Below, piece after piece: positions 1 to 64,000 of a DNA stretch of 64,000 nucleotides. The notes under the pieces are model-generated. The model did not search any database. It worked only from the letters and a program-made list of their open reading frames with translations, and was not told the DNA's origin. The position numbers and the translations under genes were made by a program. Within the stretch, counting starts at the first letter, position 1. Each line of letters begins with the position of its first letter. Source of the DNA: Fundidesulfovibrio magnetotacticus (lineage in GTDB: Bacteria; Desulfobacterota; Desulfovibrionia; Desulfovibrionales; Desulfovibrionaceae); contig NZ_BLTE01000001.1 of the NCBI RefSeq assembly GCF_013019105.1, forward strand, positions 248,001 through 312,000. The letters are read 5' to 3'.

Positions 1-1
1 C

Positions 2-847
2 CCCGAAACCGTGGCCCTCACCACGGACCTCTTCGTGGAGCACGTCCATTTCCGGCGCTCCTACTTCTCTCCCGCCGACGTGGGCCACAAGGCCCTGGCC
101 GTGAACCTCTCGGACCTAGCCGCCATGGGCTGCCTGCCCCTGGGCTTCTCGCTGGGCCTGGCCGGGCCGCCGGACACGCCGCGCGTTTTCTGGGAAGGCG
201 TGCTGGACGGCATGGCCGCGCTGGCCGCGCGGTTCGACATCCCCCTGGCCGGGGGCGACCTCAACGCCGCCGGGGCCGTGATGCTGGCCGTGACGGCCTG
301 GGGCAGGCCAGGACCCACGGGCCGCGCGCTTCAGCGCTGCATGTGCAAGCCACAGGACGTCCTCTTCCTGGCGGGCGACGCGGGCCTGGCCCGCGTGGGC
401 CTTGAGGTGCTGGAGCGCTTCGGCCCCGACGCCGCGCGGGACTGGCCCGAGGCGACCGCCGCCCACCTGCGCCCCGCCCCCCTGGTGAAGGACGGCCTCG
501 CCCTGGCCAAATTGCGCACGCGCGGGCTCATGGACCTCTCCGACGGCCTGGCCCGCGACCTCCCGCGTTTCCTGGGCCGGGACCTGGGGGCGGACCTGTC
601 CATCGACCCGGACATCCTCCACCCCGAGGTGCTCGCCTGGGCCAAGGCCACGGAGCAGGACCCCGCGGCCCTGGCCGTGCTGGGCGGCGAGGACTACGCC
701 CTGTTGGGCGCCTGCCACCGCGCGCAATTCCTGGAAATCTACGGCCACGTGCCTTCGGTCTGGGCCGTGGGCGAGGCCAGCGCCAGGCCCGGCCTGCGCG
801 TGAACGGCAAGCCCCAGGACGCCAAGGGGTTCGATCACTTCGGGTAG
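2..847 (+). CDS. thiL: Thiamine-monophosphate kinase, 3' part (5' end outside window)
   Basis: ThiL phosphorylates thiamine monophosphate to thiamine diphosphate in the cytoplasm, the last step of cofactor synthesis. The frame is open to the window edge (P-E-T-V...), so the true start lies upstream and roughly the first 35-45 residues are missing. The visible part has the AIR-synthase/ThiL signature ALAVNLSDLAAMG, the later MDLSDGLARDL motif of the C-terminal lobe and the GGEDYALL segment near the end, all typical of ThiL. SelD belongs to the same superfamily, but its signatures are absent. A strong hairpin at 1026-1058 lies between this gene and the convergent DsrE gene. Confidence 0.93.
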   Translation, partial: PETVALTTDLFVEHVHFRRSYFSPADVGHKALAVNLSDLAAMGCLPLGFSLGLAGPPDTPRVFWEGVLDGMAALAARFDIPLAGGDLNAAGAVMLAVTAWGRPGPTGRALQRCMCKPQDVLFLAGDAGLARVGLEVLERFGPDAARDWPEATAAHLRPAPLVKDGLALAKLRTRGLMDLSDGLARDLPRFLGRDLGADLSIDPDILHPEVLAWAKATEQDPAALAVLGGEDYALLGACHRAQFLEIYGHVPSVWAVGEASARPGLRVNGKPQDAKGFDHFG

Positions 848-1025
848 AGTCGCGGGCGATGGGGACGGGGAGATGCCTCCGGCGGGCAAAGAGGGCGCTG
901 CCCTCTCTGCACTCTCCCACCAGGGGGGAGCCCCCCCTGGACCCAGCAGTTGCTTCGCGGGATTCACCGATACGGCCCACGTCAAACGTTGGTTTTCCCG
1001 TACCGCCCCACGACAGGATGAACAG

Positions 1026-1058
1026 AGGGCCAGCCGCCCTTCCGGGGCGGCTGGCCCT
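1026..1058. terminator. Hairpin between convergent thiL and DsrE genes
   Basis: Perfect 14-bp stem (arms 1026-1039 and 1045-1058, 5-nt loop). There is no clean T-tract on either side, only the pyrimidine-rich run at 1068-1088 on the plus strand, so it may serve both convergent genes. The rest of 848-1096 shows nothing recognisable. Confidence 0.6.
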
Positions 1059-1096
1059 CCAACTACAACCTCTTTGCTTTCCTCTTCGCCCTAACC

Positions 1097-1555
1097 CTAC
1101 GTGAACATGTTGATGGCGCACGTGTCGGCCAGCTTCAGGTACTGCTCGGCGTTCATCACTTCGACGCCGTCGATCAGGTCTTCTTTGCCGAGCTTCATCA
1201 TGTCCAGCGTCATGCGGCAGGCGATGAGCCTCACCCCCTCCAGTTGCGCCGTCTCCTGAAGCTCCGGCAGGTCCGGGATGCCCGCCTGGGCGATCTGGCG
1301 CTTCATCATCCAGCTGGCCAGGCGGGACATCCCCGGGATCGCCCCCAGGAAGCCCGGCGGATGGAACAGGAACTTCCCCAACTGTCCCTTGCGCACGGCG
1401 TTGATGCCCATAAACGTATGGAACACGAAGGCCTCGTGTCCCAGCCTGCGCGCGTTGATGGAGAGGATCAGGGCAGGATAGGCCCCGTCCAGGGTGCCCC
1501 GGGAACAGATGAAGGCGTAGCGCTGGCTTCCACCAGCTTCGGGCTTCGATTCCAT
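1097..1555 (-). CDS. DsrE/DsrF-like family protein
   Basis: 152-residue soluble protein of the DsrE-like fold (DrsE_2 type, as found in peroxiredoxin-like and sulfur-relay proteins). It has an N-terminal beta strand with YAFICSRGTLDGAYPAL, then a segment with FHTFMGINA, and a conserved cysteine in LIACRMTLDMM, which in this family is the candidate persulfide-carrying residue. It follows the octahaem cytochrome gene on the same strand after 77 nt, so it is probably the last gene of that operon. DsrE proteins handle sulfane sulfur in sulfur-oxidising and -reducing bacteria; a role in handling sulfur or selenium for the upstream reductase is inference. The substrate cannot be told from sequence. 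Confidence 0.85.
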   Translation of the reverse strand: MESKPEAGGSQRYAFICSRGTLDGAYPALILSINARRLGHEAFVFHTFMGINAVRKGQLGKFLFHPPGFLGAIPGMSRLASWMMKRQIAQAGIPDLPELQETAQLEGVRLIACRMTLDMMKLGKEDLIDGVEVMNAEQYLKLADTCAINMFT

Positions 1556-1632
1556 GGCGTCACCTCCTGGGTGCGGACTCCGGGGCGCTTACCCCGGAGC
1601 CCGCTCGTGCTGTCATAGGCCGTGGGACCGTA

Positions 1633-4137
1633 TCACCCCCGGCGCTTCGATTCCAGCTCCCTGTTCCATTCGCTGTGATGCATCCTGGCCCAGGCGCGGC
1701 TCACTTTGCCGTCCACCAGGGTGCGCCACGTGCCCGGGTTGCCGATGGTGCCCAGGTAGGCGTGCGCCAGCGCGCAGGCCACGAAGAGCACCCCGCCAAC
1801 GCCGTGCAGCGTGGAAAGCCACAGGTTCAGGGTCGCCGGGAGCGACTCCTTCCAGATGAGCGGCAGGCCCGTTCCGGCCATGAGCGCCGTGAGCGCCAGG
1901 GTGAGCCAGAAGAAGACCTTCTGCCCCGCGTTGAGCCGCCCGGCCGGGACGTGCCCCTCATCGCCCTCGTGGCCGCCCAGGTAGCCGCCGTTCTTGGAGA
2001 ACCACTCTCTGTCATAGGGTTTGAAGGCCGCGTCCCTGGCCCAGAGGAGCGCCGAGGCGGCCCCTGCCAGCGTGAACACGATCCCTGCCGCCCAGTGCCA
2101 CACCGAGGCCGCGTGGTAGGAGCCGAACACGGCCTTGGCCAGGGTGGCGTTGTTCACGAAGAACACGTAGCCCGTGGCCGCCAGCACCGCGAAGGAGAGC
2201 ATGCGCGCCAGGTGGGTCCAGCGCTCGGCCAGGCTGAACCGCACGATCTCGCCGGGCTCGAAGCGCGCGTCCAGCCCTTTGGGACCCTGCCCCGTGTAGT
2301 GCAGAGTGAGCAGGAAGGCCACCAGCAGGATCGCCCAGCTGCCGTAGGGCACGATGGCCGCCTGGTAGACGTTGTAGGCCGTCACGGCGCCGTGGCTGAT
2401 GCCCAGCAGGCTCGCGTTGGTCGCGGTGCGGGGCTTGCCGTCCGGGCCGAACATGTCCGTGACCTTGCGGCCCGCGAAGACGTTGCCCGTCTCGGAGTGG
2501 CAGTCGCGGCAGCCGCCCGCGCCCAGGGCCAGCTTGGCCGGGGCCACGTTGTGGTTGATGTTGAAGCCCTCGCCGTGGCCCACCCAGGTGTCGTCCTGGC
2601 GGGTGGCCACCAGTCCGCCCGCGTCCAGCACGTGGATCTCGCCGCCCTTGTGGTAGGCGGGCGACACGGCCTTGAAGCGCTGGTTGCCCTTGAGGGCCTC
2701 CGCCACGGCCAGGAGCATGGCCTTGATGTCCTCGGGGGTGTGCAGTTCCGGCTTGTTGGGGTTCTTCACGTCCTTGATGCGCGTTTTGGCGATCTCCCAG
2801 GCCTTTTGCAGCTCGCGCATGAAGAGCGGATGGTATGCGCCGTCGGCGTCGCGGTTGGTCCAGGTGACCACCAGAAGCGGGTTCACCGGGGCAAGCTGAC
2901 CACGCTTGAGCACCTCGATGCGGGGCTCCCACTTGAACTCCGCGCCCATGCCCTTGGATCCGATCTTGGAATAGTTGACCATCTGGCCCGTGGTGACGTC
3001 GAAGCCTTCGCCGCCCGCGCGGTTCAGCGCCGGGATGTGGCAGGCCTCGCAGGCCAACTTCTCCAGGTGGCTGGGGCGCACGCCCGAGTGCGCGGGGCGC
3101 GGCGCGCCCATGGTCCCGGTGGTGTGGCAGTCGGCGCACTTCTTCATGGTGTTGTCCAGGTCGTCGCGCACGGTGGAGACGTTTTCCTGGCCCTTGGCGA
3201 AGTTGTGCTTGATGTCCCCGGGGTGGCAACTCACGCAGGACATGCCGCGCATGTTGTGCACGTCATGGTTCACGGGATCGTTCCAGGAGAAGCCGCGCTT
3301 CTTCATGTCGGACATGCCATGGCAGAACACGCAGTTCTCGCTGGGGGGCTGGTCGTTCAGGTCCAGGACCACCTTGCCGTCCTGGTTGAAGAGCCGCAGG
3401 TTGTAGGCCACCTGGGGCGTCTGGCCCTCGTCCACGAAGCCGGTCACCTGGGCCAGGCCCGAGGCGGCCGTGGCGGACCAGCGGAAGTTGAGCTTCTTGA
3501 GCTGCTTGTTGCGTTCCTTGAAGCTGTAGCCGGGCAGATGGCAGATGAAGCAGTCGGCCTCCACCACGCCGGTCTCGGTCCAGCGGCTCTTGAAGTAGTC
3601 GCCGTCCAGGGACTTGGCCAGTGAGGGGTCGCCCTTGAGACGCGCGTCGTAGCGCTGGCCGTCGCGGTCATATTCCAGCCCGCCGCCGCCCGGGTGGCAG
3701 CCGCCGCAGCCGGGCACGCCCAGGTTCTTCTCGTCCTTCTCGCCCGCTGCCGCGAACATGAAGGGGGTCATGTCGATCTGGTCGGGATTGTTGTTGTTCT
3801 TTTTCGCCAACTGGCGAAAGGAGGGCGGTCAGAACTTGCCCATCATGCCCGGGGAGAGCACCCAGGGCTTGTCCTTGGAGTAGTCGTCCCTGATCTGGTC
3901 CCACCCCTGCTGGAAGTGGTAGCCCTTGGTGATGGCCGCGTAGTCGTGGCAGCCCTGCGCGCCGCAGGTCTGGCGCGTGGAGACGGGCTTGTCCGCGTTC
4001 TGCCCGGTGACGGGGTTGATGACCGCCCCGTCCTCGGCGCGCAGGAAGAAGGGCGGACAGGCCTTGGACCTGGCCTGCGCCGCCTGGGTGAAGGCCAACA
4101 GCATGAGGACCGCCGCGAGAATCCTTGCCGGGTGCAT
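1633..4137 (-). CDS. Octahaem cytochrome c / cytochrome b fusion, probable selenoprotein (UGA at 3829-3831 read as Sec)
   Basis: Read through one in-frame UGA, this is an 834-residue protein. Residues 1-22 are a signal peptide. A CX4CH haem site (CGAQGCH, 58-64) and seven CXXCH sites (near 144, 195, 268, 300, 333, 362, 542) give eight c-type haems. From about residue 600 there are several membrane spans of a cytochrome b561/FdnI-like domain. Residue 103 is the UGA (GKF-U-PPSFRQ). The frame stays open on both sides, the UGA splits the haem domain, and the downstream ORF has neither a signal peptide nor an RBS (its first possible start is TTG at 3810). A 7-bp hairpin with AGUU loop starts 9 nt after the UGA (see the SECIS entry). 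The haem part resembles octahaem tetrathionate-reductase-type cytochromes. From memory, the split two-part layout matches the ExtKL (seleno)protein family of Geobacter. A good RBS (CAGGAGGTAGTC) precedes ATG 4137. The likely role is periplasmic reduction of an unknown oxyanion, fed from quinol through the haem b domain. If not a selenoprotein, it is a broken gene. Confidence 0.83.
3802..3819 (-). promoter_or_regulatory. Candidate bacterial SECIS element downstream of UGA
   Basis: On the minus strand, arms TTTCGCC (3819-3813) and GGCGAAA (3808-3802) form a perfect 7-bp stem with loop AGTT (3812-3809). The loop begins 17 nt after the UGA and has G as its second base. Bacterial SECIS rules ask for a stem-loop immediately 3' of the UGA, an apical loop about 16-37 nt away, and a G in the first two loop positions; all are met. 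The hairpin lies inside the coding frame, as bacterial SECIS elements must. Confidence 0.75.
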
Positions 4138-4139
4138 GA

Positions 4140-4604
4140 CTACCTCCTGTTTGTCCTGGATCGACGGTTGAACACCATTGCCAGTGCCGCGATGCCGAGC
4201 GCCATGGCCGCGCCCAGGTGTGTCCAGTCCAGGAGCATGGCCGCCAGGGGGGACAGGCTCACGCCGGGAAGGTTGGAGAGCACGTGCGCCCCGCCCGTGA
4301 GGGCCAGCAGGCCCAGGAGCGCCAGACGCCCCCGGCCCAGGGAGGCCGCTCCCCGGGCGGCCAGCCGCCAGCCCAGCCAGAAGAGCAGCGCGGCGGCCGC
4401 CGCGTAGTGCAGGGCGTGGGTGAAGAGGAAATCGCCGGTCCAGGCCATGCCGGGGATGTCTGCGATGTAGTAGCGCTTGAAGATGGGCATCTGGGCGACG
4501 CCCGAAACGGCCAGGGCCGCCGCCGCGAGGCGGTAGAAGCCCAGGCGGACGGTCCCGGCGGCGGAGGAAGCGACGAAGCTCCCGGAAAGACGGCGGTCAG
4601 CCAT
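4140..4604 (-). CDS. Small four-helix membrane protein, cytochrome b-like subunit
   Basis: 154-residue integral membrane protein with four hydrophobic segments (near 22-40, 60-82, 90-110, 122-145). Histidines H64 and H67 in FTHALHY and one in DWTHL are candidate haem b or quinone-site ligands. It overlaps the upstream Fe-S gene by 8 nt and ends 2 nt before the octahaem cytochrome gene, so the three are translationally coupled. The set of Tat Fe-S subunit, small membrane subunit and multihaem cytochrome resembles membrane redox modules that pass electrons between quinol and a periplasmic reductase. I do not recognise a named family with certainty; it is most like the b-type membrane subunit of the Ext-type selenite/tellurite-reduction gene sets. 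Confidence 0.75.
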   Translation of the reverse strand: MADRRLSGSFVASSAAGTVRLGFYRLAAAALAVSGVAQMPIFKRYYIADIPGMAWTGDFLFTHALHYAAAAALLFWLGWRLAARGAASLGRGRLALLGLLALTGGAHVLSNLPGVSLSPLAAMLLDWTHLGAAMALGIAALAMVFNRRSRTNRR

Positions 4605-5574
4605 TGGAATCCTCCTTGCGGCCCATCATCTTGCGCGCTCCGGAGAGCAGCGCCCCGGCGGCCCCGGCCAGGGGGGCCAGAAGCACGGCCCAGGCCAGGC
4701 GGTTGGACGTGCCCATCACGTCGGCCACGGCGGCCAGCCCGGGCTGTCCGGGGCCGGTCTTCACGGCGGCGGCGAGCTTCTCGAAGGGCACGGGCGAGAG
4801 ATAGAGGGTGTTGGTTCCGCCGTTCTCCTCCAGGCCGTAGAGGAATCCGCCGTTGTTGCGGGCCATGGCCTTGGCCTGGGCCACGATCTCCTCGCGCGGG
4901 CCCATGGTCTGCACGCCCTGGGGGCAGGCCTCGATGCAGGCGGGCATCTTGCCCTGGGCCACTCGCTCGGGGCAGCGGCGGCACTTGTTCATCACCCCGT
5001 TGCCCGCCAGGGAGGGCATCAGGTCCAGGTAGAGGCCCGCGCCGGTCTGGCGCTGGGGGATGGACCAGGGGCACACGTCGCGGCACTTGGCCCCACCCAG
5101 GCAGATGTCCTGATTGATGGCCACCGTGCCGTCGGCCTCCCGGGCGGCGGCGCCCCAGGGGCAGAGGTTGGCGCAGGGCGGGTTCTGGCAGTGCATGCAG
5201 CGCCGGGGGATGTGCACCTCGCGGCCGTCCACCGCGGCGCTCTGGATGAAGAGCCAGTTGTAGGGCGTGAGGCGCGTGTCCACCGCGCGCTTGTCCGACC
5301 AGTCCTCCACCTTGACGCGCTCGGGGTACATCTTGGGGAAAGGCTTTTTCGGCTCGGGGTAGCGCGCCGCGTTCTCGACGCGGCAGGCCTCCACGCAGGC
5401 CCCGCAGCCGATGCATTTGGAGAGGTCCAGGAAGGTGGCCAGTTCCTGGCCGGTTACGGGAAGGGCCGCGGCGCGCGAACGCTCCGGCAGGAGCGCGGCC
5501 GCGCCGCCCAGGCCCAGAGCCTTGAACAGCGTCCGCCGGGAGAAGCGGGCTTTGGGGTCGATGGTTTTGAGCAT
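4597..5574 (-). CDS. Tat-exported four-cluster ferredoxin-like subunit
   Basis: 325 residues from ATG 5574. The twin-arginine motif FSRRTLFKALG lies at about residues 11-21, followed by a hydrophobic stretch and AAA, so it is exported folded. Four cysteine groups (CIGCGACVEAC; CMHCQNPPCANLCP; CLGGAKCRDVCP; CRRC...CIEACP) are those of HybA/NrfC/DmsB-type electron-transfer subunits carrying four [4Fe-4S] clusters. A C-terminal hydrophobic segment (about 286-307) probably anchors it to the outer face of the membrane. It is the first gene of the cytochrome operon and would pass electrons between the membrane b-haem proteins and the octahaem domain. The start is unsure: TTG 5601 is also in frame (334 aa), neither start has a clear RBS, and the candidate sigma54 promoter covers 5585-5600. 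Confidence 0.87.
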   Translation of the reverse strand: MLKTIDPKARFSRRTLFKALGLGGAAALLPERSRAAALPVTGQELATFLDLSKCIGCGACVEACRVENAARYPEPKKPFPKMYPERVKVEDWSDKRAVDTRLTPYNWLFIQSAAVDGREVHIPRRCMHCQNPPCANLCPWGAAAREADGTVAINQDICLGGAKCRDVCPWSIPQRQTGAGLYLDLMPSLAGNGVMNKCRRCPERVAQGKMPACIEACPQGVQTMGPREEIVAQAKAMARNNGGFLYGLEENGGTNTLYLSPVPFEKLAAAVKTGPGQPGLAAVADVMGTSNRLAWAVLLAPLAGAAGALLSGARKMMGRKEDSNG

Positions 5575-5584
5575 GACCCGGGAA

Positions 5585-5600
5585 AGCACGGGGCGTGCCA
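5585..5600 (-). promoter_or_regulatory. Candidate sigma54 (-24/-12) promoter of the selenocytochrome operon
   Basis: The minus strand reads TGGCACGCCCCGTGCT, one mismatch (position 12) from the consensus TGGCAC-N5-TTGCW with correct GG-GC spacing. A sigma54 activator is encoded divergently at 5716. The predicted start of transcription, near 5574, falls on the ATG chosen for the Fe-S gene. That would make the mRNA nearly leaderless, a reason for caution. Confidence 0.45.
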
Positions 5601-5611
5601 ACCTACAACAC

Positions 5612-5680
5612 CATTGAATAACAATGTATTTTTAGCATTGCATCCTCCTGGGCCTGGCCTTATACATTCATGAGCATATA
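5612..5680. promoter_or_regulatory. Dyad repeats in divergent intergenic region, candidate activator sites
   Basis: The region is markedly AT-rich. It has CATTG-N5-CAATG at 5612-5626 with a further CATTG at 5636-5640, and the dyad TATA-N3-TCATGA-N3-TATA at 5661-5680. They lie 12-95 bp upstream of the sigma54-type element; the second is at a usual distance for an enhancer of the divergent activator. The same strand also has AGGAGG followed by a 12-codon ORF (5603-5638) of unknown meaning. Confidence 0.35.
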
Positions 5681-5715
5681 CACTTGACTATACGTAACGA
5701 TCACTCGGAGGCCCC

Positions 5716-7278
5716 ATGGACGTGAGCGCCCACTGGCAGGACATCTGCCACGCCATCCAGGAAGGCGTCTTCCTGGTGGACCCCTCGGGGCGCATCGTCA
5801 TGGTCAACGAGGCCATGACGCGCCTCTCTGGCTACTCCCACGAGGAACTTGTGGGGCGCAGCTGCAAGCTCTTCGACTGCGACGCCTGCGAGACAAGCCG
5901 TCGCCAGGCCAAGGGGAGCTGGTGCCGTCTCTTCGACGGGCACCCGCCCCGGCCCAAGCGTTGCCTCATCGTGCGCAAGGACGGCCTGCGCATTCCGGTG
6001 TTCAAGAACCAGTCGGTGATCCGCGACTCTTCGGACCGGGTGATCGGCGCGGTGGAGACGGTCATGGACCTCTCGGACCTGGACCGCCTGGACCGCAAGG
6101 TGGAGGAACTCTCGCGGCTGCTGGACGAGCCGGGCTCCTTCCACGGCATGGTGGGCTCCTCGCCCGCCATGCGCAGGCTCTTCGACATCCTGCCCAAGGC
6201 GGCGCGCAGCGAGGCCCCGGTGCTCCTGCTGGGCGAATCGGGCACGGGCAAGGAGCTGGCCGCGCGGGCCATCCACGAACTGGGGCCGCGCGCCAGAGGG
6301 CCGTTCGTGCAGCTCAACTGTGCCGCGCTCAACGAATCGCTCCTGGAGAGCGAGCTTTTCGGCCACGCCCGGGGGGCCTTCACCGGCGCGCACCGCGCCC
6401 GGCGCGGACGGTTCGAGGAGGCCCACGGCGGCGACATCTTCCTGGACGAACTGGGCGACGCGCCCCTCTCCATCCAGGTGAAGCTCCTGCGCACCCTGGA
6501 GACCAAGACCATCGAACGCGTGGGCGAAAACCGCCCCGTGCCCGTGGACGTGCGGCTCATCGCCGCCACCCATCAGGACCTGCGCGGCCTCATCGCCCAG
6601 GGGCGCTTCCGCGAGGACTTCTTCTTCCGCGTGAACGTGCTGCCCATCGTGATGCCGACACTGCGCGAGCGCCTGGACGACCTGCCCGGGCTCGCGGCCC
6701 ACTTCCTGGCGCGCCACGCGGCCCGGTCGGGCGCGGGCCCGCTGTCGCTCACGCCCGAGGCCCTGCGCGTGCTGGCCTCCCACGCCTGGCCCGGCAACGT
6801 GCGCGAGCTCAAGCACGCCTTGGAATACGCCGCCGTGCTCTGCGAGGACGGGCGCATCGGCCCCGAGGACCTGCCGCCCGGCCTTGGAGGCCCAAGAGCC
6901 TCCGGTTGCCCGGACGCAACGCTCGCGGCGGGAACTCTCGCGCGGGAAACAGTCCCTCCGACCCGGGAGACCGCTCACCGTCCGGCGCAAGGCGTCCCCG
7001 CGCCCGGCTCGGCCCCGGCCCCCGGGGCCTGCCTAGCCTGCGGCCTCGCGCCTGGACGCGGCGCGCACCGGGAACAGGCGCTCGGCCCGCTCCTCGCCCC
7101 GCCCCCGACCGCGGCGAGCCTCCACGGCGACAGGGAACGCGACGAACTGGTGGAGGCCCTGCGCCAGGCGGACGGCAACAAGACCAGGGCCGCGAAACTT
7201 CTGGGCGTCACGCGGCTCACGGTGCACAACCGCATGCGCAAGCACGGGGTGGAATGCGCCCGCGTGGTTCGTTCTTGA
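5716..7278 (+). CDS. Sigma54-dependent transcriptional activator with PAS sensor
   Basis: 520 residues. An N-terminal PAS domain (about 8-125) carries five cysteines (50, 55, 58, 70, 83; the last four spaced CX2CX11CX12C). A central AAA+ domain (about 143-385) has Walker A GESGTGKE at 173-180 and GAFTGA at 220-225, the loop that contacts sigma54. A low-complexity linker (about 395-470) joins it to a Fis-type helix-turn-helix (about 489-512, AAKLLGVTRLTVHNRM). There is no receiver domain, so the signal is probably sensed directly by the PAS cysteines as a metal, Fe-S or redox signal (inference). It starts at ATG 5716 behind CGGAGG. It is divergent from the selenocytochrome operon, which it probably controls. 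A 7-bp hairpin lies just after the stop (7284-7301). Confidence 0.93.
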   Translation: MDVSAHWQDICHAIQEGVFLVDPSGRIVMVNEAMTRLSGYSHEELVGRSCKLFDCDACETSRRQAKGSWCRLFDGHPPRPKRCLIVRKDGLRIPVFKNQSVIRDSSDRVIGAVETVMDLSDLDRLDRKVEELSRLLDEPGSFHGMVGSSPAMRRLFDILPKAARSEAPVLLLGESGTGKELAARAIHELGPRARGPFVQLNCAALNESLLESELFGHARGAFTGAHRARRGRFEEAHGGDIFLDELGDAPLSIQVKLLRTLETKTIERVGENRPVPVDVRLIAATHQDLRGLIAQGRFREDFFFRVNVLPIVMPTLRERLDDLPGLAAHFLARHAARSGAGPLSLTPEALRVLASHAWPGNVRELKHALEYAAVLCEDGRIGPEDLPPGLGGPRASGCPDATLAAGTLARETVPPTRETAHRPAQGVPAPGSAPAPGACLACGLAPGRGAHREQALGPLLAPPPTAASLHGDRERDELVEALRQADGNKTRAAKLLGVTRLTVHNRMRKHGVECARVVRS

Positions 7279-7364
7279 GGCATGGGCCTTGCCAAAGGCC
7301 CGGCAACGCTCTATGAATTGAAAAATCAGATCAATTCTTTCAACATGTTGCGGGAGACATCACC

Positions 7365-7649
7365 ATGCCGGAGCGCGAAAAGTTCGGCGTCCAGATGGAA
7401 GAGCAGCTCGAGCGGCTGCGCGAGAAGATCGACAAGGTCAAAACCAAGGCCGAGGCCAGAGGCGAGGGCTCCATCGGAAAGTTCGAAGAGAAGCTGTCCA
7501 GGCTCGAATCCAAGTACGACCTGGCGCGCTACAAGCTCACGCTGCTGCGCAAGGGCGGCGGTTCGGCCTGGGGCGAGCTCAAGGAAGGGTTCGAGAACGC
7601 CTTCCACGAACTCAAGGACGCCTTGAGCAAGGCCAAGGGCAAATTCTAG
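7365..7649 (+). CDS. Small charged coiled-coil protein, unknown function
   Basis: 94 residues, lysine- and glutamate-rich, with heptad-like leucine spacing (about 10-60) and no signal peptide or membrane span. ATG 7365 follows GGGAG at good spacing. An AT-rich leader lies upstream and a hairpin downstream (7659-7681), so it is probably monocistronic. I do not recognise a family; composition and size suggest a cytoplasmic stress or scaffold-type protein, but nothing in the sequence proves it. Confidence 0.75.
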   Translation: MPEREKFGVQMEEQLERLREKIDKVKTKAEARGEGSIGKFEEKLSRLESKYDLARYKLTLLRKGGGSAWGELKEGFENAFHELKDALSKAKGKF

Positions 7650-7658
7650 CGCCCCGTA

Positions 7659-7681
7659 CGGCGGGAAGCTCCATCCCGCCG
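7659..7681. terminator. Hairpin after the coiled-coil gene
   Basis: Eight-bp stem (CGGCGGGA / TCCCGCCG, 7-nt loop). It lies between the coiled-coil gene and the convergent secreted-protein gene; no T-tract. Confidence 0.45.
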
Positions 7682-7732
7682 GGAGCGACGGCGCGCGGGG
7701 CGGTCCTGAGCCGCCCGCGCGGCCGCCGTGCG

Positions 7733-8212
7733 TTATTTCTTCTTGATGGTTCCCATCTCGATCATCAGGCCGTCCGCGCCAAGGTTCAAGTGCAGGCCCT
7801 TGGACTTGCCCTTGAGCTTGAGCACCACGCCGTTGGTGTTCTCCAGCCACTGATGCCCCTTGCCGTCGCCCACGGCGTAGCCGGCGCGCGCCTGGAAGTA
7901 GGCCCCGGGGAAGTCCTCGATGCGCTGGAGGTTGTAGACCTCGCCGGAGGCCGACACCTTGGACACGCCGATGCCGCCCACGCCCAGCCCGCCGGTCTTG
8001 AAGGCGTAGCGTTTGCCCCGGAACATCAGCGTCCCGTTGCCCCCGCTGGCCGAAAGCAGGAAGCCGCCCTGTCCGTATTCCATGCTGATGGTGCCCGAAG
8101 GTGCGCCCGGCCCCTCATGGGGGGTCTTCTCGGCCGCAAGGGCCGGGGCCGCCGTGAGGATGAGGGCCAGGGCCGCATGCCGCGCCAGCCTGAAGATCGT
8201 CGCCGTGTTCAT
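7733..8212 (-). CDS. Secreted glycine-rich protein, paralogue of the upstream gene
   Basis: 159 residues with a clear Sec signal peptide (hydrophobic 8-25, cut near ALAAE). The mature part is glycine-rich and beta-like. It shares a colinear pattern with the neighbouring 8209-8712 protein: G(T/R)xSM..G.G..LSxxGG.G.L.(F/Y).G..Y.FK.GG.G.G..GVSKV.A.GEV..L.R.EDF.GAY. ATG 8212 overlaps the stop of the upstream gene by 4 nt (ATGA), so the two are coupled. The pattern suggests a small outer-membrane or periplasmic protein; I do not know a named family. It ends in a lysine triplet. Confidence 0.8.
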   Translation of the reverse strand: MNTATIFRLARHAALALILTAAPALAAEKTPHEGPGAPSGTISMEYGQGGFLLSASGGNGTLMFRGKRYAFKTGGLGVGGIGVSKVSASGEVYNLQRIEDFPGAYFQARAGYAVGDGKGHQWLENTNGVVLKLKGKSKGLHLNLGADGLMIEMGTIKKK

Positions 8213-8712
8213 GGATTCTCCCTTGTGAGCGTCTCGCCGTTCTGTTTTCCCGCCTGCGTTCCCTGCCGGATTTCCCCCCACTGGATCAACAGCCCCTCGC
8301 CGGCCGCGGCCAGGGACACGCCCTTCACGACGGAGCGCAGCCGCAGGGTCACGCCCTTGGTGTTGCGCAGCCACAGGACGCCCTTGCCGTCCCCGAAGGA
8401 GTAGTCCGCGCCGCCCTGGGCGTAGGCCCCGGTAAAATCCTCGACGCGCTTGAGGTCGAACACCTCGCCCTCGGCCTCCACCTTGCTGACGCCGAGTAGC
8501 CCCAGGCCCATGCCGCCCACCTTGAAGGGGTATTCCTGCCCCTGGTAGGTGAGCGCGCCCGAGCCGCCGGTGATGCTCACGATCATGGCCCCGCGCCCGA
8601 CGCTCATGCGCACCGTGCCGGAACTCTCCGCATGGCCCTCCTGGGCGGCGGCCGAAGCGGCCTGGCAGGCCAGCCCCAGAGCCAGGGCCAGGATGAGGAC
8701 GATTCTTCGCAT
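8209..8712 (-). CDS. Secreted protein, tandem paralogue
   Basis: 167 residues from ATG 8712 (a start 10 codons upstream exists, but would put the signal peptide off the N-terminus). Signal peptide 1-22 with an AAA-type cut. The mature domain is about 40-45% identical by eye to the next protein over about 110 residues, including GVSKV, the GEV..L.R(V/I)EDF.GAY segment and the DGKG motif before W. It carries an extra polar tail (QGTQAGKQNGETLTRENP). GGAGG precedes the start. Function unknown; the pair arose by tandem duplication. Confidence 0.8.
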   Translation of the reverse strand: MRRIVLILALALGLACQAASAAAQEGHAESSGTVRMSVGRGAMIVSITGGSGALTYQGQEYPFKVGGMGLGLLGVSKVEAEGEVFDLKRVEDFTGAYAQGGADYSFGDGKGVLWLRNTKGVTLRLRSVVKGVSLAAAGEGLLIQWGEIRQGTQAGKQNGETLTRENP

Positions 8713-8793
8713 CGCCTGGATACCTCCACGGTTTCCCCGCAAGGGGTTTCGGGTTCCCTACACCAATCCGGGGCCGGGCAAAAGCCCGGGGCG

Positions 8794-9924
8794 TCAGGGA
8801 AAGAGGAAGCGCCCGATGATCAGGTTGGAGACAAGCATGCCCTGGCGCGTCAGGCGAAGCGTCCCGTCCTTGATGCGGATGAGGTCCTTCTGGCGCAGCG
8901 CGCCCAGGAGCTTGGCCTCGGTCCCGGCCAGGTCGCGCCCGGTGAGGCGGCGGTAGTCCGCCAGGCGCATGCCCCGGGAGGTGCGCAGCGCCAGCATGAG
9001 AAGCTCGCGGGCGCGCACCTGGGGGTCCAGGGTTTCGGCGTCTCGGCCCCAGGCCTTGTCCCGGGCCGCCTGCACGTAGTCGGACACCGCGCGGGGGTTC
9101 TCCCAGCGCCTGCCCTGGAGGGTGGAAACCGCCGAAGGCCCCAGGCCCAGGTAGTCCTTTCCTTCCCAATAGCCCTGGTTGTGGCGCGAGGCGAAGCCCA
9201 TGCGCGCGAAGTTGCTGATTTCGTAGTGCAGGAAGCCCTGCTCCTCCAGAAAGTCGCCGCCCTGCACGTACATCCTGGCGGCCTCGTCCTCGCCGACCGG
9301 GGCCATGGCCCCGGCCTCCACGGCCTCGGCCAGGGGCGTGCCCGGCTCCAGGGTGAGCCCGTAGGCCGAGATGTGGTCCGGCCCCAGGCGCACGGCGGCC
9401 TTGAGGTTCTCCATCCAGAAGCGCAGGCGCTGGCCGGGCAGGCCCCAGATGAGGTCCACCGAGAGGTTGGGCAGGCCCTGGGCGCGCAGGCGCTGCACGG
9501 CGGTGTGCACGTCGGCCAGGGTGTGGGGGCGCCCCAGCAGGGCCAGCTCCTCGCCCTGCAGGGACTGCACGCCCAGCGACACCCGGTTCACCCCGGCCTC
9601 GCGCCACAGGCGCATGAGGTCGGTGTCGCGGGCGGAGTCCGGGTTGGCCTCCAGCGTGAACTCGATGTCCGCCGGAATGTTGAAGTGGCGCTTGAGGGAT
9701 TCCATGAGCCGGTCGAAGGCCCAGGCGGGCATGAGGCTCGGCGTGCCCCCGCCCAGGTAGACGGTCTCCACCTCGGGGCGGCCCAGAATCCTGCCGTAGT
9801 GGGCGGCCTCGGCGGCCACGGCCCGACCCCAGGACTCCAGGGCGTCCATGTCCAGGGGCTGGGAGGCGAAGGCGCAGTAGCGACACTTGGCCGCGCAGAA
9901 GGGCACGTGGACGTAGAGGAGCAT
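8794..9924 (-). CDS. hemW: Radical SAM HemW-like protein
   Basis: 376 residues. CAAKCRYC (10-17) is the radical SAM CX3CX2C motif with the aromatic residue between cysteines 2 and 3; the GGGTPS glycine motif follows at about 53-58. The C-terminal HemW/HemN domain is present (NPRAVSDYVQAA, LMLALRTSRGMRL). HemW-type proteins bind haem and act as haem chaperones for haem proteins; older annotation as oxygen-independent coproporphyrinogen oxidase is usually wrong because the extra HemN cysteine is missing. It follows queH by 4 nt in the same direction, so they share a transcript. Confidence 0.9.
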   Translation of the reverse strand: MLLYVHVPFCAAKCRYCAFASQPLDMDALESWGRAVAAEAAHYGRILGRPEVETVYLGGGTPSLMPAWAFDRLMESLKRHFNIPADIEFTLEANPDSARDTDLMRLWREAGVNRVSLGVQSLQGEELALLGRPHTLADVHTAVQRLRAQGLPNLSVDLIWGLPGQRLRFWMENLKAAVRLGPDHISAYGLTLEPGTPLAEAVEAGAMAPVGEDEAARMYVQGGDFLEEQGFLHYEISNFARMGFASRHNQGYWEGKDYLGLGPSAVSTLQGRRWENPRAVSDYVQAARDKAWGRDAETLDPQVRARELLMLALRTSRGMRLADYRRLTGRDLAGTEAKLLGALRQKDLIRIKDGTLRLTRQGMLVSNLIIGRFLFP

Positions 9925-9928
9925 GGGC

Positions 9929-10528
9929 CTAGCGCGGGTTCACGCCCCCGCAGGCAGGCCCTGCGCCGGGATAGCCCGCCGACAAGGGCAGGCGGCGCAA
10001 TTTCTTCACGTAACGCTCGAATTCCGAGTGCACGCAGCCGCAGTAGGGCTGGCGGTAGAGCCCCCACTCCCGGGCGAGGCGCTGGCCCTCGTCCCAGCCG
10101 GGGCGGAAGTCCTCGTAGTGAAAGGGCACGCCGTGCACGCGCGCGGCCTCCTCACCGGCGGCGCGGATGGCCTCGTGGTCCTGGTAGCGGCTGTAGAGGA
10201 GCGTGGTGGTGAAGGCCCCGGCCCCCAGGCGTCGGGCCTCGCGCGCCGTGCGCTCCAGGCGCAGGGCATGGCATAGGGGGCAGCGCTCCTTCTCGCGGAA
10301 GGTGGTCAGGCGCAGGAAGGAGGCTGGGTCGTGCCCGGAGTGGTCGAAGTCAACGGGCGTGCCCAGGCGCGCCGCCACCTGCTCCAGGGCTTCGGCGCGG
10401 CGCAGGTATTCGCCCAGGGGGTGGATGTTGGGGTTGTGGAAGAACCCCCTGGGGGACAGCCCCCTCTCCATAAGGCCCGTGAACACCGTGATGGAACACG
10501 GGCCGCAACAGGCGTGGACCAGCAGCAC
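9929..10528 (-). CDS. queH: Epoxyqueuosine reductase QueH
   Basis: 199 residues of the QueH (former DUF208) family, which performs the last step of queuosine synthesis in tRNA: epoxyqueuosine to queuosine. The cysteine groups HACCGPC (5-11), CPLCHALR and YCGCVHSEF bind the [4Fe-4S] cluster and second metal of the family. Size matches the family. It lies 3 nt downstream of the RNase E/G gene and 4 nt upstream of hemW, so the three genes form one operon. Confidence 0.92.
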   Translation of the reverse strand: MLLVHACCGPCSITVFTGLMERGLSPRGFFHNPNIHPLGEYLRRAEALEQVAARLGTPVDFDHSGHDPASFLRLTTFREKERCPLCHALRLERTAREARRLGAGAFTTTLLYSRYQDHEAIRAAGEEAARVHGVPFHYEDFRPGWDEGQRLAREWGLYRQPYCGCVHSEFERYVKKLRRLPLSAGYPGAGPACGGVNPR

Positions 10529-10531
10529 GCC

Positions 10532-11986
10532 CTATTCCGTGAGCACGTGGATGGCCTTGCCGTACTGCTCTTCCAGGGCCGCGAGCCTGCCCCGCTTCTG
10601 GTTGAGCAGATAGAAGGCCAGCTCCGCGGAGGTGCGCCAGGTGATGGAGTCGCCCGAACCCGAACGGCGGATCAGGCGGTAAAGCTCCCGCAGCGACTGG
10701 GTGGCCTGCCACTCCAGGTTGCGCCGCGAGCCCGAGCCCTGGCAGATCGGGCAGACCTCCGTGGAAACCGACATGGCCGAAGAGCCCATGCGCTGGCGCA
10801 CGATCTCCATGAGTCCGAAGCGCGAGATCTTGCCCACGTCGTGGCGGGCGCGGTCGCCCTTCATGGCGTTTTTCATGGCCTTTTCCACTTCGGCCACGTG
10901 CTTGCGGTCCTTGAGCTCGATGAAGTCCACCACCACCTGGCCGCCGATGTCGCGCAGCCGGAGCTGGTTGGCAACCTCTGCGGCGGCCTCCATGTTGGTC
11001 TTGAGGGCCATTTCCTTGAAGTTGGTCTCGCCGCCGATCTTGCCGGAGTTCACGTCCACGGCGGTGAGGGCCTCGGTGTGGTCGATCACCAGGCGTCCGC
11101 CGGAGGGCAGGATCACCTCGCGGCCGTGCAGCTGCTCGATCTGCTTGCGCAGGGAGAAGCGCTCCCACATGGAGTGCTCGGGGTCGTTGTGCTGGCGCAC
11201 CAGGCCCTGGCGGCGCGGGAAGACCAGGGCGGCCATCTCGGAGACGCGCTCGGCGGTCTCCTTGTCGTCCACCCAGACCTCGGCCACGTCGTCGGTGAGG
11301 TAGTCGCGCACGGCGCGGGCGGAGAGGTCGGGCTCCTGGTAGATCATGGCCGGGGTGGCCACGCTGGCCCCCTTGGCGCGCACCTCTTTCCAGAGGCGCT
11401 TGAGGTAGCTCACGTCGCGCTCCAGGGCGGCCTTGGACTGCCCGATGGAGGCCGTGCGCACGATGATGCCGATGCCCTCGTCGAGCTTCACTCCGGAGGC
11501 GATCTCCTTGAGGCGCTTGCGCTCCTCGTCGTCCTCCACCTTGCGCGAGATGCCTTTCTGTTCGCGCCCGGGCGTGAGCACGAAGTAGCGCCCCGGCAGC
11601 GAGAGGTAGCTGGTGACGAAGGCCCCCTTGTTGCCCGTGGGTTCCTTCACCACCTGCACCAACACCTCCTGGCCCTTCTTGAGCACCTTCTGGATGGGCG
11701 GGTACTTGCCTTTGTGGCCCGTGGCGTCCTCCAGGTAGTATTCGGGATGCACTTCGTCGATCTGCAGGAAGCCGTTGCGTTCGGCCCCGTAGTTGATGAA
11801 GGCGGCCTGGAGGGATGGATCGACGTTGTGGATGCGGCCCTTGTAGATGTTGCCGCGCGTCTTGGCCTGGTGGGTCATCTCCACGTAGTATTCGTGGAGC
11901 GCCCCGTCCACCGTGACAGCCACCTCCACCTCTTCTCCGGGAAGGACGGAGATGAACATCTTGTGTCTGCGTTTCTTCGCAGCCAT
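10532..11986 (-). CDS. Ribonuclease E/G family endonuclease
   Basis: 484 residues, close to RNase G length and lacking the long degradosome-scaffold tail of E. coli RNase E. An S1-like RNA-binding domain (about 35-130) has the GNIYKGRIHNVDPSLQAAFI pattern. It is followed by the catalytic region with the Mg-binding aspartates in LTAVDVNSG and VVVDFIELKD, and the zinc-link CPICQGSG near residue 410 that holds the tetramer. It cuts single-stranded RNA near 5' monophosphates in rRNA and mRNA processing. ATG 11986 follows AAAGGAG. The leader upstream has two strong hairpins (12041-12058 and 12068-12086), which could be its own cleavage-control sites. Confidence 0.93.
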   Translation of the reverse strand: MAAKKRRHKMFISVLPGEEVEVAVTVDGALHEYYVEMTHQAKTRGNIYKGRIHNVDPSLQAAFINYGAERNGFLQIDEVHPEYYLEDATGHKGKYPPIQKVLKKGQEVLVQVVKEPTGNKGAFVTSYLSLPGRYFVLTPGREQKGISRKVEDDEERKRLKEIASGVKLDEGIGIIVRTASIGQSKAALERDVSYLKRLWKEVRAKGASVATPAMIYQEPDLSARAVRDYLTDDVAEVWVDDKETAERVSEMAALVFPRRQGLVRQHNDPEHSMWERFSLRKQIEQLHGREVILPSGGRLVIDHTEALTAVDVNSGKIGGETNFKEMALKTNMEAAAEVANQLRLRDIGGQVVVDFIELKDRKHVAEVEKAMKNAMKGDRARHDVGKISRFGLMEIVRQRMGSSAMSVSTEVCPICQGSGSRRNLEWQATQSLRELYRLIRRSGSGDSITWRTSAELAFYLLNQKRGRLAALEEQYGKAIHVLTE

Positions 11987-12040
11987 GAAAGCTCCTTTCC
12001 GGACTGCCCGCGCGGCCGCGATCGGGCGCGGCGCTTCGGG

Positions 12041-12086
12041 GCGGCCCCTCGGGGCCGCTGGTCCGGCGACGCCCGGATCGGGCGTC
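12041..12086 (-). promoter_or_regulatory. Two hairpins in the 5' leader of the RNase E/G gene
   Basis: Perfect stems at 12041-12058 (GCGGCCCC/GGGGCCGC) and 12068-12086 (GACGCCCG/CGGGCGTC, 3-nt loop), in the 176 nt between the radical SAM gene and the RNase gene. They could end the upstream transcript or act as a structured leader, as in E. coli rne where the 5' UTR mediates autoregulation. Neither has a T-tract. Confidence 0.35.
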
Positions 12087-12162
12087 CGTTGACGCCGGGC
12101 GGGCGAATGGCCCCACGCGCCGGCGCGGTTGAAAGACGAAAAAAGTCCGGACCTTCCGGCTG

Positions 12163-13140
12163 TCAGCGTCCGACGCGGGAGAAAAACGTCTCGCCGCCCA
12201 GGGTCACGGCCTTCACCAGGCCGCGCGCCGAAAGGTCGTCCAGTAAATTTGCCAGGTCCGCTTCCCCCGCGCCCAGGGCCGACGCCAGCGACGATGCCGT
12301 CTGGGGCCTGCGGGCAAGGGAATCGAGGACCCTCATGCCAAGGGCCTCTAAACGCCGGGAGCCCTCGTTGTCCAGTGGCGGCGCGAACTGCGCCGATTTT
12401 TCCGGCCCGGCCGCCAGGGGCCGCGCCTCCCCGCATAGGGCCTCGCGGAAGCGGGCCAGGGTGGCTGGGGAAGCGGGCAGGGCCTGGGGATAGGCCCCGG
12501 GACGGCTCATGGTGGTCACGTCCACGCGGTCGGGGGCCAACTCGGCCGTGAAGGCCTCCAGGCGCGCAAGGTTCTCGGACGAATCGTTCATGCCGGCCAG
12601 CAGGAGCACTTCCAGAAAGAGCTTGCCCGCGAACTGGCGGCGGAACGTGAGGAGCCCCCTGCGGATGTCCATAAGCGAAGCGCCCGGCAGCGGGCGGTTC
12701 ACCTGGAGGAACTCCGAGGGCATCAGGCTGTCCATGGAGGGCAGCACCATGTCGGCCAGGCAGAGGTCGCGGCGCACGTCGGGGTCGGCCATGAGGCTCG
12801 AATTGGTGAGCACGGCCACGGGGGTTCCCGGGCAGAGCTCGCGCACGCCTTCGATGATCTGCCCCATGTCGGTGTTCAGGGTGGGCTCGCCCATGCCGCC
12901 CAGGGTGACCACCTCGAAGGGCGGGTGCGGCTCGAAGAGCCAGGCCGCCAGTTCGCCCAGGAGCCTGGCGGCGGGCACGTAGGGACGCCTGGCCGCCGTG
13001 AGGGCGCGCGTGGCCCCGGCTTCGCAGTAGAGGCAGTCGAAGGTGCAGATCTTGGCCCCGAGAAGGTCGAGCCCCAGCGACGCGCCGAGGCGGCCGGAGC
13101 GCACCGGGCCGAAGACGAGGCCCTGCGATTCAGCTCTCAC
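12163..13140 (-). CDS. Radical SAM protein with C-terminal winged-helix-like region
   Basis: 325 residues from GTG 13140, which has GGAGG at 7-nt spacing; a 20-codon upstream extension is possible but lacks conservation character. The motif CTFDCLYC lies at about 33-40, with a GGMGEP glycine motif and the core TIM barrel after it. The last 70 residues (RRLEALGMRVLDSLARRPQTASSLASALG) look like a winged helix. It resembles wyosine-type/molybdenum-cofactor-like radical SAM proteins of Deltaproteobacteria whose substrate is unknown. The gene is divergent from trmI. Confidence 0.8.
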   Translation of the reverse strand: MRAESQGLVFGPVRSGRLGASLGLDLLGAKICTFDCLYCEAGATRALTAARRPYVPAARLLGELAAWLFEPHPPFEVVTLGGMGEPTLNTDMGQIIEGVRELCPGTPVAVLTNSSLMADPDVRRDLCLADMVLPSMDSLMPSEFLQVNRPLPGASLMDIRRGLLTFRRQFAGKLFLEVLLLAGMNDSSENLARLEAFTAELAPDRVDVTTMSRPGAYPQALPASPATLARFREALCGEARPLAAGPEKSAQFAPPLDNEGSRRLEALGMRVLDSLARRPQTASSLASALGAGEADLANLLDDLSARGLVKAVTLGGETFFSRVGR

Positions 13141-13223
13141 GGGAGGTCCTCCGCTTGACAGGGACGGCCGAGGGGGACACAGTGGCGCGCTTTGCCACAC
13201 GATGAAGAAGGAATATTTCCGGC

Positions 13224-14159
13224 ATGATCCAAACCGGTGAATTGGTACTGCTCATAAGCCCCGAGGGCAAGCGCTATCTTCGGCCCCTGGACCCCGCCCA
13301 GGCCTTCCACACCCAGGAGGGCCTGCTCAAGATGGACGAGGTGGCCCTGGCCGGGTTCGGAGCCTGCGTGCGCACCCACAAGGGACACCCCTACCGCATC
13401 CTCAAGCCCACCCTGCACGACTGCATCAAGGGCGTGAAGCGCCTGACCACCATCATGTACCCCAAGGAGATCGGCTACGTGCTGCTCAAGCTGGGGGCCG
13501 GTCCGGGGCGGCGCATCATCGAGGCGGGCTCCGGCTCGGGGGGGCTCACCACGGCCCTGGCCTGGATGGCCGGGGACACGGGCCGCGTCTACACCTGCGA
13601 GAAGCGCGCCGAGTTCTCCAAGCTCGCCCGCGAAAACCTGGAGCGCAACGGCCTGGCCCAGCGCGTGAGCTTCTTCACCCGCGACGTGAGCGAGGAAGGC
13701 TTCCCCGAGGAGGCCCACGGAGCCGACGCCCTCTTCCTGGACGTGCGCGAGCCCTCGGACTGCCTGGAACATGCCGCCCGGGCCGTCTGCCCCGGAGCGC
13801 CCGTGGGCTTTTTGCTGCCCACCACAAATCAGATTTCCGACCTGCTGCGCGGCCTGGAGACCTCCGAGTTCGACGACGTGGAAGTGCTGGAGATCATGCT
13901 GCGGCGCTACAAGCCAGTGGCCGACCGCCTGCGTCCGGAAGACCGCATGGTGGCCCACACGGGCTTCCTGGTGTTCGCGCGCCACAAGGGCCTGCCCCCC
14001 GAGCCCTGGACGCCCCCCGCCCCCCCAGAATCGGACGCGGCCCCGGGGACGCCCCCCGACAGCGGCACGGAGAGCGGGCCTGAAACCGGACCCGGCCCTG
14101 CCGCCGGAGAGCACGCCGCCCGGGAAGCTTCCGGGGACCGCGCGGATGCCGGTTCATGA
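13224..14159 (+). CDS. trmI: tRNA (adenine-58-N1)-methyltransferase TrmI
   Basis: 311 residues. An N-terminal beta domain (1-70) is followed by a Rossmann SAM-binding domain with IIEAGSGSGGLTTALAWMAG (about 94-113), motif II YTCEKR and the DALFLDVREPSD active-site region. This is the TrmI/Trm61 family, which makes m1A58 in the T-loop of tRNA as a tetramer. The final 55 residues are a proline- and glutamate-rich tail not seen in the core family. The gene is followed by a strong terminator hairpin. Confidence 0.92.
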   Translation: MIQTGELVLLISPEGKRYLRPLDPAQAFHTQEGLLKMDEVALAGFGACVRTHKGHPYRILKPTLHDCIKGVKRLTTIMYPKEIGYVLLKLGAGPGRRIIEAGSGSGGLTTALAWMAGDTGRVYTCEKRAEFSKLARENLERNGLAQRVSFFTRDVSEEGFPEEAHGADALFLDVREPSDCLEHAARAVCPGAPVGFLLPTTNQISDLLRGLETSEFDDVEVLEIMLRRYKPVADRLRPEDRMVAHTGFLVFARHKGLPPEPWTPPAPPESDAAPGTPPDSGTESGPETGPGPAAGEHAAREASGDRADAGS

Positions 14160-14173
14160 ACACCTTTTAATCT

Positions 14174-14207
14174 GGGAATCCCTTCCGCAAAAACGGGAGG
14201 GATTCCC
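14174..14207 (+). terminator. Terminator hairpin after trmI
   Basis: Fourteen-bp stem with one G-T pair (arms 14174-14187 and 14194-14207) and a CAAAAA loop; little T-tract follows. Confidence 0.6.
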
Positions 14208-14360
14208 CGCTGTTATCCCGACACCCCCAGCAATTGGCCCGCAACGTGCCGCACCCGGCGCGGCGCGCCCCTTTGCAGCACCGGGGCAATCTGCTAGCAG
14301 CCGCCGTGGGCGATGCAACGCCAAGCGGCGGCACGCCCAGAAGACGGGGCGCCCCCTTCC

Positions 14361-15110
14361 ATGAAAGAAGCAGTCGAACGCATCGCAAGGCTCTGGCCCT
14401 CCTCCGGCAAGGTGCTCGTCCTGACCGGGGCCGGCATATCAGTCCCCAGCGGCATCCCGGACTTTCGCAGCCCGGGCGGGTTGTGGTCGCGCTACGATCC
14501 CATGCGCGTGGCCACGGCCGAGGCGCTGGCGAACTCCCCCGCCGAGGCCTGGCGCTTCATCCTGGACGCGCGCGACGTGATGGCGGCCGCCCGGCCCAAT
14601 GCGGCCCACGAGGCCCTGGCGGAACTGGAGCGCGCGGGCCTGATTGAGGGCATCGTCACCCAAAACATCGACGGCCTGCACCAGCGGGCCGGATCGTTGA
14701 ACGTGGTGGAATTCCACGGAACCATGTCCGGCTGGCGCTGCAACGGCTGCCAGGCCCCCAAGGACGCGACCCGGGCCATGGAGGTCACGCCGGAGACGGC
14801 CCCCTGGCTCTGCGAGCGCTGCGGCGCGGTGGTGCGCCCGGACGTGGTGTTCTTCGGGGAGCCCATTCCTCTTGACGCCCTCGACAAAAGCGGTCAATTG
14901 GCCTCCGGCGCGGAGCTTGCGCTCATCGTGGGCACCTCCTGCGAGGTGGCCCCGGCCAACGTCCTGCCGCAGCTTGTCCGGCAGCAGGGCGGCCGTCTGG
15001 CCGAGATCAACCTCGCGGCCTCGCGCCTGGCCCCCCTGTGCGACGCCGCCGTCGCGGCCGGGGCCGAGGAGGCCCTGCCCCTGCTGGCCAGGCTCCTGCT
15101 GGACCAATGA
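14361..15110 (+). CDS. Sir2-family NAD-dependent protein deacylase
   Basis: 249 residues from ATG 14361. Sirtuin motifs in order: GAGISVPSGIPDFRSP (about 23-38) for NAD binding, TQNIDGLHQRAG with catalytic H in EFHG (about 119), and the zinc cysteines CNGC and CERC. The YxxR pair that marks CobB-type desuccinylases is not evident in WRFILDAR, so deacetylase or other deacylase activity is more likely. It removes acyl groups from lysines and makes O-acyl-ADP-ribose. It is immediately upstream of tolQ (22 nt) and may be cotranscribed. The RBS is weak. Confidence 0.88.
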   Translation: MKEAVERIARLWPSSGKVLVLTGAGISVPSGIPDFRSPGGLWSRYDPMRVATAEALANSPAEAWRFILDARDVMAAARPNAAHEALAELERAGLIEGIVTQNIDGLHQRAGSLNVVEFHGTMSGWRCNGCQAPKDATRAMEVTPETAPWLCERCGAVVRPDVVFFGEPIPLDALDKSGQLASGAELALIVGTSCEVAPANVLPQLVRQQGGRLAEINLAASRLAPLCDAAVAAGAEEALPLLARLLLDQ

Positions 15111-15132
15111 ACCAAACCACTCAGGTGATCCC

Positions 15133-15888
15133 ATGCTCGACACGCTGACGCCCCAAGGGGGCATCCTGGAAATGCTCATGAAGGCCACTCCCACGGTCAA
15201 GTTCGTCATGGCCGTGCTGGTGTCCATGTCGCTGGCCAGCTGGAGCATCATCTTCATCAAGCTCTTCACGCTCAGTTCCGCCCGCAAGGAAGCCGCGCGC
15301 GACGCGAGGCTCTTCCAGGAATCGGAGAACCTCAAGATGGCCATGCGCGCCGTGAGCCAGAACAAAGCCTCGCCCTGCTACGCCGTGGGGCTTCAGGCCT
15401 TCGAGGAGCTCATGCGCATGGAGGAGGCGGACCTCGAGCCCGCCGAAAAGTCCCGCGTGGCCATGGACAACATCCGCCGCACCCTGCGTCAGGCCGTCTC
15501 CACGGAGCTGGGCATGCTCACCAAGAGCCTGTCGTTTTTGGCCACCTGCGCCAACGCCACGCCCTTCATCGGCCTGTTCGGCACGGTGTGGGGCATCATG
15601 AACTCGTTCCATTCCATCGGCCTGCAGCAGTCCGCCGCGCTGGCCGCCGTGGCCCCCGGCATCTCCGAGGCCCTGGTGGCCACGGCCATCGGCCTGGGCG
15701 TGGCCATCCCCGCCACCCTGGCCTACAACTTCTTCCTGGGCTACATCCGCCACATCGAGCGCGAGCTCATCGGCTTCTCCGGGGCCTTCCTCAACCGCAT
15801 CCAGCGCGAAGTGAGCTGGGCTCCCAAGCAGCCCGCCCGCGCCGAGGCCCCCGCCGCGCCCCGCGCCCGCGCCCGGGAGGACTACTAG
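15133..15888 (+). CDS. tolQ: Tol-Pal system proton channel TolQ
   Basis: 251 residues, start ATG 15133. It has a first membrane span at about 22-45, a cytoplasmic loop, and two further spans (about 140-165 and 180-205) with TPFIGLFGTVWGIMNSF, the MotA/TolQ/ExbB signature. TolQ and TolR use the proton gradient to energise TolA, which pulls Pal and the outer membrane inward at the division site. It is first of tolQRAB, followed 1 nt later by tolR. The C-terminal tail is Ala/Pro/Arg-rich. Confidence 0.95.
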   Translation: MLDTLTPQGGILEMLMKATPTVKFVMAVLVSMSLASWSIIFIKLFTLSSARKEAARDARLFQESENLKMAMRAVSQNKASPCYAVGLQAFEELMRMEEADLEPAEKSRVAMDNIRRTLRQAVSTELGMLTKSLSFLATCANATPFIGLFGTVWGIMNSFHSIGLQQSAALAAVAPGISEALVATAIGLGVAIPATLAYNFFLGYIRHIERELIGFSGAFLNRIQREVSWAPKQPARAEAPAAPRARAREDY

Positions 15889-15889
15889 C

Positions 15890-16336
15890 ATGGGCATGTC
15901 CACCGGAGGGGGCGGCGACGGCTTCCTCGCGGAGATCAACGTCACGCCCTTCGTGGACGTGATGCTCGTCCTGCTCATCATCTTCATGGTCACCGCGCCC
16001 ATGATGACCCAGGGCCTGGAGGTGGACCTGCCCAAGACGCAGACCGTGACCACCCTGCCCGAGACCTCCGAGAACCTCGTACTGACCATCAAGAAGGACG
16101 GCTCGCTCTACCTCGACGAGTACCCCGTCTCCTTCGACGACCTGGCCCAGCACGTGCGTCGGCTGGTCACGGACCAGAAGAAGCTCCTCTTCCTGCGCGC
16201 CGACAAGGACGTGCCCTACGGCACGGTGGTGCGCGTGATGGGCTCGCTCAAGGGCGCGGGCGTGGACAAGCTCGGCATGGTGGCCGAGCCCGAGGCCGTG
16301 AAGGAAGAAAAACCCCAGGGCCGTCCGAAAAAATGA
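15890..16336 (+). CDS. tolR: Tol-Pal system protein TolR
   Basis: 148 residues of the ExbD/TolR family. A single N-terminal membrane span (about 18-40) carries the proton-carrying aspartate in NVTPFVDVMLVLLIIF. A periplasmic domain follows (about 45-140, with FLRADKDVPYGTVV). It forms the proton channel with TolQ. Starts 1 nt after the tolQ stop. Confidence 0.95.
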   Translation: MGMSTGGGGDGFLAEINVTPFVDVMLVLLIIFMVTAPMMTQGLEVDLPKTQTVTTLPETSENLVLTIKKDGSLYLDEYPVSFDDLAQHVRRLVTDQKKLLFLRADKDVPYGTVVRVMGSLKGAGVDKLGMVAEPEAVKEEKPQGRPKK

Positions 16337-16366
16337 TCCACTCCCGGACCTCCGCCTTCTGACGCC

Positions 16367-17533
16367 ATGCGCTACCTGAGCTGGCTCTTCTCCGTCTTCC
16401 TGCACCTCACCGTGGTGTTGGGCGGCATTCTGCTCTCCAACCTGGAGATGCGGAAGATCCGTCTGGACATCCCGGTCTACGAGTTCGAGATGCTCGATCC
16501 CGGACTCGCCGGACCCGCCGCCAAGCCCGACGCGGCCCCCGGCTGGGAAGGCCCCGGCCAACCCGGCCAGCCCGACACGCCCCAGCCCCCGGGCCCCAAG
16601 GAGGCCGAGAAGATTCCTCAGCCGCCCAAACCCGACGAGGCCGCCGCCAAAGCCCAGCAGGAGGCCGCGAAAAAGGCCGCCGAGGATGCTGCCAAAAAGG
16701 CCGCTGCCGACGAGGCCGCGCGCAAAGTGGCCGCCGAGAAAGCCGCCTCCGAAAAGGCGGCGACGGAAAAGGCCCAGGCCGAAAAGGCCGCCCGCGAGAA
16801 GGCCGCTGCCGACGAGGCCGCGCGCATCGCCGCGGAGAAGGCCGCCCGCGAGAAGGCCGCCAAAGAGGCGGCCGACAAGGCCGCCGCCGAAAAGGCCGCA
16901 AAGGAAAAGGCCGAAAAAGAGGCCGCGGAGAAGGCCGCCAAGGACAAGGCCGCCAAAGAGGCAGCCGACAAGGCCGCCAAGGACAAGGCCGCCAAGGACG
17001 CAGCCGATAAAGCCGCCAAGGACGCAGCGGACAAGGCCGCGGCCGAAAAGGCAGCCAAGGATAAGGCCGCCAAGGACGCAGCGGACCGCGCCGCGCGCGA
17101 GCGCCAGGACGTGCTCAACCAAGCCCTCAAGGACGCCAAGTCCAAGACCGGCTCGGGCTCCAACACCGTGGCCCAGGAGCTGGAGAAGCTGCGCCGCCAG
17201 GCCGGACAGGGCGGCGGAGGCGGCGGAGGCGGCGGTACGGCCGGGGGCGGCACGGGCACCTCGGAGGCAGTCTACGGCGGCATCGTGGAAAAGCTCATCA
17301 AGCAGAACTGGCGCTTCCCGCAGTTCACCAACCTGAAGCTGGTCTGCGTGGTGGAATTGCAAATCGACCGCGATGGGCGTATCCAATCGGTCCGTCTCGT
17401 CTCGTCCTCCGGCAGGACGGATTTCGACAACTCGGCCCTGCGCGCCGTCCAGGACACCGAGAACCTGCCCAAGCCGCCCTCCGCGAACCTGGGCAAGCTG
17501 GAACTGACATTCAACTCACAGGAAAAACGCTGA
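16367..17533 (+). CDS. tolA: TolA-like envelope-spanning protein
   Basis: 388 residues: an N-terminal anchor (about 8-24) with the SHLS-like position replaced by [12 protein letters not shown], a proline linker, a long Ala/Lys/Glu helix (about 85-255) of degenerate KAAx[12 protein letters not shown] units, a glycine run (about 285-300), and a C-terminal TonB-like domain (about 305-388) with the typical RFP and [11 protein letters not shown]..V.L..SSG pattern. It joins TolQR in the inner membrane to Pal/TolB. The repeated coding sequence is recombination-prone. It ends one nucleotide before tolB. Confidence 0.92.
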
Positions 17534-17534
17534 C

Positions 17535-18857
17535 ATGGTTCGAAACCGCGCTTTCCTCGCCTGCGCCCTCGCGACGCTGCTCTCGCTGGCCATGGCCGCC
17601 GACGCCCTCGCCCAGGACACCCTGGCCATCGAAATCCAGGGACCTGGCCAGGCGCGCATGAACATCGTGCAGTCCAAGCCCTTCGGCGACGGCAACCTGC
17701 CCTCGGACGCCCAGTACCTCAACGAGCTCATCCGCAAGAATCTCGCGTTCATGCCCTTCCTCAAGATCATGAGCGATTCCGACATCCTGGGCGGCGCGAC
17801 CCTCTCGGGCCCCAAGGCCGACCAGATCGACTTCAAGCCCTTCACCCTGGCCAAGGTGGACCTGGTGGTCACCTCGGTGTGGAAGCCCGGCAAGGGCCTG
17901 GGCGACGTGGAACTGCGCGCCTACGAGGTGTTCTCCCAGAAGATGCTCCTGGGCAAGGCCTACGCCGGGGTCACGCGGGACCAGCTCCCCGAGGTGGCCG
18001 ACCGCTTCTGCATGGAGCTCATGGCCCTGCTCACGGGACAGGGCAGCATCTTCAAATCCAAGCTGGCCTTCGTGAAGCCCTCCGGTAAGGGCAAGGACAT
18101 CTGGATGGTGGGCGCCATGGGCCGCGAACTGGCCCAGGTGACCCGCTACGGCGACCTGGGCATGGCCATCTCCCCGGCCTGGTCCTGGGACGGCGGGCGC
18201 ATCTGCTTCACGCTCATCGGCTCCACCTCGCACTACCTGGGCATCTGGAGCGGCGGCAAGGCCAACGTCTTCACCCTGCCTTCCTCCACCGTGATCAGCC
18301 CCCACTTCATGCCCAACGGCACCGTGGCCGTGGCCCTGAACATCCGCCACAACACCGACATCTACACCCTGGACAGCTCCTACAAGCAGACCGCCTCCAC
18401 CCTGGTGGCCGACTCCTCCATCGACGTTTCCCCCAGCTTCGACCAGTCCGGCAACCTCATGGCCTTCGTCTCCGACAGGCTGGGCAACCCCAACGTCTTC
18501 GTGAAGGACCTGGCCTCGGGCTCCGTGCGCCGCGCCTCCAAGGCCGGGTACAACACCAACCCCGCCATGAGCCCGGACGGCAAGTACGTGGCCTACTCCA
18601 AGCAGGCGGGCGGCGGACACCGCATCTTCGTCTACGAACTGGCCACCGACACCGAAAAACAGTGCAGCTTCGGACCCGGCTCCGATGAGAACCCCACCTT
18701 CGCGCCGGACTCCTTCTTCATCGCCTTCTCCTCCAGCCGCGCCGGAGGCAAGAAACTCTACCTGACCACCCGAAACGGCGACGGCGCCGTGCAGATTCCC
18801 ACCGGTGAAGGAGACGCCATCATGCCCGCCTTCAGCCCCGTGGCCCCCAAGGAATGA
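17535..18857 (+). CDS. tolB: Tol-Pal periplasmic protein TolB
   Basis: 440 residues. Signal peptide 1-27 (cut near ALAQ). The N-terminal alpha/beta domain (about 30-160) is followed by a six-bladed beta-propeller (about 165-440) with repeated WS.DG / FxPDSxxIAFSS and SPDGKYVAYSK motifs. TolB binds Pal and TolA in the periplasm. It ends with a strong terminator before pal. Confidence 0.95.
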   Translation: MVRNRAFLACALATLLSLAMAADALAQDTLAIEIQGPGQARMNIVQSKPFGDGNLPSDAQYLNELIRKNLAFMPFLKIMSDSDILGGATLSGPKADQIDFKPFTLAKVDLVVTSVWKPGKGLGDVELRAYEVFSQKMLLGKAYAGVTRDQLPEVADRFCMELMALLTGQGSIFKSKLAFVKPSGKGKDIWMVGAMGRELAQVTRYGDLGMAISPAWSWDGGRICFTLIGSTSHYLGIWSGGKANVFTLPSSTVISPHFMPNGTVAVALNIRHNTDIYTLDSSYKQTASTLVADSSIDVSPSFDQSGNLMAFVSDRLGNPNVFVKDLASGSVRRASKAGYNTNPAMSPDGKYVAYSKQAGGGHRIFVYELATDTEKQCSFGPGSDENPTFAPDSFFIAFSSSRAGGKKLYLTTRNGDGAVQIPTGEGDAIMPAFSPVAPKE

Positions 18858-18863
18858 TGTGTT

Positions 18864-18925
18864 GCGCCGCGCCGCATCCGGGAGAACCCTTTTTCTCCCT
18901 GGAGGCGGCGCGGCGCTTGCCTTTT
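18864..18925 (+). terminator. Strong intrinsic terminator between tolB and pal
   Basis: A 12-bp perfect outer stem (18864-18875 with 18905-18916) and a 7-bp inner stem (18880-18886 with 18893-18899) make one long hairpin, followed by TTGCCTTTTTC. pal therefore probably has its own promoter or depends on partial read-through. A second T-run (18966-18972) follows in the pal leader. Confidence 0.75.
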
Positions 18926-19037
18926 TCATGCAAGAGAGTATGTGTTGCCCCCGTCGGACGCGTGTGTTTTTTTCATCGCCCGACGTAACGCGGTAGAGGG
19001 TGGCACCGTCGAGTACCGCAAGAGGAGGAAAATCCAA

Positions 19038-19544
19038 ATGAAGAACAGACTGTTGTTGGCCGTCATGGCGATCCTGTGCATGTCCCTTCTGAGCTTCGGC
19101 TGCGCCAAGAAGCAGGTGGCAGGCCCCGACAAGGACAACTGGGAAGAGCAGGAGCGCGAACGTCTCGCCCGTGAGCGCGAGCTGCGTGAGAAACTGGGTC
19201 GCGTGGCCGGCGAACTGGGCACCATGATCCACTTCGACTTCGACCGCTACGACCTCAAGCCCGAAGCGCGCCAGACCCTGACCCGCAAGGCCGAGATCCT
19301 CAAGCAGTATCCCGAGATCAAGCTCGTGATCGAGGGCCACTGCGACCAGCGCGGCACCGCCGAGTACAACCTCGCCCTGGGCGAGCGTCGCGCCCGCGCC
19401 GCGGCCGACTATCTGGTCAACCTGGGCGTGCCCACCGCCAAGCTCTCCATCGTGAGCTACGGCAAGGAACGCCCCCTCGATCCGGCCAACAACGAGGCCG
19501 CCTGGGCCAAGAACCGTCGCGACGAGTTCAAGCCCAGCTACTAG
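19038..19544 (+). CDS. pal: Peptidoglycan-associated lipoprotein Pal
   Basis: 168 residues. Signal peptide with lipobox LLSFGC (cysteine at 22), then a short charged linker (about 35-60) and an OmpA-like domain (about 62-168) with the peptidoglycan-binding motif VIEGHCDQRGTAEYNLALGE. Pal is lipid-anchored in the outer membrane and grips peptidoglycan, completing the Tol-Pal machine. Starts at ATG 19038 behind GAGGAGG. A GAAA-loop terminator follows. Confidence 0.95.
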   Translation: MKNRLLLAVMAILCMSLLSFGCAKKQVAGPDKDNWEEQERERLARERELREKLGRVAGELGTMIHFDFDRYDLKPEARQTLTRKAEILKQYPEIKLVIEGHCDQRGTAEYNLALGERRARAAADYLVNLGVPTAKLSIVSYGKERPLDPANNEAAWAKNRRDEFKPSY

Positions 19545-19567
19545 CCCGCAAGACTGCGCGCATCATC

Positions 19568-19596
19568 AAGGCCGCGAGGGAAACCTCGCGGCCTTT
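19568..19596 (+). terminator. Terminator after pal
   Basis: Perfect 12-bp stem (19568-19579 with 19584-19595), GAAA tetraloop, then TTTCGCGTT. Confidence 0.7.
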
Positions 19597-19630
19597 CGCG
19601 TTGCTGGAGGCGCGCACGCCCGGCAGGGGC

Positions 19631-19659
19631 TTGGCGGGGAGACCCGCTCGCGGTATGCT
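19631..19659 (+). promoter_or_regulatory. Candidate sigma70 promoter for the esterase gene
   Basis: TTGGCG (19631-19636), 17-bp spacer, TATGCT (19654-19659); 4/6 matches in each box and correct spacing. It lies 34 nt before ATG 19693. Confidence 0.5.
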
Positions 19660-19692
19660 TACGGCAGAACACAAGACCACAGGAAGCACAGC

Positions 19693-20664
19693 ATGACCCA
19701 GCACTCCGGACCTCAGGACTTCGCCCTGGACCCCGTCACCGCCGCGTGGCTCAAGGCCCGCCAGGACGCCAACCTGCCCCCCGTGGACACTCTCCCCGTG
19801 GATGCGGCACGCATGGGCCTCGAAACCGCCCAGGCCCAGCCCGTGGACAAACCCCGCGCCCTCTCCGACGACGTGACCATCCCCGGAGGCCCCACGGGCG
19901 CCGTTCCCGTGCGGGTGTTGCGCCCCTCGGGAACGCAGGGCAGGCTCCCGGCGCTCGTCTACATGCACGGCGGCGGCTGGGTTCTCGGCAGCCCCGACAC
20001 CCACGACCGCCTCGGGCGCGACCTGGTGCAGGCCCTCAACATGGCCGTGGTCATGGTGCGCTACGCCCGCGCCCCCGAGGCCCGCTATCCCGTGGCCCTG
20101 GAACAGTGCCACGCCGTGGTCTCCTGGCTGGCGGAGCATGGCGAGGTCCTGGGCCTGGACTCGTCCCGCCTGGCCGTGGGCGGTGACAGCTCCGGCGGCA
20201 ACCTGGCCGCCGCCACGGCCATCCTGGCCAAGCGCCGGGGCGGGCCGGACCTGCGCAGCCAGGCGCTCATCTATCCTGTCACCGACGCGGCCTGCGACAC
20301 GCCCTCCTACGAGCGCTTCGCCGAGGGTCCGCACCTGACCCGCGGGGCCATGCGCTGGTACTGGGACCAATACTGCCCGGACGAGGCTGACAAAGCCCAG
20401 GACACGGCCTCGGTGCTGCGCGCCGACCCTGAAGCCCTCACGGGACTGCCCCCGGCCCTGGTGCTCACGGCCGAGGTGGACGTGCTGCGAGACGACGGCG
20501 AGCGCTACGCCCGTCTGCTCACCCGGGCGGGCGTGGAAGTGCAGGCCCTGCGGCTCCTGGGCGCGCTGCACGGTTGCGCGGCGCAGAACCCGCTGGCCGC
20601 CACCCCTCCCGCTCGCGCGGCCGTGGCGGCCGTGGCGGCCTTCGTGCGACGCTGCATGGCTTAA
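19693..20664 (+). CDS. Alpha/beta hydrolase, hormone-sensitive-lipase-type esterase
   Basis: 323 residues. The HGGGW oxyanion motif is at about 94-98 and the nucleophile elbow GGDSSGGN at about 161-168 (catalytic serine in GDSSG). The acid is probably in the TAEVDVLRDDG region and the histidine in LGALHGC (about 295). This is the Lip/Est-IV (HSL, DUF of Aes) family of carboxylesterases acting on short acyl esters. There is no signal peptide. It is a single gene with its own promoter and AGGAAG RBS; nothing suggests its natural substrate. Confidence 0.9.
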   Translation: MTQHSGPQDFALDPVTAAWLKARQDANLPPVDTLPVDAARMGLETAQAQPVDKPRALSDDVTIPGGPTGAVPVRVLRPSGTQGRLPALVYMHGGGWVLGSPDTHDRLGRDLVQALNMAVVMVRYARAPEARYPVALEQCHAVVSWLAEHGEVLGLDSSRLAVGGDSSGGNLAAATAILAKRRGGPDLRSQALIYPVTDAACDTPSYERFAEGPHLTRGAMRWYWDQYCPDEADKAQDTASVLRADPEALTGLPPALVLTAEVDVLRDDGERYARLLTRAGVEVQALRLLGALHGCAAQNPLAATPPARAAVAAVAAFVRRCMA

Positions 20665-20832
20665 CTTCTTGAGATTCTTCGTCGGCTGCGTCGCCGGGAA
20701 AAGGCCGGGACCACACTCCGTGGAGATACGTTTCGCGCCCGACCTCTTCCCTGCCCTTTGCCTGCGCGCTGGCCTTGATAAGGCGGCAGGCAGCGACTTT
20801 TTCCACGAGCCGCCTACCAGGCGACCAAGCAA

Positions 20833-20950
20833 GAAGCGCCCCTCGCGGGGCGCTTCAGCTTGAAGACAAACCCCGAAGCGGGGTTTGTGAGATACGCTCA
20901 CGGGCGGCAAAGCCGCCCTGCTCCAGGCTGCGCTTCGCGCAGGGCGCTTC
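20833..20950. repeat. Run of perfect hairpins, bounded by an inverted repeat
   Basis: In the 346-nt gap between convergent genes lie four adjacent perfect stems: 20833-20856 (10 bp, TCGC loop), 20866-20888 (10 bp, AAG loop), about 20902-20918 (GGGCGGC/GCCGCCC, AAA loop) and about 20928-20942 (CTGCGC/GCGCAG). The nonamer GAAGCGCCC at its left edge is the reverse complement of GGGCGCTTC at its right edge (20942-20950). It could be a multi-hairpin terminator, a REP-like element or a structured RNA. No gene is seen in the rest of 20665-21010. Confidence 0.65.
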
Positions 20951-21010
20951 TTGTCGATGCCGACTCTCGACGACGGGGTGAGAAGGCGATCCCGGGGCGT
21001 CAGCCCGGGC

Positions 21011-21379
21011 TCACCTCAACTCGTACCCCACGCGCGTGAACTCGCAGCAGAGGCGGAAGTGGAACCGCTCCGTCACGTACATGGAGCCCACCTGGCGCAT
21101 GGGGGTCTGCACTTCGTCCACCTTGACCCCGTCCCGGTAGAACACAAGGACCAGCTTGAACCCGCCGGAAGCGAAGCGGGGCTTCGAGGCGGCGGCGAGG
21201 GTGAACGAACCCGTGAAACTGTAGGTCCTGGGGGCGTCTTCCTCGATCTTCCCCACAAGATTGCCGTGCTCGCCGGACACGGTGACCTTGTGCACGGGCC
21301 CGGCGGCGAGGGCTGCCGGGGAGAACGCGAGGAGAGCCAGCAGCGCGAACGCCGCGAGAGGGAAAACCGTCTTGCGCAT
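21011..21379 (-). CDS. Small secreted protein of unknown function
   Basis: 122 residues. Signal peptide 1-26 (cut near ALAAG). The mature part of about 96 residues has alternating beta-like segments and a cysteine pair CC near the end (LCCEFTRVGYELR). RBS GGGAG at 7 nt. No known family recognised; it sits 56 nt downstream of the iron-sulfur flavoprotein gene and may share its transcript. Confidence 0.75.
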   Translation of the reverse strand: MRKTVFPLAAFALLALLAFSPAALAAGPVHKVTVSGEHGNLVGKIEEDAPRTYSFTGSFTLAAASKPRFASGGFKLVLVFYRDGVKVDEVQTPMRQVGSMYVTERFHFRLCCEFTRVGYELR

Positions 21380-21435
21380 GGGGCAAACTCCCGATGCCCG
21401 CGTCCCGTTGGGCGGCGCGGCCCAGAGCGCGGGGT

Positions 21436-22011
21436 TCAGCACGCCAGTTTTTTCATGAGCCAGGCCATGTTCCGGCCCAGGTCGCGCATGGTTTTCATGC
21501 CTTCCTGGTCGCCTTCCACCTGTCCGATGTCCCGCCCGAAGCCGAAGTTCCAATAACTCGAACCGGGCACGACCATCTGGCTGATGAAGAAGAAGGCGTT
21601 GAGCGAATTGAAGGTCTGCATGCCGCCGCCCCGGCGCTGGCTCACCACGGCCGCTCCCGTCTTGCGGGCGAACATGTCGCCGTTGGCCCGGGCCACCATC
21701 CCCGCGCGCTCGATGACGGCGCGAAGGCCCGCCGTGACGTCGGCGAAATACGTGGGAGAGGCCAGGATGACGCCGTCGGCCTCCAGCATGGCCTCGATGA
21801 GCCCGTTCAAGGCGTCCTTGGTCACGGCGCAACGCTTGTCCTTGCGCTTGAAGCACTCGTAGCAGGCCACGCAACCCGAGAGCTTCAGGCCGTGCAACTG
21901 CTCCATGCGCGTCTCGATCCCCTCGTTCTCAAGTTCCTCGAACACGGCGCGCACCAGGATGGCGGTGTTGCCGTCCTTGCGCGCGCTGCCGTTGATGGCC
22001 AGCACCTTCAT
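21436..22011 (-). CDS. Iron-sulfur flavoprotein-like NAD(P)H-dependent reductase
   Basis: 191 residues with a flavodoxin-like fold. It begins MKVLAINGSARKDGNT (FMN phosphate loop). Cysteines 47, 50, 53 and 61 (GCVACYECFKRKDKRC) form CX2CX2CX7C, the compact motif that binds a [4Fe-4S] cluster in iron-sulfur flavoproteins of anaerobes. ASPTYFADVTAG contacts FMN. Such proteins pass electrons between ferredoxin and other partners, and some reduce oxygen or peroxide. The RBS GGAGGAAGC is strong. Confidence 0.87.
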   Translation of the reverse strand: MKVLAINGSARKDGNTAILVRAVFEELENEGIETRMEQLHGLKLSGCVACYECFKRKDKRCAVTKDALNGLIEAMLEADGVILASPTYFADVTAGLRAVIERAGMVARANGDMFARKTGAAVVSQRRGGGMQTFNSLNAFFFISQMVVPGSSYWNFGFGRDIGQVEGDQEGMKTMRDLGRNMAWLMKKLAC

Positions 22012-22258
22012 GCTTCCTCCGGTCGCGGATTTGCTCCGCCTGGTTACGCCTTGGGCCGGTTGCCGCTGCGTCGCCGGCACGAAGACGCCCGGCGGGCCGC
22101 CCGGTGGGGACGGTCCGCCGGGCGCGGTGGTTCGCTGATCGGCAGGGCAAGGCCCGCTGCCGCCGCGCACGGGGGGACCAGGAATGTGGCGCCATCCCGG
22201 GCCCGCACGGCCGCACCATACAACGAAATCCCGTCCCTGTCTCCCGGGGGAGGGCCGA

Positions 22259-22912
22259 CTAGAAGCCCAGCTCCTCGTTGATCAGAATCACGGTGGTGCG
22301 CTCCTTGGGGGCGCATTTGACGTGGATCGTCCAGGTGTTGCAGATGCGCTCGGGCGAGGGGCAGTCCTCGCAGCGGTGGGTGGCGGTGCAGGGGGTCTTG
22401 CGGGAGAGCCTGGCGGCGTTCACGGGGGCCGCCACGTCGCGGATGCGCTCCATGGCGGCGTATTCGTCGGGGCAGATCTTGTTGCGCCCCGCAAGCACGA
22501 TCACCTTTTTGGGGCCGAATGTCAGAGCGGCCACGCGGTTGCCGGTGCCGTCCAGGTTCACCAGCGCGCCCTGGGCCGTGACGGCGTTGGTGGAGGTGAT
22601 GAAGAGGTCGCAGAGCAGGGCCTGGCGACGCAGTTCGATCATCTCCGCCGGGGGCAGGGCATAGTTGTAGGTGTCGAAAAAGGCGAGCCCGGGCAGGGCC
22701 TTCACCTGGTCGTAGAGGCCGGACTCGGTGATGGTCATGGAGCCGCCGAAGGCAACGGAGCCGGGCTGTATCCGCGGGATGAGGGTGTTCAGGACCAGCT
22801 CCTTGGCTTGCTGCATGTCGGCGGCCACGTGGGCGGCGAAGTTGTTCTTGCGCAGGGCCTTGGCGGTCTCTTCCAGACGGGCGAGATAATGCTCATTGAG
22901 TTTCGGATGCAT
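22259..22912 (-). CDS. LUD-domain (lactate-utilisation-type) protein
   Basis: 217 residues from ATG 22912 with AAGG upstream. The LUD (LutB/LutC, former DUF162) domain covers most of the protein, with FGGSMTITESGLYDQV (about 54-70), TSTNAVTAQGALVNLDGTGNRV (substrate-site region) and VIVLAGRNKICPDEYAAMERIRDVAAP. A cysteine group CTATHRCEDCPSPERIC (about 173-188) probably binds a metal. Stand-alone LUD proteins are common in sulfate reducers; the substrate is unknown. Not next to lutA or lutB. Confidence 0.87.
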   Translation of the reverse strand: MHPKLNEHYLARLEETAKALRKNNFAAHVAADMQQAKELVLNTLIPRIQPGSVAFGGSMTITESGLYDQVKALPGLAFFDTYNYALPPAEMIELRRQALLCDLFITSTNAVTAQGALVNLDGTGNRVAALTFGPKKVIVLAGRNKICPDEYAAMERIRDVAAPVNAARLSRKTPCTATHRCEDCPSPERICNTWTIHVKCAPKERTTVILINEELGF

Positions 22913-23010
22913 GGCTTGTCCTTGTTGACAGAAGGGTTGCAGGGCTTTACTCCTCAGGGGCTTTACCGCCGGGGCAGGGGCAAGTCTAGTGTCCTGGATG
23001 TAAGCTACCC

Positions 23011-23039
23011 TTGACACCCAGGCCGATCGAGGCTATGAA
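23011..23039 (+). promoter_or_regulatory. Sigma70-type promoter of the rpmH-rnpA operon
   Basis: TTGACA (23011-23016), 17-bp spacer, TATGAA (23034-23039): a perfect -35, 4/6 in the -10. The expected start of transcription near 23046 is 35 nt before the rpmH ATG, and excludes the two further upstream in-frame starts of rnpA (23011, 23035) from being translated. Confidence 0.75.
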
Positions 23040-23076
23040 GCCAAGTTCCATTTTTCACCCCGACACGACGGAGACC

Positions 23077-23592
23077 ATGCATGAGCAAGAGAACATACCA
23101 GCCGCACAACACCAGGCGCAAACGCACCCACGGCTTCCTGGTGCGCTCCCGGACCAAGAACGGCAGGGCGATCATCCGCCGCCGCCGCGCCAAGGGTCGC
23201 AAACGCCTGGGCGCCTAGGGTTTCCCAAGTCCCTTCATCTGGTCCGGCGCTCCGACTTCCTCGCCTGTTACGAGCGGGGCTGGCGCCACCATTCGCGGGG
23301 CTTTCTGCTTTTCGTGCTCGACCGGCCAGCCCCCGGCCCCTGGAGGCTGGGGATGGCCGTGAGCCGAAAGGTAGGACATGCCCCCACACGCAACCGGGTG
23401 AAGCGGCTTTTGAGGGAATTCTTCCGGCTCCACGGCCCGGCGATTCCGGGCGGCATCGACATCGTAGCGGTTCCCAAGAAACAGCTGGACGTGCACGGCC
23501 TGACGCTCAAGCTCCTCACCGAGGACCTCGAGCCGGTACTTGAGAAAATCCAGGCCCGACGGAACCGCAACGCAAGCCGCCCAGACGCCTGA
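23077..23592 (+). CDS. rnpA: RNase P protein component, probably starting 4 nt upstream of rpmH
   Basis: 171 residues if started at ATG 23077. The conserved domain runs from [20 protein letters not shown] (about residue 49) to the RNR motif region ([18 protein letters not shown]), which binds RNase P RNA. There is no ATG, GTG or TTG in frame between 23080 and the conserved domain; the only usable start after the promoter is ATG 23077, whose start codon overlaps the rpmH region as ATGCATG. rpmH is then wholly nested in rnpA in another frame, as described in Thermus. The shared GGAG is 3 nt from ATG 23077 and 7 nt from the rpmH ATG, favouring rpmH. The alternative is a non-canonical start (for example CTG) after rpmH. 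Confidence 0.8.
23081..23218 (+). CDS. rpmH: Ribosomal protein L34
   Basis: 45 residues, [19 protein letters not shown] followed by an arginine-rich C-terminus ending in KRLGA, the standard L34 sequence. It binds 23S rRNA in the large subunit. ATG 23081 has GGAG (23070-23073) at 7-nt spacing. The whole gene lies within the rnpA frame (+1), see rnpA. Confidence 0.97.
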
Positions 23593-23654
23593 AGCCCGGC
23601 CGGACGGGTCCGAAGGACCCACAATCCGGGCCGCGAGGCCCGGTTCGGGATACT

Positions 23655-23918
23655 ATGCAAAGGCTTCTGTTGGCGCTCATCGCCGTGTATCGGTACTGCC
23701 TTTCTCCTTTGATTCCTGGGCATTGCCGGTTCATTCCATCCTGCTCGGAGTACGCCCGCGAGGCGTTGCTCCGCCACGGCCCCTTGCGGGGGTCGGTCCT
23801 TACCGCTTGGCGCATCCTGCGTTGCCAGCCCCTTTGCGCTCCCGGCCTCGATCCCGTCCCACAAACCTTCTGCCGTGGCGCCTTCTCGCGCCCGAGCCCG
23901 CGGCACGCCGCGAAATAG
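23655..23918 (+). CDS. yidD: Membrane protein insertion efficiency factor YidD
   Basis: 87 residues. An amphipathic N-terminal helix, then YRYCLSPLIPG.CRFIPSCSEYA and the downstream RILRCQPL, the three signatures of YidD (DUF37). It helps YidC insert membrane proteins. It lies between rnpA (62 nt) and yidC, the usual order; its 3' end overlaps only the upstream extension of the yidC frame, not yidC itself. Confidence 0.93.
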   Translation: MQRLLLALIAVYRYCLSPLIPGHCRFIPSCSEYAREALLRHGPLRGSVLTAWRILRCQPLCAPGLDPVPQTFCRGAFSRPSPRHAAK

Positions 23919-23928
23919 GACGTATTCC

Positions 23929-25533
23929 ATGGACAACAACAAGCGCGTTCTGCTGGCCATCGCCCTGTGCCTTGGCGTCCTCATCGCCTGGCAATACTTC
24001 TTCCCCCAGAACTCCCTGATCCAAAAGGCCCCGGACCAGCAGGCCCAGCAGCAGGGCCAGAAGGCGGAATCCAAACCCGCCGCCAAGCCCGACCCGTCCA
24101 TGGCCCAGGCGGAGCCCCTCCCCGGCTCGCCCATCGTGGTGAGCACCCCGCTCTACAAGGCGACCCTGCTCACCTCCGGCGGCGTGCTCCAGCACTTCAC
24201 GCTTTCCAAGTACAAGCTTTCCCTGGACCAAAACTCCCCCAACATGGACCTCGTTTCGGCCCAGGCCGCTTCCAAGGCCCCCATGGGGCTTATCGTGGAC
24301 GGCAAGGCCTCCTGGCGCGACGCCGCCTGGACCACCGACGCCAAGGACACCACCCTGGCCCCCGGCTCCACCGCCACTCTCACCTTCACCGGCGCGGTGG
24401 GCGGCATCACCATCAAGCGTGAACTGACCTTCCACGCCGACAAGTACGAGATCGACGAGGCCGTCACCCTGGTCTCCCAGGCTCCGCAGGTCTCCAAGCT
24501 GGCCTTCACCCTGGCGGCCGGCAGCCTCACCGGCGGCGAGGCCAACTACAACCCCACCCGCGCCGCCTTCTACACCAAGAGCCTCGAGGAAATCACCGGA
24601 CTGGACGGCCTCAAGGAAGGCAAGATCGTCGATTCCGGCCAGTGGGCCGCCGTGGAGAGCAACTACTTCATCTCCGCCCTCATCCCGGCCTCCCCCGCCC
24701 TGCTCAAGCTCCAGCACGTGGACGGCGTCACCCGCCTGGCCGCCGAGCGCGACAACATCTCCCTGGCCGCCGGAACGCCCGTCAAGGTGCAGAACAGCTA
24801 CTACCTCGGCCCCAAGGAGCGCTCCACCCTGGCCCAGGCCCCAGGCAACCTCAAGGCCGCCCTGGACTACGGCTGGTTCCACATCCTGGCCGAGGGCTGC
24901 CTCTGGCTGCTGCACTTCCTCTACGGCTACGTGCACAACTACGGCCTCGCCATCATCATCCTCACGGTGCTCATCAAGGCAGCCTTCTGGCCGCTCTCCC
25001 AGAAGAGCTACAAGTCCATGGAGAAGATGCGCCAGATCCAGCCCCTCATGGCCGCCATCCGCGAAAAGCACGGCGAAGACCGCACCAAGATGAACGAAGA
25101 GCTCATGCAGCTCTACAAGACCTACAAGGTCAACCCCGCCGGCGGCTGCCTGCCCATCATGGTGCAGATCCCCGTGTTCTTCGGCCTCTATCAGGCCCTG
25201 CTCAACTCCATCGAACTGCGCCACGCGGCCTTCATCGCCAAGCTGCCCTTCACCGACCTGCCCTGGCTGGCCGACCTCTCCGCCAAGGACCCCTACTACA
25301 TCACGCCCCTGATCATGGGCGCGACCATGTTCATCCAGCAGAGGATGTCCCCCCCCGTGGGCGACCCCACCCAGGCCAAGATCATGCTCTTCATGCCCGT
25401 GGTGTTCACCTTCATGTTCCTCAATTTCCCTTCCGGCCTCGTGATCTACTGGCTCGTGAACAACGTGCTCTCCATCGCCCAGCAGGGAATGCTCATGAAG
25501 GGGAGCGCGCCCGCACAGGCCAAGAAGGCGTAG
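23929..25533 (+). CDS. yidC: Membrane protein insertase YidC
   Basis: 534 residues from ATG 23929. Membrane span 1 (about 6-25) is followed by a large periplasmic beta domain (about 60-310) and the conserved five-span core (about 330-525) with YGLAIIILTVLIKAAFWPLS, the NPAGGCLPIMVQIPVFFGLY motif and the cytoplasmic KSYKSMEKMRQIQP loop. This is the Gram-negative long form. It inserts proteins alone or with SecYEG. The upstream ORF extension (start 23875) is unnecessary. Confidence 0.95.
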   Translation: MDNNKRVLLAIALCLGVLIAWQYFFPQNSLIQKAPDQQAQQQGQKAESKPAAKPDPSMAQAEPLPGSPIVVSTPLYKATLLTSGGVLQHFTLSKYKLSLDQNSPNMDLVSAQAASKAPMGLIVDGKASWRDAAWTTDAKDTTLAPGSTATLTFTGAVGGITIKRELTFHADKYEIDEAVTLVSQAPQVSKLAFTLAAGSLTGGEANYNPTRAAFYTKSLEEITGLDGLKEGKIVDSGQWAAVESNYFISALIPASPALLKLQHVDGVTRLAAERDNISLAAGTPVKVQNSYYLGPKERSTLAQAPGNLKAALDYGWFHILAEGCLWLLHFLYGYVHNYGLAIIILTVLIKAAFWPLSQKSYKSMEKMRQIQPLMAAIREKHGEDRTKMNEELMQLYKTYKVNPAGGCLPIMVQIPVFFGLYQALLNSIELRHAAFIAKLPFTDLPWLADLSAKDPYYITPLIMGATMFIQQRMSPPVGDPTQAKIMLFMPVVFTFMFLNFPSGLVIYWLVNNVLSIAQQGMLMKGSAPAQAKKA

Positions 25534-25542
25534 GGTGAAGCC

Positions 25543-26712
25543 ATGAGCGATTTCAACACGTTCACCGGCAAGACCGTGGACGACGCCATCGGCGAAGCCT
25601 GCCGTTTCTTCGCCGTGGAACGCGACAAGCTGGAGGTGGAGATCGTCAGCGGCGGCTCCACCGGCATCTTCGGCCTCGTGGGCAAGAAGAAGGCCCAGAT
25701 CAAGGCCCGCCGCCGCATTGATCCGGCCCTGGCCGCGCTCCTGGAACAGGACGCCAAGGCCGGACGCGAAGCAGCCGCCACGCCCCGCCCCGAGGCCCCA
25801 AGGCCCGCGAGGCAGGAAGCCGCAAGGCCAGAGTCGGCCCCCCAGACGCAGGACGCGACCGTGGCCCCCGCCGCGGTGGATGCCTCCCAGGAGGCCGCTC
25901 CCGCCGAGGCCAACCGGCAGGACTCGGCCCGCCAGGTCGATAATCGCCGGGAGCGCGGCAACGGGCAGCGCCCGGAAGGTCGCCGCGAGGGCGGACGTTC
26001 CCGCAACGGCGCCCGGCCCCAGGAGCGACGCGAGCCCCAGGCCGCTTCCGGCGACCAGCCCGAAGCGCGCGACGGCGAGGCCCAGGCGCGCCAGCCCCGG
26101 CGCGAACGCGGCGAGCGTCGCCCCCGGCAGTCCGCCCCCCGGCAGGGCTCGCCCCGCGACGAAGCCGCCCTGGACGCCATGGACGACGATGCTCCCGAAA
26201 TCCACGACGACACCCCGGCCTCGCCGGAACTGCTCGCCCTGACCGGAGAGGTGATGAAGAAGCTCCTCACGCCCATCCTGGAGCAGGAGCCCGCCATGCG
26301 CATCGAGGGCAGCGCAGGCCGCGTGAGCGTGAGCGTCCTGGACGAGGAGCACTCCGGCCTGCTCATCGGCCGCGAGGGCCAGACCCTGGCCGCCCTCCAG
26401 TACCTGGCCAACCGCATCGTGGCCCGGGCATGGACCTCGCCGGTGCGCGTGCAGATCAACACCGGTGAATACCGCGAGAAGCAGGACGACAACCTGCGCC
26501 GCATGGCCCTCTACCTGGCCGACAAGGCCAGGAACCTGGGGCGCTCCCAGTCCACCAAGCCGCTCAGCTCCTACCACCGCCGGGTGATCCACCTGGCCTT
26601 GCAGTCCGACGAGACCATCCAGACCCGTTCCAAGGGCGAGGGGCCCATGAAGCGCGTGATCATCGTGCCTCGCAAGCCCAAACCCCCTTCCGAGTCCGAA
26701 GCCGCCCAGTAG
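25543..26712 (+). CDS. jag: KhpB/Jag RNA-binding protein
   Basis: 389 residues. The Jag_N domain (1-52, MSDFNTFTGKTVDDAIGEAC... with GIFGLVGKKKAQIKARRR) is followed by a long Ala/Pro/Arg/Glu linker (about 60-230), a KH domain (about 245-310, with LLIGREGQTLAALQYLANR) and an R3H domain (about 320-380, YHRRVIHLALQSD). It follows yidC by 9 nt as in most bacteria. Jag/KhpB binds small and messenger RNAs. The linker is much longer than in Firmicutes. Confidence 0.93.
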   Translation: MSDFNTFTGKTVDDAIGEACRFFAVERDKLEVEIVSGGSTGIFGLVGKKKAQIKARRRIDPALAALLEQDAKAGREAAATPRPEAPRPARQEAARPESAPQTQDATVAPAAVDASQEAAPAEANRQDSARQVDNRRERGNGQRPEGRREGGRSRNGARPQERREPQAASGDQPEARDGEAQARQPRRERGERRPRQSAPRQGSPRDEAALDAMDDDAPEIHDDTPASPELLALTGEVMKKLLTPILEQEPAMRIEGSAGRVSVSVLDEEHSGLLIGREGQTLAALQYLANRIVARAWTSPVRVQINTGEYREKQDDNLRRMALYLADKARNLGRSQSTKPLSSYHRRVIHLALQSDETIQTRSKGEGPMKRVIIVPRKPKPPSESEAAQ

Positions 26713-26734
26713 GCGGCCCCTTCAATGTTCCTTC

Positions 26735-26765
26735 AAGGCCGGGCCATGCCCGGCCTTCTCTTTTC
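26735..26765 (+). terminator. Terminator of the rpmH-jag operon
   Basis: Perfect 10-bp stem (26735-26744 with 26748-26757), CAT loop, then CTCTTTTC: classical intrinsic terminator. Confidence 0.85.
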
Positions 26766-26829
26766 GCGCCGACCGGATGTCGTCCACGCGGGCTCCGATG
26801 GATCGGATGCGCCCGGCAATGACCCAACG

Positions 26830-26860
26830 GTGAAACCTTTTCACTGGCACGGACCCTGCT
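26830..26860 (+). promoter_or_regulatory. Candidate sigma54 promoter with adjacent dyad
   Basis: TGGCACGGACCCTGCT at 26845-26860 matches TGGCAC-N5-TTGCW except one base, with exact GG-GC spacing. The perfect dyad GTGAAA-CCT-TTTCAC (26830-26844) abuts its 5' end. The predicted start is near 26871, 67 nt before ATG 26938. Confidence 0.55.
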
Positions 26861-26937
26861 TTGCGTCCAACGGGGGAAGAATTTTCCCACACCGAAACGA
26901 GGCGGCCCCGGCCGCGCGAGTACGCAAAGGATCAGAC

Positions 26938-27360
26938 ATGACCGCAATCTCCTCGCTCTCTTCATACGGCTACGGCACGTCCCCCCTGGAAGCCCTTAAG
27001 AAGGCCCGGGAAGAGGACGCCTCGTCCCGCGCGCAAGCCAACCAGGCCCAGGGAACTTCCGGCGGCGACACGGCCAGCATCTCCGATACGGCCAAGGAGC
27101 TTTCGCGCATCATGGCCAAGGCCAAGGGTGAGAACTCCGGTGATTCCTCCGAAAGTCAGGATCCCATCGAGCGCATCAAGAAGAAGATCGACGAGTTGGA
27201 GAAGAAGATCGCCGCCGTGCAGCAGAGCCGCCTTCCCGACGGCGCGAAGCAGGGCATGGTGAAGGGCCTCGAGACGGAACTGGCCGCGCTCCAGCAGGAA
27301 CTGGCGAGGATGATGTCCGAAGCCAAGTCCCAGACGGGTTCTTCCGCCGCCAAGGGATAG
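26938..27360 (+). CDS. FlxA-like coiled-coil protein
   Basis: 140 residues from ATG 26938 (AAAGGATC RBS). A polar N-terminus (1-60) is followed by a lysine/glutamate coiled coil (about 75-130, RIKKKIDELEKKIAAVQQS...). This is the FlxA-like layout seen in small cytoplasmic or flagellum/virulence-associated proteins, but function is unknown. There is no signal peptide. A sigma54-type promoter just upstream fits a flagellar or stress regulon (inference). Followed by hairpins at 27373-27392 and 27479-27503. Confidence 0.72.
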   Translation: MTAISSLSSYGYGTSPLEALKKAREEDASSRAQANQAQGTSGGDTASISDTAKELSRIMAKAKGENSGDSSESQDPIERIKKKIDELEKKIAAVQQSRLPDGAKQGMVKGLETELAALQQELARMMSEAKSQTGSSAAKG

Positions 27361-27372
27361 TCCGACCTTTCG

Positions 27373-27503
27373 CCGGGCCACGGACGGCCCGGTCACGCCC
27401 CGCCCGCCCCCCCGCGGCAACGGGCGTGGGCACGGCGCGCGCCTGCGCCCGTGCAACGCCAGGGATGGCTCCTCGGCAGGGCCGCGAAGGGCGTTCGCGG
27501 CCC
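27373..27503. terminator. Hairpins between convergent genes
   Basis: CCGGGCC/GGCCCGG at 27373-27392, and a perfect 10-bp stem GGGCCGCGAA/TTCGCGGCCC at 27479-27503. They close the FlxA-like gene and the convergent AMIN-domain gene. Nothing else was seen in 27361-27619. Confidence 0.55.
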
Positions 27504-27619
27504 GCCGCCGGAACACGCCGTCTCTTAGGCGTCGTCCGCGCCCTCCCCTTCGACCACGGAAGCCCCCGGATGCCTCTGCCACGCGCGACAAACCTTGCGC
27601 GGCGACTTGTTCCGCCTTG

Positions 27620-29131
27620 TCATTGTTCCGGGGCAGGGTCCGGCTTCTCCCGGGGTTGCTCCGCACCCGGAGCAGCCGGTCCCGCAGAATCCTGGCGGGA
27701 GCCCGGAGGAACCCGGCGCTCCCTTGGCAGGGCCAGGCGCACGCGCACGCCCTCGGGAACGGGCTCCAGCCTGGGCGCGGCGGCCTGGGCCTCCTTGTCT
27801 CGGAAATCCAGGACCACCCGGAACTTGCCGGGGTGCTCGCCCAGGCGCACGCGCTCGAAGGGGCCGCTCTCCACCGCGCCGGAACGCGCGCCGTCGGCCT
27901 TCCAGTCGCCCAGGATGTCCAGGCCCAGGCGCGCCGGGTCCCTGGCCTGAAAGACCACCACCTTCTCGGGCTGGGCGCTCGTGCGCACGGTCATCATCGC
28001 CTCGTCCCCGTCCACGACCACCTGCACCCCGAGCACCCTGCCGCCCTGGGCCTTGCCCTGGACCGCGTCGCCCTTGGGGGACGCCTCGGGCCGGGTCTGG
28101 CCCGGGGGCACGGCCGGAGCCGGGGCCTGTGCCGGAGCCGGGGCCTGTGCCGGAGCCGGGGCCTGTGCCGGGGTTTGCTCCCGAGCAATGGGCTGGTCCG
28201 GGGCCGGGGTTGGATCGACATCCGGGCCAGGGACCGGCGGCGACTCCGGCATGGCGGCAGGCGGGGCCCCCGGCGCTTCCGTGCGCGGGGCCGTCTCGTC
28301 CATGGGCGGCCCTGCCGCTTCGCAACGCGGGGAGTGCTCCCCGGCGGCCTGGGAAGCCGGAGGCGTCACGACTGCCGCTTCCGGGGCCTCCGCAGCTGGC
28401 CCTTCGGATGGTGGGGGAGCCGAAGCGTGCGGGACGGCAGCATCCGGGGGCCGGACGTCCGGGGCCGCCACGGGGGCCTCCTCCGCGACCGGGGCAGGCG
28501 GGGCTGGGGGCGTTTCGTCGGCGCGGGCGATGGTTCGAGGCTCCTGGGAGGGCCGGAGCGGCGCGGCGTCCGCAAGCGGCGCGGGGACGGCTTCACCGGC
28601 AGCCCGCGCCCCGGGGGGGGAAGCGGCCTCGCGCGCCGGAGCATCCTCTCCGGGGACGGCAGTGGGGGGGCTGTCGGGTCCCCCGGCAACGGACGGTGTG
28701 CCCGACGCGTCGGCAGGGGCGTTGGCGCTGGACGCGGCCTGGGCCTGGTCCGGCGGGGAGGCTTCAGCGACAGGGGCCTGCTCCGGCAGGGCCGGGCCGA
28801 TCTCCACGCTGCGCCCGAGGCGCGCTGCCCGCGCGCTGGCGGGCGCGTCCGTCACCGGACCGGGCGCGAGCCGCCCGGCGCGGGCCACGGCGACCTCTAC
28901 CGGCACGGGACGCGCTTCGGGCTCCGACGCTGGAGACAGCCCGGACGGCGCGCCCCCCGACCCGGCAGGGGCCGGGAGCGCAGGCCCGGACTGCACCGGA
29001 CGCGCCGGGGCCTCCACGCGCTCCGCCTTCAGGGGCGCGCGCGGCTGGTAGCGGGCGATGCCCACGCCCAGCCCCACGGCCCCCGCCAGCAGGAGCGCCG
29101 GAAGCGCCAGCCCGGACCAGCGCGTCTTCAC
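27620..29131 (-). CDS. Membrane-anchored Pro/Ala-rich protein with C-terminal AMIN-like domain
   Basis: 503 residues. A single N-terminal hydrophobic segment (about 7-27) makes it a type II-like membrane protein with an extracytoplasmic body. Residues about 30-350 are low-complexity Pro/Ala/Glu, including three tandem copies of six residues (PAQAPA; DNA 18-mers at 28115-28168). The C-terminal region (about 365-470, VLGVQVVVDGDEAMMTVRTSAQPEKVVVFQARDP... RLGLDILG...FRVVLDF) has the AMIN pattern found in cell-wall amidases and secretins (peptidoglycan or localisation domain). It is probably an envelope protein; its partner is unknown. It lies downstream of a glycosyltransferase-like gene in the same direction. 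Confidence 0.8.
   Translation of the reverse strand: MKTRWSGLALPALLLAGAVGLGVGIARYQPRAPLKAERVEAPARPVQSGPALPAPAGSGGAPSGLSPASEPEARPVPVEVAVARAGRLAPGPVTDAPASARAARLGRSVEIGPALPEQAPVAEASPPDQAQAASSANAPADASGTPSVAGGPDSPPTAVPGEDAPAREAASPPGARAAGEAVPAPLADAAPLRPSQEPRTIARADETPPAPPAPVAEEAPVAAPDVRPPDAAVPHASAPPPSEGPAAEAPEAAVVTPPASQAAGEHSPRCEAAGPPMDETAPRTEAPGAPPAAMPESPPVPGPDVDPTPAPDQPIAREQTPAQAPAPAQAPAPAQAPAPAVPPGQTRPEASPKGDAVQGKAQGGRVLGVQVVVDGDEAMMTVRTSAQPEKVVVFQARDPARLGLDILGDWKADGARSGAVESGPFERVRLGEHPGKFRVVLDFRDKEAQAAAPRLEPVPEGVRVRLALPRERRVPPGSRQDSAGPAAPGAEQPREKPDPAPEQ
28115..28168. repeat. Three tandem 18-bp repeats inside the AMIN-protein gene
   Basis: Three identical copies of CGGAGCCGGGGCCTGTGC, in frame, coding six residues each. 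They lie in the low-complexity region, where copy number can change without a frameshift. Confidence 0.9.
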
Positions 29132-29172
29132 GGCCTAGATTCGCCCTTCAAGGCGGCGGGCGCTGGGGGCGC

Positions 29173-30060
29173 TCACTGCTTCGGGGCCTCCTCGGGCAGT
29201 TCGTGGGCGCTCTTGAGCCCGGACAGGTAGCCCACGATGCGCCCGGCGTCCTGCGAGAGGCGCATCCAGGTCATGAGGGCCGCGGCCTTGGGGCAGAGAC
29301 TGCGCCCTCCGGCCATGTAGGCCTTCACCGGACCCGCCATGTAGAGCGCGTAGGCCGCCAGCACCGGCAGGACCCATACAGCCCGCCAGAACCCCATGAG
29401 CAGCATCTCCAGCCCGGCGGCGTAGAGGCCCAGGCGCAGAAGATGGCTCTTGGTGTTGGCCAGCGCCCGGCCGTCGGCCTCGGTGGCGCGGCGGCCTTCG
29501 TGGTAGAGCGCACGCGCGTCCGGGGCCAGCCGCACCCGGGCGGCCGCCGCGGAATGGGCGTGGGGCGCAAGCCCCGCATCCTCAAGGGCCGACACGGCGT
29601 GCGCGGCGTCCAGGGCCAGGAAACCGGGGCGCGCGGCCGCGATCTCCCAGGCCTGGCGGCCCAGGGCCAGGAAGCGCCCGCCGGCGGCCGGCGACACGCT
29701 GGCCCGGCAGGCCTCTTCGAGGGTCTCGGCCATGGGCTCGCAGGGGAAGACCGCCGCGTCCCGACCCGAAAGCGCGCCTGCCCGGGCGATAAAATCCGCC
29801 GCCAGCACGGCGGAGGCGTCGGCCACGGCCACGGCGTCGCCGTGCGCCAGGGCCGCGAGGGATTCGGGGGCCAGGGCCTGGAGGCTTGCGAACACGGCCC
29901 CCAGCGGGTGCACGCGCACGATGCTTTCGGCCCCGGCGGCTCGCCCCGTCAAGAGCACGATCACCTCGTCGGGCCTGCGCGTCTGGGCGGCCACAGAATC
30001 CAGGAACGCGTCCAGGCGGGCCGCGTCGTCGCCAACGGTTGCGATGAGGCTTATGGTCAT
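29173..30060 (-). CDS. GT2-like glycosyltransferase/membrane protein
   Basis: 295 residues from ATG 30060 (AAAGGAC RBS). The N-terminus MTISLIATVGDDAARLDAFLDSVAAQTRRPDEVIVL is the start of a GT-A (family 2) fold, with a possible DxD region near AVADASAVLAADF. Two or three hydrophobic segments lie near residues 210-260, and a short tail follows. It probably transfers a sugar to an envelope glycan, but the acceptor is unknown and the divalent-metal motif is weak, so an inactive or divergent enzyme is possible. It is followed at 41 nt by the AMIN-domain gene. Confidence 0.72.
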   Translation of the reverse strand: MTISLIATVGDDAARLDAFLDSVAAQTRRPDEVIVLLTGRAAGAESIVRVHPLGAVFASLQALAPESLAALAHGDAVAVADASAVLAADFIARAGALSGRDAAVFPCEPMAETLEEACRASVSPAAGGRFLALGRQAWEIAAARPGFLALDAAHAVSALEDAGLAPHAHSAAAARVRLAPDARALYHEGRRATEADGRALANTKSHLLRLGLYAAGLEMLLMGFWRAVWVLPVLAAYALYMAGPVKAYMAGGRSLCPKAAALMTWMRLSQDAGRIVGYLSGLKSAHELPEEAPKQ

Positions 30061-30133
30061 GCCGGTGTCCTTTCTTTGAGGGGTTCGGGGTCCTCGACCC
30101 GATCCCGGATTGTCCTGTCCCCGCACGCGCTTG

Positions 30134-31009
30134 TCAAGAACGCTTTGGTTCCCTGCGGCCGGGAGCGACGAGCGCCCTCAGTGCAGCCAGGTTCATGCGG
30201 TCCTCTTCCAGGTCCTTTTCCTTGTGCGTTTCCAGGATCATGGGCAGCCCGGCCAGGAGGGGATGGTTCACCACGGCCGCGAAGCCCCCCTGCCCGATGG
30301 CCCCCTGTCCGATGTGCTCGTGCCGGTCCAGGCGCGACCCCAGCGCCCCCTTGCTGTCGTTGACGTGCACCAGGCGCAGCCGGGAGGCGTCCAGCCGGGC
30401 CAGGGCCGCGTCCAGCCCCTGCGGGGAACGCACGTCGTGGCCAGCCGCGAAGGCGTGGCAGGTGTCGAAGCACAGGCCCAGGCGATGGGCATGCCGGGAA
30501 CGTTCGATGATCGCCCCCAGCTCGCCCAGGTCGCCCCCCAGGGTGGAGCCCTGCCCGGCCGTGTTCTCCAGTAGCACCAGGGGGCCTTCGCCGTCCGCCG
30601 CCTCCAGCGCGGCATCCAGGCTCGCGGCCGCGCGGTCCAGGGCCTCTTCCGTCCCCGAGCCCGTGCGCGCCCCCGGATGCAGGACCACCAGCCCGATCCC
30701 CAGGGCGCGGCAGCGTTCCAGTTCCGCCGCCAGGGCCGCCGTGGAGCGCGCGCTCAGCTCCTCGCCCGGCGCGGCCAGGTTGATCAGGTAGGAGGCGTGA
30801 GAGGCCACGGGATGCGGCCCCCAGTCCTCCAGGGCGCGGGCGAAGGCCTGGGCCTCGCCCGGAGACACGGGCGGGGCCTCCCATTGGCGCTGATTGCGCG
30901 TGAACAGCTGCAAGGCGTCGCCTCCGGCGGCGCGGATGCGCTCCACGGCGCGCGCAACGCCGCCGGCAGCCGACTCGTGAGCCCCGAAAATGCGCTGTTG
31001 CGTCTTCAT
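30134..31009 (-). CDS. nfo: Endonuclease IV (AP endonuclease)
   Basis: 291 residues from ATG 31009 behind GGGAGG; ATG 31012 is the adjacent alternative. The xylose-isomerase-like TIM barrel carries the Nfo metal-binding signatures: SHASYLINLA, VLHPGA, LENTAGQG, LCFDTCHAFAAGHD, HVNDSKGALGSRLDRHEHIGQG and ILETH. It cuts DNA at abasic sites with three zinc ions in base-excision repair. Usual length. Single gene, separated from the convergent or divergent neighbours by short gaps. Confidence 0.95.
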   Translation of the reverse strand: MKTQQRIFGAHESAAGGVARAVERIRAAGGDALQLFTRNQRQWEAPPVSPGEAQAFARALEDWGPHPVASHASYLINLAAPGEELSARSTAALAAELERCRALGIGLVVLHPGARTGSGTEEALDRAAASLDAALEAADGEGPLVLLENTAGQGSTLGGDLGELGAIIERSRHAHRLGLCFDTCHAFAAGHDVRSPQGLDAALARLDASRLRLVHVNDSKGALGSRLDRHEHIGQGAIGQGGFAAVVNHPLLAGLPMILETHKEKDLEEDRMNLAALRALVAPGRREPKRS

Positions 31010-31106
31010 CATGCCTCCCTGCCCCGAAATCTGTTGTGGAGTTCGCTTCGGGATGCTACCCAATGCCTCCCCGCAACCACGGTCGGAAGGCGCAGTCAGA
31101 AACCAT

Positions 31107-32312
31107 ATGTCCGGAACAGCATACGTAACCCTTTGGTATCCCAAACCCTCGGAAACCTTCGTGGTCGGCGAGGTGGCGGCCTTGCGCGAGCTGGGCATGC
31201 CCGTGACGGTCTACACCCTCTACGGGCGTCTGCGCCGCAACGTCAGCAAGGACATGGAGACCAAGTGCGCGCCCGTGCACCGGCTGGGCTGCGCCTCCAT
31301 CCTGTCCATCCTCGCCTCGGTGCGCTGGTGGTGGAAGAACCGGCCCGACCTCTTGCGCGCGACCGCCCGCAAAGTGCTGGTCCGTTTCTGGCGCGACCTG
31401 GAGCAGACCGGCGAAAACGCCTGGGCTTTCCTGGCCGGGTGCCACCTGGCGCGGCTCTTCACCCAGGCAGGCGTGGAGCACATCCACGCGGGCTGGGCCA
31501 ACGGCCCGGCCACGGCCGCCTGGACGGCCTCGCTGCTCACAGGCATCCCCTTCAGCTTTACCGGCCGCGCGGGCGACATCTACCCGCCCGACGGCGCGCT
31601 GGAGGAAAAAATCGCCGACGCCAAGTTCGTTCGCACCGACGCGGGCTTCAATGTGGACTACCTGCGCCAGTTCACCTGGGAAAAGAAGGACCGCGTCCAC
31701 CTGGTGCGCAACATGCTCTCCTGGGACGTGCCCGCCCCGGCGGAGCTGCCCATGCGCGAGCCCTTTCGACTGCTCGCCATCGGACGTTTCGTCAAGACCA
31801 AAGGCTTCGACGTGCTCCTGGACGCCTGCGGCCTGCTCAGGGAGCGCGGCGTGGACTTCCGCCTCACCCTGGCCGGGTCGGGCGCCATCGAGGGCAAGCT
31901 GCGCGCCCAGGCCAAGCGCCTGGGCATCGAGGACAAGGTGGAGTTCCCCGGCTTCATCCTGCACCGCGACGTGCCGGAACTCATCGGCCGCCACGACATC
32001 TTCGTGATGCCCAGCAAGATCTCCGCAACCGGCGACCGCGACGGCCTGCCCACCGTGATCATGGAGGCCCTGGTGAGCCGCGTGCCCGTGGTGGCCACCG
32101 ACGTGGGCGGCATCCGCGAGGTGATCGAGACCGGCGAGACCGGCATCCTCATCCAGCAGAAGAATCCCAAGGCCATGGCCGAAGCCATCCTCAAGCTGGC
32201 CGCCGACCGCGACGAAGCCGTGCGCATGGCCGAGAACGGCAAGGCCCGCGTGCTGGATTTCTACGACACCGCGCGCAACGCCCGCTCCTTCCACGACCTC
32301 ATCACGCAGTGA
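31107..32312 (+). CDS. Family 4 glycosyltransferase
   Basis: 401 residues, start ATG 31107. GT-B fold: the N-terminal acceptor domain has KPSETFVVGEVAAL and the PPDGALEEK loop. The C-terminal donor domain has AIGRFVKTKGFDVLLDACG, LAGSGAIEGKL and the ExE-like DGLPTVIMEALVSRVPVVATDVGGIREVIE. It probably adds a sugar during polysaccharide or LPS synthesis. It is followed by yaiI and, on the other strand, by a second GT4; with the flippase at 34195 this is a small envelope-glycan cluster. Confidence 0.9.
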   Translation: MSGTAYVTLWYPKPSETFVVGEVAALRELGMPVTVYTLYGRLRRNVSKDMETKCAPVHRLGCASILSILASVRWWWKNRPDLLRATARKVLVRFWRDLEQTGENAWAFLAGCHLARLFTQAGVEHIHAGWANGPATAAWTASLLTGIPFSFTGRAGDIYPPDGALEEKIADAKFVRTDAGFNVDYLRQFTWEKKDRVHLVRNMLSWDVPAPAELPMREPFRLLAIGRFVKTKGFDVLLDACGLLRERGVDFRLTLAGSGAIEGKLRAQAKRLGIEDKVEFPGFILHRDVPELIGRHDIFVMPSKISATGDRDGLPTVIMEALVSRVPVVATDVGGIREVIETGETGILIQQKNPKAMAEAILKLAADRDEAVRMAENGKARVLDFYDTARNARSFHDLITQ

Positions 32313-32420
32313 CCCGGGGCCGCGCCCCGGACCGAACGCAGACCCGGCGGACGAGCCCATGCCCCCCTCGCGGGGACATTCCCGCGCCGCTCCACGCCGC
32401 GTACGCCCACGGGGAACCCC

Positions 32421-32873
32421 ATGCACATCTACGCCGACGCCGACGCGCTGCCCAACGCCATCAAGGAGATCCTCTTTCGCGCGGCCGTGCGCCTGCGCAT
32501 CCCCCTGACCCTGGTGGCCAACAAGTTTCTGCGCACGCCCGATTCCAGTTACATCTCGGCCATCCGCGTGGGCCAGGGCTTCGACGTGGTGGACGCGGCC
32601 ATCGTGGAGCGCGTCGCCCCGGGCGACCTGGTGGTCACGGCGGACATCCCCCTGGCGGCCCAGGTGATCGCCAAGGACGCCCACGCCCTGAACCCGAGAG
32701 GCGAGCTCTACACCAAGGACACCATCCAGAGCCGCCTGACCATGCGCAACCTGCTCAGCGAACTGCGCGACTGCGGCGTGGCCACCGGCGGTCCGCCACC
32801 CCTGGGCAACCGCGACCGCGAGGCCTTCGCCAACCAGCTGGACATCTTCCTGACCAGACACGCCAGGGAATGA
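32421..32873 (+). CDS. YaiI/YqxD family protein (DUF188)
   Basis: 150 residues of the UPF0178 family: [22 protein letters not shown], a Rossmann-like start with aspartates, then [28 protein letters not shown] and a conserved C-terminus. A PIN-like nuclease role is suspected for the family but not shown. The last codons and stop are repeated 64 bp downstream (32915-32942). Confidence 0.92.
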
Positions 32874-32942
32874 CGCGCCCAGCCGTGCTTCCCCGGCGCG
32901 CGGCGCAGGCCGCCTGACCAGAAACGCCGGGGGATGACGCGC
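32851..32942. repeat. Direct repeat of the yaiI 3' end
   Basis: 28 bp at 32851-32878 (TGACCAGACACGCC...) recurs at 32915-32942 (TGACCAGAAACGCC...) with 3 mismatches, offset 64 bp. The first copy holds the end and stop of the YaiI gene; the second lies in the 170-nt gap before the convergent GT4 gene. A further 10-mer ACACGCCAGG match lies near 32988. Confidence 0.8.
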
Positions 32943-33043
32943 TCGGGTGGTTGAAGAGAGGGTCCCTGAAGCTCAGGACTGCCAGGACACGCCAGGATGT
33001 GCAGCCTGCGGGGGGATGGCCCGCAAAAAGCCCCGGGCGGACC

Positions 33044-34117
33044 TCAACGCGCCAGCGCGCGTTCGACGGCCTCTGCATGGCGCTCGGCCACGCTCTCAAG
33101 GCTGTGCTCGGCCAGGGCCGTCTCGCGCCCGGCCGCTCCGAAGCGTTCCCTGAGCCCCTCGTCCGCCAGGACCTGCAGGAGTGCGCGCGCCAGGGCCTCC
33201 GGGTTCCGTTGCGGGACCACGAAGCCCGTCCGCCCGTGGCGGATCACCTCACCGACGCCCCCGGTGTCCGTGCCCACGCAGGGCAGACCCATGGACATGG
33301 CCTCCAGGAGCACGTTGGGCATGCCTTCGGCGACCGATGAAAGCACGGCCGCGGAGGCCCGGGAGAAGTGCCCTGTCGGATCGGGCGTGCCGGGCAGCAG
33401 CTCCATGCGCTCCCTGGCGGGGCTCGACTCCATGCGCGCCGCCAGGCGCTCGCGCAGCTCTCCGTTCCCCACCATGCGCAGCTTGACCTCGGGGCGTTCC
33501 CGGTGGACCAGCTCGAAGGCCCGCACCAGGGTCTCGTGGTCCTTCACAGGGCTCAGGCGCGCCAGGCAAAGGAGCACGGGGCCGGGCTCGCGCTCCCCGG
33601 GCCTGGGGACGAAACGGGCCGTGTCCACGCCGGTGGGGATCACGTCCACACGGTCTCCGGGAAGGTCGTAGCGCTGCGTCAGGGTGCGCTTGAGGGCGTG
33701 GGCGTTGCAAATGTGGCGGTGCGCCAGATGCTTGAGCAGGAACTCGTGCTGGCGGTGGAAGTCATCGCTGCCGCGGCAGTTGGCGATCACCGCCGGGACG
33801 CGCTCCAGGGCGCCGAAGACCCGGCCCCAGATGTTGGGCGTTACCGTGAGGGCCAGAAGCGCCTGGGGCCGGTGCAGGCGCAGGGCGCGCCACAGCCCCC
33901 ACAGGGAGCGCGGCGTCACGGCCTTGCCCGGCGAAAGGGCGCGCACCGTGAGCCCCGCCGTACGGGCCTCCTCCGCGAAGCCGCCGCCTGAGAAGAGCGT
34001 CCAGATCTCCGTGTCGAAGCGCGCGGGGTCCAGCCGTTTGGCCAGCTCCACGGCGTGGCGCTGGGTGCCTCCCAGGTGGAGGTCCTGCAGCAGGAGGACG
34101 GTCTTGATCGGATGCAT
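33044..34117 (-). CDS. Family 4 glycosyltransferase
   Basis: 357 residues, GT-B fold. The N-terminal domain has LQDLHLGGTQRHAVELAKRLD. The donor-binding part has CLARLSPVKDHETLVRAFELV, GNGELRERLAARM, SVAEGMPNVLLEAMSMGLPCVGTDTGG and a GVGEVIRHGRTGFVV end. Typical of enzymes that extend LPS or O-antigen. Divergent from the flippase gene (78 nt between the starts), so the two could share a control region. Substrate unknown. Confidence 0.9.
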   Translation of the reverse strand: MHPIKTVLLLQDLHLGGTQRHAVELAKRLDPARFDTEIWTLFSGGGFAEEARTAGLTVRALSPGKAVTPRSLWGLWRALRLHRPQALLALTVTPNIWGRVFGALERVPAVIANCRGSDDFHRQHEFLLKHLAHRHICNAHALKRTLTQRYDLPGDRVDVIPTGVDTARFVPRPGEREPGPVLLCLARLSPVKDHETLVRAFELVHRERPEVKLRMVGNGELRERLAARMESSPARERMELLPGTPDPTGHFSRASAAVLSSVAEGMPNVLLEAMSMGLPCVGTDTGGVGEVIRHGRTGFVVPQRNPEALARALLQVLADEGLRERFGAAGRETALAEHSLESVAERHAEAVERALAR

Positions 34118-34194
34118 GGTTGTGTGAAATGACGGCGCGGTCCGGCCGGAACTCTCTACGCCATTTCTCTCCGGCCCGCCAAGGGAAATCCTTC

Positions 34195-35598
34195 ATGAGC
34201 GCCCAGCACACCATCCTGCGCAAGTTCCTGCACCTGGCCACGGCCCAGTGGGTGCGCGACGGCCTGCACACCCTGCTCATCGTGGTCCTGGCCCGGGCCG
34301 GGGCCGGCACGTACGGCGAGTTCGTGCTGGCCTTCTCCCTGGCTCAGTTCATCCTCTTTCTTGGCGAATTCGGGCTCAACCAGCCCATGGTGGTGGCCCT
34401 CTCGCGCCAGTGGGGCGACAAGGGGCAGGTGCTGGCCCAGTACGGGCTCATCAAGATGGGGCTCTACGTGGCCGGGATGCTTGGCGTGGGGCTGTTCTGC
34501 CTGCTCCAGGGCTACACGGGGGGGCTGCTCTGGATGTCCCTGGGCATCTGCGCCGGGTGCGGGCTGGAGCCCCTGGCGGGCTCGTTCTACGTGGCGCTTC
34601 GCGTGAACCACCGCCAGGACCTGGAGGGCTACGTGCGCTCGGCCTCGGCGGCCCTGGGCTACGGCTACGCCCTGACGGCCCTCTTCCTGGAGTGGCCCGT
34701 GTGGAGCTTCGGCCTGTTCAAGGTGGTGGAGAACGTGGCCAGCCTGTGCGGCTCGGCCGCCCTGTGCCTGCGCATGGAGGACGTGAAGGGCCTCGCCCTG
34801 GGTCGGCGCGGCGTGGCCCGGGCCTGGCGCACGGCCGTGGGCGGCCTGGTGTTCGTGGGCATGGCCCTGGCGGCCATCGGCTACAACAAGGCCAACGTCT
34901 TCTTCCTGCAGCGCTTCGGCGGCTCCGAGGCCGTGGGCGCCTACGGAGTGGCCTGGGAGTTGGTGGACGGCGTGTCCAACCTGGCGGCGTCCCTCCTGCT
35001 CTCGGGTGTGATCTACCCCCTGCTCGTGAAGCTCTGGCGCACCGACCGCGAGGGCTTCGCCTCCCTGGCCCGGGGCAGCGCCCGCACGCTCACGGCCGCG
35101 AGCCTGCCCGTGATGGCCTTCCTGGCCATGGAGTGCGACCGCATCCTGCCCCTGGTGTTCGGCCAGGCCTACGCCCCCCACGCCTGGGTGGCGGCGTGGC
35201 TCGTGCCCTCCATCCTCATCGCCTTCCTGCACAACCTGGCCGCCTACATGATGCTGGCCTTCGGGCGGGAGCGCCTGCTCCTGGCGGTCTACACGGGGGG
35301 CCTCGCCTCGGGTATCGCACTGTGCTGGGCGCTCATCCCCTCCGCGCCTCTGGTCGGGGCGGCGCTCTCCATCGTTGGGGTCAAGGCCCTGGTGGCGGCG
35401 TGCACGGTGGGCTACTGCCAGCGCCGCGTGGGATTCTTCAAACTCCCGGAAATCCTCTCGATCCTCGCCTGTTCGGGCCTGGCCCTGCTGGCCTGGGCGG
35501 GCCTTTCCCGCATCGCCCCGCGCGAGGCGGCCGAGGCGGCGGCCCTGATGCCGCTGCTCTGGCTCCTCTGGCGCTGGCGGCCGCGCAAGGCCTCCTGA
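34195..35598 (+). CDS. Polysaccharide (Wzx/MATE-like) flippase
   Basis: 467 residues from ATG 34195 (AAGGGAAAT RBS). About 12-14 hydrophobic segments spread over the protein, first at about 25-45. The N-terminus (LRKFLHLATAQWVRDGLHTLL) and GFNQP-like FGLNQPMVVALSRQ match the MOP superfamily of lipid-linked oligosaccharide flippases. It would move an undecaprenyl-linked glycan across the inner membrane. The C-terminus is arginine-rich. It is next to glycosyltransferases that could make its substrate. Confidence 0.85.
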   Translation: MSAQHTILRKFLHLATAQWVRDGLHTLLIVVLARAGAGTYGEFVLAFSLAQFILFLGEFGLNQPMVVALSRQWGDKGQVLAQYGLIKMGLYVAGMLGVGLFCLLQGYTGGLLWMSLGICAGCGLEPLAGSFYVALRVNHRQDLEGYVRSASAALGYGYALTALFLEWPVWSFGLFKVVENVASLCGSAALCLRMEDVKGLALGRRGVARAWRTAVGGLVFVGMALAAIGYNKANVFFLQRFGGSEAVGAYGVAWELVDGVSNLAASLLLSGVIYPLLVKLWRTDREGFASLARGSARTLTAASLPVMAFLAMECDRILPLVFGQAYAPHAWVAAWLVPSILIAFLHNLAAYMMLAFGRERLLLAVYTGGLASGIALCWALIPSAPLVGAALSIVGVKALVAACTVGYCQRRVGFFKLPEILSILACSGLALLAWAGLSRIAPREAAEAAALMPLLWLLWRWRPRKAS

Positions 35599-35652
35599 GC
35601 CCCTTCCCACGACGCTCCCCGGGGTTGCGCCTCCGGCCCAAGGGAGCCCACT

Positions 35653-35670
35653 TTGTGCGAACCGGCACAA
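35653..35670. promoter_or_regulatory. Rex-like operator upstream of nuo
   Basis: TTGTGCGAACCGGCACAA is an 18-bp palindrome with TTGTG-N8-CACAA, matching the outer bases and spacing of the Rex operator (TTGTGAA-N4-TTCACAA). It lies 109 bp upstream of nuoA, with another TTGTGC at 35690-35695. Rex senses NADH/NAD+ and controls nuo in other bacteria. The best promoter-like pair nearby is TTTACC (35683-35688) and TCTAGA (35705-35710), 16-bp spacing, weak. Confidence 0.55.
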
Positions 35671-35778
35671 TTTATTCTTTTCTTTACCGTTGTGCCCTCT
35701 TTGGTCTAGAAAGGGGACATCCTCGCTTTCCGAAGCCTCTGCGCCCGGCAAGCCCGTGAACCATCAAGGAATCCGCCC

Positions 35779-36204
35779 ATGACGCCAATCGACGCCGCAT
35801 CCGGTGCAGCAACAACTACCGCCATGTCCCCCTGGGAGCCCGGCGGCATGGCGCTCACGGTCTTCGCCCTGCTGGTGGGGGCCGTGGTGGTCGTGCTTTT
35901 GCTCCTCACGCGCTACGTCAACCCGGCCCGGACCTCCCCCGAGAAGGACCGGCCCTACGAATGCGGCGTGATCCCCACGGCCGGGCACGGCTTCCGCTAC
36001 CCCGCGCCGTTTGCCCTGGTGGCCATGGCCTTCCTGGTGTTCGACGTGGAAACGGCCTTCCTCTACGCCTGGGCCGTCTCCTTCGAGAAGCTCACGCCCG
36101 CGAGCTTCGCGGGCATCTGCGTGTTCATCGGGGTGCTCCTGGGGAGCCTCTGGTACCTCTGGCAGAAGGGAGGGCTCCAATGGGGCGCGCCGGTGAAGAG
36201 ATGA
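35779..36204 (+). CDS. nuoA: NADH-quinone oxidoreductase subunit A
   Basis: 141 residues, three membrane spans (about 24-48, 76-98, 105-130). The motif [34 protein letters not shown] is the NuoA loop region with the conserved cysteine in YECG and the DVE acidic site. NuoA forms part of the quinone/proton junction in complex I. It is the first gene of a 12-gene nuo operon. Confidence 0.96.
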
Positions 36205-38567
36205 TGCGTCCGCCGCAGCCGAACGCCGTGGACCTGGCCGTGGACTGGTGCCGCGCCAACAGCCTCTGGCCCTTCTTCTTCGGGCTCTCCTGCTGCTTCG
36301 TGGAGGAGGCCACGGCCTTCACCTCCCGCTACGACATCGCCCGCTTCGGCTCCGAGGTGTTCCGGGGTTCGCCCAGGCAGTCGGACGTGCTCATCGTCTC
36401 GGGCACCATCTTCAAGAAGGTGGCCCCCGCGGTGCTGCGCCTCTACGAGCAGATGGCCGGTCCCAAATGGGTGATCTCCATGGGCTCGTGCTCCAACACG
36501 GGCGGCATGTACGACGTCTACTCCGTGGTGCAGGGCGTGGACCAGATCCTGCCCGTGGACATCTACGTGCCCGGCTGCCCGCCCAGGCCCGAGGCCCTGC
36601 TGCACGGGCTCATGGCCCTGCAGGAGCGCGTGAAGCGCGAGCGCCCCCTGCGCCCGCTGCTGGGCCTGCCGGGAGGCGTCCAGGGCGGACGCACCGAGCA
36701 CCTCGTGGACGGCGTTTCCAAAAGCATGGACACGCGCGGCCCCGGCTTCGCGGGGTCCCTGGCGCGCGGCACGGCCGCCGCGCCCCCGCACTTCGAGGGC
36801 AACCGCTCCCGCCTGATGTGGACGCCCCCCGCCGCGCGCATCGAGGTGACCCAGCGCGACAGGACCCTGGCCGAGACCCTGGCCGAGCGCTTCGGCCCCG
36901 GCATCGAGCAGCAGGAACCCGTCTCGGACATGCTCACCCTGAGCGTGCCCCGCGAGAAGGCCCACGACGTGCTGGCCTTCCTCAAAACACGCCCCCGCTC
37001 GCCCTACCGCCGCCTGGAAGACGTGACCGCCGTGGACGAATCGGCCCGGCAGTCCAGGGAAGGCCGCCCCGATTTCCACCTGGTGTACACCCTGCTCAAC
37101 TTCCGCGAGGCCGCGAGGCTGCGCCTGAAGGTCCCCCTGGCAAAGGACGGCCCGGCCCCCGACAGCGTGACCGACCTCTGGGAAAGCGCCGACTGGTACG
37201 AGCGCGAGGTCCACGACATGTTCGGCGTCGGCTTCGCCGGGCACAAGCGCCTGCGCCCGCTCATCGCGCCGCCCAACTGGCCGGGGCATCCGCTGCTCAA
37301 GGGGCACCCGCGCCGGGCCACGCTCATGAAGCCCTTCACCCGGGAGGATCTCCCGGCCCTGGAGCCCGTGGACGCCCTGGAGCTTCTGGGCAGGCCTCTG
37401 GACGACGAGGAGATGCTCCTCAACTTCGGCCCCCACCACTACGGCACCCACGGCGTGATGCGCTACGTGCTGGCCCTGCACGGCGAGACCATCAACGCCA
37501 TGGACATCGAGATCGGCTACCACCACCGGGGAGTGGAGAAGATCGCCGAGCACCAGCACTGGCATCAGTTCATCCCCTACACCGACCGCGTGGACTATCT
37601 CTCCGGCGTGGCCAACAACCTCTCCTACGTGATGGCCGTGGAGCAGCTGGCGGGCATCCGGGTCACGGACCGGGCCTGGGCCATCCGGGTGATGCTCTGC
37701 GAGTTCTTCCGGCTCTCCAACCACCTGCTCTTCTACGGCACCCTGGTGCAGGACCTGGGGCAGATGTCCGCCATCTTCTACAGCTTCCGCGAGCGCGAGA
37801 TGGTGCTCGACATCATCGAGACCATCACCGGCGGGCGGCTGCACCCCTCCTGGCTGCGCCTGGGCGGCGTGGCCCAGGACCTGCCCGCAGGCTGGAAGGA
37901 CATGGTGGACCGCTTCATCAAGGTCTTCCCGGCGCGCATCAAGACCTACGAGGCCCTCTTCAAGGACAACCCCATCTTCGAGGCGCGCACCAAGGGCGTA
38001 ACGGCCGTCACCCGCGAGCAGGCCATGGACTGGGGCATCTCCGGCCCCAACCTGCGCGCCTGCGGCGTGGACTGGGACCTGCGCAAGAAGATGCCCTACG
38101 GCCCCTACCCATCGCTCAACTTCGACGTGCCGACAGGAACCACCGGAGACTGCCACGACCGCTACCTGGTGCGCATGGAAGAGATGCGCCAGAGCCTGCG
38201 CATCATCGAGCAGATCGCGGCCGACATGCCCCCCGGACCCGTGGCCAGCCCCGACTCCCGCTACTGCCTGCCCGACAAGGCGCGCAGCCTCAAGGACATC
38301 GAGAGCGTGATCCACCATTTCGTCAACGTCTCGCGCGGGCCGACCATGCCGCGCGGCGAGTGCTACCACGCAACGGAGGCCCCGCGCGGCGAGCAGGGCT
38401 ACTACGTGGTTTCCGACGGGCTCACCACGCCCTACCGCCTGCACATCCGCTCGCCGGGCTACGCCAACGTCCAGGCCGCGCGTTTCTTCACGCCCGGCCA
38501 CACCATCCCGGACCTGGTGGCCACCCTGGCCTCCCTGGACTACATCCTGCCGGACATCGACCGCTGA
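36180..38567 (+). CDS. NADH-quinone oxidoreductase NuoB-NuoC-NuoD triple fusion
   Basis: 795 residues in one open frame from ATG 36180, which has GGAGG at 6-nt spacing; ATG 36201, overlapping the nuoA stop, is the alternative. NuoB (about 12-160) has the N2-cluster cysteines C38, C39, C104 and C133 ([27 protein letters not shown]). A linker (about 160-220) precedes NuoC (about 225-390, [25 protein letters not shown]). NuoD (about 408-795) has [12 protein letters not shown], the quinone-site region and the [12 protein letters not shown] end. NuoCD fusions are common; joining NuoB too is rarer. No stop or frameshift is seen at the junctions, and the NuoB part keeps all cluster ligands. Confidence 0.93.
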
Positions 38568-38583
38568 AGGAGCGAGCCCACGC

Positions 38584-39078
38584 ATGCTGCCCGACGAGCT
38601 GGAAAAAACCCTGGACGGCTTCGTCCACCACGCCGACCACCTGCGCGAGGCCGCCGTGGACGTGCTCTACGCCCTGCAGAACCACTACGGCTACCTCTGC
38701 GACGAGGCCCTGGAAGAGGCCGGACGACGCCTGGACATGACCCCCGCCGAAGTGGAGGAGCTGGCCACCTTCTACGACTTCCTCTACCGAGAACCCGTGG
38801 GCCGCTACGTGATCCACGTCTGCGACGGCGTGGTCTGCTGGATGCACCGCGTGGACGGCGTGTTCCGCCACCTCCAGGACGTGCTGGGCATCGAGGTGGG
38901 CGGCACCACCCCCGACGGCATGTTCACCATCCTGCCCACGGCCTGCATCGGAGACTGCCAGAACGCCCCGGGCATGCTGGTCAACGGCAAGTACTACGGC
39001 AGGCTGACCAACGAGAAAATCGACGAGATCCTCGCCCGGCTGCGCGAACACGGCGAAGAGATCGTGGTGTGCAGGTGA
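38584..39078 (+). CDS. nuoE: NADH-quinone oxidoreductase subunit E
   Basis: 164 residues of the thioredoxin-like [2Fe-2S] ferredoxin fold. Ligand cysteines are in CDGVVC and CIGDC (the second pair in PTACIGDCQNAP). The leading helical part has LYALQNHYGYL and the EELATFYDF motif. Binds NuoF and accepts electrons from FMN. Starts 16 nt after nuoBCD. Usual length. Confidence 0.95.
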   Translation: MLPDELEKTLDGFVHHADHLREAAVDVLYALQNHYGYLCDEALEEAGRRLDMTPAEVEELATFYDFLYREPVGRYVIHVCDGVVCWMHRVDGVFRHLQDVLGIEVGGTTPDGMFTILPTACIGDCQNAPGMLVNGKYYGRLTNEKIDEILARLREHGEEIVVCR

Positions 39079-39081
39079 ACC

Positions 39082-40473
39082 ATGGCTGAACCGGTCCTGT
39101 TCAAGCACCGTCGCGGCAGACGCCACGCCTCCCTGGAAGACTACGTGGCCGACGGCGGCTACGAGGGCCTGAAGAAGGCGCTCGCCTCCATGGCCCCGGC
39201 CCAGGTGATCCAGGAAGTGCTCGACTCCGGCCTGCGCGGCCGGGGCGGCGCGGGCTTCCCCGCCGGGCGCAAATGGGGCGGCGTGCCCCCTGACGGCGAG
39301 CACCCGCGCTACATGCAGTGCAACGCCGACGAGATGGAGCCCGGAACATTCAAGGACCGCCTGATCATCAACGCCGACCCCCACCTGCTCCTCGAAGGCA
39401 TGGCCCTGGGGGCTTACGCCATCGGAGCCTCCAAAGGCATCATCTTCATCCGCCCCTCCTACGAGCTGGAGGCGGAACTGCTCACCCTGGAGATCGAGCG
39501 GGCCAGGGAGGCCAACTTCCTGGGCCGCAACATCCTGGGCACGGACTTCTCCTTCGACATCATCGTGCACCGCTCCGCCGGCCGCTACATCTGCGGCGAG
39601 TCCGGGGCGCAACAGCGCGCCGTCATGGGCGTGCGGCCCAACCCCATCGAGACGGGGTACCGCTCCGCCGTGCGCGGCCTGTGGAACAAGCCCACCGTGG
39701 TGAACAACGTGGAGACCCTGGCCCACGTGCCGGGCATCGTGCGCAACGGGGCCGCGTGGTTCAAGGGCCTGGCGCTCACCCCGGGCGGAGACGGCACCAA
39801 GCTCTTCCCCGTCTCCGGCATGGTGGCCAACCCCGGCTGCTTCGAGCTGCCCTCGGGCGTCACCCTGCGCGAGATCATCTTCACCCACGCCGACGGCATG
39901 CTCCCGGGCAAGCGCTTCAAGGCGGCCCTGCCCGGCGGCACCTCCACCAAGTTCATCCCCGAGCGCCTGCTGGACATGCCCATGGACTTCCAGTCCATGC
40001 GCGAACAGGGCTACCGCCTGGGCACAGGCGCGGTCATCGTCTTCGACCAGGACACCTGCCTGGTGGCCGCCACGCTCAACATGATGCACTACTTCGCACG
40101 CGAATCCTGCGGCTGGTGCACCCCCTGCCGCGACGGCCTGCCCCTGGTGCTGGACCTGCTGGGACGCATCGAGGAGGGCTCCGCCACCCGCGAGGACGTG
40201 GCCGAACTGGGCCGCACCGTGGCCTTCATGGACCACGCCAACTGCGCCTTCGCGCCCGGCGCGGCCGAACCCGTGCTGGCGCTCCTGGAACACTTCATGG
40301 ACGAGGTGGAGGCCCACCTGGACGGCAAGGGCTGTCCCTTCAGCGCCCAGCCCGCCCTGCCCTGGCGGGGCGAACCCCAGCGGGTGTTCACCTGGCCCGG
40401 CGAGCCCGAGGGGGCCTGCCCCGGCGCGCGCCCCAGACCCAAACCCAGGCGGATCGTCTCATGCCCGATCTGA
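39082..40473 (+). CDS. nuoF: NADH-quinone oxidoreductase subunit F
   Basis: 463 residues. The NADH/FMN-binding region has GLRGRGGAGFPAGRKW (about 51-66), the CNADEMEPGTFKDR motif and GRYICGESGA. The [4Fe-4S] cluster N3 is bound by CGWCTPCRDG (about 345-354) and a later cysteine in HANCAFAPGA. A short Pro/Arg tail ends 13 nt inside nuoG. Oxidises NADH and passes electrons to the Fe-S chain. Confidence 0.95.
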   Translation: MAEPVLFKHRRGRRHASLEDYVADGGYEGLKKALASMAPAQVIQEVLDSGLRGRGGAGFPAGRKWGGVPPDGEHPRYMQCNADEMEPGTFKDRLIINADPHLLLEGMALGAYAIGASKGIIFIRPSYELEAELLTLEIERAREANFLGRNILGTDFSFDIIVHRSAGRYICGESGAQQRAVMGVRPNPIETGYRSAVRGLWNKPTVVNNVETLAHVPGIVRNGAAWFKGLALTPGGDGTKLFPVSGMVANPGCFELPSGVTLREIIFTHADGMLPGKRFKAALPGGTSTKFIPERLLDMPMDFQSMREQGYRLGTGAVIVFDQDTCLVAATLNMMHYFARESCGWCTPCRDGLPLVLDLLGRIEEGSATREDVAELGRTVAFMDHANCAFAPGAAEPVLALLEHFMDEVEAHLDGKGCPFSAQPALPWRGEPQRVFTWPGEPEGACPGARPRPKPRRIVSCPI

Positions 40474-42938
40474 TCATCGACGGACTCAAGGTGAGCGTCC
40501 CGACGGGGACGCTGGTCATCGACGCGGCCGAGCGCCTGGGCGTCATGATCCCGCGCTTCTGCTACCATCCGGCCCTGGGCGGCGTGGGCTCCTGCCGTAT
40601 GTGCGCCGTGATGTTCGCCGACGGACCCGTGAAGGGTCTGCGCATGAGCTGCATGGTCAAGGCCCAGGACAAGATGGTGGTGGACACCGGACACCCCGAA
40701 GTGCTGGAGTACCGTGAGCACATCGCCAAGCTGCTCATGCTCCACCACCCGCACGACTGCCCGGTCTGCGACGAGGGCGGCCACTGCCTGCTCCAGGACA
40801 CCACCATCTCCTGCGGCCATTCCCTGCGCGCCTTCCAGGGCAGGAAGCGCACCTACCGCAACCAGGACCTGGGCCCCCTGGTGGCCCAGGAGATGAACCG
40901 CTGCATCCACTGCTACCGCTGCGTGCGCTACTACCAGGAGTTCGCGGGCGGCCGCGACTTCGGGGCGCGGCGCATCGCCGGCGGCGTGAGCTACGGCCGC
41001 TACCAGGAAGGCGCGCTCGTGAGCGTCTTCGCGGGCAACCTGACCGAAATCTGCCCCACCGGCGTCTTCACCGACAAGCCCTCGCGCCATCAGGCCCGCC
41101 ACTGGGACCTGGAGCGCGCCCCGGGCGTGTGCCTGCACTGCAGCCTGGGCTGCTCCGTGGAGGTGGACGCCCGCTACCGCCGCGTGGTGCGCATCGAGGC
41201 CCGCTACAACCCCGAAGTGAACGGCCACTTCATCTGCGACCGGGGACGCCACGGCTACGAATACGCAAGCCTGCCCCAGCGGCCCCGCCAGGCCCTGGTG
41301 GACGGCGCTCCCGCCCCCATGGACCAGGCCCTGGACGAGGCCGCGCGCCGCCTGCAGGCCGTCACGGCGGCCCACGGACCGGGCGCGGTGGCGGCCCTGG
41401 GCTCCTCGCGCCAGAGCCTGGAGAGCCAGGCCGCCCTCAAGCTCCTGGCGGCCCGGGCCGGATGGCCCGCCCCGGAGTTCACCACGGGCAGCCACCGCAA
41501 GCGCAACATGCTCTCGGCCGTGCGCGGCCTCTCGCCGGAACTGCGCGTCTCCCTGGCGGACATCGCCCGGGCCGACGCCGTGCTGGTGGTGGGCGCGGCC
41601 CCCCTCTCCGAGGCCCCCATGCTGGCGCTCTCCCTGCGCCAGGCGGCCCGCAAGGGCGCTGCCGTGGCGGTGATCGACCCCCGGCCCGTGGAGCTGCCCC
41701 TGCCCTTCACGCACATCCCCTCCCGACGCCACGACATGGAAGCCGCCCTGGGGGCCGTGCTGCGCCGCGCCTTCCCCGACCCAGCCGACGAGGAGCGCGC
41801 CTTCCTGGAGGCCTTCACGGGCGAGATGCCCGAGGCCCACGCAGCACCCGGCTGGGAGGCCTTCGCCGATCAGCTGGGCCGCGCGGCCTTCCCGGTGGTG
41901 GTCTGCGGCTCGGACATCGTGCGCCTCTCCACCCCGGACCTGCTGGCCGGCGCCGCCGAACTGATGCGCCGACGCCTGGGCCGGGCCGGGTTCTTCCCGG
42001 TGCTGGCCGGGGCCAACGCCTTCGGCGCGGCGCTCATGAACACCAACGAGGAGACAAGCTTCGACGACGTGCTGGAAGGCATCGAGTCCGGGCGCGTCAA
42101 GGCCCTGGTCTGCCTGGAGGCCGACCCGGTGGGACGCTTCGCCGCCAGCTCGCGCGCCTTCGACGCCCTCTCCCGCCTGGAACTGCTGGTGGCCGCGGAC
42201 TGCCTGCCCTCGCGCACCATGGCTCGCGCCCACGTCTTTCTCCCCACCCGCACCGTCTTCGAGGCGGGCGGGCACTACGCCAACCAGGAGGGCCGCATCC
42301 AGCGGGCGTACCCGGCCCACGCCTGCGGCACGCCCCTGGCCCAGTCGCTGGAGCGCGGCCATCCCTCCCACGACTTCGCCCTCCAGGCCCCGGGATCGGC
42401 CCCCCTGGCAGCCCCCGACCTGGCCCTGCGCCTGATGGATGCCCTGGGGCTGGACCCGGCTCCCGCCGCATCGGACGCCTGGAGCCTCATGGCCTCGGCC
42501 CTGCCCTGCCTGGAGGGCCGCCTCCCGGACGAGCCGGGCTTCCTCTGCTCCCCGCCCGGCATCGGGCTCGCGGCCAGGCCCTCGCCCGTGCCGGAGAACC
42601 TGGCCGTCGACCTGCTCATCACGGAGCAGGCCTTCGGCACGGAAGAGCTTTCCAGCTACGGGTCCATCCTCAAGGCCCTGGCCCCGCACCCGCAGGTGGT
42701 GCTCCACGAGGAGGACGCCGCCACCATCGAGCTGCGCCAGGACGAGCAGGTCCACCTGGCCTGCGCCATCGGCGACGCCCACTGCTTCGTACGCATGGCC
42801 GCCAACATGGCCCGCTCCACGGTGGTGGTGCCGCGCAGGCCCGACTCCGGCTGGCAGTCCGCCGTGGCCCGGGGGTACATCGTGGAGCTTTCCCACCTCG
42901 AAAAACGGGGCGAGGGCTCCGGGGAGGAGGCGTCATGA
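40461..42938 (+). CDS. nuoG: NADH-quinone oxidoreductase subunit G
   Basis: 825 residues. The [2Fe-2S] cluster N1b site has CYHPALGGVGSCRMCAV (about 34-50). The HPHDCPVCDEGGHCLLQD region carries cluster N5 ligands (His and cysteines), and CIHCYRCVRYYQEFAGG those of N4. CLHCSLGC near residue 220 is the extra cluster N7 site present in some bacteria. The rest is a molybdopterin-oxidoreductase-like domain without catalytic function. It overlaps nuoF by 13 nt and nuoH by 4 nt. Confidence 0.94.
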   Translation: MPDLIIDGLKVSVPTGTLVIDAAERLGVMIPRFCYHPALGGVGSCRMCAVMFADGPVKGLRMSCMVKAQDKMVVDTGHPEVLEYREHIAKLLMLHHPHDCPVCDEGGHCLLQDTTISCGHSLRAFQGRKRTYRNQDLGPLVAQEMNRCIHCYRCVRYYQEFAGGRDFGARRIAGGVSYGRYQEGALVSVFAGNLTEICPTGVFTDKPSRHQARHWDLERAPGVCLHCSLGCSVEVDARYRRVVRIEARYNPEVNGHFICDRGRHGYEYASLPQRPRQALVDGAPAPMDQALDEAARRLQAVTAAHGPGAVAALGSSRQSLESQAALKLLAARAGWPAPEFTTGSHRKRNMLSAVRGLSPELRVSLADIARADAVLVVGAAPLSEAPMLALSLRQAARKGAAVAVIDPRPVELPLPFTHIPSRRHDMEAALGAVLRRAFPDPADEERAFLEAFTGEMPEAHAAPGWEAFADQLGRAAFPVVVCGSDIVRLSTPDLLAGAAELMRRRLGRAGFFPVLAGANAFGAALMNTNEETSFDDVLEGIESGRVKALVCLEADPVGRFAASSRAFDALSRLELLVAADCLPSRTMARAHVFLPTRTVFEAGGHYANQEGRIQRAYPAHACGTPLAQSLERGHPSHDFALQAPGSAPLAAPDLALRLMDALGLDPAPAASDAWSLMASALPCLEGRLPDEPGFLCSPPGIGLAARPSPVPENLAVDLLITEQAFGTEELSSYGSILKALAPHPQVVLHEEDAATIELRQDEQVHLACAIGDAHCFVRMAANMARSTVVVPRRPDSGWQSAVARGYIVELSHLEKRGEGSGEEAS

Positions 42939-43927
42939 CCCTTGTCCTCGCGGGATGGGCCGTGCTCCTGGCCAAGATGGTGGTGCTGCTGGCCCTGGTG
43001 CTCGCGGGCGCGGCCTACCTGGTGCTCGTGGAGCGCAAGCTCCTGGGGAGGCTCCAGCAGCGCTTCGGCCCCAACCGGGTTGGCCCCTTCGGCCTGCTCC
43101 AGCCCCTGGCCGACGGCGTGAAGGCCCTCCTGAAGGAAGACCTCGTGCCCCAGGGCGCGGACCGCTTCCTCTTCCTGGTGGTGCCGGGCCTGCTGCCCCT
43201 GGCGGCCATCCTGGCCTTCGCGGTGGTGCCCTTCGGGTCGGACCTGACCTTCATGGGCCAGAAGGTCCCGCTGGTGCTGGCCGACCTGGACGTGGGCCTG
43301 CTCTTCGCCCTGTCGCTCTCCTCGGTGGGCGTCTACGCCCTGGCCCTGGGCGGCTGGGCCTCCAACAGCAAATACAGCCTCCTGGGCGCGGTGCGCGGCA
43401 TCGGCCAGATGATCAGCTACGAACTGCCCCTGGGCCTCTCCCTGGTGCCCATCGTGATGCTGGCCGGAACCATGAGCCTCACGGGCATCGTGGCCGCCCA
43501 GGCCGACCTGCCCTTCATCGTGCTGCAGCCCGCCGCCTTCGCGCTCTTCTTCATTTCAGCCCTGGCGGAAATCAAGCGCGTGCCCTTCGACCTGGCCGAG
43601 GCAGAAAACGAACTCCAGGCCGGATTCCACATGGAATACTCCGGCATGCGCTTCGCCCTGTTCTTCCTGGGCGAATACGTGAACATGATCTTCCTGGGCG
43701 CGCTGGCCGCCGTGTTCTTCCTGGGCGGCTGGCACGGGCCGTGGCTGCCGCCCATGGCCTGGATGCTCCTCAAGACGGCCGTGATGCCCGTGCTGCTCAT
43801 CTGGATCCGCGCCACGCTGCCGAGGCTTCGGCCGGACCAGCTCATGCGCCTGTGCTGGGTGTGGCTGGCCCCCCTGGCGCTTCTGAACATCGTGGCCACC
43901 GGGGCGATCATGCTCCTGAGAGGTTGA
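42935..43927 (+). CDS. nuoH: NADH-quinone oxidoreductase subunit H
   Basis: 330 residues, eight or nine membrane spans. ERKLLGRLQQRFGPNRVGPFG (loop 1, quinone-site region), and FDLAEAENELQAGFHMEYSG, the acidic quinone/proton-entry loop. Start ATG 42935 overlaps the nuoG stop (ATGA) behind GGAGGAGG. Confidence 0.96.
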   Translation: MTLVLAGWAVLLAKMVVLLALVLAGAAYLVLVERKLLGRLQQRFGPNRVGPFGLLQPLADGVKALLKEDLVPQGADRFLFLVVPGLLPLAAILAFAVVPFGSDLTFMGQKVPLVLADLDVGLLFALSLSSVGVYALALGGWASNSKYSLLGAVRGIGQMISYELPLGLSLVPIVMLAGTMSLTGIVAAQADLPFIVLQPAAFALFFISALAEIKRVPFDLAEAENELQAGFHMEYSGMRFALFFLGEYVNMIFLGALAAVFFLGGWHGPWLPPMAWMLLKTAVMPVLLIWIRATLPRLRPDQLMRLCWVWLAPLALLNIVATGAIMLLRG

Positions 43928-43930
43928 CCC

Positions 43931-44485
43931 ATGGGCTCCAACGACTCCCTCCTGGGCAAGGCCTTCAAAGGCACGGCGGGCATCCTGCGCCCCTTCGCCG
44001 TGACGGCCTCCCATCTCTTCCAGGGAACCATCACCGAGGAATACCCCGACTACAAACGCCCCCTGCCCGAACGGGCCAAGGGCCGCATCGTGCTCACCCG
44101 CAGCCCGGACGGCGAGGAGCGCTGCGTGGCCTGCCAGCTCTGCTCGGCCGTGTGCCCCGTGAGCTGCATCTCCATGCAGTCCGAGGTGCGCGCCGACGGA
44201 CGCCGCCAGGCGGCGTGGTTCCGCATCAACTTCGGGCGCTGCATCTTCTGCGGGATGTGCGAGGAGGCCTGCCCCACCCTGGCCATCCAGCTCACGCCGG
44301 ACTTCGAGATGTCCACCGACGACCCGCTCAAGCTGGTCCATGAAAAAGCGGACCTCCTGGTGGACCACGGCGGACGAGACCCCGACTACGACTTCTACCG
44401 CCATGCCGGCGTGGCCGTGGGCCGCGACCCCGGCACGCACCCCGACGAGGAGCCCCCCGTGAACCCCAGGAGCAACTTCCCGTGA
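43931..44485 (+). CDS. nuoI: NADH-quinone oxidoreductase subunit I
   Basis: 184 residues with two [4Fe-4S] motifs, CVACQLCSAVCPVSC and CIFCGMCEEACP, clusters N6a and N6b that hand electrons to N2 in NuoB. Starts 3 nt after nuoH. The C-terminal tail after about residue 130 is proline- and aspartate-rich. Confidence 0.96.
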   Translation: MGSNDSLLGKAFKGTAGILRPFAVTASHLFQGTITEEYPDYKRPLPERAKGRIVLTRSPDGEERCVACQLCSAVCPVSCISMQSEVRADGRRQAAWFRINFGRCIFCGMCEEACPTLAIQLTPDFEMSTDDPLKLVHEKADLLVDHGGRDPDYDFYRHAGVAVGRDPGTHPDEEPPVNPRSNFP

Positions 44486-44522
44486 GCCCAGGCAACCGCA
44501 ACCCCCTGGCCGGAGCGCGTCC

Positions 44523-45044
44523 ATGAGCCTCACCCAGTTTCTCTTCTACCCCCTGGCCGCCGTGATCGCCGTCTCCACGGCCCTGGCCGTGACCCGGCGC
44601 GAGCCCGTGCACGCCGTGGTCTACCTGGTGGTCTCCTTCTTCGCCACGGCGGTGCTCTTCGCCCTTTTGGGCGCGCCCCTGGTGGCGGTGCTCCAGATCA
44701 TGGTCCCGGCCGGGGCCGTGATGGTGCTTTTCCTCTTCGTGATCATGCTCCTGGGCTCGGAGCTCTCCAAACCCCGCCCGGCCTCGCCCTTCCGCTGGGG
44801 CGTGCCCGCGATCCTGGCCCTGGCCGTGGCGGTGTGCGGGCTTCTGCTCCTGAGCGACGCCCCGGAGGCGGCCTCGCCCCTGGCCATGGCCAAGGCCTCG
44901 GCCCGGGAACTGGGCACGTTCGTCTACGAACACTACTGGCCCGCCGTGGAGGGCATTTCGGTGCTCTTCTTCGTGGCCCTGGCCGGGGCCTGCTTCCTGG
45001 TGAAGGACTTCAGGCCCGCGAAGGCCGGGGAGGACAGGCCATGA
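44523..45044 (+). CDS. nuoJ: NADH-quinone oxidoreductase subunit J
   Basis: 173 residues with five membrane segments, including VYLVVSFFATAVLFALLGAPLVAVLQIMVPAGAVMVLFLFVIML, the conserved NuoJ core. It overlaps nuoK by 4 nt (ATGA). Confidence 0.95.
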   Translation: MSLTQFLFYPLAAVIAVSTALAVTRREPVHAVVYLVVSFFATAVLFALLGAPLVAVLQIMVPAGAVMVLFLFVIMLLGSELSKPRPASPFRWGVPAILALAVAVCGLLLLSDAPEAASPLAMAKASARELGTFVYEHYWPAVEGISVLFFVALAGACFLVKDFRPAKAGEDRP

Positions 45045-45349
45045 CCACCGCCCCCATGGAACACGTGCTGGCCCTGGCCCTGATCCTCTTCGCCATGGGC
45101 GCGTTCTGCGCCCTGGCGCGGCGCAACCTGATCCTGATCCTCCTGGGCGTGGAGGTGATGCTCAACGCCTGCACCATCGCCCTGGTGGGCGCGTCGCTCA
45201 AGTGGCAGGCCCTGGGCGGGCAGGCTTTCGCCCTGGTGCTCATGGCGCTCACTGCGGCCGAGGCGGCCGTGGGTCTGGCCCTGTTCGTCCACGTTCGCAA
45301 GCGGGCGGGGACGCTTGATTCCTCCCGCTTCGACACCATGAGGGGGTGA
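45041..45349 (+). CDS. nuoK: NADH-quinone oxidoreductase subunit K
   Basis: 102 residues, three membrane spans with the conserved glutamates in GVEVMLNA and TAAEAAVGLAL, which lie in the central proton path. Starts ATG 45041, overlapping nuoJ. Confidence 0.95.
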   Translation: MTTAPMEHVLALALILFAMGAFCALARRNLILILLGVEVMLNACTIALVGASLKWQALGGQAFALVLMALTAAEAAVGLALFVHVRKRAGTLDSSRFDTMRG

Positions 45350-45353
45350 GACC

Positions 45354-47219
45354 ATGAAGACCCTGGCCCTGCTCACCCTCGCGCCGCCCCTGCTGGGCGG
45401 AATCATCCTGGCCGTGGCCGGGCGCGACCTGCCCCGGCGCACCTGCGAGACGCTGGCCTGCCTCGCGGTGCTGGCCTCCTTCGCGGCCTCCGCGGCGGCG
45501 TGGTTTCTCTTCCCCGGCGGGCGCGAGGTGGTCCACCTGGCCCCCTGGTTCCAGGCCGGCGCCGTCACGGCGTCCATCGACGTGCTCTACGATCCGCTCT
45601 CGCTCATCATGGCCATGATGGTCACGGGCGTGTCCTCCATCATCCACGTCCACGCCGTGCACTACATGCGCGAGGACGAGGGCTACGTGCGCTTCTTCTG
45701 CCACCTGAACCTCTTCGTCTTCAGCATGCTGGCCATCACCCTGGCCGACAACCTGCTGTTCCTCTTCCTGGGCTGGGAGGGCGTGGGCTACTGCTCCTTC
45801 GCGCTCATCGGCCACTGGAACCAGGAGACCTTCCGGGGGCTGGCCGGGCAGAAGGCTTTCCTCTACACGCGCGTGGGCGACGTGGCCTTCGTGGCGGCCA
45901 TGGCCGTGCTCGTGGCCAACGTGGGTTCGCTCTCCATCGACGCCGTGGACGCCCGCGCCGCCGAGCTCTCGCCCGCGCTGGCCACCACGCTGGGGCTGCT
46001 CTTCCTCTTCGCGGCCACGGGCAAGTCGGCCCAGCTGCCGCTGCTGGTCTGGCTGCCGGACGCCATGGCCGGCCCCACGCCGGTTTCGGCGCTCATCCAC
46101 GCGGCCACCATGGTCACGGCCGGGGTCTACCTGCTCATGCGCCTGTTCCCCCTGGCGGCCGCCTCCCCGGACGTGCTCCTGGCCATGGCCTGCGTGGGCG
46201 CGCTCACGGCCTTCATGGGCTGCCTGGCGGCCCTGGGGCAGCGCGACATCAAGCGCGTGCTGGCATGGTCCACCATCAGCCAGGTGGGCTACATGCTCCT
46301 GGCCCTGGGCGCGGGCGACGTGACGGGCTCCATGTTCCACCTGCTGGCCCACGCCTTCTTCAAGGCCCTGCTCTTCCTGGCCGCCGGGTGCGTCATCCAG
46401 ATCCTCCACGAGGAGCAGGACCTCCTGAACATGGGCGCCATGCTGCGCCGGGCCTCGCCGGAGGTGTTCCGGCTCTTCGCCGTGGGGGCCGCCTGCCTGG
46501 CCGCCCTGCCGCCCACCTCGGGCTACTTCAGCAAGGGCCGCATCCTGGAGGCCGTGCTGGGCCAGAACGGCCCGGTCTACGGTTGGCTTTTCGTGCTGGC
46601 GGGCCTGGGGGCGCTCATCACGGCCTTCTACACCTTCCGCATGCTCTTCCTGGCCTTCTGGGGCAAACCCCTCACCCCCATGCACCACGAACCGGCCACC
46701 CTGCCCCGGCCCATGACCGCCGTGCTCTGGCCCCTGGCCGTGCTGGCCCTTGGCGCGGGCGTGGGCGGCGGCCCCCTGGCCCATGCCCTTCAGGGCGTGC
46801 CCGGGGTGGCCCCCCTGCCCCACACGGGCTACGCCTTCTGGGTGGAGGCGGGCGACGCCGCGGCGGGCATCATGGGCCTGGTGATGGCCTGGCTGCTCTA
46901 CGCGCCCGCGCGCAGACCCTCGCCCCGCGCCCTGGCCGCGCGCGAGGACGGCGTGTTCGGCGTCTTCCGGGGCGGCCTGGGGCTGGACGCCTTCTACAAC
47001 GCCTGCTTCGCCGCCCCCTACCGCGCCCTCTCGGGCGCGCTCTGGAAGGGCGTGGACCGGGGCCTGGTGGACGGCGCCCTCGCGGGCCTGGCGGGCCTCT
47101 TCGCCTGGGGCTCCGAGCGCGCGCGGCCCCTGGCCACGGGCAGGCTCTCCCTCTACCTCTCGCTCCTGGCGGCCGGGCTGGCCCTGCTGCTGGGTTTCCT
47201 GGCCGCCTGGGCGCGCTGA
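45354..47219 (+). CDS. nuoL: NADH-quinone oxidoreductase subunit L
   Basis: 621 residues, antiporter-like with about 15-16 membrane spans. EGVGYCSFALIGHW carries the key glutamate, and LPLLVWLPDAMAGPTPVSALIHAATMVTAGVYL the channel lysine region. The long C-terminal helix region expected of NuoL lies beyond about 540. Starts 4 nt after nuoK. Confidence 0.95.
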   Translation: MKTLALLTLAPPLLGGIILAVAGRDLPRRTCETLACLAVLASFAASAAAWFLFPGGREVVHLAPWFQAGAVTASIDVLYDPLSLIMAMMVTGVSSIIHVHAVHYMREDEGYVRFFCHLNLFVFSMLAITLADNLLFLFLGWEGVGYCSFALIGHWNQETFRGLAGQKAFLYTRVGDVAFVAAMAVLVANVGSLSIDAVDARAAELSPALATTLGLLFLFAATGKSAQLPLLVWLPDAMAGPTPVSALIHAATMVTAGVYLLMRLFPLAAASPDVLLAMACVGALTAFMGCLAALGQRDIKRVLAWSTISQVGYMLLALGAGDVTGSMFHLLAHAFFKALLFLAAGCVIQILHEEQDLLNMGAMLRRASPEVFRLFAVGAACLAALPPTSGYFSKGRILEAVLGQNGPVYGWLFVLAGLGALITAFYTFRMLFLAFWGKPLTPMHHEPATLPRPMTAVLWPLAVLALGAGVGGGPLAHALQGVPGVAPLPHTGYAFWVEAGDAAAGIMGLVMAWLLYAPARRPSPRALAAREDGVFGVFRGGLGLDAFYNACFAAPYRALSGALWKGVDRGLVDGALAGLAGLFAWGSERARPLATGRLSLYLSLLAAGLALLLGFLAAWAR

Positions 47220-47237
47220 CCGGAGGATGAACGACGC

Positions 47238-48683
47238 ATGAACGCCTTCCCGCTCCTCACCGCCGTCACCTTCCTGCCCCTGGCGGGGGCCTTCGGCGCG
47301 CTGCTCCTGGCCGGGCGTCCCGAGGCCTGCCGCCGCTTCAGCCTCGCGGCGTCCCTGGTCCATCTGGCGCTCACGGCCGCTGCCCTGGCCCAGCCTCTGC
47401 CGCTCGTGGAGGACATGGCCTGGATCCCCGCCCTGGGCGCGCGCTACACCCTGGAGATGGACGGCGTGGGCGGCGCGCTCACGCTGCTCACGTCCTTCCT
47501 CACGGTGATCGCCGTGCTGGTGTCCTGGAAGGAAATCCGGGAGCAGGCCGGGGCCTACCACGCCCTGCTTTTCGCGGTGTCCACCACGGCCGCCGGAGTA
47601 TTCCTGGCGCGCGACCTGCTGCTCTTCCTGGTGTTCTGGGAGGCGCAGATGGTGCCCATGTTCTTCATCATCCGCATCTGGGGCCACGAGGACAAGCGCC
47701 GCGCGGCCACCAAGTTCATGCTCTTCTCCATCGCCGGGGGCCTGGCCATGCTGGTGGGCGCCGTCTGGCTGGCCGTGGACCACGCCCAGACCCACGGCGC
47801 ATGGACCTTCTCCCTGGCCCAACTCATGGCCTCCCCGGCGGCGCCGGCCGCGCAGGCCTGGCTCTTCGCGGCCTTCGTGCTGGCCTTCGGCGTGAAGACC
47901 CCCATGGTGCCCGTGCACACCTGGCTGCCCGACGCCCACACCCAGGCCCCCACGGCGGGAAGCCTCCTGCTGGCGGGGGTGCTCCTGAAGACCGGCTCCT
48001 ACGCCCTGGTGCGCTGGGCCGTGCCGCTCTTCCCCCACGCCTTCGAGCAATATTGGTGGGTGCTGGCGGTGCTGGGCGTGATCGGGCTGGTGTACGCCTC
48101 CTGGGTGGCCTTCGCCCAGACCGACGCCAAGCGGCTGGTGGCCTATTCCTCGGTGGGGCACATGGGGCTGGTGGTGCTGGGCGTGGCAGTGTGGCGCGCT
48201 GCGGCCCTGGAGGGTTCCGTGCTGCTCATGGTGAACCACGCCCTGACCACGGGGGCGCTCTTCGTGATGGTGGGCATGCTGAGCGAACGCGCCCACACCC
48301 GCGAACTGGCCCATTTCGGGGGCTTGTGGAAGACCATGCCGCTGTTCTCGGGGTTCTTCCTGCTCTTCGCCCTGGCCTCGGCCGGGCTGCCGGGCCTGGG
48401 CAACTTCGTGAGCGAGATGCTCATCCTGCTGGGCTCCTTCGAGACGGCCCCCGCCACGGCCTCGGTGGCCTTCGCCGGGCTGGTGCTCACCCTGGCCTAC
48501 GTGCTGCGCCTGGTGCAGAGCGTGCTTTTCGGCCCTTCGGAAGGCAAGCCCGTCTACCGCGACCTGTCCCCGCGCGAGGCGCTCATCCTCACGCCCCTGG
48601 CCGCGTGCGTGGTCTTCCTGGGCGTCGCGCCCTGGACCGCCCTGGCCCTCATCACAACGCCGCTCAAGGCCCTTCTGTCCTGA
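47238..48683 (+). CDS. nuoM: NADH-quinone oxidoreductase subunit M
   Basis: 481 residues, antiporter-like, 13-14 spans. VFWEAQMVPMFFIIRIWG contains the conserved glutamate; KTPMVPVHTWLPDAHTQAPTAGS the channel motif; SSVGHMGLVVLG follows. Preceded by CCGGAGGATG at 11 nt. Confidence 0.95.
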   Translation: MNAFPLLTAVTFLPLAGAFGALLLAGRPEACRRFSLAASLVHLALTAAALAQPLPLVEDMAWIPALGARYTLEMDGVGGALTLLTSFLTVIAVLVSWKEIREQAGAYHALLFAVSTTAAGVFLARDLLLFLVFWEAQMVPMFFIIRIWGHEDKRRAATKFMLFSIAGGLAMLVGAVWLAVDHAQTHGAWTFSLAQLMASPAAPAAQAWLFAAFVLAFGVKTPMVPVHTWLPDAHTQAPTAGSLLLAGVLLKTGSYALVRWAVPLFPHAFEQYWWVLAVLGVIGLVYASWVAFAQTDAKRLVAYSSVGHMGLVVLGVAVWRAAALEGSVLLMVNHALTTGALFVMVGMLSERAHTRELAHFGGLWKTMPLFSGFFLLFALASAGLPGLGNFVSEMLILLGSFETAPATASVAFAGLVLTLAYVLRLVQSVLFGPSEGKPVYRDLSPREALILTPLAACVVFLGVAPWTALALITTPLKALLS

Positions 48684-48693
48684 GGGGGATTCG

Positions 48694-50094
48694 ATGAACC
48701 CGGCAATCGCAAGCTATCTGCCCATGATCGTCCTGGCCTGCGCGGCCCTGGCCGTGTTCACGGCCGGCGCGCTGGCCCCCTCCCGGGGCCGCCTCTTCCG
48801 GGGCCTGGCCCTGGCGGGCGCGGGCGCGGCCTTCTTCGCCAGCTTCGCCCTGCCTCCGGAGACGGCCCAGGCCCTCACGGACACCGGACCCCTGGCCCGG
48901 TTCTTCGCGCCGCTTCTGTGCGCGCTCACGTTCCTCACCCTGCTCTTCGCCGGGGAGTACGCCCGCCGCCGGGGGTTCGAGCGCGACGAGTTCCACGCCC
49001 TCGCGCTGCTTGCCGGGGCGGGCATGGTGCTCCTGGCCTGCGCCCGCGACTGGGTGATGTTCTCCATCGCCCTGGAGACGCTCTCGCTCTCGCTCTACGT
49101 GCTCATCGCCGCGCGGCGCGACAAGGTCCGCTCCCTGGAGGCGGCGGTGAAGTATTTCGTCCTGGGCGCGGTGGCCTCGGCCATGGTCTTCATGGGCGTG
49201 GCATTCCTCTACGCGGCCTCGGGCAGCCTGGACATGGCCGCGAGCCTCCGTGTCACCGACGGGGTGGCCCTGACGGGGCTGGCCCTGGTGCTCACGGGGC
49301 TGGCCTTCAAGCTCTCGCTGGCCCCCCTGCACCTGTGGACCCCCGACGTGTACCAGGGCGCGCCCGCTCCCGTGGCGGCCTTCCTCTCGGGCGGTGCCAA
49401 GGTGGCGGTGTTCGCGGCGCTGTTGCGCCTGAGCCTGGCCAAGGCCCCCCTCTGGGACGCCCTGGAGCCCGCGCTGTGGTTCGCGGCGGCCCTCTCCCTG
49501 GCGGCCGGGACCCTGGGCGCGCTGCTGCAGCCCAGCTTCAAGCGCATGCTGGCCTACTCCTCCGTGACCCACGTTGGATTCCTGATCATGGCCCTCATGA
49601 GCGTGAAGGCCGCCGGACCGGCCCCGGCCCTCTTCGCGGCGGCCGCCCTGGGCGTGATGGACGTGGCCGTGTTCGGCTGCCTGGGGCTGCTCTCCCCCGT
49701 GGACGAGGACGCCGACATGGTGGACGGACTGCGCGGGCTGGGCTTCCAGCGCCCGGGCATGGCGGCGGTGCTGGCCCTGGCCCTGGTCACGCTGGCGGGT
49801 CTGCCGCCCACGGCGGGCTTCATGAGCAAGCTGGTGGTGTTCAAGGCCGCCCTGGGCGCGGGCTACCTGTGGCTCTCGATCATCGGCGCGCTGGCGGCCG
49901 TGGTCTCGCTCTTCTACGTGCTGCGGGTGCTGGCCGCGCTCTACGGAGCGGGCGGAGGCGAGAGGCCGGAGCTGGAATCCCCCGGCGCGGCGGGCTGGTT
50001 CGCGGCCGTGCTCTCGGCCCTGGGCATGGTCTGGCTGGGCGTGGCCCCGGCCTGGGTGCTGGACGCGGCGGCCGCCCTGCCGCTGCTGCCTTAA
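48694..50094 (+). CDS. nuoN: NADH-quinone oxidoreductase subunit N
   Basis: 466 residues, 13-14 spans. ALETLSLSLYVLIA holds the key glutamate, KLSLAPLHLWTPDVYQGAPAPVAAFLS the channel lysine and histidine, and YSSVTHVGFLIMAL the following helix. Last gene of the operon; its 3' end overlaps the convergent thioesterase gene by 4 nt. Confidence 0.95.
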   Translation: MNPAIASYLPMIVLACAALAVFTAGALAPSRGRLFRGLALAGAGAAFFASFALPPETAQALTDTGPLARFFAPLLCALTFLTLLFAGEYARRRGFERDEFHALALLAGAGMVLLACARDWVMFSIALETLSLSLYVLIAARRDKVRSLEAAVKYFVLGAVASAMVFMGVAFLYAASGSLDMAASLRVTDGVALTGLALVLTGLAFKLSLAPLHLWTPDVYQGAPAPVAAFLSGGAKVAVFAALLRLSLAKAPLWDALEPALWFAAALSLAAGTLGALLQPSFKRMLAYSSVTHVGFLIMALMSVKAAGPAPALFAAAALGVMDVAVFGCLGLLSPVDEDADMVDGLRGLGFQRPGMAAVLALALVTLAGLPPTAGFMSKLVVFKAALGAGYLWLSIIGALAAVVSLFYVLRVLAALYGAGGGERPELESPGAAGWFAAVLSALGMVWLGVAPAWVLDAAAALPLLP

Positions 50095-51071
50095 TCCCCC
50101 GGCGACGCAGGCGCTCCCGCCTGGGAGTCCCGCTCCCGGGCGCGTTCCGCGTCGCGGGCTTCGCCGCGCCGTCTGGCCTCGCGCCAGCGCTCCAGTTCCT
50201 GGGCGCTGCCGGGGATCAGGGCGGGCGCGTCGCCGGGCGCGCCGTGCGCATCCAGCCCCCGGTAGACCATCCAGGCCTCGGCCGCGCGGCGCGATTCCCC
50301 CGTCACCAGATTCTCGGCCATCACCTCCACCCCCACGTCCATCAGCGGCCCCCGCGCGCGTTCCACGCAGGCGCGAAACGTGAGCACCTCGTCCACGCGG
50401 CCCGGGGCCAGGAAGGACACCCCCTGCACGGACACGGCCTCCACGGCGAGCCCTGCGTGGCGCATGGCGGCCATGGCGGCGGCCTGGTCCATGTTCAGGA
50501 GGATCACCCCGCCGTGCACGTTGCCCGCCGGGTTGGCGTGCCAGGGCATCATGCGCACGGGCATGTCCGTGCGGGAGGCCTCGGGGGAGCGGCCGGGACC
50601 GGTCGGAGGAGCGATGTCCCCAGGGAAGGGCTCACCGGCCGTCCGGCCGCGCTCGGCCTTGCGCAGCGCGCGCCGCTCCAGGGCCTCGCGCACCCTGCGC
50701 TCTTCGTCCGGCGTCTCGGGGAGGAGTTGCGGCACGGCGGCGGGCTTGCCGTCCGGCCCCATGGCCACGAAGGTGGCGTAGGCCGTGGCCGTGTGACGCA
50801 CCTCCCCGGTGGCCAGGTCTTCGGCCTCCACGCGCACGCCCACCTCCATGGAGGAACGCCCGGCCTGGTTCACCCGGCACTTGAAGAGCAGCGCCCGTCC
50901 CACGGGGGGGAAGCAAAAGAAGTCCATGCGGTCCAGGGAGACCGTGACCACGCGGCCGCGCGCGTGGCGCATGGCGGGCATGGCCGCCGCCAGGTCCACG
51001 CCGCGCAGCACGGTCCCGGGGGTGACGCGCCCATCCGCGCCAAGGTCCTGGGGCAGCACCCGCACGGGCAT
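50091..51071 (-). CDS. Double-hotdog acyl-CoA thioesterase
   Basis: 326 residues from ATG 51071. Two hotdog domains are recognisable by an internal repeat. The second (about 165-290: TDMPVRMMPWHANPAGNVHGG) has the NxxGNVHGGxxLLNMDQAA active-site helix. In the first (about 1-120: MPVRVLPQDLGADGRVTPGT) the histidine position is threonine and the helix is altered, so only the C-terminal copy is likely catalytic. Such enzymes hydrolyse acyl-CoA to free acid and CoA. It is 45 nt downstream of korC and may serve acyl-CoA turnover there. Tail is Arg/Glu-rich. Confidence 0.82.
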   Translation of the reverse strand: MPVRVLPQDLGADGRVTPGTVLRGVDLAAAMPAMRHARGRVVTVSLDRMDFFCFPPVGRALLFKCRVNQAGRSSMEVGVRVEAEDLATGEVRHTATAYATFVAMGPDGKPAAVPQLLPETPDEERRVREALERRALRKAERGRTAGEPFPGDIAPPTGPGRSPEASRTDMPVRMMPWHANPAGNVHGGVILLNMDQAAAMAAMRHAGLAVEAVSVQGVSFLAPGRVDEVLTFRACVERARGPLMDVGVEVMAENLVTGESRRAAEAWMVYRGLDAHGAPGDAPALIPGSAQELERWREARRRGEARDAERARERDSQAGAPASPGD

Positions 51072-51115
51072 GACCGTCTCGCAGTCGCGGGGATGCTTCA
51101 CGAACGCCCCAGGGT

Positions 51116-51658
51116 TCAAACCGCGGCCTTGCCCAGCTCCAGGCCCAGCTCCAGGGCCTGGCGGTTCACGGGCAGCAGGCGCGGCGGCAGGCGCTTCTCC
51201 AGGGAGCTCATCAGGGCCGCCACATGCACCAGCTCCGTGAGCCCCAGCAGCGCCCCCAGCACGCAGATGTTGAAGACCACCGGCTGGGCCAGTCGGTTCA
51301 CCACTTCCTTGTACATGGGCAGGCTCACGTGGCGCGCGTCCACGTTGCGCCGGGTCTGCACGTGGCGCGAATCGGCCAGGAGAAGCCCGCCGGGACGGAT
51401 GATCCCGGAATACCTGTTGTAGGCCTCCTGGGTGAGGCACACCAGGATGTTGGGCTCGCCCACCTTGGGGTAGTGCACGGGCCGGTTGGAGATGATCACG
51501 TCCGAGCGGGTGGCCCCGCCCCGGGCCTCCGGGCCGTAGGACTGGGACTGCACGGCCTCCAGCCCCTCGAAGAGGGCCGCCGCCTCGGCCAGGATGATGG
51601 CCGCCGTGATGACGCCCTGGCCGCCGGAACCGGAAAACACGAGCCGTTTGGTTTCCAT
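51116..51658 (-). CDS. korC: 2-oxoacid:ferredoxin oxidoreductase gamma subunit
   Basis: 180 residues of the POR/KOR gamma family: METKRLVFSGSGGQGVITAAIILAEAA (CoA- or domain-interface glycine motif), QSQSYGPEARGGATRSDVIIS and TQEAYNRYSGI. It forms the fourth chain of the KorABCD enzyme, which oxidatively decarboxylates a 2-oxoacid (often 2-oxoglutarate) with CoA and reduces ferredoxin. Confidence 0.92.
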   Translation of the reverse strand: METKRLVFSGSGGQGVITAAIILAEAAALFEGLEAVQSQSYGPEARGGATRSDVIISNRPVHYPKVGEPNILVCLTQEAYNRYSGIIRPGGLLLADSRHVQTRRNVDARHVSLPMYKEVVNRLAQPVVFNICVLGALLGLTELVHVAALMSSLEKRLPPRLLPVNRQALELGLELGKAAV

Positions 51659-51670
51659 GGGGGGCGCTCC

Positions 51671-52483
51671 TTACGCCTGGGCGGCCCGTTCCATGGCCTG
51701 CCGGACGATCTTGTCGTATTCCTCGCAGTATTCGGGCATCTGCCGGTCCACGAAGACCCCGCGCTCGATGAGTTCGGGGTTGTCCTGGAGGTCGGGCGAG
51801 CCCACGGGCACGGTGATTTCCTTGTAGCGGCGCATCATCTCCACCGCGCCGCCCTCCTTGTTCTTGCGCCCGAAGTAGGTGGGGCACTGGCTGAAGATCT
51901 CCACCACGGAGAATCCCTTGTGGCTGATGGCCCGGGCCAGGATCTTGGACATCTCGCGCACGTGGTAGGTGGTGGTGCGCGCCACGAAGGTGGCCCCGGC
52001 GGCGCGGGCCAGCTCGGCCACATCGAACATGGGGTCGATGGTGCCGCCGGGGGCCGTGGTGGCCTTGAGCCCGGGGCCGGTGAGGGGCGAGAACTGCCCG
52101 CCGGTCATGCCGTAGATGCGGTTGTTCATCACGATGGCGGTGATGTCGATGTTGCGCCGCGCGGCGTGGATGAAGTGGTTGCCGCCGATGGCCAGGGCGT
52201 CGCCGTCGCCCATGGGCACGATGAGCTTCAACTCGGGGCGGGAGAGTTTCACGCCCGTGGCGAAGGCCAGGGCGCGGCCGTGCAGGGTGTGCAGGGTGTG
52301 GAAGTCCACATAGCCCGAGATGCGCGACGAGCAGCCGATGCCCGAGACCATGACGATGTCGTTCTTGGGGATGCCCAGCCCGTCCACGGCGCGCAGAAGC
52401 CCGCCCAGGACGATGCCGTGGCCGCAGCCCGGACACCAGATGTGCGGGAAGAACCGGGAGCGGATGTAATCCTTGACGGCCAC
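51671..52483 (-). CDS. korB: 2-oxoacid:ferredoxin oxidoreductase beta subunit (TPP-binding)
   Basis: 270 residues from GTG 52483, 1 nt after korA. WCPGCGHGIVLGGLLRAVDG at the start and the GDGDALAIGGNHFIHAARRNID thiamine-diphosphate motif (GDG...N) mark the beta subunit. There are too few cysteines for a full [4Fe-4S] cluster beyond the CPGC motif and later residues, as usual for KorB. Confidence 0.93.
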   Translation of the reverse strand: MAVKDYIRSRFFPHIWCPGCGHGIVLGGLLRAVDGLGIPKNDIVMVSGIGCSSRISGYVDFHTLHTLHGRALAFATGVKLSRPELKLIVPMGDGDALAIGGNHFIHAARRNIDITAIVMNNRIYGMTGGQFSPLTGPGLKATTAPGGTIDPMFDVAELARAAGATFVARTTTYHVREMSKILARAISHKGFSVVEIFSQCPTYFGRKNKEGGAVEMMRRYKEITVPVGSPDLQDNPELIERGVFVDRQMPEYCEEYDKIVRQAMERAAQA

Positions 52484-52484
52484 G

Positions 52485-53633
52485 TCAGACCCCCTTTCCC
52501 TGGATGAGGCGCATGAGGTTCATGATGTCCTCTGGCGCGATGAACACGCCGTCGTAGCGGTTGACCAGGAACACGTCGTCGGACCTGTCCACGGCGAGCT
52601 TCACCTGGTCCACCACCTGGCCCAGGTTCATCTCCACCACGATCACGCAGCGCGCCCGGGCGCAGGCCTCGCGCACGGCCTCCTGGGGGAAGGGCCAGAG
52701 GGTCTGGAGCTCCAGCAGGCCGAAGCGCTCGCCGAAGAGGCGGCGCTCCTCCACCACCTGACGCACGGTGCGCGCCGAGGAGCCGTAGGAGACGAACACG
52801 TATTCGGCGTCTTCCAGGAAAAAGCCCTTGGTTTTGCAGACCTGGGCGGTGTTGGTCTCGATCTTGTCCACGAGGTGGCGCATAAGGTCGCGCACGATGC
52901 GGGGGTTGTCGGTGGGGAAGCCCCACATGTCGTGGAAGAGGCCTGTGACGTTGTAGCGGTGCACGCCGCCGAAATCGGACATGGGCAGGCGTCCGTCCTC
53001 GCGGGGCAGGTAGGGGTGGTAGTTCACGCCCTCCTTCACCTGGGTGCGCAGGCGCTCCGTCAGGGGCAGCTCGCCGGGCACGGGCAGCACGAGCTTCTCG
53101 CGCATGTGGCCCACCACTTCGTCGAAGAGCAGGATCACGGGCGTGCGGTAGGTTTCGGCCATGTTGAAGGCCTCCACCGTCATGGCGAACACGTCCTGGT
53201 GGTTGGAGGCCGTGAGGCAGATGACGGCGTGGTCGCCGTGGGTGCCCCAGCGGGCCTGGTTCACGTCGCCCTGGCTCACGTGGGTGGGGATGCCCGTGGA
53301 GGGGCCGCCGCGCATGACGCTCGCGATCACGCAGGGGATCTCGGCCATGACGGCGTAGCCCAAGGCCTCCTGCATCAGGGAGAACCCCGGGCCGCTGGTG
53401 GCCGTCATCACCTTCTTGCCCGCCTGGGAGGCCCCGATGATGGCGCACAGGGAGGCGATCTCGTCCTCCATCTGGATGAACCGGCCGCCCCGGGCGGGCA
53501 GGCGCGCGGCCAGATGTTCCGCGATTTCGGTGGAAGGGGTGATGGGGTAGCCCGCGAAGAAATCCAGGCCCGCGTAGAGCGCGCCCTCCACGCAGGCCTC
53601 GTTGCCCTGGACGAAGACGGTTTCCCGGCTCAT
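52485..53633 (-). CDS. korA: 2-oxoacid:ferredoxin oxidoreductase alpha subunit
   Basis: 382 residues. Domain I starts with GNEACVEGALYAGLDFFAGYPITPSTEIAE, the KorA signature; QMEDEIASLCAIIGASQAGKKVMTATSGPGFSLM is the pyrimidine-binding region. ATG 53633 overlaps korD by 4 nt. Part of korDABC. Confidence 0.94.
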   Translation of the reverse strand: MSRETVFVQGNEACVEGALYAGLDFFAGYPITPSTEIAEHLAARLPARGGRFIQMEDEIASLCAIIGASQAGKKVMTATSGPGFSLMQEALGYAVMAEIPCVIASVMRGGPSTGIPTHVSQGDVNQARWGTHGDHAVICLTASNHQDVFAMTVEAFNMAETYRTPVILLFDEVVGHMREKLVLPVPGELPLTERLRTQVKEGVNYHPYLPREDGRLPMSDFGGVHRYNVTGLFHDMWGFPTDNPRIVRDLMRHLVDKIETNTAQVCKTKGFFLEDAEYVFVSYGSSARTVRQVVEERRLFGERFGLLELQTLWPFPQEAVREACARARCVIVVEMNLGQVVDQVKLAVDRSDDVFLVNRYDGVFIAPEDIMNLMRLIQGKGV

Positions 53634-53893
53634 GAGGCGCTCCCGGCTGTTTCACACGTTTCGGGCGCGGCCCCGGCGGCGCGGGGAGCGTCCTCGGCCA
53701 CCACCTCGATGGCCAGGTCCGGGCAGTAGAGTTCGCACATGCCGCAGGCGATGCAGTCCTTGAGGGACATGGCCGCGGCCTTGTCCTCCTCGTCCAGCAC
53801 GAGCACGTCCTTGGGGCAGAAATGCACGCAGATGCCGCAGCCCTTGCACCGGGCGCGGTCTATGAGCAGTTCCTTGAGCAGTTTCTTGGCCAT
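53630..53893 (-). CDS. korD: 2-oxoacid:ferredoxin oxidoreductase delta subunit (2[4Fe-4S] ferredoxin)
   Basis: 87 residues. Two 4Fe-4S motifs: CKGCGICVHFCP and CIACGMCELYCP. This is the ferredoxin-like electron outlet of the KorDABC enzyme. ATG 53893 follows AAGGAAG. It is 28 nt downstream of the sensor kinase gene. Confidence 0.94.
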   Translation of the reverse strand: MAKKLLKELLIDRARCKGCGICVHFCPKDVLVLDEEDKAAAMSLKDCIACGMCELYCPDLAIEVVAEDAPRAAGAAPETCETAGSAS

Positions 53894-53921
53894 GCGTCTT
53901 CCTTGTTGGTGCGCCGGGCGT

Positions 53922-56840
53922 CTAGCTCGGGCCGCGTCTTCGTGCCACACGTCCCAGCACCTGGTCCAGCGCTTCCAGCTCCACGGGTTTGGAGAGGTAG
54001 TCGTCCATGCCTTCGGCCAGGAAGCGTTCGCGGTCGCCAGCCATGGCGTGCGCCGTGAGGGCGATCACGGACACGCTGGCGTCCCAGGCCTGGCGCTCGT
54101 TGGCCCGGATGGCCCGGGTGGCGGCCAGGCCGTCCATACCGGGCATCTGCACGTCCATGAGCACGCAGTCGAAGGGACGGCGAGCCAGTTGTTCCAGCGC
54201 CTGGAGCCCCGTCTCGGCAAGCACCACCCGGTGGCCGCGCTTTTCGAGGAGGTTTTGCATCACGCGTCGGTTCACGGGCTCGTCATCCACCAGCAGCACG
54301 TCAAGGGAGCGCGCCGGGGCGTCGGCTCCGCCTTCCGATTCCGGACGCGCGGCCGATGCGCCCGGGGCTTCGGGCGGCGCGGCCAGCACGGGGATTTCGA
54401 AGCGCACGCGCGTGCCCCTTCCGGGCTCGCTCTCCACCGTGACCTCGCCCTCCATGAGCTCCACCAGCCTTTTGACGATGGAGAGCCCCAGGCCCGTGCC
54501 GGGATATTTCTTGTCCAGCGCGCCGTCGATCTGCACGAAGGGCTTGAAGAGGTCGTCCTGGCGGGCTTCAGGGATGCCTATGCCCGTGTCGGCCACGGTG
54601 AAGCGCAGGAGCGTGCGCCCCTGGGGGGCGGGGCCCGCGCTTTCCACCAGCAGGCGCACGCCGCCCTTCTCGGTGAACTTGAGGGCGTTGCCGATGAGGT
54701 TGAAGAGCACCTGGCGCAGGCGGCTGGCGTCGGCCAACACGAAGCCGGGCACGCCGGAGGCCACGTGGAAGTCCAGGGCGAGGCCCTTGGCCTGGGCCTG
54801 GCCCCGGAAGAGCCCGGCCATGAAGCGGCAGGTCTCCTCCAGGTCCACGCGGCTTTCCACCAGGTCGAGCTTGCCCGCCTCCACCTTGGAGAGGTCGAGG
54901 ATGTCGTTGATGAGGCCCAGCAGGTTCTTGAGCACGGCCTCGCCGGTCTCCACGAAGCCGGACTGCTCCTGGTCGAGCGGCGTGGTCTTGAGAAGCTGGA
55001 GCACGCCCAGGATGCCGTTCATGGGGGTGCGCAGTTCGTGGCTCATGTTGGCCAGGAAGGCCGACTTGGCGCGATTGGCCGCGTCGGCCTGTTCCTTGGC
55101 GGCAAGGAGTTCCTGTTCGGCGGCGCGCAGGGCGCTCACGTCCATGAGGCACTCGATGTACCCCCAGACACTGCCTTGCTGGTCGCGGATGGGGGCGGAA
55201 TAGGCCATGAAGGCGTGCCCCAGGATGCCCTCCTCCGTGGGGGTGGAGGGGCGGATGGAGGTCCGGTCGCGGCTGTCATCGTCGCAGAGGGCGCAGTGGC
55301 CGCAGATGGATTCCAGCCCCTGGAACACCTCGTGGCAGCGCCGCCCGAGCACCTCCTCGCGCGTGAGGCCCACGGCCGCGAGCATCTTGTCGCACACGTC
55401 CACCACGCGGAATTCGCGGTCGATCACGTGGATGTAGCCCGGGATGGCCTCGAAGATGGCGCGCAGCCTGTGGTGCAGGTGGGCGAGTTCGGCGGTGCGC
55501 CGGGCCACGCGCTCCTCCAGGGTGCGGTTCTGGGCCGCGATGATGTTGCCCTTGGCCCTGAGCTCCTCGAAGGAGGAGAGCAGCTGCCCGGCCATGCGCG
55601 AGAAGGCGCGTGCCAGGCGGTCGAGTTCGCGCACGCCGGGGGCCTTCACGTCGAGGTTCCAGCGGCCCTGGGAGAGGCCGTCGGCGGCCTGGGCCAGGCG
55701 CTCCACGGGCCGGGTGAGCAGGCCCGCCAGCACCACGCCGGCCAGCGTGGCCAGGAAGGCCGCCGCCAGAATAAGCGCCAGGGTCTGGCGGGTGTTGGCG
55801 TCGATGCGCCCGAGAAAGTCGCTGGCGGGGGCCACGGCCACGATGAGCCAGTCCACGCCCATGGGGTCGGTGAAGGGCGTTGCCTGCAGGAACTGGCTTT
55901 GGCCGTCCATGTCGAATTCCAGGGTGGTGTCTTCCGCGATGCCGGCCAGCCCCCCGGGCAGGGCCTCCAGGCGGCGGGCGGCTGCGGCCACGCGGGGCCT
56001 GGGGGCCTGGTCGGCCCGGAGGCGCTCGAACCCCTCGCCCTTGGGGACAAGGAACAGCGAGGGGGGCATGGTGCTGGAGGCCAGGAGCTCCCCGCCGCGC
56101 TCCATCAGGAACACCTCGCCGGAGTTCCCCACCTTGATGGTGCGCAGGAACTCGTGGATGTTGCCCAGGGCGTAGTCCACCCCGAAAACCCCCACCAGCC
56201 CGCCCTTGCCGTCGTGGACGGGCAGGGAGGCCGTGAGGGTCAGGTCCTTGAGCACGAAATGGCGGTAGACCGGGCTCCAGACGGCTTTTCCGGCCTGGAC
56301 GCCGGACTTGTACCAGGGGCGCGCGCGGGGATCGAAATTCGGGTAGGCGGCGCGGAACTCCAGGGGGTCGCCCAGGGGCGAGGTGGAAAAGTAGGTGGAG
56401 GCCTGGCCCGTGTCGCGCCCGGCGTGGATCACCTCCACCTCGCCGGCCTCGTTGCGCCGCGCGCCGTGGAACTCGCCGTCGGGCAGCCCGATGAAGGAGT
56501 AGGCGATGCGCGGGTTGGCGGCCACCACCCCGTGGAAGTAGCGGGCGCGCCGCACGGGGTCGGAGAGGTCCAGCACGCCCGCGCGCAGGGCCTGGGCGTT
56601 GGCCTCGTTGAGCTTGCGGGGCAGGTCCAGGAAGCCCGTGAGGTGATCCTCCACGCGTTTGAGCACCTCGGAGCGCAGCTGACCGGCCACGTCGAGCACT
56701 GCCTCGCGCCCGTCCCACAGGGAGAAGAACCCCACGAGCCCGCAACTGAGCACTATGAGGGCCACGAAGGGCAGCGTAAGGGCGAACCGCAGCGAAACGG
56801 GCCTGGAGGTTGCTCGCGAAGGCGATGGAGCGTGTTCCAT
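53922..56840 (-). CDS. Hybrid sensor histidine kinase with Cache, PAS, kinase and receiver domains
   Basis: 972 residues. N-terminal span (about 22-42), periplasmic double-Cache sensor (about 50-330, with ARPWYKSGVQAGKAVWSPVY), second span (about 353-375), HAMP (about 375-430), PAS (about 460-580) holding CxxCxxC (ICGHCALC), HisKA with phospho-histidine in MSHELRTPMNGILGVLQLL, HATPase (NALKFTEKGG, DTGIGIPEARQDDLFKPF, GTGLGLSIVKRL), and a receiver (about 845-965) with phospho-aspartate in VLMDVQMPGMDG. No separate response regulator is seen nearby. It is the first gene on the kor transcript side, so it may sense a carboxylate-like ligand (Cache domains commonly bind organic acids) relevant to Kor; this is inference. 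Confidence 0.92.
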   Translation of the reverse strand: MEHAPSPSRATSRPVSLRFALTLPFVALIVLSCGLVGFFSLWDGREAVLDVAGQLRSEVLKRVEDHLTGFLDLPRKLNEANAQALRAGVLDLSDPVRRARYFHGVVAANPRIAYSFIGLPDGEFHGARRNEAGEVEVIHAGRDTGQASTYFSTSPLGDPLEFRAAYPNFDPRARPWYKSGVQAGKAVWSPVYRHFVLKDLTLTASLPVHDGKGGLVGVFGVDYALGNIHEFLRTIKVGNSGEVFLMERGGELLASSTMPPSLFLVPKGEGFERLRADQAPRPRVAAAARRLEALPGGLAGIAEDTTLEFDMDGQSQFLQATPFTDPMGVDWLIVAVAPASDFLGRIDANTRQTLALILAAAFLATLAGVVLAGLLTRPVERLAQAADGLSQGRWNLDVKAPGVRELDRLARAFSRMAGQLLSSFEELRAKGNIIAAQNRTLEERVARRTAELAHLHHRLRAIFEAIPGYIHVIDREFRVVDVCDKMLAAVGLTREEVLGRRCHEVFQGLESICGHCALCDDDSRDRTSIRPSTPTEEGILGHAFMAYSAPIRDQQGSVWGYIECLMDVSALRAAEQELLAAKEQADAANRAKSAFLANMSHELRTPMNGILGVLQLLKTTPLDQEQSGFVETGEAVLKNLLGLINDILDLSKVEAGKLDLVESRVDLEETCRFMAGLFRGQAQAKGLALDFHVASGVPGFVLADASRLRQVLFNLIGNALKFTEKGGVRLLVESAGPAPQGRTLLRFTVADTGIGIPEARQDDLFKPFVQIDGALDKKYPGTGLGLSIVKRLVELMEGEVTVESEPGRGTRVRFEIPVLAAPPEAPGASAARPESEGGADAPARSLDVLLVDDEPVNRRVMQNLLEKRGHRVVLAETGLQALEQLARRPFDCVLMDVQMPGMDGLAATRAIRANERQAWDASVSVIALTAHAMAGDRERFLAEGMDDYLSKPVELEALDQVLGRVARRRGPS

Positions 56841-56992
56841 GCGGCGTCCACGCTTGGGTTGCGATACCGGCTTGTTTCAGAACTTCAGGACGAGGCCGGG
56901 CGCTTGCGCGTCCCACGGACCGCGCGTGCCTCTTCCTGACACTCTTTGGCCCATCTGCCGACCATGTTCAAGCGGAAAAGCCATTCTGCACC

Positions 56993-57027
56993 GATTCCGG
57001 ACAAACCGGCAAAAACCGTCTGGAATC
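56993..57027. promoter_or_regulatory. Near-perfect inverted repeat upstream of the XRE-cupin gene
   Basis: Arms GATTCCGGAC (56993-57002) and GTCTGGAATC (57018-57027), 9/10 bases complementary, 15-nt spacer, 64 nt before ATG 57091 and in the region shared with the divergent kinase gene. Candidate operator. Confidence 0.4.
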
Positions 57028-57090
57028 GCAGGAACAAAAATGTTAAGCGCCTGCCTCGGAAACTCATACGTCAAGCACAAGCGAGGGGGC

Positions 57091-57669
57091 ATGAACGGCG
57101 AAATCAAGTGCGGCGCGCGCATCCGGAAGCGCAGGACGGCCCAGGGGCTCGGCATCGAGGATCTTTCGGCCCGCACGGGCCTGGACGCGGCCTATCTGGA
57201 GGCCCTGGAGAATGGCGAGGTGACCACCAGCCTCGGCCCCCTGCTCAAGGTGGCCCTGGCCCTGGGCACGCGCCTTGGCACCTTCATCGACGACGAACTG
57301 GGCTCCGACGTGTGCCTTTCCCGCGCCTGCGCCTGTTCCTCGCCCGAGCAGGCCCAGCAGGCCGCGCGCGGCAAGCGCTCCAGCTTCAGCTTCTACTCCC
57401 TGGGCGCTCACAAGACCGACCGCCACATGGAGCCCTTCTACATCGAGATCCGCCCCGACGAGCCCGGCGCGGAGCACCCCCTCTCCTCCCACGAGGGCGA
57501 GGAGTTCATCGTGGTGGCGCGCGGGCGGCTCCTGGTGGTCCTGGGCCAGGAGCGCCACGAGCTGGGGCCTGGCGACAGCATCTATTTCAACTCCATCGTG
57601 CCCCACTACGTGGGCTGCGCCGGCCAGGAACAGACCGACATCCACGCCGTGCTCTACTTCCCGGCATAG
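57091..57669 (+). CDS. XRE-family transcriptional regulator with C-terminal cupin domain
   Basis: 192 residues. The helix-turn-helix is at about 6-60 (IRKRRTAQGLGIEDLSARTGLDAAYLEALENGE). A cysteine-rich linker (about 75-85, CLSRACACSS) leads to a small beta-barrel cupin (about 110-190, with HPLSSHEGEEFIVVARG and GPGDSIYFNSIVPHYV, metal-site histidines and glutamate). It probably binds a small ligand and controls the next gene, the acyl-CoA synthetase, 8 nt downstream. GAGGGGGC precedes ATG 57091; ATG 57040 with AGGA is another in-frame start. Confidence 0.88.
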   Translation: MNGEIKCGARIRKRRTAQGLGIEDLSARTGLDAAYLEALENGEVTTSLGPLLKVALALGTRLGTFIDDELGSDVCLSRACACSSPEQAQQAARGKRSSFSFYSLGAHKTDRHMEPFYIEIRPDEPGAEHPLSSHEGEEFIVVARGRLLVVLGQERHELGPGDSIYFNSIVPHYVGCAGQEQTDIHAVLYFPA

Positions 57670-57677
57670 GGGCCGCC

Positions 57678-59339
57678 ATGGAAGACTTCACCCTGCGCGA
57701 GATAACCCTGGGCCAGCTCCTGGACGAGGCCGTGGCCGCCCACCCAGGCAACAAGGCCGTGGCCTACGTGGACCGCGATCTGCACCTCACCTACCGCCAG
57801 TTCTCCGACCTGGCCGACTCGCTGGCCAAGGGCCTCATGGCCCTGGGCGTTCAGCGCGGCGAAAAGGTGGCCGTGTGGGCCACCAACGTGCCCCACTGGG
57901 TGGTGCTGCAGTTCGCCACGGCGCGCATCGGCGCGGTGCTGCTCACGGTGAACACCAACTACAAGAAGAACGAGCTCAAGTATCTGCTGGAGAACTCCGA
58001 GGCCGAGAACATCTTCATCATCGACGGCTACCGCGACTCGGACTACCTCCAGATCCTTTACGACCTGGCCCCCGAGCTCAAGGGCCAGGAGCGCGGGCGC
58101 ATCGTCTCCCAGACCTTCCCGCACCTCAAGCGCGTGCTCTTCCTGGGCCAGGAGAAGCACCGGGGCATGTACTCCATACCCGAGATCATCGGCCTGGGCC
58201 GCACCGTCCCAGAGGCCGACTACAAAGCCCGCCAGGAGTCGCTCTCGCCCCACGACGTGGTGAACATGCAGTACACCTCGGGCACCACGGGGTTCCCCAA
58301 GGGCGTCATGCTCACCCACCACAACCTGGTGAACAACGGATTCTGGATCGGCGAGCGCCAGCGCTTCACCCACCTGGACAAGGTGTGCCTGCCCGTGCCC
58401 CTGTTCCACTGCTTCGGCTGCGTGCTGGGCGTGCTGGCCTGCGTCTCCCACGCCTCCACCATGGTGCTCCTGGAGACCTTCGACCCCGTGCAGGTGATGA
58501 CCTCCATCGAGACCGAACGCTGCACGGCCCTCTACGGCGTGCCCACCATGTTCATCGCGGTGCTGGAGCACAAGCTCTTCAACAAGTTCGACTACTCGTC
58601 GCTGCGCACGGGCATCATGGCCGGATCGCCCTGCCCCGTGCCCGTGATGCGCAAGGTGATGGAGGTCATGAACATGACCGAGATCACCATCTGCTACGGC
58701 CTCACCGAGAACTCCCCGGTGATGACCCAGACCCGCACAGACGACCCCATCGACTACCGCACCGCCTCCGTGGGAGCCTGTCTGCCCGGCATCGAGGTGC
58801 GCGTGGTGGACCCCGAGACCAACCTGCCCGCGCCCCCCGGGACCCAGGGCGAGGTGGTCTGCCGGGGATACTCGGTGATGAAGGGCTACTACAACAACCC
58901 CGAGGCCACGGCCAAGGCCATCGACGCCGAGGGCTGGCTGCACTCGGGCGACCTGGGCGTGATGGACGACAACGGCTACCTCTCCATCACCGGACGCCTC
59001 AAGGACATGATCATCCGGGGCGGCGAGAACATCTACCCCCGCGAGATCGAGGAGTTCCTCTACACCATGCCCGGCGTCCAGGACGTGCAGGTGGTGGGCG
59101 TGGCCAGCACGAAGTACGGCGAGCAGGTGGGGGCCTTCATCATCCTCAAGGAGGGCGTGGAGATGGCCCCCGAGGACGTGCAGGACTACTGCCGGGGACA
59201 GATCGCCTGGCACAAGATCCCCAAGTACATCGCCTTCGTGAAGGGCTACCCCATGACCGCCAGCGGCAAGATCCAGAAATTCCTGCTGCGCAAGCAGGCC
59301 GTGGACCTGTTCGCCGACGGCGCGCAGGCCGTGCCGTGA
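57678..59339 (+). CDS. AMP-binding acyl-CoA synthetase
   Basis: 553 residues of the ANL superfamily. The P-loop-like A3 motif is MQYTSGTTGFPKGVMLTH (about 197-214). YGLTENSP and the DLGVMDDNGYLSITGRLKDMIIRGGENIYPREIEEFL domain-hinge region carry the adenylation residues, and the C-terminal catalytic lysine sits in PMTASGKIQK. It activates an organic acid as acyl-AMP and then acyl-CoA. Substrate not predicted with confidence; branched or medium-chain fatty acids fit the family. The adjacent XRE-cupin gene is a common partner of such ligases in this group. Confidence 0.92.
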   Translation: MEDFTLREITLGQLLDEAVAAHPGNKAVAYVDRDLHLTYRQFSDLADSLAKGLMALGVQRGEKVAVWATNVPHWVVLQFATARIGAVLLTVNTNYKKNELKYLLENSEAENIFIIDGYRDSDYLQILYDLAPELKGQERGRIVSQTFPHLKRVLFLGQEKHRGMYSIPEIIGLGRTVPEADYKARQESLSPHDVVNMQYTSGTTGFPKGVMLTHHNLVNNGFWIGERQRFTHLDKVCLPVPLFHCFGCVLGVLACVSHASTMVLLETFDPVQVMTSIETERCTALYGVPTMFIAVLEHKLFNKFDYSSLRTGIMAGSPCPVPVMRKVMEVMNMTEITICYGLTENSPVMTQTRTDDPIDYRTASVGACLPGIEVRVVDPETNLPAPPGTQGEVVCRGYSVMKGYYNNPEATAKAIDAEGWLHSGDLGVMDDNGYLSITGRLKDMIIRGGENIYPREIEEFLYTMPGVQDVQVVGVASTKYGEQVGAFIILKEGVEMAPEDVQDYCRGQIAWHKIPKYIAFVKGYPMTASGKIQKFLLRKQAVDLFADGAQAVP

Positions 59340-60184
59340 GGAACGCTGCGCGCTCGCGCGCAGACGCCGGGGCGAGCCGGGCGCGCTCCGGCGCGGCAGG
59401 AACGGGCCTGCTCCCGCGCGGGAGCGCCGGAGGCGCACGCGCCCTGTCGGCCCGGCTCTGCCTGGGCTGCCTGGCCCTGTTCCTGGGCCTGCTTCTGGCG
59501 GCCGCGCCCGTGCGGGCCGCGTCCTTCAAACAGACCCTCCAGGCCGTGGTGGCCCTCTCCCCGGGATGGGACTCCAGCCAGGCCGAGGTGCGCCTCTACG
59601 AGCGCTCCCCGGGCGGCCGCTGGAAGCAGGCGGGGCCGTCCATCCGGGCGGTCACGGGCCGCAACGGCCTGGCCTGGGGCCGTGGCCTCGCCGCGCCCGG
59701 CGCGGACGGGCCCGTCAAGCGCGAGGGCGACGGCAGGGCTCCGGCCGGGGTTTTCGCCCTGGGCTTCGCCTTCGGCTACGATCCGCCCTCGGCCCGGCCC
59801 CTGAAGATGCCCTACGTCCAGATGACCGACGCCCACGAATGCGTGGACGATGAGGCCTCCCCGGCCTACAACGCCGTGGTGGAAGTCACGCCCCAGAAGC
59901 CCAAGACCTGGAGCTCTTCCGAGGAGATGCGCCGCAAGGACGAACTCTACCGCCTGGGCCTTACCGTGGAGCACAACACCGGCCCGGCCAGACCCGGCGC
60001 GGGCTCCTGCATCTTCCTGCACGTGTGGCGCGGTCCCGAAAGCGGCACGGCGGGCTGCACGGCCATGGACCTCAAGAACCTGGAGCGGCTGGCCGCCTGG
60101 CTCGACCCGGCCAAACGCCCCGTGTTCGTGTCCCTGCCCGCCGGACTGGCCAGGGCCTACGCGCGCCCTCTCGGGCTGCCCTGA
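59336..60184 (+). CDS. Exported L,D-transpeptidase-like protein
   Basis: 282 residues from GTG 59336, overlapping the stop of the synthetase gene (GTGA). The long basic N-terminus precedes a hydrophobic signal segment (about 42-60, LCLGCLALFLGLLLAAAPV) cut near VRAA. The mature domain (about 65-280) ends with the YkuD-like motif HVWRGPESGTAGCTAM, containing the catalytic cysteine and histidine. Such enzymes form or trim 3-3 crosslinks in peptidoglycan or act on envelope amide bonds. The short-spaced active site resembles the YafK type. A perfect 10-bp hairpin follows at 60199-60222. Confidence 0.8.
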   Translation: MRNAARSRADAGASRARSGAAGTGLLPRGSAGGARALSARLCLGCLALFLGLLLAAAPVRAASFKQTLQAVVALSPGWDSSQAEVRLYERSPGGRWKQAGPSIRAVTGRNGLAWGRGLAAPGADGPVKREGDGRAPAGVFALGFAFGYDPPSARPLKMPYVQMTDAHECVDDEASPAYNAVVEVTPQKPKTWSSSEEMRRKDELYRLGLTVEHNTGPARPGAGSCIFLHVWRGPESGTAGCTAMDLKNLERLAAWLDPAKRPVFVSLPAGLARAYARPLGLP

Positions 60185-60198
60185 CCGGCGTCCTCAGC

Positions 60199-60222
60199 GC
60201 CGCCGCCCGGCAGGGCGGCGGC
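60199..60222 (+). terminator. Hairpin after the L,D-transpeptidase gene
   Basis: Perfect 10-bp stem (60199-60208 with 60213-60222), GGCA loop; no T-tract. The rest of 60185-60446 shows no gene. Confidence 0.5.
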
Positions 60223-60446
60223 GGTGGTCGGTCGCACGGCGACGCCCTCCGGTCGTTCCCGCCCGCTGGGCCGATCCGGGGAGGTTGCATCCGGTCGGCA
60301 ACGGTCCTCTTCATCCTCGCGCTGCCCCCCGCCTGCCCGTCATGGGCCATCGCCGTCGACGCCTTTCTCGTCTCCCGCGAGCGGAAACCCACTGACTCCT
60401 TGGCATCTCCTATGCAAGGCTTCCGTGTGCCATCCCGAAATTGCCG

Positions 60447-60986
60447 CTAGCCGTCGCGGAAGGCGAACCAGTCCAGGATGGCGGCGCAGAAGTCGGGCAG
60501 GTCGGCCGGGCGGCGGCTGCTGATGAGGTTGCGGTCCACCACCACTGAGGCGTCTTCCCAGACGGCCCCGGCGTTTTCCAGGTCGTCCTTGAGGGCCACG
60601 CAGCCCGTTACGCGGTAGCCGCGCACGATCCTGGCCGAGATGGGCACCCATCCTGCATGGCAGATGAAGGCCACGAGCTTTCCGGCCTCGTGGAAGGCGC
60701 GGGTGAGGGCCATGCCCTTGGCGTCGCGGCGCAGGATGTCCGGGGCGAAGCCGCCGGGCACGATGAGGGCGTCGAAGTCCTTCGCGTCGAGATCCCTGAG
60801 GCAGGCCTCGGAAACGCACGGGTAGGTGTGCTTGCCGGCGTAAAGGCGTCCGGCGGGGTCGAGCCCGGCCACCACCGTCTCTGCCCCGGCCTCGATCATG
60901 CGCAGTTTGGGGTACCAGAGTTCCAGGTCTTCGTAGGTGTCGGCCACCTGGATGAGGATGCGCTTGCCGGTGAGGGGTTTGGACAT
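60447..60986 (-). CDS. DJ-1/PfpI family protein
   Basis: 179 residues from ATG 60986 (AAGGAGG RBS at 8 nt). The PfpI pattern has VPGGFAPD (about 76-83), the nucleophilic cysteine elbow AFICHAGW (about 110-117), and VVVDRNLISSRRPADLPDFC near the end with the catalytic-site glutamate/histidine partner. This class contains proteases, glyoxalases and chaperones; the function here is unclear. Divergent from the GGDEF-like gene (about 300 nt apart, no other feature recognised there). Confidence 0.88.
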   Translation of the reverse strand: MSKPLTGKRILIQVADTYEDLELWYPKLRMIEAGAETVVAGLDPAGRLYAGKHTYPCVSEACLRDLDAKDFDALIVPGGFAPDILRRDAKGMALTRAFHEAGKLVAFICHAGWVPISARIVRGYRVTGCVALKDDLENAGAVWEDASVVVDRNLISSRRPADLPDFCAAILDWFAFRDG

Positions 60987-61285
60987 GATGTTCCTCCTTG
61001 AACGGGTCATGAAGAGGAAAGCATACCCCGGAATGGCCGGACGGGTCCAGGGGATCGGGGCGGGGGCGTGAACCCGGCGAAACAACTTCCGCTGCTCCTG
61101 TATCCGCCCTTGCCAGAATCGCGCCTGGGCGTCTATGGAAGGTCACTCTTGCCGGGGGCGGTCGGCCTTGCCCAGGCTCGTCTGCCGAGCCCAGGCGTTC
61201 ACCGCGCGCCCGTCCGGCAGGCATTCATCACGAGCGCGGTCCTCCGCCCGGGGTGGCGCAACACTCCACCGGGAAGGCAGCCATC

Positions 61286-62428
61286 TTGAAAGCAGAACCC
61301 GACGACCACGACGCACCGAGCATCGGCTTGCGCGAACTCCTGCGCAAGGCGGGAATCGACAGGAACGACCTCGGCGAGGGTTTCGGCGAGGGGGACCAGG
61401 CCTATGCCGACCTCCTGTACCACCTTACCAGGATGCGTTTTTCAGTCGAGGACTCGCTGCGGTACTGGAAAGGGATCATCTCCAACCTGGAGAAGCTGAA
61501 CGCCGCCCAGGGGCGCGACGTGGGGCTGCGTGTCGCCATCTGCGACTATTTCCAGAATCACCACCCCAAGCTGCGAAGCCCCATCCTCGTGGAGAGGAAG
61601 TTCCTGCTGCGCAAGGAAAGCGACAGCCTCGTGGACGAGCTCACGGGGCTCTACAACCGGCATTACTTCAAGAAATCGCTCCACCGGGAGATCGAACGGT
61701 TCAAGCGCTTCCAGCACCGTTTTTCCCTGATCATGCTCGTCCTCGACGACTTCCGGCAGATCGCGGAAACCCACGGTCAGCCCGGCTGCGAGGAGGTCCT
61801 CAGGGCCGTGGCCCGGACCCTGGACGAGACTGCCCGCGACACCGACCACATCGTGCGCTACGACACGGACACCTTCGGCCTGATCCTGCCCGAAACCAAC
61901 TGCGACCAGTCCTTGGCGGCCGCCGAACGGCTGCGGCAAACCCTGGAGCGCGCCCCCGTCCGGCTGAACGACACGCCAGTGACCCTGACCGCGAGCCTGG
62001 GCGTGGCCTGTTTTCCCGAGGACGCCATCAACGCCAAGACCCTGCTGGAGCGGATCGAAAAGGCCCTGGACGAGGCCAAGCGCACCGGCAACTGCGTCTT
62101 TTCCTTCTCGGGCAAGGACGCCGGGGCCACGGGCAAGGCCCCGGACCGCAATCCCGTAACGGCCACCGTGCTGCGCGTCACCTCGCGGAGCATGCACTGC
62201 CAGTCCTCCACGGTGATCCTGCCGGGCATGGAGGTGGACATCGTGGTCCCGGGCGAGCACCCAGGCGAATCCGACACGCACCTGGGGTGCCGCGTGATGC
62301 GCGTGTTGCGCCGGGAATGCCAGGCGGCGGAAGGCCCGTGCAACTTCACCATGCCCCTCGAAGTGGTCACCGCGGAGGAGCGCCGCGTGCTGCTCCACGG
62401 CTACCTCTTCAACGACAGGCCCGGCTAG
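61286..62428 (+). CDS. Degenerate GGDEF protein with conserved I-site
   Basis: 380 residues from TTG 61286 (GGAAGG upstream); GTG 61253 is an alternative. An N-terminal helical region (about 1-115) precedes a GGDEF fold (about 118-285, DELTGLYNRHYF). The active-site motif reads DTDTF (about 193-197) instead of GGDEF, so cyclase activity is probably lost. The inhibitory-site motif RDTD (184-187) lies exactly five residues before it, the standard RxxD-to-GGDEF spacing. This is the layout of c-di-GMP receptor proteins that bind the dinucleotide at the I-site. The C-terminal region (about 285-380) has a beta-rich PilZ-like composition, but I see no clear RxxxR-(D/N)xSxxG. Confidence 0.85.
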   Translation: MKAEPDDHDAPSIGLRELLRKAGIDRNDLGEGFGEGDQAYADLLYHLTRMRFSVEDSLRYWKGIISNLEKLNAAQGRDVGLRVAICDYFQNHHPKLRSPILVERKFLLRKESDSLVDELTGLYNRHYFKKSLHREIERFKRFQHRFSLIMLVLDDFRQIAETHGQPGCEEVLRAVARTLDETARDTDHIVRYDTDTFGLILPETNCDQSLAAAERLRQTLERAPVRLNDTPVTLTASLGVACFPEDAINAKTLLERIEKALDEAKRTGNCVFSFSGKDAGATGKAPDRNPVTATVLRVTSRSMHCQSSTVILPGMEVDIVVPGEHPGESDTHLGCRVMRVLRRECQAAEGPCNFTMPLEVVTAEERRVLLHGYLFNDRPG

Positions 62429-62566
62429 CCTTGAACCGTCGCGTCCGGCGCGACGCTGGCCGAAACGATGCGGCCGGGCACGGCCGCACGCCGTCGGTGC
62501 GGCACCGAACGGGCGTCCCGGGAGCCGTATGAGGTTCGTCGCCCACGGGATGCGTGCCCGCCCCGT

Positions 62567-64000
<1,434 letters not shown>

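Follow-up and report, generated by a model that had tools for sequence, protein, structure and literature searches.

The window analysed here, a stretch of 64,000 nucleotides of the Fundidesulfovibrio magnetotacticus genome, contains on its minus strand (positions 1633 to 4137) a gene for an octahaem cytochrome c fused to a cytochrome b, and we predict with high confidence that the single internal UGA of this gene, at codon 103, is decoded as selenocysteine (Sec). Judged by its sequence, the protein appears to represent a new selenoprotein family within the multihaem cytochromes. As a whole, we read it as a menaquinone-linked oxidoreductase of sulfur compounds that carries Sec near an active-site haem, and we assign to this reading a probability of about 0.6. 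The frame, its conservation, the hairpin that follows the UGA, the selenium machinery of the genome and the slot of the gene in its operon were read directly from the DNA.

The reading frame and the selenium machinery of the genome

When the UGA is read through, the minus-strand frame running from 4137 to 1633 specifies 834 residues and a stop, and translation revealed codon 103 (TGA, 3831-3829) and the terminal TGA at codon 835 as its only stop codons, confirming the claim of an initial annotation that a signal peptide and a first haem are in frame with the rest of the protein and are separated from it by the UGA and six further codons only. The start ATG at 4137 is preceded, at a distance of 5 nt, by a perfect AGGAGG ribosome-binding site (4143 to 4148, minus strand), and residues 1 to about 22 (4072 to 4137) are predicted to be an N-terminal signal peptide on account of their hydrophobic sequence and of a modelled helix at residues 3-22. 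Haem-binding motifs begin at eight places, residues 58 (CGAQGCH), 144, 196, 269, 301, 334, 363 and 543. The haem 1 motif (residues 58-64; 3946 to 3966) is of the CX4CH type, with C58, C63 and H64 present in 39/39 alignment rows, and the remaining seven are CXXCH, including that of haem 2 (residues 144-148; 3694 to 3708). The C-terminal cytochrome b domain (residues 633-807; 1717 to 2241) matches the cytochrome b561-type family PF01292 (E 4e-15) and, by Foldseek, the structure 1kqf_C (E 3.1e-8, TM 0.83 of the target). It thus shares fold and PF01292 with the FdnI-type cytochrome b, the gamma subunit of formate dehydrogenase N, but it is fused to an octahaem protein whereas FdnI stands alone.

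The mechanical start for a separate second part is a TTG at 3810, within the loop of the hairpin described below. No AGGAGG-like site was detected before this TTG and no signal peptide was found in the second half, as the initial annotation had maintained for both features. Homologues from the same genus are 77-80% identical across the whole alignment and have the same TGA, and within the genus selection is purifying on both sides of it, with dN/dS values of 0.14-0.21 upstream (76 codons) and 0.16-0.38 downstream (240 codons) in all four same-genus comparisons. Among the matches listed in a class-level search, five of the seven same-genus genomes own the gene, each with one TGA at the same site; the genus of the window's genome is also that of G195, whose copy is the one of Fundidesulfovibrio agrisoli. 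Gene callers that halt at the UGA will split such genes, so that one product lacks the signal peptide and the other has a single haem instead of eight.

The genome was checked for selA, selB, selC and selD, as the initial annotation had proposed, and all four are present: a tRNA-Sec (selC, 79.4 bits), SelA (587.6 bits), SelB (367.4 bits) and a selD with an in-frame TGA of its own. The same genome harbors two formate dehydrogenases (FdhA) with in-frame TGA. SelB was above the cut-off in 53 of the 57 genome records tested (of which G670 and G729 look like one genome) and in 29 of the 30 records with the UGA form, the exception being G051, a 43%-complete record with a split match. However, SelB was also found in 24 of the 27 records lacking the UGA form, and its presence was therefore rejected as a discriminator of that form.

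The UGA site and the hairpin among relatives

Residue 103 was compared in 92 loci, which are best matches drawn from three homologue searches with some genomes present twice, so that fractions among them are not natural frequencies. From the class-level search, which yielded 30 loci, L009-L015 were used and L016-L038 were left out as weak matches to other parts of the protein; from the second search the best matches alone became loci, the window's own copy (L048) was removed, and other stop-free matches lie outside the 92. In this best-match sample, the alignment of homologues by which the initial annotation had proposed to check its reading showed a read-through TGA in 47/92 loci (42 distinct stretches) and Cys in 16/92, and other loci carry Leu (11), Ser (8), Phe (3), Tyr (2), Gln (1), Ile (1) or a gap (1). 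Neither TAA nor TAG occurs at the site in the loci read among the 92, and no Trp codon was seen there in the loci read. One further locus, L123, has TGA and the same loop and stands outside the 47 counted, and L015 was left uncounted on account of a frame shift that immediately precedes the site in its record. The 26 of the 92 loci with Leu, Ser, Phe, Tyr, Gln or Ile are more distant relatives, so not every member of the wider family carries Sec.

In the tree, from which L127, L131 and short or identical rows were excluded, 13 of the 16 Cys loci group with the majority of the Sec forms in one clade. L118 and L121 sit in the Leu/Ser/Phe clade, and the excluded L127 is a distant sequence. A Cys clade formed by L092, L094 and L096 is nested within a Sec clade and keeps an intact hairpin with CAG-TTG codons, so that it reads as a recent change from Sec to Cys with a fossil SECIS. 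In a second Sec subfamily the initial tblastn alignment was off by one or more residues, and in a multiple alignment the UGA of L014, the one member of this subfamily tested, shares the column of the others. The Sec form was found in Thermodesulfobacteriota and, beyond them, in one record of the Bacillota, that of Ammonifex thiophilus, as well as in metagenome-assembled genomes labelled Chloroflexota and Aquificota.

Bacterial SECIS elements are hairpins located just 3' of the UGA, and their small apical loop has a G among its first bases. The initial annotation had noted a 7-bp stem with an AGUU loop just after the UGA, and a SECIS-like hairpin that fits this rule is indeed present at 3802 to 3819 of the minus strand (TTTCGCC-AGTT-GGCGAAA, loop at 3812-3809), 9 nt after the UGA, with a UGA-to-loop distance of 16 nt and a folding energy of -9.7 kcal/mol. 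The AGUU loop was found in all 46 UGA loci with enough sequence, notwithstanding a UGA-to-loop distance of 16 nt in 27 loci and of 22 nt in 19. The main register comprises 13 distinct hairpins, and when covariation was analyzed in these (the 6 of a shifted register being omitted), 90% of the cells were paired and 3 of the 7 pairs showed changes on both sides, a result equalled by 1 of 500 shuffles; sliding the partner by 1-3 columns made every measure drop. Since the loop falls on Gln-Leu codons, its conservation could be partly at the protein level. Nevertheless, among the rows that match a motif pattern (35 Sec and 13 non-Sec), the Leu codon of the hairpin was TTG in 34/35 Sec genes, against 4.4 expected from the codon usage of each gene itself, and in 3/10 non-Sec genes, against 1.4 expected, two of these three being L092 and L096.

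As to the folding of the mRNA 3' of the UGA, also suggested in the initial annotation as a check, the hairpin is conserved with compensatory changes, but the energy of the window's hairpin is not exceptional by itself (synonymous reshuffling, p = 0.07) and was rejected as evidence on its own. By the same reshuffling, p values of 0.05 or less were obtained for 12 of 40 Sec genes and 3 of 36 others. The case for a SECIS-like element is thus built on conservation among relatives and not on the energy of the window's copy. A scan of the window with Rfam at gathering scores gave no match.

If the UGA were a genuine stop, the region would hold two separate proteins or a pseudogene, as the terminal UGA of the same gene and the non-significant energy of the window's hairpin might suggest. 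We regard this explanation as most improbable, because selection is purifying on either side of the codon, synonymous codons are under constraint, the second part lacks both an AGGAGG-like site and a signal peptide, and 47 loci share the same UGA while 16 have Cys without a stop and none another stop codon. Hardly more credible is that the UGA is read as a different amino acid such as Trp, or that the loop is conserved at the protein level only. Gln-Leu-Ala at the hairpin is indeed a conserved protein motif as well, but TTG is nearly fixed although other Leu codons would serve, the nearest relatives devoid of UGA have Cys and none of the loci read has Trp, and tRNA-Sec, SelA, SelB and SelD are all encoded in the genome. 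Decoding as Sec is the preferred reading, and the initial suggestion of a probable selenoprotein is supported by the conserved UGA/Cys site, the hairpin and the sel genes.

Relation to known octahaem cytochromes and operon setting

No model of NCBIfam 20.0 reaches its cut-off for the protein, the scores being 38.5 bits against a cut-off of 375 for TIGR04315 (octahaem tetrathionate reductase, OTR), 53.1 against 250 for the MmcA-type model TIGR04314 and, in the comparison with the FdnI-type cytochrome b, 109.9 against 115.85 for TIGR01583. Membership in TIGR04315 was rejected on this score and a relation to it was retained. By profile, the best solved relative is 1sp3_A, the Shewanella octahaem tetrathionate reductase (SO4144; E 5.4e-8), and hhalign with the OTR family aligned haems 3-8 in order with a probability of 99.4%, the stretch from haem 1 through Sec to haem 2 not being covered. 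A Foldseek search with the model of the haem part retrieved no OTR structure (0 matches at E <= 0.001), and with the full model the one match at E <= 0.001 was a cytochrome b. The OTR relation is therefore favored by profile and finds no support in the fold search, and CXXCH repeats may inflate profile scores.

In the same hhalign alignment D277, K280 and G282 of the window's protein correspond to D150, K153 and G155 of OTR, the 1sp3 numbering of the residue matching Lys280 (3298 to 3300, minus strand) being taken from the profile alignment. We take Lys153 to be, by its number, the residue that replaces His as the haem-2 ligand of OTR, and the Cys near OTR haem 2 to be an active-site residue. 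Lys280 is present in 55/55 rows with Sec or Cys versus 4/24 other rows; their co-variation was rejected as a statistical test, since it amounts to 3 independent pairs and is not significant. Haem 2 of the window's protein would be, by order, the counterpart of the second haem of OTR, which PMC11024163 describes as catalytic and ligated by a conserved Lys. All 12 OTR-family members aligned have Cys or Sec after haem 1 and before haem 2, and the OTR-family genes of the phylum have Cys or an in-frame TGA in the motif N-F[U/C]...RCTSCH; 21 of the 58 OTR-family rows above the cut-off are listed with one TGA, the context of which was read in four. Both families accordingly place Sec or Cys between haems 1 and 2, and with respect to the order of haems the predicted Sec coincides with the Cys/Sec of the OTR family. 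By comparison with that family, it is plausible that selenium lies at or near the active site. The two families share eight haems and, in some OTR members, an in-frame UGA, but they differ in the Sec context (GKFUPPSFRQLA, 41 residues before haem 2, versus N-F[U/C]-N-RCTSCH, about 10 residues before it), in the hairpin sequences and in the fusion to a full cytochrome b seen in the window's protein.

The Sec gene is preceded by a gene for a 154-residue membrane protein (4140 to 4604, minus strand), which has no family match. L174 and L175, two loci from the family to which the window's genome belongs, encode proteins 41% identical to it in the corresponding slot. Before the membrane-protein gene lies a gene for a Tat-type Fe-S protein similar to HmcB/HybA (4597 to 5601, minus strand; NF045715 E 5e-38, below cut-off; PF12838, PF13247), in the position of OhcB and 59-64% identical to its counterparts in L174 and L175. 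Divergently oriented is a gene for a PAS/sigma-54 activator (5716 to 7278, plus strand; PF00158 E 3.6e-66), 54-55% identical to the divergent neighbour in both loci. This arrangement resembles that of the Ohc complex of Desulfovibrio, for which PMC4641369 reports a divergent sigma-54 activator (DVU3142) facing ohcBAC and, as the parts of the complex, an Fe-S protein, an octahaem cytochrome and a haem-b membrane protein. In the window the activator is found in place of DVU3142, but the octahaem protein belongs to another family, has a predicted Sec and is fused to cytochrome b. Both L174 and L175 have the same layout of activator, Fe-S and membrane partners, followed by a Cys-bearing OTR-type octahaem protein, so that in the window's genus the Sec protein occupies the slot of an OTR-type protein. 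L177 has an OTR-type gene with TGA, and the genes for its Fe-S and membrane proteins are found some 2 kb ahead of it. For the Sec form, these two partners were detected as neighbours in the window's genus only, and homologues of the activator occur in different arrangements near L081, L085 and L089. A sigma-54 promoter candidate, TGGCACGCCCCGTGC at 5600-5586 before the operon, has one mismatch and does not exceed chance, 5.4 such matches being expected in the window.

On the other side of the Sec gene, 77 nt downstream, a gene for a DsrE/DsrF-like protein, a probable sulfur carrier, was identified (1097 to 1555, minus strand; PF13686 E 1.2e-36). A DsrE-like gene of the window's type neighbours L011, and in one homologue search 4 of 22 Sec loci have a DsrE-like gene within 115 nt, of a DsrE family different from that of the window. 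Of 34 other loci of the same search, 14 are followed by a rhodanese gene at a distance of no more than 165 nt. By family, these DsrE and rhodanese neighbours are putative sulfane-sulfur carriers.

Proposed function and wider occurrence

We infer the insertion of Sec, the membrane topology, the active site, the substrate and the direction of electron flow as follows. The host SelABCD machinery would insert selenocysteine at UGA-103, directed by the hairpin just downstream, and a single protein would be made, exported and loaded with eight c-type haems. Its cytochrome b domain would anchor it and exchange electrons with menaquinone, and the Fe-S and membrane partners of the Ohc-type complex would work alongside the octahaem protein. 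Sec103, at or near a presumably catalytic haem 2, could act as a nucleophile on an inorganic sulfur compound and attack its S-S or S-O bond, the candidate substrates being tetrathionate, thiosulfate or a persulfide brought by DsrE-type carriers, and the resulting Se-S intermediate would then be released by electrons from the haem chain. Only tentatively do we extend this mechanism to an enzyme class defined by Sec103 positioned over, or even ligating, a Lys-bound or open haem 2, by the breaking or making of S-S bonds, by sulfur delivery through DsrE-type proteins and by a link to menaquinone through the fused cytochrome b. If true, the Sec proteins of the OTR family and the larger relatives with the G-WUPPS-RQ motif would form one broad selenium-haem enzyme class in anaerobes.

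Two other explanations, each of which we consider rather unlikely, concern the function. In one of them the protein does contain Sec but serves purely to conduct electrons, and Sec tunes, protects or ligates a haem without catalysis. Nearly all complete relatives with Leu, Ser or Phe at the site retain their eight haem motifs, which indicates that the haem chain works without Sec, and in PMC11024163 the related cytochrome MmcA is described as an electron conduit lacking haem 2 of OTR and its Lys. Against a conduit speak the company that Sec or Cys keeps with Lys280 and the fact that the OTR family, too, repeatedly has one of these two residues between its haems 1 and 2. Moreover, Sec is a costly amino acid, which also counts against a mere conduit. 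In the other explanation the substrate is selenite or tellurite, a nitrogen compound or an extracellular metal acceptor rather than a sulfur compound. PMC5877670 links ExtKL, for which Sec is likewise predicted, to a gene cluster for the reduction of selenite and tellurite, and nitrite and hydroxylamine are reported as further substrates of OTR (PMC11024163). The neighbouring DsrE and rhodanese genes speak for sulfane sulfur instead, an argument weakened by the rhodanese-like gene that PMC5877670 places in the ExtKL cluster too; on the other hand, ExtKL belongs to another family, and its Sec stands in other surroundings. The reading as an oxidoreductase of sulfur compounds is the one that we prefer.

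ExtKL of Geobacter (NF040886) is likewise a predicted Sec-containing multihaem c-type cytochrome according to PMC5877670, PMC1914089 and Table 1 of PMC13188914, but it is pentahaem by the description in PMC5877670, its open frames have 404-454 residues, and its Sec stands in a PDGU context. No match to NF040886 was obtained in the window's genome, nor for the protein itself at E <= 0.1, and membership in ExtKL was rejected on this ground and on the different Sec context. A May 2026 review of 119 families includes in its Table 1, as multihaem selenoproteins, ExtKL and a GenBank-annotated TIGR04315 protein, and that table has no entry that we could match to the present family (PMC13188914). In the open-licence papers on selenium and cytochromes that we consulted we recognised no description of this family, although an earlier description is possible. 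The present family would add a widespread selenoprotein to anaerobic respiration, and its natural Sec, Cys and Leu/Ser versions make the role of selenium in a multihaem enzyme a testable question.

Larger multihaem frames in other genomes, of 744-1407 codons from stop to stop, share a similar motif, G-WU[PS]P-RQ[LVM]A. At the eight such sites examined the loop letters are AGUU, AGGU or AGAU, and at one of them, with AGAU, the predicted fold differs from the present hairpin. Eight of these proteins were scanned, and none of them attains an NCBIfam cut-off. Judging by these larger frames, current lists probably understate how common multihaem cytochromes with Sec are.

Cysteine forms and the SECIS hairpin

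The cysteine versions of the octahaem cytochrome gene at loci L092, L094 and L096 were found to keep an intact AGUU hairpin together with the TTG codon in its loop, and in these three genes the hairpin reads as a fossil SECIS element left by a change from selenocysteine to cysteine. The source of L092 is labelled SeepSRB2. A rhodanese gene lies immediately 3' of the octahaem gene at 14 of 34 loci without a read-through UGA from a single homologue search (L102-L133).

In-frame UGA codons in other multihaem genes

Bigger multihaem frames of 744-1407 codons, from other genomes of the phylum (L134-L141), carry a selenocysteine motif resembling that of the window's protein (G-WUPPS-RQLA and variants), and most of them, although not all, have a similar hairpin. 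Two such genes stand near each other in L137 (G695), as they do in L140 (G473). None of the eight larger Sec-motif multihaem proteins scanned reached any NCBIfam cut-off. Among the 58 rows above the cut-off of the octahaem tetrathionate-reductase family (TIGR04315), 21 are listed with one TGA, and the sequence at the TGA was read for four of these 21. In these four genes (L162, L165, L166 and L170), the in-frame TGA occupies a position that is cysteine in other members, and a hairpin is predicted near each.

Selenium genes

The selD gene of the window's genome (L172, G000:C20:15421-16341) has one in-frame TGA and probably encodes a selenoprotein itself. In the record of one relative, L015 (G051), a frame shift immediately ahead of the position matching the window's UGA accounts for the splitting of the cytochrome gene in the assembly, and SelB is likewise in two pieces in the same record.
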